The position numbers and the translations under genes were made by a program. Below are positions 1-13,146 of a DNA stretch of 13,146 nt, one piece after another. The DNA comes from Chloroflexota bacterium (lineage in GTDB: Bacteria; Chloroflexota; Limnocylindria; Limnocylindrales; CSP1-4). The stretch is from positions 1 to 13,146 of the forward strand of contig JAJYJR010000094.1 of assembly GCA_021789355.1 (NCBI GenBank), written 5' to 3'. Each line of letters opens with the position of its first letter. The first letter of the stretch is position 1. The notes beneath the pieces were generated by a model, which had not been told where the DNA came from, made no database searches, and saw only the letters and a program-made list of their open reading frames with translations.

Positions 1-496
1 CGGCGAGCGCCCCCGAGAGCAGCGCGATCACCGCGATCTCGGCGAGGTACGTCTTGGTCGCGGCGACGGCCCGCTCGGGACCGGCCTGGAGCTCGACCAC
101 GTGCTCGGCCGCGGCGGCGAGCTCGGAGGCGGGGTCGTTGGTGATCGCCACGGTCAGCGCGCCCTGGCGGCGCGCGTCGTCGAGGACGGCGACCACGTCG
201 GGCGAGCGGCCCGACTGCGAGATCCCGAGCACCAGCGCGTGGTGGAGCCGGGGGGCCGTGCCGTAGATCGAGGCGAGCGAGGGTGCGGCGAGGGCCACCG
301 GGAGCCCATTGCGCGCCCCCAGGATGTACTGCGCGTAGATCGCGGCGTGGTCGGAGGTGCCGCGGGCCGCGATCACGACGAGGTCGATGGGGCGCGCGCG
401 GACCGCGCGGGCGACCGCGTCGATGGCGGGCCCCGCGCCGTCGAGCAGCCGCCCGACCGTCGCGGGCCCCTCCCCGAGCTCACTGCGGGTGGTCAT
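1..496 (-). CDS. SIS-domain aminosugar isomerase/deaminase-like protein (GlmS C-terminal/AgaS/NagB-II type), 3' end outside window
   Basis: The ATG at 496-494 opens a frame that runs off the left edge; 165 N-terminal residues are visible. They match the first SIS domain of the double-SIS GlmS isomerase/AgaS/NagB-II group. The phosphosugar-binding motif ARGTSDHA is at 44-51, the phosphate-binding serine loop [10 protein letters not shown] at 91-100, and the motif [10 protein letters not shown] (GlmS has a similar VASTKAFT) at 141-150. There is no glutaminase domain before the SIS domain, so this is not GlmS itself. A deaminase/isomerase acting on a hexosamine 6-phosphate is the likely role (family knowledge). 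The start is supported by GGAGGTG (complement of 502-508), 5 nt upstream. It is the last visible gene of the sugar operon, 123 nt after the preceding SIS gene. The exact substrate cannot be told. Confidence 0.85.
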
Positions 497-523
497 GCGG
501 GCACCTCCAAGTTCACCGGCGCC

Positions 524-573
524 CGGACGGCCATGCGCCGCCCTACGCCGGACGGCCATACGCCGCCCTACGC
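524..573. repeat. Two tandem copies of a 25-bp intergenic repeat
   Basis: Positions 524-548 and 549-573 are adjacent direct copies of a 25-bp GC-rich unit beginning CGGACGGCCAT. They differ at one base (G in copy 1, A in copy 2). The pair fills much of the 123-nt gap between the two SIS genes and ends about 15 nt before the Shine-Dalgarno of the downstream (leftward) one. There is no spacer, so this is not CRISPR. It may be a dispersed intergenic element; genomic copy number is unknown. Confidence 0.85.
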
Positions 574-619
574 TGGGGGCGCGCGGCGTCGCACGGACGA
601 GGGTTGCGGGGATCATGCC

Positions 620-1369
620 CTACCGGGTGGAGCGGCGCCGGTACTCCGCAAAGACGCGCTCGTTGTTGTCCTTGGGGATGCTGGTGATGTTCGGCGACAC
701 GAACACGGGCAACTCGATGCCCCGCTCGGCCAGCACCTTGGCCAGCTCCGCAGTCAGGGCCATGCTGATCGCGATGACAGCCAGGGTCGACCCGGCCGCG
801 ACGGGGGCCGGCCAGCCCTCCACCGTCACCATGGCATCGATCGGCTCGACGCAGTTGTCAATCACGATGTCGGCGACGTCGGCGAGACGCCTGCCGCTCG
901 AATGCTTGGGCGCATTGATTGCAAGGTTGGCGGCCGACGTCACCGCGACGACCTTGAGCCCCCGCTGCTTCGCGTAGAGCGCGGTTTCGACGGGGGCCGC
1001 GTTCAGGCCACCGTGGGAGTACACGACCATGGTGTCGACCGGCTCGAGGGGGTAGTTGTCGAGGAAATGCGCGATGTAACCCTCTTCTCGCTCGAGCCAG
1101 AGCAGCTCACTCACGCCACCCGAACCAAGGACAGTGAACCAGCTCAGCCGCGAGTCGACCAGCGGCCGGAAGACCGGGTAGCTCCCGTAGCGCGGGAAGA
1201 TGTCCATCACGGGCAACACGGAATGGCCGCTCCCGAACAGATTGACGAGTCCGCCGGCAGCCACGGTGTCGGCCATGACGCACGCGGCGTCATGGATAGT
1301 GGCCTGTTGGGTCGTGGCAATTCGGTCGAGCAACGCGCGAGCCTGGGTGAAGTATGCCTGTTCGGACAT
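620..1369 (-). CDS. SIS-domain sugar isomerase-like protein (SIS_2 family), 249 aa
   Basis: This is a single-SIS-domain protein of the cytosolic phosphosugar-binding type related to phosphoheptose isomerases (SIS_2, the 'sugar isomerase domain-containing' group of about 240-250 aa). The substrate-binding loop NLFGSGHS is at about 43-50. A second phosphate-binding segment, VYSHGGLNAAPVETALYAKQRG, starts near 114 and is followed by a Rossmann-like strand, VVAVTS. The conserved C-terminal segment FVSPNITSIPKDNN is typical of this group. The ATG at 1369 overlaps the stop of the upstream ROK gene (TGATG), and AAGGAG lies 5 nt before it, so the two are translationally coupled. Members often sit beside ROK kinases and CUT1 transporters, as here, and probably act on the phosphorylated imported sugar (inference). 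MurQ is a more distant alternative. Confidence 0.88.
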   Translation of the reverse strand: MSEQAYFTQARALLDRIATTQQATIHDAACVMADTVAAGGLVNLFGSGHSVLPVMDIFPRYGSYPVFRPLVDSRLSWFTVLGSGGVSELLWLEREEGYIAHFLDNYPLEPVDTMVVYSHGGLNAAPVETALYAKQRGLKVVAVTSAANLAINAPKHSSGRRLADVADIVIDNCVEPIDAMVTVEGWPAPVAAGSTLAVIAISMALTAELAKVLAERGIELPVFVSPNITSIPKDNNERVFAEYRRRSTR

Positions 1370-2274
1370 CAGGTCTCCTTTCCACGACTGAGCTGGAGGG
1401 CGAGGTAAGCGGCGCCGTATAGGCTTGAGAGGGCGCCGAGCGACGACCCCTCGACTTTCACGCCCCGGGCGGCGAATGGCTGGGTCATTTCGAGGAGCAT
1501 CTCGCGCACTCGTTCGACAACGTCGGGGCGGGCGCCGACGCTGCCCCCCAACACCACGATCTCCGGCGCGAACAGCGCCACGATCGCTCCGACGCCAGCG
1601 GTCAACGCGAGCAGCCCACGCTCGACCGCAGCTCCGGCGGCAGGATCATCCGCCTCCGCCGCGGTGAAGACCGCGGGCGTGTCGGGGTAAGCAAAGGCAT
1701 CCTCGCCGCGCAGGCGGCGAGCCTCGGCAAGGATGGCGGGACCCGATGCTACGTCCTCGAGACGCGGGCCAGGTGTGCCGTCGTACGGGAAGCGCAGCCA
1801 CCCGATGCCGCCCGCGATGGCCGTGGCGCTGCGGATCAGCCGGCCGCCATGCATGATCCCGGCGCCGACCCCGGTCCCGGCGATGACAACTGCGGCGTCA
1901 CGGTGGCCACGCGCACTCCCCTGCCACCATTCGCCCAGCGTGGCGCCATAGCCGTCGAACTCCACCACCGCTGGCACCCCGAGGCGATCGGCGGCCAGAT
2001 CGCGGAGCGCCAGGCCGTCCCACCCGGCGATGCTCTCAGCCACCCACGCGAGCCGTCCCTCCTGCACCACCGCCGGCAAGACGATTCCACAAGACGCGGC
2101 TGAATACCCCCGCGCGAGCTCCGCCGCCCAACCGAGGACGGTAGCGACGGCTGTATTGGGCGACGCCTTGGGGGTAGCGTAGATGCGCTGCTCGACAACA
2201 CTCCCGCCGGCTGTGACCAGGGCCAAGGCCACCTTCGTGCCTCCGATATCGATGGCGAGCACGTTCCGGGTCAT
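1369..2274 (-). CDS. ROK-family sugar kinase-like protein lacking the zinc motif, 301 aa
   Basis: ROK proteins are cytosolic sugar kinases, or repressors when an N-terminal HTH is present; there is no HTH here. The N-terminal ATP-binding phosphate-1 motif LAIDIGGTKVALALV is at 6-20. EFDGYGATLGE at 105-115 carries the expected catalytic aspartate (Asp107) where the family usually has E-N-D-x-N. The phosphate-2 motif IAGTGVGAGI is at 131-140, and the adenosine segment IVVLGGSVG at 239-247. The segment where ROKs normally carry E-x-GH and the C-x-C-G-x2-G-C zinc site reads AGGIGWLRFPYDGTPGPRLED (154-174): no zinc cysteines and Trp instead of His. The start is the ATG at 2274, which overlaps the preceding permease stop by 4 nt (ATGA). 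It likely phosphorylates the sugar brought in by the adjacent ABC importer; the atypical active site leaves the substrate uncertain. Confidence 0.85.
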   Translation of the reverse strand: MTRNVLAIDIGGTKVALALVTAGGSVVEQRIYATPKASPNTAVATVLGWAAELARGYSAASCGIVLPAVVQEGRLAWVAESIAGWDGLALRDLAADRLGVPAVVEFDGYGATLGEWWQGSARGHRDAAVVIAGTGVGAGIMHGGRLIRSATAIAGGIGWLRFPYDGTPGPRLEDVASGPAILAEARRLRGEDAFAYPDTPAVFTAAEADDPAAGAAVERGLLALTAGVGAIVALFAPEIVVLGGSVGARPDVVERVREMLLEMTQPFAARGVKVEGSSLGALSSLYGAAYLALQLSRGKET

Positions 2275-3149
2275 CCCTTGATACCGCTCTGGGCGAGGCC
2301 GGTGACGAAGAACCGCTGCAGGAGCAGGAACAGGATCATGTTGGGGATGACGCTGATGAGCGCACCCGCCATCACCACGTTCTGGAACTGGACACTCGAC
2401 GTGTAGCTCAGCAGCCGGCTCAGCGCGAGCACGATCGTGAACTTGTCGGGCGACTGCAGGACGGTCAGCGGCCAGAGGAAGCTGTTCCACTGGTAGACGA
2501 ACGCGAACAGGACCAGCGTCGCCACCGCTGGCCGCAGCAGCGGGGCGATGATCCGCCACAACACCGTCCACTCGGAGGCCCCGTCGACGCGGGCCGCGTC
2601 GATCAGCTCGTCGGGAAGGCCGCCGATGAACTGCCGCATCAGGAAGATCCCGAACGCGTTCGCGAGCTGAGGCAGCATGACGCCGGGATAGGAGTCGACG
2701 AACCCCAACGACTGGATCACGTGAAACAACGGCACCAGCGTCACGATCGTCGGCACGAACATCGTGGCCAGCACGACGAGAAAGAGGGCGTCGCGCCCTC
2801 GGAAGTGATACTTGGCGAACACAAAGCCGGCCATGACGCTCGTGATCACGATCGCGACCGTGTCGCCGGCCGCGATGAAGAACGAGTTCAGGAACGCCTG
2901 TCCGTAGGGGATCACCGAGAAGACCTGCTGGAAAGCCCCGAGAGTCGGGGCCGCCGACCACCAGATGGGCGGCAAGCGGCCTAGTTCGTCAGGCGACTTG
3001 AGGCTCGAGGCCACCATCCAAAAGAGCGGCAGGAGGATCGCAGCTCCCGTCACGGCCAGCAGTGCGTACTGCACGATGCGCAGGGGGATGCGGCCCAGTC
3101 GACCGGGCACGGGCGGAACTCTCGTCGCGCGCGAGATCCGGGCGGTCAT
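2271..3149 (-). CDS. Carbohydrate ABC transporter permease, MalG type (CUT1), 292 aa
   Basis: This is an inner-membrane permease subunit of a CUT1 sugar importer, pairing with the MalF-type subunit encoded just upstream. Its length is usual for MalG relatives. Hydrophobic segments suggest six helices; the first follows a basic N-terminus (IVQYALLAVTGAAILLPLFW, near 26-45). The cytoplasmic EAA loop that docks the ATPase is DAARVDGASEWTVLWRIIAPLLRP, and the C-terminus QRFFVTGLAQSGIKG is the classic MalG-family ending. GAGGAG (complement of 3157-3162) lies 7 nt before the ATG at 3149, inside the end of the preceding gene, with only 4 nt between the genes. It overlaps the ROK start by 4 nt. No ATP-binding subunit is encoded in the window. 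Confidence 0.95.
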   Translation of the reverse strand: MTARISRATRVPPVPGRLGRIPLRIVQYALLAVTGAAILLPLFWMVASSLKSPDELGRLPPIWWSAAPTLGAFQQVFSVIPYGQAFLNSFFIAAGDTVAIVITSVMAGFVFAKYHFRGRDALFLVVLATMFVPTIVTLVPLFHVIQSLGFVDSYPGVMLPQLANAFGIFLMRQFIGGLPDELIDAARVDGASEWTVLWRIIAPLLRPAVATLVLFAFVYQWNSFLWPLTVLQSPDKFTIVLALSRLLSYTSSVQFQNVVMAGALISVIPNMILFLLLQRFFVTGLAQSGIKG

Positions 3150-3153
3150 CGCC

Positions 3154-4023
3154 TCACTCCTCGCTCACCGCACGCAGGACGATCGTCACCACGGCCGCCA
3201 GCACGACGAGCAGCAGAATCGCCATCGCGCTTGCCGCCCCCGCCCGGCCGAACTGAAAGGCCGTCTGGTAGATGTCGAAGGTCAGCACGTTGGTGCTGTT
3301 GACCGGGCCGCCCTGGGTCAGAACATAGATCGGGTCGAAGACCTGCAGGCTGTTGATCAGTGCGATGACCCCGACGAACGTCAGCGTGCGGCGCAGCATC
3401 GGCACCGTCACATAGCGGGCCTGGGCGAAAGCACCGGCCCCGTCGATGGACGACGCGTCGTAGTAGTCCTGCGGGATCTGCGTCAGCCCAGCCAGCACGA
3501 GTACGGTGTAGTACCCGAGCGTCTGCCAGATGTTGAGCACGACCAGCGAAGCCATTGCCTCGTTGGTCGAACCGAGGAATGCCTGCGGTGGCAAGCCGAC
3601 CGCAGCTAGGAGCTGGTTGAGCGGGCCGTACAGGGGTGAATAGAGGTATCCCCAGATGAGCGCCACGGCGACGGTGGGGACCATGTACGTCATGAAGAGC
3701 AGCGTCCGGAGCACGGTCTTGCCATGGATCGCTGGCCGGTACAGGAAGATCCCGAAGAAGAGCGAGAGCGGGACGATCAACAGGACGCTCAGCCCGGTGT
3801 ACACGGCCGTGTTCAGGAGGGCCTGCTGGAAGGTGGGGTCGCCGAGGACCTCCTGGTAGTTCGCCAGGCCGACGAAGGGCATCTGGGTCAGCGGTGTATA
3901 CATGGACCAGAGATGCAGACTGATCCAAGCCGTCAGGAGGATCGGCAGCAGCACGAAGAGGGCAATGAGGCCGACGCCGGGTGCGAGAAACACGGCCGAC
4001 CAGATCCGCTGGGTGTGGGCCAT
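3154..4023 (-). CDS. Carbohydrate ABC transporter permease, MalF type (CUT1), 289 aa
   Basis: This is the membrane-spanning partner of the MalG-type permease. An N-terminal helix (AVFLAPGVGLIALFVLLPILL) is followed by the periplasmic segment FVGLANYQEVLGDPTFQQALLNT, typical of UgpA/MalF-like proteins. The EAA loop is DASSIDGAGAFAQARYVTVPMLRRTL, and the family segment DPIYVLTQGGPVNSTNVL follows it. About six helices are expected. I chose the ATG at 4023; a GTG 15 nt upstream (4038) in the same frame would add MRAVS but has no Shine-Dalgarno. AAGG lies about 14 nt before the ATG, within a hairpin. The gene is separated from the solute-binding protein gene by 111 nt of strongly structured sequence, suggesting lower expression than the binding protein. 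Confidence 0.93.
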   Translation of the reverse strand: MAHTQRIWSAVFLAPGVGLIALFVLLPILLTAWISLHLWSMYTPLTQMPFVGLANYQEVLGDPTFQQALLNTAVYTGLSVLLIVPLSLFFGIFLYRPAIHGKTVLRTLLFMTYMVPTVAVALIWGYLYSPLYGPLNQLLAAVGLPPQAFLGSTNEAMASLVVLNIWQTLGYYTVLVLAGLTQIPQDYYDASSIDGAGAFAQARYVTVPMLRRTLTFVGVIALINSLQVFDPIYVLTQGGPVNSTNVLTFDIYQTAFQFGRAGAASAMAILLLVVLAAVVTIVLRAVSEE

Positions 4024-4037
4024 GCTCACCGCACGCA

Positions 4038-4119
4038 CCTTGGGCCGGCCACAAGGCGGGCCAGACGGACGGTCCCGGGGCGCCGCGGCCTGCCGGCCGG
4101 TGCAACGTCCCGAGACCGT
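4038..4119 (-). promoter_or_regulatory. Intercistronic stem-loops between solute-binding protein and permease genes
   Basis: Two nested structures fill most of the 111-nt gap. The 11-base arms at 4069-4079 and 4109-4119 pair with a single mismatch, and the loop holds a further 5-bp hairpin (CGGCC 4086-4090 / GGCCG 4095-4099). Nearer the permease start, CCTTG (4038-4042) pairs with CAAGG (4052-4056). On the transcribed strand this last arm contains the AAGG upstream of the permease ATG. No U-tract follows, so it is not a canonical terminator. By analogy with malE-malF intercistronic repeats it may protect the upstream message and lower permease expression (inference). Confidence 0.6.
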
Positions 4120-4134
4120 GCGCCGTGCATTGCG

Positions 4135-5520
4135 CTACTTGTAGTACTGGCTGAGGATCTGCTGGACCTGCGACTGCGCCGACTGCATGGCTGCCTGCGG
4201 AGTCGCCTGGCCGAATTCCACGCTTTCGATCGACTTCTGGACCGCGACCGTCAGCTCGGCGCCGCCCAGGGTGATCGGGAAGGGGATCGCCGACGCTTGG
4301 CCGTCGACGTAGGCCTTCAGGAACGGCGTCCCGAGCTTGTCCTGGAACGCCTGCACGTCAGAGGTTCGACTGGGCAGGATGCCCATGGTCATGAGCAGGT
4401 CGCCCATGCCGGCCGCTCCTGTGGTGGTGCCGCTGCCCGGGTCATCGAGCCATTGCAGGAACTTCCACGCGGCCGCCTGCTGGTCTGCCGTCGCGTGCGC
4501 GTTCACCACCGTCAACCACGCATACGAGACGCTGTGCGAGGCATCGCCGTGCGGTCCAACCGGTACCGGCGCCGTTCCCACGTTCGCGAAGTTGGTGCCC
4601 ATGGCGCTCTGCAGAGCGCTTTCCCACCAGTTCGCCATAACGATCATGGCGGTCTTGCCGCTCGTGAAGTTGTCCAGGAAGGGCCCCGTCGTGTTGGCGT
4701 TGGAGGTCCCCATTGCCGGGTCGGTCACCTTGTCCGTGTGGATCAGCTGATCGTAGAGGCTGGTGACCTCCAGATCGGCGGTCGAGGTCAACTGCGGCGC
4801 CGGGGGATTGCCGTCGAGCAGCTTGCCACCGTCAGATAGCACGAACGACAGCCAGGGGTGGACCACGCCCGAGTCCCAGCTGTTGATCAGCCCGAACCCT
4901 TGCTGGGTGATGGTCCCTGAGCTGTTCCGCTTGGTCAGGAGCTTGGCGTCGCTGATCAACTGCGCCCAGGTCGTCGGCGGTGCGCTGATCCCCGCATCAG
5001 CGAAGAGCTTCTTGTTGTAGTTGAGCATGTACAGGTCGACCTCGTTCGGGTAACCGTAGACTTTGCCGTTGACCGTCACGGCCCCGGCCACGAGGTTTGG
5101 TGCCCAATTCGCCTGGATGTCCTGAAGGTTCTCAGCGGGTGCCGGCGCAACGATCCCGTCCTGCACGAGCTCCGGCAGCCACAGGTCGTAGATCCCGGCG
5201 ATCGTCGGGCCGCTCGGGCTGGACGCCTGGGCACGCAACGTGCTCAGCAGGCTGCCGAATGGCACCGCGCGAACCTGCACCGTGATGTTGGGGTTTGCCT
5301 GGTGGAAGGCGGCGATGTCCTTGTTCAGGAGATCGACCTGCTGGGGCGGCCAGTGGGTGAGGTATGTGATCGTCACTGGGGCGCCGCCGCTCGATGCGGC
5401 CGGCGCGGCAGCAGACGTGGCGGGCGAACTGCCGGCCACGCCTGGCGTCGCCGTCTGACCGCTCGATCCGCAGGCCGCCACCAAGACCGCAATCGTGATA
5501 ATGGCGCCGAGTCTCCGCAT
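4135..5520 (-). CDS. Extracellular sugar-binding lipoprotein of an ABC transporter (SBP family 1), 461 aa
   Basis: This is the substrate-capture protein of the CUT1 importer, anchored outside the membrane by a lipid. The start is the ATG at 5520, with GAGGAGG (complement of 5527-5533) 6 nt upstream. The signal peptide is MRRLGAIITIAVLVAAC, with lipobox V-A-A-C and acylated Cys17. An Ala/Ser/Thr/Gly-rich linker follows to about residue 48, and then the mature fold starts with VTITYLTHWPP. Family 1 landmarks include GTIAG-like segment GPTIAGIYDLWLPELVQDG, VNGKVYGYPNEVDLYMLNYNKKLF and the late segment AAAWKFLQWLDDP. Length is as expected. It is first in the operon and divergent from gntR. Which sugar is bound cannot be read from the sequence; neighbouring enzymes favour an amino or phosphorylatable monosaccharide. 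Confidence 0.93.
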   Translation of the reverse strand: MRRLGAIITIAVLVAACGSSGQTATPGVAGSSPATSAAAPAASSGGAPVTITYLTHWPPQQVDLLNKDIAAFHQANPNITVQVRAVPFGSLLSTLRAQASSPSGPTIAGIYDLWLPELVQDGIVAPAPAENLQDIQANWAPNLVAGAVTVNGKVYGYPNEVDLYMLNYNKKLFADAGISAPPTTWAQLISDAKLLTKRNSSGTITQQGFGLINSWDSGVVHPWLSFVLSDGGKLLDGNPPAPQLTSTADLEVTSLYDQLIHTDKVTDPAMGTSNANTTGPFLDNFTSGKTAMIVMANWWESALQSAMGTNFANVGTAPVPVGPHGDASHSVSYAWLTVVNAHATADQQAAAWKFLQWLDDPGSGTTTGAAGMGDLLMTMGILPSRTSDVQAFQDKLGTPFLKAYVDGQASAIPFPITLGGAELTVAVQKSIESVEFGQATPQAAMQSAQSQVQQILSQYYK

Positions 5521-5625
5521 GTACAGCCTCCTCGCCGCAGCGCTCCATAGCGTGGGGCTCTTGCGCCCGGGGCTGCCGCCCTGGCGAGCGACTCGGGTGC
5601 TGAGCCACACACGGCCAGCATGATG

Positions 5626-5639
5626 TCATAATGTTATGA
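5626..5639. promoter_or_regulatory. AT-rich inverted repeat, candidate GntR operator in the divergent promoter region
   Basis: TCATAA-TG-TTATGA is a perfect 6-bp-arm inverted repeat in an AT-rich island inside very GC-rich DNA. It lies between the divergent binding-protein gene (start 5520) and gntR (start 5672). The overlapping hexamers CATAAT (5627-5632) and TATGAT (5635-5640) resemble -10 elements for gntR, but I see no good -35 partner. A palindromic site here could let the GntR protein control both directions (inference). Confidence 0.55.
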
Positions 5640-5671
5640 TGGATGCAAGAGCTAACAAGGGAGGCGCTCAG

Positions 5672-6469
5672 ATGACGGGGGAAGATGTCAAACGCGTCTC
5701 GCGGGACAGCCAGATCCCCCTCCACCATCAGATCGCGAACGACCTGCGGGAGCGCATCGGATCTGGCGCCTGGGCACCAGGACGGCGCATTCCGGGCGAG
5801 CCGGAACTGACGCGCCTCTACGGTGCCAGCCGCATCACCATCCGGCAGGCACTCAGCAACCTGGAGCGCGAGGGGCTGATCTCCCGTGAACCCGGAAGGG
5901 GTTCGTTCGTGCGGGACCCGACGATCACTGCCGGACCACGGCGCCTCACCTCATTGACGCAGGAACTCCGCGCCCGCGGTCTCGAGCCGAGCTCGCGGAT
6001 ACTCTCCCTGGCGGAGGTGCCGGCCGACGAGCAGGTGGCCGAGAAGCTCGGTCTGCCGGTCGGGGCGCTGGTGGTCCGGCTTGAGCGGTTGCGCTTCGGC
6101 AACGGGGAAGCTATGGGGGTCCAAACCGCGCATCTACCGGCCGACCGCTTCCCTGGTCTGGCGCGTGTCGACTTCTCCCACGCCTCACTGTACGAGGAGC
6201 TGCAGCGGCGGTACGGGGCCACAGTAGACGAGGCGGAGGAGACCTACATCGTCAGTCGTATCGAGGGCGATGCAGCGAGCCAGCTCGACGTCCCTCCCGG
6301 CACCCCCGGCCTGGTGGTCGAGCGCGTCGCCTGGAGCGAGGGACGACGAATCGAGTTCACCCGCTCACTGATGCGTGGCGATCGCTACCGCATCGTGGTG
6401 CATCTGCGCCGGGCGGCGGTCCCAGGCGCCGGACATCGCCACACGGAGTCCGCGACCGTCGGCGCTTGA
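5672..6469 (+). CDS. GntR-family transcriptional regulator with UTRA domain (HutC subfamily), 265 aa
   Basis: This is a DNA-binding regulator, very likely of the divergent sugar importer and catabolic operon. Residues about 14-80 form the GntR winged helix: IPLHHQIANDLRERI, then the recognition region LTRLYGASRITIRQALSNLE, and the wing EGLISREPGRGSFV. The UTRA ligand-binding domain follows (about 90-245), with the typical start RRLTSLTQELRARGLEPSSRIL and family-like segment LYEELQRRYG. HutC-type regulators such as NagR/DasR sense phosphorylated amino sugars, which fits the SIS and ROK neighbours, but the effector here is inferred. An in-frame ATG exists at 5636, but AAGGGAGG at 5657-5664 lies 7 nt before the ATG at 5672, so the shorter protein is preferred. 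The 5636 start would also run through the proposed operator. Confidence 0.93.
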   Translation: MTGEDVKRVSRDSQIPLHHQIANDLRERIGSGAWAPGRRIPGEPELTRLYGASRITIRQALSNLEREGLISREPGRGSFVRDPTITAGPRRLTSLTQELRARGLEPSSRILSLAEVPADEQVAEKLGLPVGALVVRLERLRFGNGEAMGVQTAHLPADRFPGLARVDFSHASLYEELQRRYGATVDEAEETYIVSRIEGDAASQLDVPPGTPGLVVERVAWSEGRRIEFTRSLMRGDRYRIVVHLRRAAVPGAGHRHTESATVGA

Positions 6470-6972
6470 GCGAAGCGGGATAGCGGCGCCGCCATGCGGG
6501 AGCCCGACACGCCACCTACCTGCTGGAACATGTAGGTGGCGTGCGAGAGCTCGAGCGGACGACCCGCCGATTGCCGAGCACGGGCCCGTTTCACGCGGGC
6601 CGATTCGAGCGTGGAATGGTCCGGCGGAGCGGGTGGGGCTCGAATCCTGCAAAGGCAGCCCACAGTGGTTGCCGCGTTCGTGCGTCAGCGTTCGGGAGCG
6701 TCAGCCGACATCTTGAGCCGCGCGCGGACAGGCTCTCCGGCTGGTCCGCCCGACCGGGTGCGACTGCCCCAACGGGCAGCCGCTGCCACAAGGCTTCAGG
6801 TCCGGCGATGCGGCCCCTTCGTCAGGCCTCACGGGCGCGGGGTTCGTGGTCCGCGCGATCGTCGGTGGCATCGCCGCGTCACGCCCCTTCGGGCGCGCTG
6901 GCGGCGACCGGCGATCCGGCGGCGGCAACCCCACAGGACTCTCGGTGGACGCGGGCGGAGTTCCGCTTCCAG
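6470..6972. other. 503-bp convergent intergenic region with hairpins, no convincing gene
   Basis: The region lies between the stops of gntR (plus) and fixCX (minus). Open frames exist on both strands but are arginine/proline-rich and show no recognisable domain. Besides the large inverted repeat at 6508-6543, smaller perfect hairpins occur: GGCCCG/CGGGCC at 6583-6601, CTGC-AAAG-GCAG at 6647-6658 enclosed by GTGGG/CCCAC (6633-6637/6659-6663), CTGCCC-CAAC-GGGCAG at 6764-6779, and CGCCC-CTTC-GGGCG at 6882-6895. Some may serve transcript 3' ends or an unannotated RNA; short GC hairpins also arise by chance in DNA this GC-rich. Confidence 0.5.
6508..6543 (+). repeat. Perfect 12-bp inverted repeat 38 nt after gntR stop (possible transcript 3'-end hairpin)
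   Basis: CACGCCACCTAC (6508-6519) and GTAGGTGGCGTG (6532-6543) are exact reverse complements separated by a 12-nt loop. A stem of this length without mismatch is unlikely by chance in a 500-bp gap. No T-run follows on either strand, so classical intrinsic termination is doubtful. It could mark a bidirectional 3' end for the convergent genes or be part of a structured RNA. Confidence 0.75.
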
Positions 6973-8640
6973 TCATAGCTGCCGATAGCGCGGCCCCTCG
7001 CCGCCCTCCGGCGGCACCCAGCGGATGTTGTCTGACGGGCACTTCACGGTGCACGTCATGCAGTGCAGGCAGTTCGACGGGCTCAGCACGATCCGTTCGC
7101 CGTTCCAGCGGTAGACCTCGCCGGGGCAGAAGTGCGTGCAGGCGGCCTCGTACACGCTCCCGCAGGCGGCACAGCGCGCCGGGTCCAGGAGCGTCACGTG
7201 GGAGGGCTCGTCCTCCCGGTGTGAGGTACCGGTCAGGGCCAGAAAGCCCGCGCCGTCGGCGTGCTCGGGGGGGCGACGCGCCAGCCGGGCCCGCGGTCGG
7301 GTCCCCTGCCGGTCGGGCGGCATGTGCAGGTGGAGGGGCAGGTGCTCCCCCACCTCGGAGAGAAGCGCACCCGGCACCAGGCCCCACCGGAATCCCTGGC
7401 GGTACGTCCGGGCGCGGTGCAGCTCGGCGAGGATGCCGCGCTCGTCGAGCAGCCGCAGGTAGCGTGCCCCCGCTGCCTCCGCCGGCTCTCCCGCGAGCAG
7501 CGCGTCGGCGATCGCGTCGGCCGCGCACATGCCGCTGCGCATCGCGTAGTGCACGCCCTTGAGCTTCGCCTCGTTGACGAAGCCGGCCGCGTCGCCAACC
7601 GCCAGCGTGCCGGGCACATGCAGCGGCCCCAGCGCGTAGTAGCCGCCCTCGGGGATCGTCCTGGCCCCGGTGGCGATCGTGGTCGATCCGGCCAGCAGAC
7701 GGGCCACGAAGGGATGCGCCAGGAACGTCTCGAACTCGACCCGCGGATCGAGATCGCCGTAGCGCCAATCGAGCCCCAGGATGAGCCCCGCCGCCGCGGT
7801 CTTCGGACCCATGCTGTAGACGAAGCCCCCGCCGAAGATCCCGCGCCGGGTGGGGAACCCGAGTGTGTGCACGACCCGGTTGTTCCCGAACGGGTTGACG
7901 CCCGCGAACTGGACCACGGCCTTGACCCCGAGCCCGTAGACCTGGAGGTCGCGGGACTCGCCGGGGCCGACCTCGGCGCGGCCCCGGCCCTGGCCGTCGC
8001 CGGGATCGCGCGGGTCCCGTGAGCCGTCGGATCCTCGGATCTCGCGGTCCAGTGCGTCGAGCTGCGAGGAGAGGACGCCGCGCGAACCGTCGGCAAGGAC
8101 CGTGATGGCCGCCCGCACGTCCTCTCCGGGCAGGTAGTTCGCCTTGGGGCGGCCTTCCGCGTCGAGGCCCACGTCGACCAGTCGGACCCCGCGCACCGTC
8201 CCCGCCTCGACCAGCAGCTCGCGCGCGGCAAAGCCGTGGTACACCTCGGCTCCCAGGCGCGACGCCTGCTCGCCCAGGAAGGCCGCCAGGCGCGACACCG
8301 AGAGCGTGACGTCCCCCGCGTGGCGCATCGTTCGCGGAACCAGCGGCGACGGGAGCCGCACGGCCCCGCGTTCGGTCAGCACGTACAGCTCGTCGCGCTC
8401 GACCGGAGTCACGTGGTCGGCGAAGCGGCTCCGATCGCTCCTCCAGTCGGGCAGCAGCTCGTCGAGGGCAGCCGGCTCGACAATGGCACCGGAGAGGTTG
8501 TGGTAGCCCGGCGCGGCGGCCTTGTCGAGCACCACCACCGATTCCTCGCGTCCGGCCGCCTGCAGCCGCTGCCGGAGCCGGATCGCGGTCGAGAGTCCCG
8601 CGGGGCCGGCCCCGACGACCAGGACGTCAATCGCCGACAT
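6973..8640 (-). CDS. FixC/ETF-quinone oxidoreductase flavoprotein fused to FixX-like ferredoxin domain, 555 aa
   Basis: It likely accepts electrons from the ETF encoded upstream and passes them through FAD and Fe-S to the quinone pool. The N-terminal FAD Rossmann motif VVGAGPAGLSTAI is at 8-20, the ETF-QO segment GYHNLSGAIVEP at 45-56, and the second FAD motif LAVGDAAGFVNEAKLKGVHYAMRSG at 346-370. The C-terminal Fe-S domain has eight cysteines (490, 493, 501, 505, 524, 527, 530, 534) and ends in EGGEGPRY, resembling FixX's terminal G-G-F/E-G-x-x-Y. Separate FixC is about 430 aa and FixX about 95 aa, so this is a FixC-FixX fusion with ETF-QO layout. A polar Gly/Arg/Asp-rich insert occupies about 200-229. 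The ATG at 8640 overlaps the ETF gene by 14 nt; GAGG lies 9 nt upstream. ETF-QO versus Fix cannot be settled without phylogeny. Confidence 0.92.
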   Translation of the reverse strand: MSAIDVLVVGAGPAGLSTAIRLRQRLQAAGREESVVVLDKAAAPGYHNLSGAIVEPAALDELLPDWRSDRSRFADHVTPVERDELYVLTERGAVRLPSPLVPRTMRHAGDVTLSVSRLAAFLGEQASRLGAEVYHGFAARELLVEAGTVRGVRLVDVGLDAEGRPKANYLPGEDVRAAITVLADGSRGVLSSQLDALDREIRGSDGSRDPRDPGDGQGRGRAEVGPGESRDLQVYGLGVKAVVQFAGVNPFGNNRVVHTLGFPTRRGIFGGGFVYSMGPKTAAAGLILGLDWRYGDLDPRVEFETFLAHPFVARLLAGSTTIATGARTIPEGGYYALGPLHVPGTLAVGDAAGFVNEAKLKGVHYAMRSGMCAADAIADALLAGEPAEAAGARYLRLLDERGILAELHRARTYRQGFRWGLVPGALLSEVGEHLPLHLHMPPDRQGTRPRARLARRPPEHADGAGFLALTGTSHREDEPSHVTLLDPARCAACGSVYEAACTHFCPGEVYRWNGERIVLSPSNCLHCMTCTVKCPSDNIRWVPPEGGEGPRYRQL

Positions 8641-10594
8641 GGCCCGGGACCTCGGTGGCTCGCGCCGGGACCTCGGTGGCTCGCGCCGGGACCTCGGTGG
8701 CTCGCGCCGGGACCTCCGTCGCGCGGATGAGGGCGGGCACCACCTCGGCGATGTCGCCGACCATGCCGAGGTCCGCGTAGTCGAAGATGCGCGCGCGCGG
8801 ATCCCGGTTGATGGCCACCACGAGGTCCGCGTGCTGCATGCCCGAGACGTGCTGCACCGCGCCCGAGATGCCGATCGCGACGTAGAGACGCGGCGTCACG
8901 GTCTGGCCGGTCTGCCCGACCTGGTGCTCCCGGCTCGCGTACCCATCCTCCACTGCCATGCGCGACGCGCCGATGTCGCTCCGGGCGCCCAGGCGGGCCC
9001 CGAGGTTTCGCGCCAGTGGTTCCAGCAGCGCGTGGAACTCGGCCCGCGAGCGCATGCCACGGCCGCCGGCCACGATGATCTGGGCGTCCCGGATCGAGGA
9101 TGAGGAGGCCGCCGCCTCGACCGAGACGATCTCGAGCCCGATCGACTCGTCCCGCAGCTCAGGGACGGCCCGCACGACCTCGCCCCTCCTGGCCGGGTCC
9201 CGCAGCGGCACGCTGAAGACGCCGGGCCGCACGGTGGCCATCTGGGTCGGCGACGCGCGTGTCATGATGGTGGCCATGACGTTGCCGCCCAGGGCCGGAC
9301 GGGTCTGCTTGAGGATCGCCACCAGCGATACGCTGCCCTTGGCGTAGTCGCCGATCTCGAGTTTCGTGCAGTCCGCGGTGAGGCCGCAGTCCGAAGCGTA
9401 GGCCACGCGGGGCGCCAGCTCCCGCCCCCACGGCGTCGCGCCGAAGAGCATCACCTGCGGCCGGTGCGCCCGCACGGCGCCAGCGATGGCCTGCGCGTGG
9501 GCGCTCGGGATGACGGGGTGCAGCGACGGATGCTCCAGCGCGTACACCCGGTCCGCCCCGTACGCGATCAGCTCGCAGGCGAGATCGCCCAGCTCGGCGC
9601 CGGCAAGCACGGCTCCCACCGGCACGCCCAGCGGCGCGGCGAGCTGTCGCGCCTTGCCCAGCAGCGCCAGCGAGACCGATCGGATCCCTCGGGCCTCGCG
9701 CTCGGCGTAGACCCAGAACTCGCCCTGGTAGGTGGGGGTCTGACCCGCGAGATCGTAGCGCGCATCAGAGTCGGCTGGGGCGTGCCGCGGGCCGCTGCGG
9801 TAGTGCGCATCCATCAGGGCGACGAGCTCTTCCGCATCCTGCGCGAGGACGCAGCTGCGGGCCCTGCCCTCGTTGGGCGAGAACAGCTGATAGACCTGGG
9901 TGCGCGAGCCGCGGAGCCCGATGCGTGCGGGTTCCGCACCCACCGACGCGGCGCTCCACTCGTGGATCGCGGCGGCGCGTGCCGCGCGGACGCCATGGAA
10001 CGAGCGATAGAGCGGCGCGGTGCAGGCGGTGAGCGTCACGAGCACCGGGAAGCGCCGCGGTCGCACCGTCTCGGTCCCCTCCGGACCGATGCGCCGGACC
10101 TCGAACGCGGGCCCCACGTCGGGACCGCTGACGTACGCGATCTGCTCGATCCCCAGCTCCTCGGCGACCTGCGGTGGCACCTGCGCGGTATCGCCGTCCA
10201 CGGACTGCATGCCGGCGACGATCACGTACGCGCGGCTACCGTCGAAGAACTCGCGCTCGATGCGCCGGATGGCGCAGGCCAGCGAGTACGCGGTGGCCAC
10301 GGTGTCGGCGCCCGCAAACCCCCGATCCGTCAGCAGCACTGCCTCGCCCGGTGCGCGAGCCATGCAGTCGACCAGGACCTCGCGCGCCTGGGGCGGCCCC
10401 ATCGTCAGGTACACGGTGCGGGAGCCCGGCGCAGCCGCGGCGAGGCGACTCGCGAACGTCACCGCCTGGAGGTCGAGCGGGTTGAGGATGCTCTCGAGCA
10501 TGCCCCGCTTGAGGGTGCCATGCTCCGTGTCCCACGCATCCTCCGGGATGTTCGAGACGTCGGGGACCTGCTTCACCAGGACGACGCAATGCAT
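8627..10594 (-). CDS. Fused electron transfer flavoprotein: EtfB/FixA followed by EtfA/FixB in one chain, 655 aa
   Basis: This is a soluble two-domain flavoprotein electron carrier between dehydrogenases and the adjacent FixCX/ETF-QO. Residues 1 to about 255 are the beta subunit: start HCVVLVKQVPD and nucleotide-site motif DGDTAQVPPQVAEELG at 133-148. After a linker (about 256-291), residues 292-623 are the alpha subunit: EFWVYAE start, VGQTGQTVTPRLYVAIGISGAVQH at 559-582, and AINRDPRARIFDYADLGMVGD at 594-614, the FAD-binding signature. Normally these are two separate proteins. No stop or frameshift lies between them; the frame is open throughout. The C-terminus adds four RATEVPA-like repeats. 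The ATG at 10594 matches the canonical EtfB N-terminus; an ATG at 10624 (adding MPDTARENPR) is possible. The chain overlaps fixCX by 14 nt and follows the ACT gene by 44 nt. Confidence 0.93.
   Translation of the reverse strand: MHCVVLVKQVPDVSNIPEDAWDTEHGTLKRGMLESILNPLDLQAVTFASRLAAAAPGSRTVYLTMGPPQAREVLVDCMARAPGEAVLLTDRGFAGADTVATAYSLACAIRRIEREFFDGSRAYVIVAGMQSVDGDTAQVPPQVAEELGIEQIAYVSGPDVGPAFEVRRIGPEGTETVRPRRFPVLVTLTACTAPLYRSFHGVRAARAAAIHEWSAASVGAEPARIGLRGSRTQVYQLFSPNEGRARSCVLAQDAEELVALMDAHYRSGPRHAPADSDARYDLAGQTPTYQGEFWVYAEREARGIRSVSLALLGKARQLAAPLGVPVGAVLAGAELGDLACELIAYGADRVYALEHPSLHPVIPSAHAQAIAGAVRAHRPQVMLFGATPWGRELAPRVAYASDCGLTADCTKLEIGDYAKGSVSLVAILKQTRPALGGNVMATIMTRASPTQMATVRPGVFSVPLRDPARRGEVVRAVPELRDESIGLEIVSVEAAASSSSIRDAQIIVAGGRGMRSRAEFHALLEPLARNLGARLGARSDIGASRMAVEDGYASREHQVGQTGQTVTPRLYVAIGISGAVQHVSGMQHADLVVAINRDPRARIFDYADLGMVGDIAEVVPALIRATEVPARATEVPARATEVPARATEVPGHVGD
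8645..8728. repeat. Tandem 21-bp repeat: three identical units plus one diverged unit
   Basis: Identical 21-bp units starting CGGGACCTCGG occupy 8645-8665, 8666-8686 and 8687-8707, with a diverged fourth copy at 8708-8728. They lie in the coding frame and encode the heptapeptide repeat R-A-T-E-V-P-A at residues 624-651 of the fused ETF. On the coding strand each unit carries a GAGG; the last one sits 9 nt before the fixCX ATG and may act as its ribosome binding site. The sequence identity of three copies points to recent slippage or expansion. Confidence 0.95.
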
Positions 10595-10638
10595 GCGGGG
10601 GTTCTCACGAGCGGTGTCGGGCATGACCCGCCACGCCC

Positions 10639-11052
10639 TCAGCGGGTCCCGGCCGGCACCTCGGCGGGGGGCAGGCCCAGGACCTCGCGGGCTCGCGCCT
10701 CGTCGCTGACCGTCAACGCGATCTGGGTCATGCCGTGGTGACGCCCCACGGTGAGGATGCCTGTGAGGTTGACGCCGCCGGCGGCCAGTCGTTCCGTCAG
10801 CTCCGCGATGCCGCCCGGGCGATCCTCGACCTCCAGGTGCAGCGTGTCGCCCTCGACGAACGGGAGCCCCAGGCTGCGGAGCACCTCGCGCGTCAGCGTG
10901 TCGTTGTCGGTCGTGATCCGGGCACACATCTTGTCACCGGCGCTCGTGCCCACGACCTGTTCGATGTTGATGCCACGGACGGCGAGCGCGCGCGTGACGT
11001 GCGCGAGCTCGCCCACACGGTTCTCGAGCTGGACCACGAACGGTCGACCCAC
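10639..11052 (-). CDS. Tandem ACT-domain protein, 137 aa
   Basis: This small cytosolic protein consists of two ACT domains. The first (about 3-65) is FVVQLENRVGELAHVTRALAVRGINIEQVVG; the second (about 72-130) is LHLEVEDRPGGIAELTERLAAGGVNLTGILTVGRHHG. Both show the beta-alpha-beta pattern with the G-x-L/I-A-x-[LV] turn. ACT domains usually bind amino acids and regulate enzymes or transporters; stand-alone double-ACT proteins are mostly uncharacterised. The start is a GTG at 11052 with GGGAGGAGG (complement of 11058-11066) 5 nt upstream, a strong site. It is the first gene of the ETF operon, 44 nt before the fused ETF gene. Its presence suggests an amino-acid link to the electron-transfer module, though the connection is inferred only from position. 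Confidence 0.88.
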   Translation of the reverse strand: MGRPFVVQLENRVGELAHVTRALAVRGINIEQVVGTSAGDKMCARITTDNDTLTREVLRSLGLPFVEGDTLHLEVEDRPGGIAELTERLAAGGVNLTGILTVGRHHGMTQIALTVSDEARAREVLGLPPAEVPAGTR

Positions 11053-11140
11053 GGTTGCCTCCTCCCGCAGCTCACCGCCGCGCCACCTGGCTCCCCTCGG
11101 AGGCGGCCCGCCGGCTGTCGGTCCGAGGCGAGACCCCGAT

Positions 11141-11178
11141 CGTGGGTGGCTGCACGGAGCGTGCAGAAGGGCCCCACG
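11141..11178 (-). promoter_or_regulatory. Stem-loop upstream of the ACT-ETF operon
   Basis: CTGCACG (11150-11156) and CGTGCAG (11160-11166) form a perfect 7-bp stem with a GAG triloop. It is enclosed by a second perfect stem, CGTGGG (11141-11146) with CCCACG (11173-11178), joined by an asymmetric internal loop. It lies in the 201-nt gap between the esterase stop (11254) and the ACT start (11052), 88 nt before the latter. No U-run follows on the minus strand, so it may be a leader structure or a rho-assisted 3' end of the esterase transcript. Confidence 0.5.
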
Positions 11179-11253
11179 ACACAACGGGCGAGGGTCGGAG
11201 GATAGTTCGGGACCTGCCACCTGGCCCGATGCCGGAGGCACTGGGTCGGTCGC

Positions 11254-12153
11254 TCACGTCTCCCGGGCGTGCGTGGCGAAGAAGTCCCAGGCGACCCGCG
11301 TCGCGCCGAAGGCATGGCTCCTCCGGCCGAGGAACGGCGGTACCCACTCGCGGTTGCCCGGCCAGGTGTGGCCGCCACCCTCGACGCGGTAGAAGACGAC
11401 GTCGGAGGCGGGCGAGTCCCCACGCCAGCGGCGGACGGTCGTGTCCGGCGGGATGGTCTCGATGTCGGGTACGTCCTGCGCCCGATTGACCTCCACCCAG
11501 CGGCGGGCCCACTCGTCGACCCCGACGCACGGACCGGCCGGATGGCGCAGGACCAGCCGCGCGCGGAGTCCGTGCGCCCGTCCCCCGGCGTACGGGGCGT
11601 AGCGGTCGCCCGTGCCGTGGACCTGGAGGACCGGCACCGGGAGCGCCGGGCGGCAGCCGGCGGCGACGTCGACCGCCGCGGTCCCGGCCACCTGGGCGAA
11701 CGCCGCGATCCGCTCGGGGTGCTCGCAGACGAGGCGCGCGGCCATGGTCGCGCCGTTCGACATCCCCACGACGTAGATTCGCCGACGGTCGATCGGCAGG
11801 CGGGCACAGGCGTCGTCGATGACCGCCAGGAGGTACCCCACGTCGTCAGGACCGTCCCGCACCAGTCTCGGGAAGCGCCCGTCGTTCCAGGTCTCGCCGA
11901 CCGCGCTCGGCATCGCCAGTACGACGCCCGCCTCGTCGGCGAGCGTCGAGAACCCCGTCCATCGGTCGAACATGGCGGGATCGATGCCGCGACCGTGGAG
12001 CTCGACGAGCAGCGGGGCAGGCTCCGCCGGTGGCGCTGCCGGAACGCGGAGCAGATAGGGCCGCTCGCGCCCCCCGTGGCGCAACGGAATCGCGTGGCTG
12101 CGGGCCGTCGGCTCCACCGTGTGGTAGAGGACCCGCTCCGCTCGGTCCGTCAC
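11254..12153 (-). CDS. PHB-depolymerase/feruloyl-esterase-like alpha/beta hydrolase (LpqC-like), 299 aa
   Basis: This is a serine hydrolase of the esterase family that includes PHB depolymerases and feruloyl esterases. The oxyanion strand LLVELHGRG is at 48-56, the nucleophile elbow GMSNG places Ser132, HGTGD places Asp183, and GGGHTWPG places His262, so a full catalytic triad is visible in order. No signal peptide or membrane segment is seen, so it is probably intracellular, unlike secreted PHB depolymerases. The start is taken as the GTG at 12153, whose GTGA overlaps the TetR stop by 4 nt; a TTG at 12180 would add nine residues but would overlap tetR by 31 nt. Coupled translation with tetR and divergence from an exporter suggest a role in modifying or detoxifying an ester compound (inference). 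The substrate is unknown. Confidence 0.87.
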   Translation of the reverse strand: MTDRAERVLYHTVEPTARSHAIPLRHGGRERPYLLRVPAAPPAEPAPLLVELHGRGIDPAMFDRWTGFSTLADEAGVVLAMPSAVGETWNDGRFPRLVRDGPDDVGYLLAVIDDACARLPIDRRRIYVVGMSNGATMAARLVCEHPERIAAFAQVAGTAAVDVAAGCRPALPVPVLQVHGTGDRYAPYAGGRAHGLRARLVLRHPAGPCVGVDEWARRWVEVNRAQDVPDIETIPPDTTVRRWRGDSPASDVVFYRVEGGGHTWPGNREWVPPFLGRRSHAFGATRVAWDFFATHARET

Positions 12154-12803
12154 CGGCGGGGACGATCCGGGCTCGGGCAACCGGCTGCGAGGATGGCGAA
12201 GGCGGCGCGGAGCACCTCGAGCACCGCCGCCGGGGGCAACGCACCGTCTGCCTGGCGGCCACGGAGCGTGCGAAGGGCCGTCCGGGCGGCGGACACCGCG
12301 GCGCGGGCGATCACGGCGGCGTGCAGCGCGAGCTCGTCGTCGAGGGCGGTCGCATCGGCCGCCCTGAACCGCTCCAGCAGCACCCCGGCGAGCCGATCCT
12401 CCCAGTCCACGAAGGCCCGGGCCAGTCGGCCGGCCAGCACGGCGTCCGCCGGGCCGAGACCGGGCGCCAGCAGCGTGGCACCACCGGCGACCCCGGAGCC
12501 GTCGATCGCGCCAGTGAAGGCCTCAAGGATCGCGGTCAGTGGCTGCTCGTCGCGCGGCCGGCCGCGGATCGCCCGCTCGACCACCTCGAACATGGCGACC
12601 ACGTCGGGCAGCAGCAGATCTTCCTTCGACTCGAAGTAGCGGAAGAAGGTCCGCTCGGACACGTCGGCGGCGTCGGCGATCTCCTGGACGGTGGTGGCGG
12701 CGAAACCCTGCTGCGCGAACAGCCGTCGCGCGGAGGCCCGCAGCGCCTCCCGCGTCCGGGCCTTCTTCCGCTCGCGGCGCCCCGGCGTCTCCAACCCGTC
12801 CAT
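12150..12803 (-). CDS. TetR-family transcriptional regulator, 217 aa
   Basis: A basic N-terminal tail (RRERKKARTREALRASARRLF) leads into the TetR helix-turn-helix, TTVQEIADAADVSERTFFRYFESKEDLL, at about 37-64. The alanine-rich helical C-terminal half is the ligand-binding and dimerisation domain, with no recognisable ligand signature. TetR proteins normally repress and are released by a small molecule. The ATG at 12803 fits the usual TetR N-terminus; the frame stays open upstream to 12899, but that part crosses the promoter region. No Shine-Dalgarno precedes the ATG, and a predicted -10 ends 6 nt before it, so the message may be leaderless. The gene is coupled to the esterase downstream and divergent from the MMPL exporter, its probable target. 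Confidence 0.92.
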   Translation of the reverse strand: MDGLETPGRRERKKARTREALRASARRLFAQQGFAATTVQEIADAADVSERTFFRYFESKEDLLLPDVVAMFEVVERAIRGRPRDEQPLTAILEAFTGAIDGSGVAGGATLLAPGLGPADAVLAGRLARAFVDWEDRLAGVLLERFRAADATALDDELALHAAVIARAAVSAARTALRTLRGRQADGALPPAAVLEVLRAAFAILAAGCPSPDRPRR

Positions 12804-12809
12804 GGAGCG

Positions 12810-12838
12810 ACGATAGCCCCTTCTGTCAGCGACGTCAA
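12810..12838 (-). promoter_or_regulatory. Predicted promoter of tetR-esterase operon (leaderless)
   Basis: On the minus strand TTGACG (complement of 12833-12838, 5/6 to the -35 consensus) is followed after 17 nt by TATCGT (complement of 12810-12815, 4/6 to the -10). The tetR ATG starts 7 nt after the -10, about where transcription would begin. This agrees with the absence of a ribosome binding site there. Confidence 0.5.
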
Positions 12839-12856
12839 CTGTCACCGTTGACAGTT
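12837..12856. promoter_or_regulatory. Palindromic operator, probable TetR binding site
   Basis: AACTGTCA (12837-12844) and TGACAGTT (12849-12856) are exact reverse complements separated by CCGT. The site overlaps both the minus-strand -35 and the plus-strand -35, an ideal place for repression of both directions. Further CTGTCA copies lie at 12823-12828, 12884-12889 and 12893-12898. Confidence 0.7.
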
Positions 12857-12876
12857 CTGCACCCATGGCATAGCAT
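12848..12876 (+). promoter_or_regulatory. Predicted promoter of the MMPL exporter gene
   Basis: A perfect TTGACA at 12848-12853 and TAGCAT at 12871-12876 (4/6 to the -10 consensus) are separated by 17 nt. The -35 lies within the palindrome 12837-12856. The expected start of transcription would leave a leader of about 35 nt before the exporter ATG. Confidence 0.55.
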
Positions 12877-12919
12877 CGCAGGACTGTCAGTCCTGTCACA
12901 TTCCTGGGAGTCCCCGCCC

Positions 12920-13146
12920 ATGCCCCCCGCGCCCAAGTCCCCTCCGCACCACGAGTCGACGCGCGATGCCGTGCAGGTGGGACGCCTGCAGCGGCTCGGC
13001 ACCGCCTCCGCTCGGCATCCGGCCGTCGTGGTCCTGTTGTGGGCGCTGCTCCTGGCGGGCACCCTGGCCGCGCGGCAGGTCGCCGGCGGCGTGTTCAGCG
13101 ACAACGTCGACCTGCCCGGAACTCAGGCCTCCGTGGGCGCGGACCT
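12920..13146 (+). CDS. MMPL/RND-family transporter, N-terminal part, cut by right edge
   Basis: The ATG at 12920 has GGGAG at 12906-12910, 9 nt upstream, and opens a frame that runs off the window; 75 residues are visible. A cytoplasmic N-terminus rich in Pro, His and Arg leads to the first transmembrane helix (HPAVVVLLWALLLAGTLAARQV, about 33-54), then GGVFSDNVDLPGTQASVGAD. The R-H-P-x-x-V-x-x-x-W entry and the G-x-F-S-D-x-x-x-x-P-G-T-x-(S) stretch are typical of actinobacterial and Chloroflexota MMPL proteins that export lipids or drugs across the inner membrane. It is divergent from tetR and most likely under its control. The remainder of the protein is outside the window, so intactness cannot be judged. 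Confidence 0.85.
   Translation, partial: MPPAPKSPPHHESTRDAVQVGRLQRLGTASARHPAVVVLLWALLLAGTLAARQVAGGVFSDNVDLPGTQASVGAD

What the first reader, a model, noticed from the sequence alone, without database searches (positions are those of the whole stretch)
6973..10594. fixABCX/ETF system condensed into two overlapping fusion genes
Four functions that are usually separate genes (EtfB/FixA, EtfA/FixB, FixC, FixX) occur as two polypeptides, EtfB-EtfA and FixC-FixX, in the classical fixABCX order with a 14-nt overlap. The compaction would enforce 1:1 stoichiometry. Whether it works as an ordinary ETF:quinone oxidoreductase or as an electron-bifurcating complex is open.
Basis: partly seen in the sequence, partly recalled or inferred. 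Interest (0 to 1): 0.75.

Follow-up and report, generated by a model that had tools for sequence, protein, structure and literature searches.

The report
Two-gene hybrid flavoprotein-to-quinone electron carrier
Two overlapping bacterial genes make a compact electron-transfer system that pairs a flavoprotein of the energy-splitting (bifurcating) kind with a membrane partner of the ordinary respiratory kind; the pair belongs to a scattered family known mainly from metagenomes, and its working mode is untested.

Summary
In detail: on the minus strand an EtfB-EtfA fusion (8627-10594) overlaps by 14 nt a second gene (6973-8640). The reading needs two corrections. (1) The second gene is not a FixC-FixX fusion but an ETF-QO-type protein by domains, model and tree, a single-chain kind anyway; unlike classical ETF-QO it has eight Cys, enough for two [4Fe-4S] clusters (119 of 120 listed hits). 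(2) The pair is not special to this genome: 38 of 40 fused loci of this kind among 80 named loci carry the same partner gene; the other two end at a contig edge. The EtfBA rows tested form one clade, inside the group that holds the five bifurcating ETFs of known structure I included. So: a bifurcating-lineage ETF paired with an ETF-QO. The b-FAD motif DGDTAQV is in every row examined (120/120, 120/120, 45/45), but the SPT hinge that couples bifurcation in Acetobacterium woodii is replaced in all of them. Best reading: a two-flavin ETF, probably NADH-fed, that reduces quinone through two clusters; ferredoxin reduction is open, near even odds. Eight searches of an open-access library showed no description of it.

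The parts
8627..10594 (-). EtfB-EtfA fusion gene, 655 aa
   Evidence: Open frame; start shared with relatives; Pfam ETF x2 + ETF_alpha; best PDB sequence hits are bifurcating ETFs 6fah, 5ol2, 7koe
9788..10594 (-). EtfB half (base domain and C-terminal arm)
10310..10324 (-). RGFAG, the RXFXG NAD-site motif of bifurcating ETFs
   Evidence: Sequence; motif and role from PMC9232219; counts in relatives
10175..10198 (-). DGDTAQVP, b-FAD recognition motif (bifurcating form DGDTAQVGP)
   Evidence: DGDTAQV in 120/120, 120/120 and 45/45 rows; DGDTAQVGP in none of them
9899..9907 (-). SRT in place of the SPT anchor of the EtfB arm
   Evidence: role of SPT from PMC9232219
9767..9784 (-). Least certain stretch of the EtfB-EtfA linker (model residues 270-275, pLDDT under 50)
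8708..9727 (-). EtfA half (domain I and the FAD-carrying shuttle domain II)
9284..9301 (-). RPALGG; carries the arginine that in bifurcating ETFs contacts b-FAD N5 (motif there RPxFGG)
   Evidence: 120/120, 120/120, 45/45 rows have RPALGG; role from PMC10734219 and PMC9232219
8644..8716 (-). 21-nt tandem repeat, 3.5 copies, giving the tail RATEVPA repeats
   Evidence: of seven relatives' tails printed, P0001 and P0005 have repeats and five do not
8627..8640 (-). 14-nt overlap of the two genes
6973..8640 (-). ETF-QO-type quinone oxidoreductase gene, 555 aa
7654..7938 (-). Quinone-binding domain (PF21162)
   Evidence: E 1e-14
7039..7173 (-). FixX-like end with eight Cys (residues 490, 493, 501, 505, 524, 527, 530, 534), enough for two [4Fe-4S] clusters
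   Evidence: pattern in 119 of 120 listed hits, the window's own protein among them
10639..11052 (-). ACT-domain gene 44 nt upstream, possibly co-transcribed
   Evidence: Pfam ACT; GTG start after a GGAGG-like stretch read by eye; of 40 loci compared, this upstream stretch matched L132 only

Best explanation
It is a two-chain electron-transferring flavoprotein : quinone oxidoreductase of hybrid descent. The EtfBA chain comes from the bifurcating (group 2) ETF lineage and most likely binds two FADs: b-FAD in the EtfB half and a-FAD in the EtfA half. A hydride donor, most likely NADH, reduces b-FAD; [quoted passage not shown] Shown here: descent, motifs, fold, Cys ligands, conserved pairing. Inferred: cofactor content, NADH as donor, direction of flow. 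Whether the second, low-potential electron of b-FAD goes to ferredoxin (true bifurcation) is open; I put it at about 0.45 if the two-flavin reading is right.
For: EtfBA of all 27 double-fusion rows in the tree is one clade (SH-aLRT 100) inside a 56-row group (99) with the five bifurcating PDB ETFs and rhizobial FixAB, while ETFs taken as canonical (Paraburkholderia, Microvirga, Sphingobium, Niallia) fall outside. DGDTAQV, which PMC9232219 calls the recognition motif for b-FAD and absent from non-bifurcating Etfs, is in 285 of 285 rows over three overlapping sets. The Gly that leaves room for b-FAD (PMC12630350) lies in it. The N5-contacting Arg is kept in all 285. The window's own NAD motif RGFAG is intact. 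The partner is ETF-QO-like over its whole length with a quinone domain and a two-cluster Cys set. Relatives' genomes carry at least one more ETF (8 of 8); three such loci were tested for the long gene near that ETF, and in all three it is a CCG/Fer4 protein of the EtfD kind, so this system is probably not the only link from acyl-CoA dehydrogenases to quinone there.
Against: SPT is replaced in every row examined; in A. woodii changing SPT cost 90% or more of the coupled activity while NADH:dye activity stayed. DGDTAQVGP is never complete: Pro replaces Gly in all 285 rows. RxGV and the Phe of RPxFGG are changed. The Arg of the NAD motif is missing in 39 of 119 readable window-type hits and in 51 of 120 planctomycete-type hits (Lys in 5 and 43 of these), and the Phe is Leu in all 120 of the latter, which weakens NADH as donor for the family as a whole. 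No flavin, NADH or ferredoxin assay was found. Neighbouring genes give no clue. Fold does not separate bifurcating from canonical ETFs.
Confidence: 0.55

Rival explanations
1. Ordinary, non-bifurcating ETF : ETF-QO. The ETF takes electrons from soluble dehydrogenases onto a-FAD and hands them to the membrane chain; the EtfB site holds AMP or an idle FAD. The changed SPT, RxGV and RPxFGG motifs are signs of lost bifurcation.
For: The coupling-related motifs are altered across the clade; the membrane half is of the classical ETF-QO kind; a canonical ETF is known in a fermenter's lactate cluster, Fusobacterium nucleatum (PMC12630350, passages).
Against: In that F. nucleatum ETF the b-FAD glycine is replaced by Phe, whereas here DGDTAQV is in every row. 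Relatives' genomes hold at least one more ETF, with an EtfD-like protein nearby in the three loci tested. No acyl-CoA dehydrogenase was among the 20 neighbouring proteins tested, though such enzymes need not be adjacent.
Confidence: 0.3
2. Full FixABCX equivalent: NADH is bifurcated to ferredoxin and quinone, with the arm-to-EtfA covalent link and the changed anchor as a different way to gate the domain swing. (A sub-case of the best explanation, listed apart because it is testable on its own.)
For: Group 2 placement; invariant b-FAD motif and Arg; T. maritima variants at the Pro and Val of GXXSPTXV kept at least partial bifurcation (PMC10734219); ferredoxin-linked 2-oxoacid oxidoreductase (PF01558) matches are in 94 of 101 genomes of the class, so ferredoxin is probably in use.
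Against: SPT loss uncoupled the A. woodii enzyme. PF01558 is just as common in genomes of the class without the fusion, so it does not discriminate.
Confidence: 0.3
3. Chance or artefact: an assembly error joined etfB to etfA, or the two genes are an accidental neighbourhood.
For: Window and relatives are mostly metagenome assemblies; two loci have broken frames (L031, L064).
Against: 43 of 80 loci have the same fused frame, and 38 of 40 loci of this clade keep the partner gene.
Confidence: 0.01

Closest known systems
Thermotoga maritima EtfABCX / FixABCX (7koe), membrane-associated bifurcating ETF
   Same: Gene order B-A-C-X, group 2 ETF, flavoprotein plus quinone-reducing half with two clusters (nine Cys in the aligned X segment)
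   Different: Four separate chains; C and X of the FixC/FixX type, not ETF-QO; keeps SPT, RxGV, RPxFGG and DGDTGQVGP
Electron transfer flavoprotein : ubiquinone oxidoreductase (pig 2gmh; bacterial ETF-QO of Microvirga, Paraburkholderia)
   Different: Four Cys (one cluster) in 2gmh, L122, L128, L129, against eight here; the ETFs beside L122 and L128 fall outside group 2
Soluble bifurcating ETFs: CarDE (6fah), Bcd-EtfAB (5ol2), LctBC (7qh2), A. fermentans EtfAB (4kpu)
   Same: Nearest solved structures by sequence for EtfBA and top Foldseek matches
   Different: Separate chains, soluble dehydrogenase partners, SPT and the full b-FAD motif intact, except Ser for the last Pro in CarD
Another EtfBA fusion in actinobacterial and unassigned bins (L053, L055, L058)
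   Same: EtfB and EtfA in one frame
   Different: Separate clade, no FixC/ETF-QO gene in the flanks held, keeps SPT
Nearest sister ETFs, separate genes (Spirochaetota, Planctomycetota, Chloroflexota and others)
   Same: Group 2
   Different: Unfused, no FixC/ETF-QO gene found in the flanks held; one tested neighbour is an acyl-CoA dehydrogenase (L148)

Membership tests
Bifurcating group 2 EtfAB | Placement among bifurcating ETFs in a tree | tested here: met
   56-row group, SH-aLRT 99; quick method, PDB rows are partial segments, and the chosen outgroup is not one side of a branch
Bifurcating group 2 EtfAB | Full b-FAD motif DGDTAQVGP | tested here: not met
   First seven letters in all rows, but Pro for the second Gly: DGDTAQVGP in 0 of 120, 0 of 120, 0 of 45
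Bifurcating group 2 EtfAB | Small residue (Gly) where canonical ETFs are bulky, to admit b-FAD | tested here: met
   DGD kept in all rows; criterion from PMC12630350
Bifurcating group 2 EtfAB | Arg contacting b-FAD N5 | tested here: met
   RPALGG in all rows; this Arg is also found outside group 2
Bifurcating group 2 EtfAB | SPT anchor of the EtfB arm | tested here: not met
   Window SRT; R, K, W or H in the other rows
Bifurcating group 2 EtfAB | RXFXG NAD motif | tested here: inconclusive
   Intact in the window; Arg variable and Phe often Leu or Met in relatives
Bifurcating group 2 EtfAB | Ferredoxin reduction coupled to NADH oxidation | not testable with these tools
   Needs protein
FixABCX | FixC and FixX subunits of the FixC/FixX kind | tested here: not met
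   Second chain falls with ETF-QO, 44-row side, SH-aLRT 100, branch 3.14
FixABCX | Gene order fixA-B-C-X | tested here: met
   By domain order
ETF-QO | FAD, quinone-binding and Fer4_ETF_QO domains in one chain | tested here: met
ETF-QO | One [4Fe-4S] cluster (four Cys) | tested here: not met
   Eight Cys; four in 2gmh, L122, L128, L129
Canonical group 1 ETF | Placement with canonical ETFs; residue other than Gly at the b-FAD position | tested here: not met

The most novel reading that the evidence does not exclude
An undescribed, ancient class of membrane-bound electron bifurcase: a bifurcating ETF whose EtfB arm is covalently tied to EtfA, with a basic or aromatic residue in the hinge instead of SPT, working with a two-cluster ETF-QO instead of FixCX. 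It would split NADH between ferredoxin and quinone in mostly uncultured lineages of at least four phyla.
Probability: 0.4. Interest if true: 0.65.

Novelty: new variant of a known kind. Interest (0 to 1): 0.45.

Why it matters
It is a natural cross between the two known ways an ETF meets quinone. The clade keeps the b-FAD motif but has changed the hinge that couples bifurcation in A. woodii, so it offers a direct test of which features make an ETF bifurcate rather than merely bind two flavins. If it does bifurcate, ferredoxin supply by this route would extend to further lineages. If not, it shows an ETF that keeps its second flavin for plain quinone reduction.

Tried and rejected
Rejected: FixC-FixX fusion. 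Rejected: uniqueness to this genome. I first guessed that the extra cluster of the X part is the exit to ferredoxin; rejected after reading that in T. maritima both clusters lie on the high-potential path to quinone (PMC10734219 passages). I looked for a ferredoxin-like domain in the EtfB-EtfA linker, as in CarE and LctC: no Cys-rich stretch, 0 to 2 Cys in the first 100 linker residues of the rows printed.

Did not discriminate: PF01558 across the class (94 of 101 over the cut-off, all eight close carriers among them); neighbouring genes, which share no theme (20 proteins from seven loci); fold comparison of EtfBA; promoter and terminator scan of 6700-12400, nothing found. The second ETF of the relatives does not always have the EtfD-like gene near it: the neighbours tested in L143, L145 and L148 are an acyl-CoA dehydrogenase, an MTTB-type methyltransferase and an acyl-CoA dehydrogenase, and a 699-aa gene in L144 was not tested.

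Prevalence: 9 of 101 genomes of the class pass E 1e-100, eight of them at 62% identity or more; one of the eight is the centre genome, chosen because it has the gene. In the planctomycete phylum 4 of 246, centre included, and in the Chloroflexota 7 of 301, centre included, two of these at 40-42% identity with stops inside, pass 1e-95. Searches are lower bounds: up to four candidates per genome were scored, and divergent members score lower.

Rows dropped: loci L081-L120 (short or repeated) were left out of the trees; 67 of 106 EtfBA rows were used. E. coli FixAB and YdiQR fall outside the group 2 clade on a long branch, and L124 and L147 are long branches that meet; I draw nothing from these rows. 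In one search a loose pattern reported SPT in 2 of 120 window-type hits; one search shows both matches lie elsewhere in the protein, and that the one row unread there has AWT.

Literature: eight searches of the open-access library; no title, abstract start or passage that I saw describes this pair. Subscription papers, among them the 2017 ETF group classification, are not held, so absence from print is not shown.
Full report
What is there. The minus strand of the window holds an EtfB-EtfA gene (10594 to 8627, 655 aa) followed, with a 14-nt overlap, by a 555-aa gene (8640 to 6973). Pfam gives two ETF stretches and ETF_alpha in the first, and Fer4_ETF_QO and the ETF-QO quinone-binding domain in the second. 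An ACT-domain gene ends 44 nt upstream. No whole genome is held for the window.

How common. Protein searches gave 1842 relatives for EtfBA and 864 for the partner at E 0.001; in each about 8000 candidates were scored and 120 listed, and not all relatives need be double-fusion members. The 120 listed EtfBA hits are 64% identical or more and 625 to 707 aa long; the two with taxon names are Chloroflexi and Limnocylindrales. A search with a planctomycete member gave 1540 hits, the 120 listed at 64% or more. Among 80 named genome loci, 43 have EtfB and EtfA in one frame. Three of these (L053, L055, L058) are a separate fusion without a partner gene in the flanks. Of the other 40, 38 have the partner gene, and the two without it (L001, L019) stop at a contig end. 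In 33 of the 38 the C and X parts were found in one frame; the others are cut by contig ends or, in L064, broken. In L018 the partner lies about 2 kb further down. By record title they come from Chloroflexota (including Dehalococcoidia), Planctomycetota, Verrucomicrobiota and Lentisphaerota, plus one bin labelled Rubrivivax, two labelled Bacteroidetes or Bacteroidales and one UBP9; the odd labels may be misbinning. Whole-genome samples show a patchy distribution: 8 of 101 genomes of one class, the centre included, carry a close relative.

Does it bifurcate? [quoted passage not shown] changing SPT kept NADH:dye activity but removed 90% or more of coupled activity. (The paper's text says the dye activities fell by half, while its table shows NADH:DCPIP unchanged.) Here DGDTAQV is present in 120 of 120 window-type hits, 120 of 120 planctomycete-type hits and 45 of 45 loci, but always followed by Pro, never GP. 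At the Pro of SPT the window-type hits have R in 80 and W in 40 (one of these in AWT), the planctomycete-type K in 108 and R in 12, the loci K, R, W or H. These sets overlap and are close kin, so they are not independent counts. The NAD motif is intact in the window (RGFAG), but its Arg is kept in only 80 of 119 readable window-type and 69 of 120 planctomycete-type hits. The Arg near N5 of b-FAD is kept (RPALGG, all rows) with Leu for Phe. PMC10734219 (passages) reports that variants at the Pro and Val of GXXSPTXV kept at least partial activity, so the SPT change alone does not settle it. The separate actinobacterial fusion keeps SPT, so the change is not a plain consequence of fusing EtfB to EtfA. 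My reading: b-FAD is probably retained under selection, the coupling machinery is altered, and ferredoxin reduction stands near even odds.

Context. Eight carriers' genomes hold one ETF-QO-type domain each (8 of 8) and at least one more ETF (8 of 8). In three of these loci the long gene near the second ETF was tested and is a 700-aa CCG/Fer4 protein resembling EtfD of mycobacteria (the resemblance to EtfD is recalled, not aligned); in three others the tested neighbours are acyl-CoA dehydrogenases or a methyltransferase. So acyl-CoA oxidation probably has its own route to quinone in some of them, which fits an extra role for the hybrid. Genes around the pair share no theme: citrate synthase and malate dehydrogenase in one locus, a CoA-ligase-like gene in another, MreB, PNPase and glycosyltransferases elsewhere.

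Papers. Seen as passages: PMC6085437, PMC5861303, PMC10734219, PMC12630350, PMC5736913; section 8 of PMC9232219 in full and passages of it. The others appear only as search listings. PMC5736913 mentions an Etf dehydrogenase (fixABCX) system in a deep-sea Chloroflexi cell, without describing a fusion in the passages seen.

Noticed in passing
window 8644-8716: Perfect 21-nt tandem repeat (3.5 copies) at the end of EtfBA encodes RATEVPA repeats just before the overlap; P0001 has the same tail, P0005 one copy less, and the other five tails printed have no repeat.
   Followed up: partly
window 620-6469: Looks like a sugar or amino-sugar uptake cluster: solute-binding protein and divergent GntR/UTRA regulator (Pfam), with two permease-like, a ROK-kinase-like and a SIS-like gene judged by eye.
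   Followed up: no
window 11254-12899: PHB-depolymerase-type esterase and a TetR regulator upstream of the ACT gene.
   Followed up: no
EtfB-EtfA linker, window 9851-9853 (Cys 247): A single Cys right after the EtfB arm is near-invariant in the clade (pattern match in 229 of 240 listed relatives) with no obvious role.
   Followed up: partly
L053, L055, L058: A second EtfB-EtfA fusion clade in actinobacterial and unassigned bins, without an ETF-QO gene in the flanks and with SPT intact.
   Followed up: partly
L011, L013, L016 and other planctomycete loci: EtfBA there is about 700 aa, longer by an extra stretch of some 50 residues in the linker, without Cys-rich motifs.
   Followed up: partly
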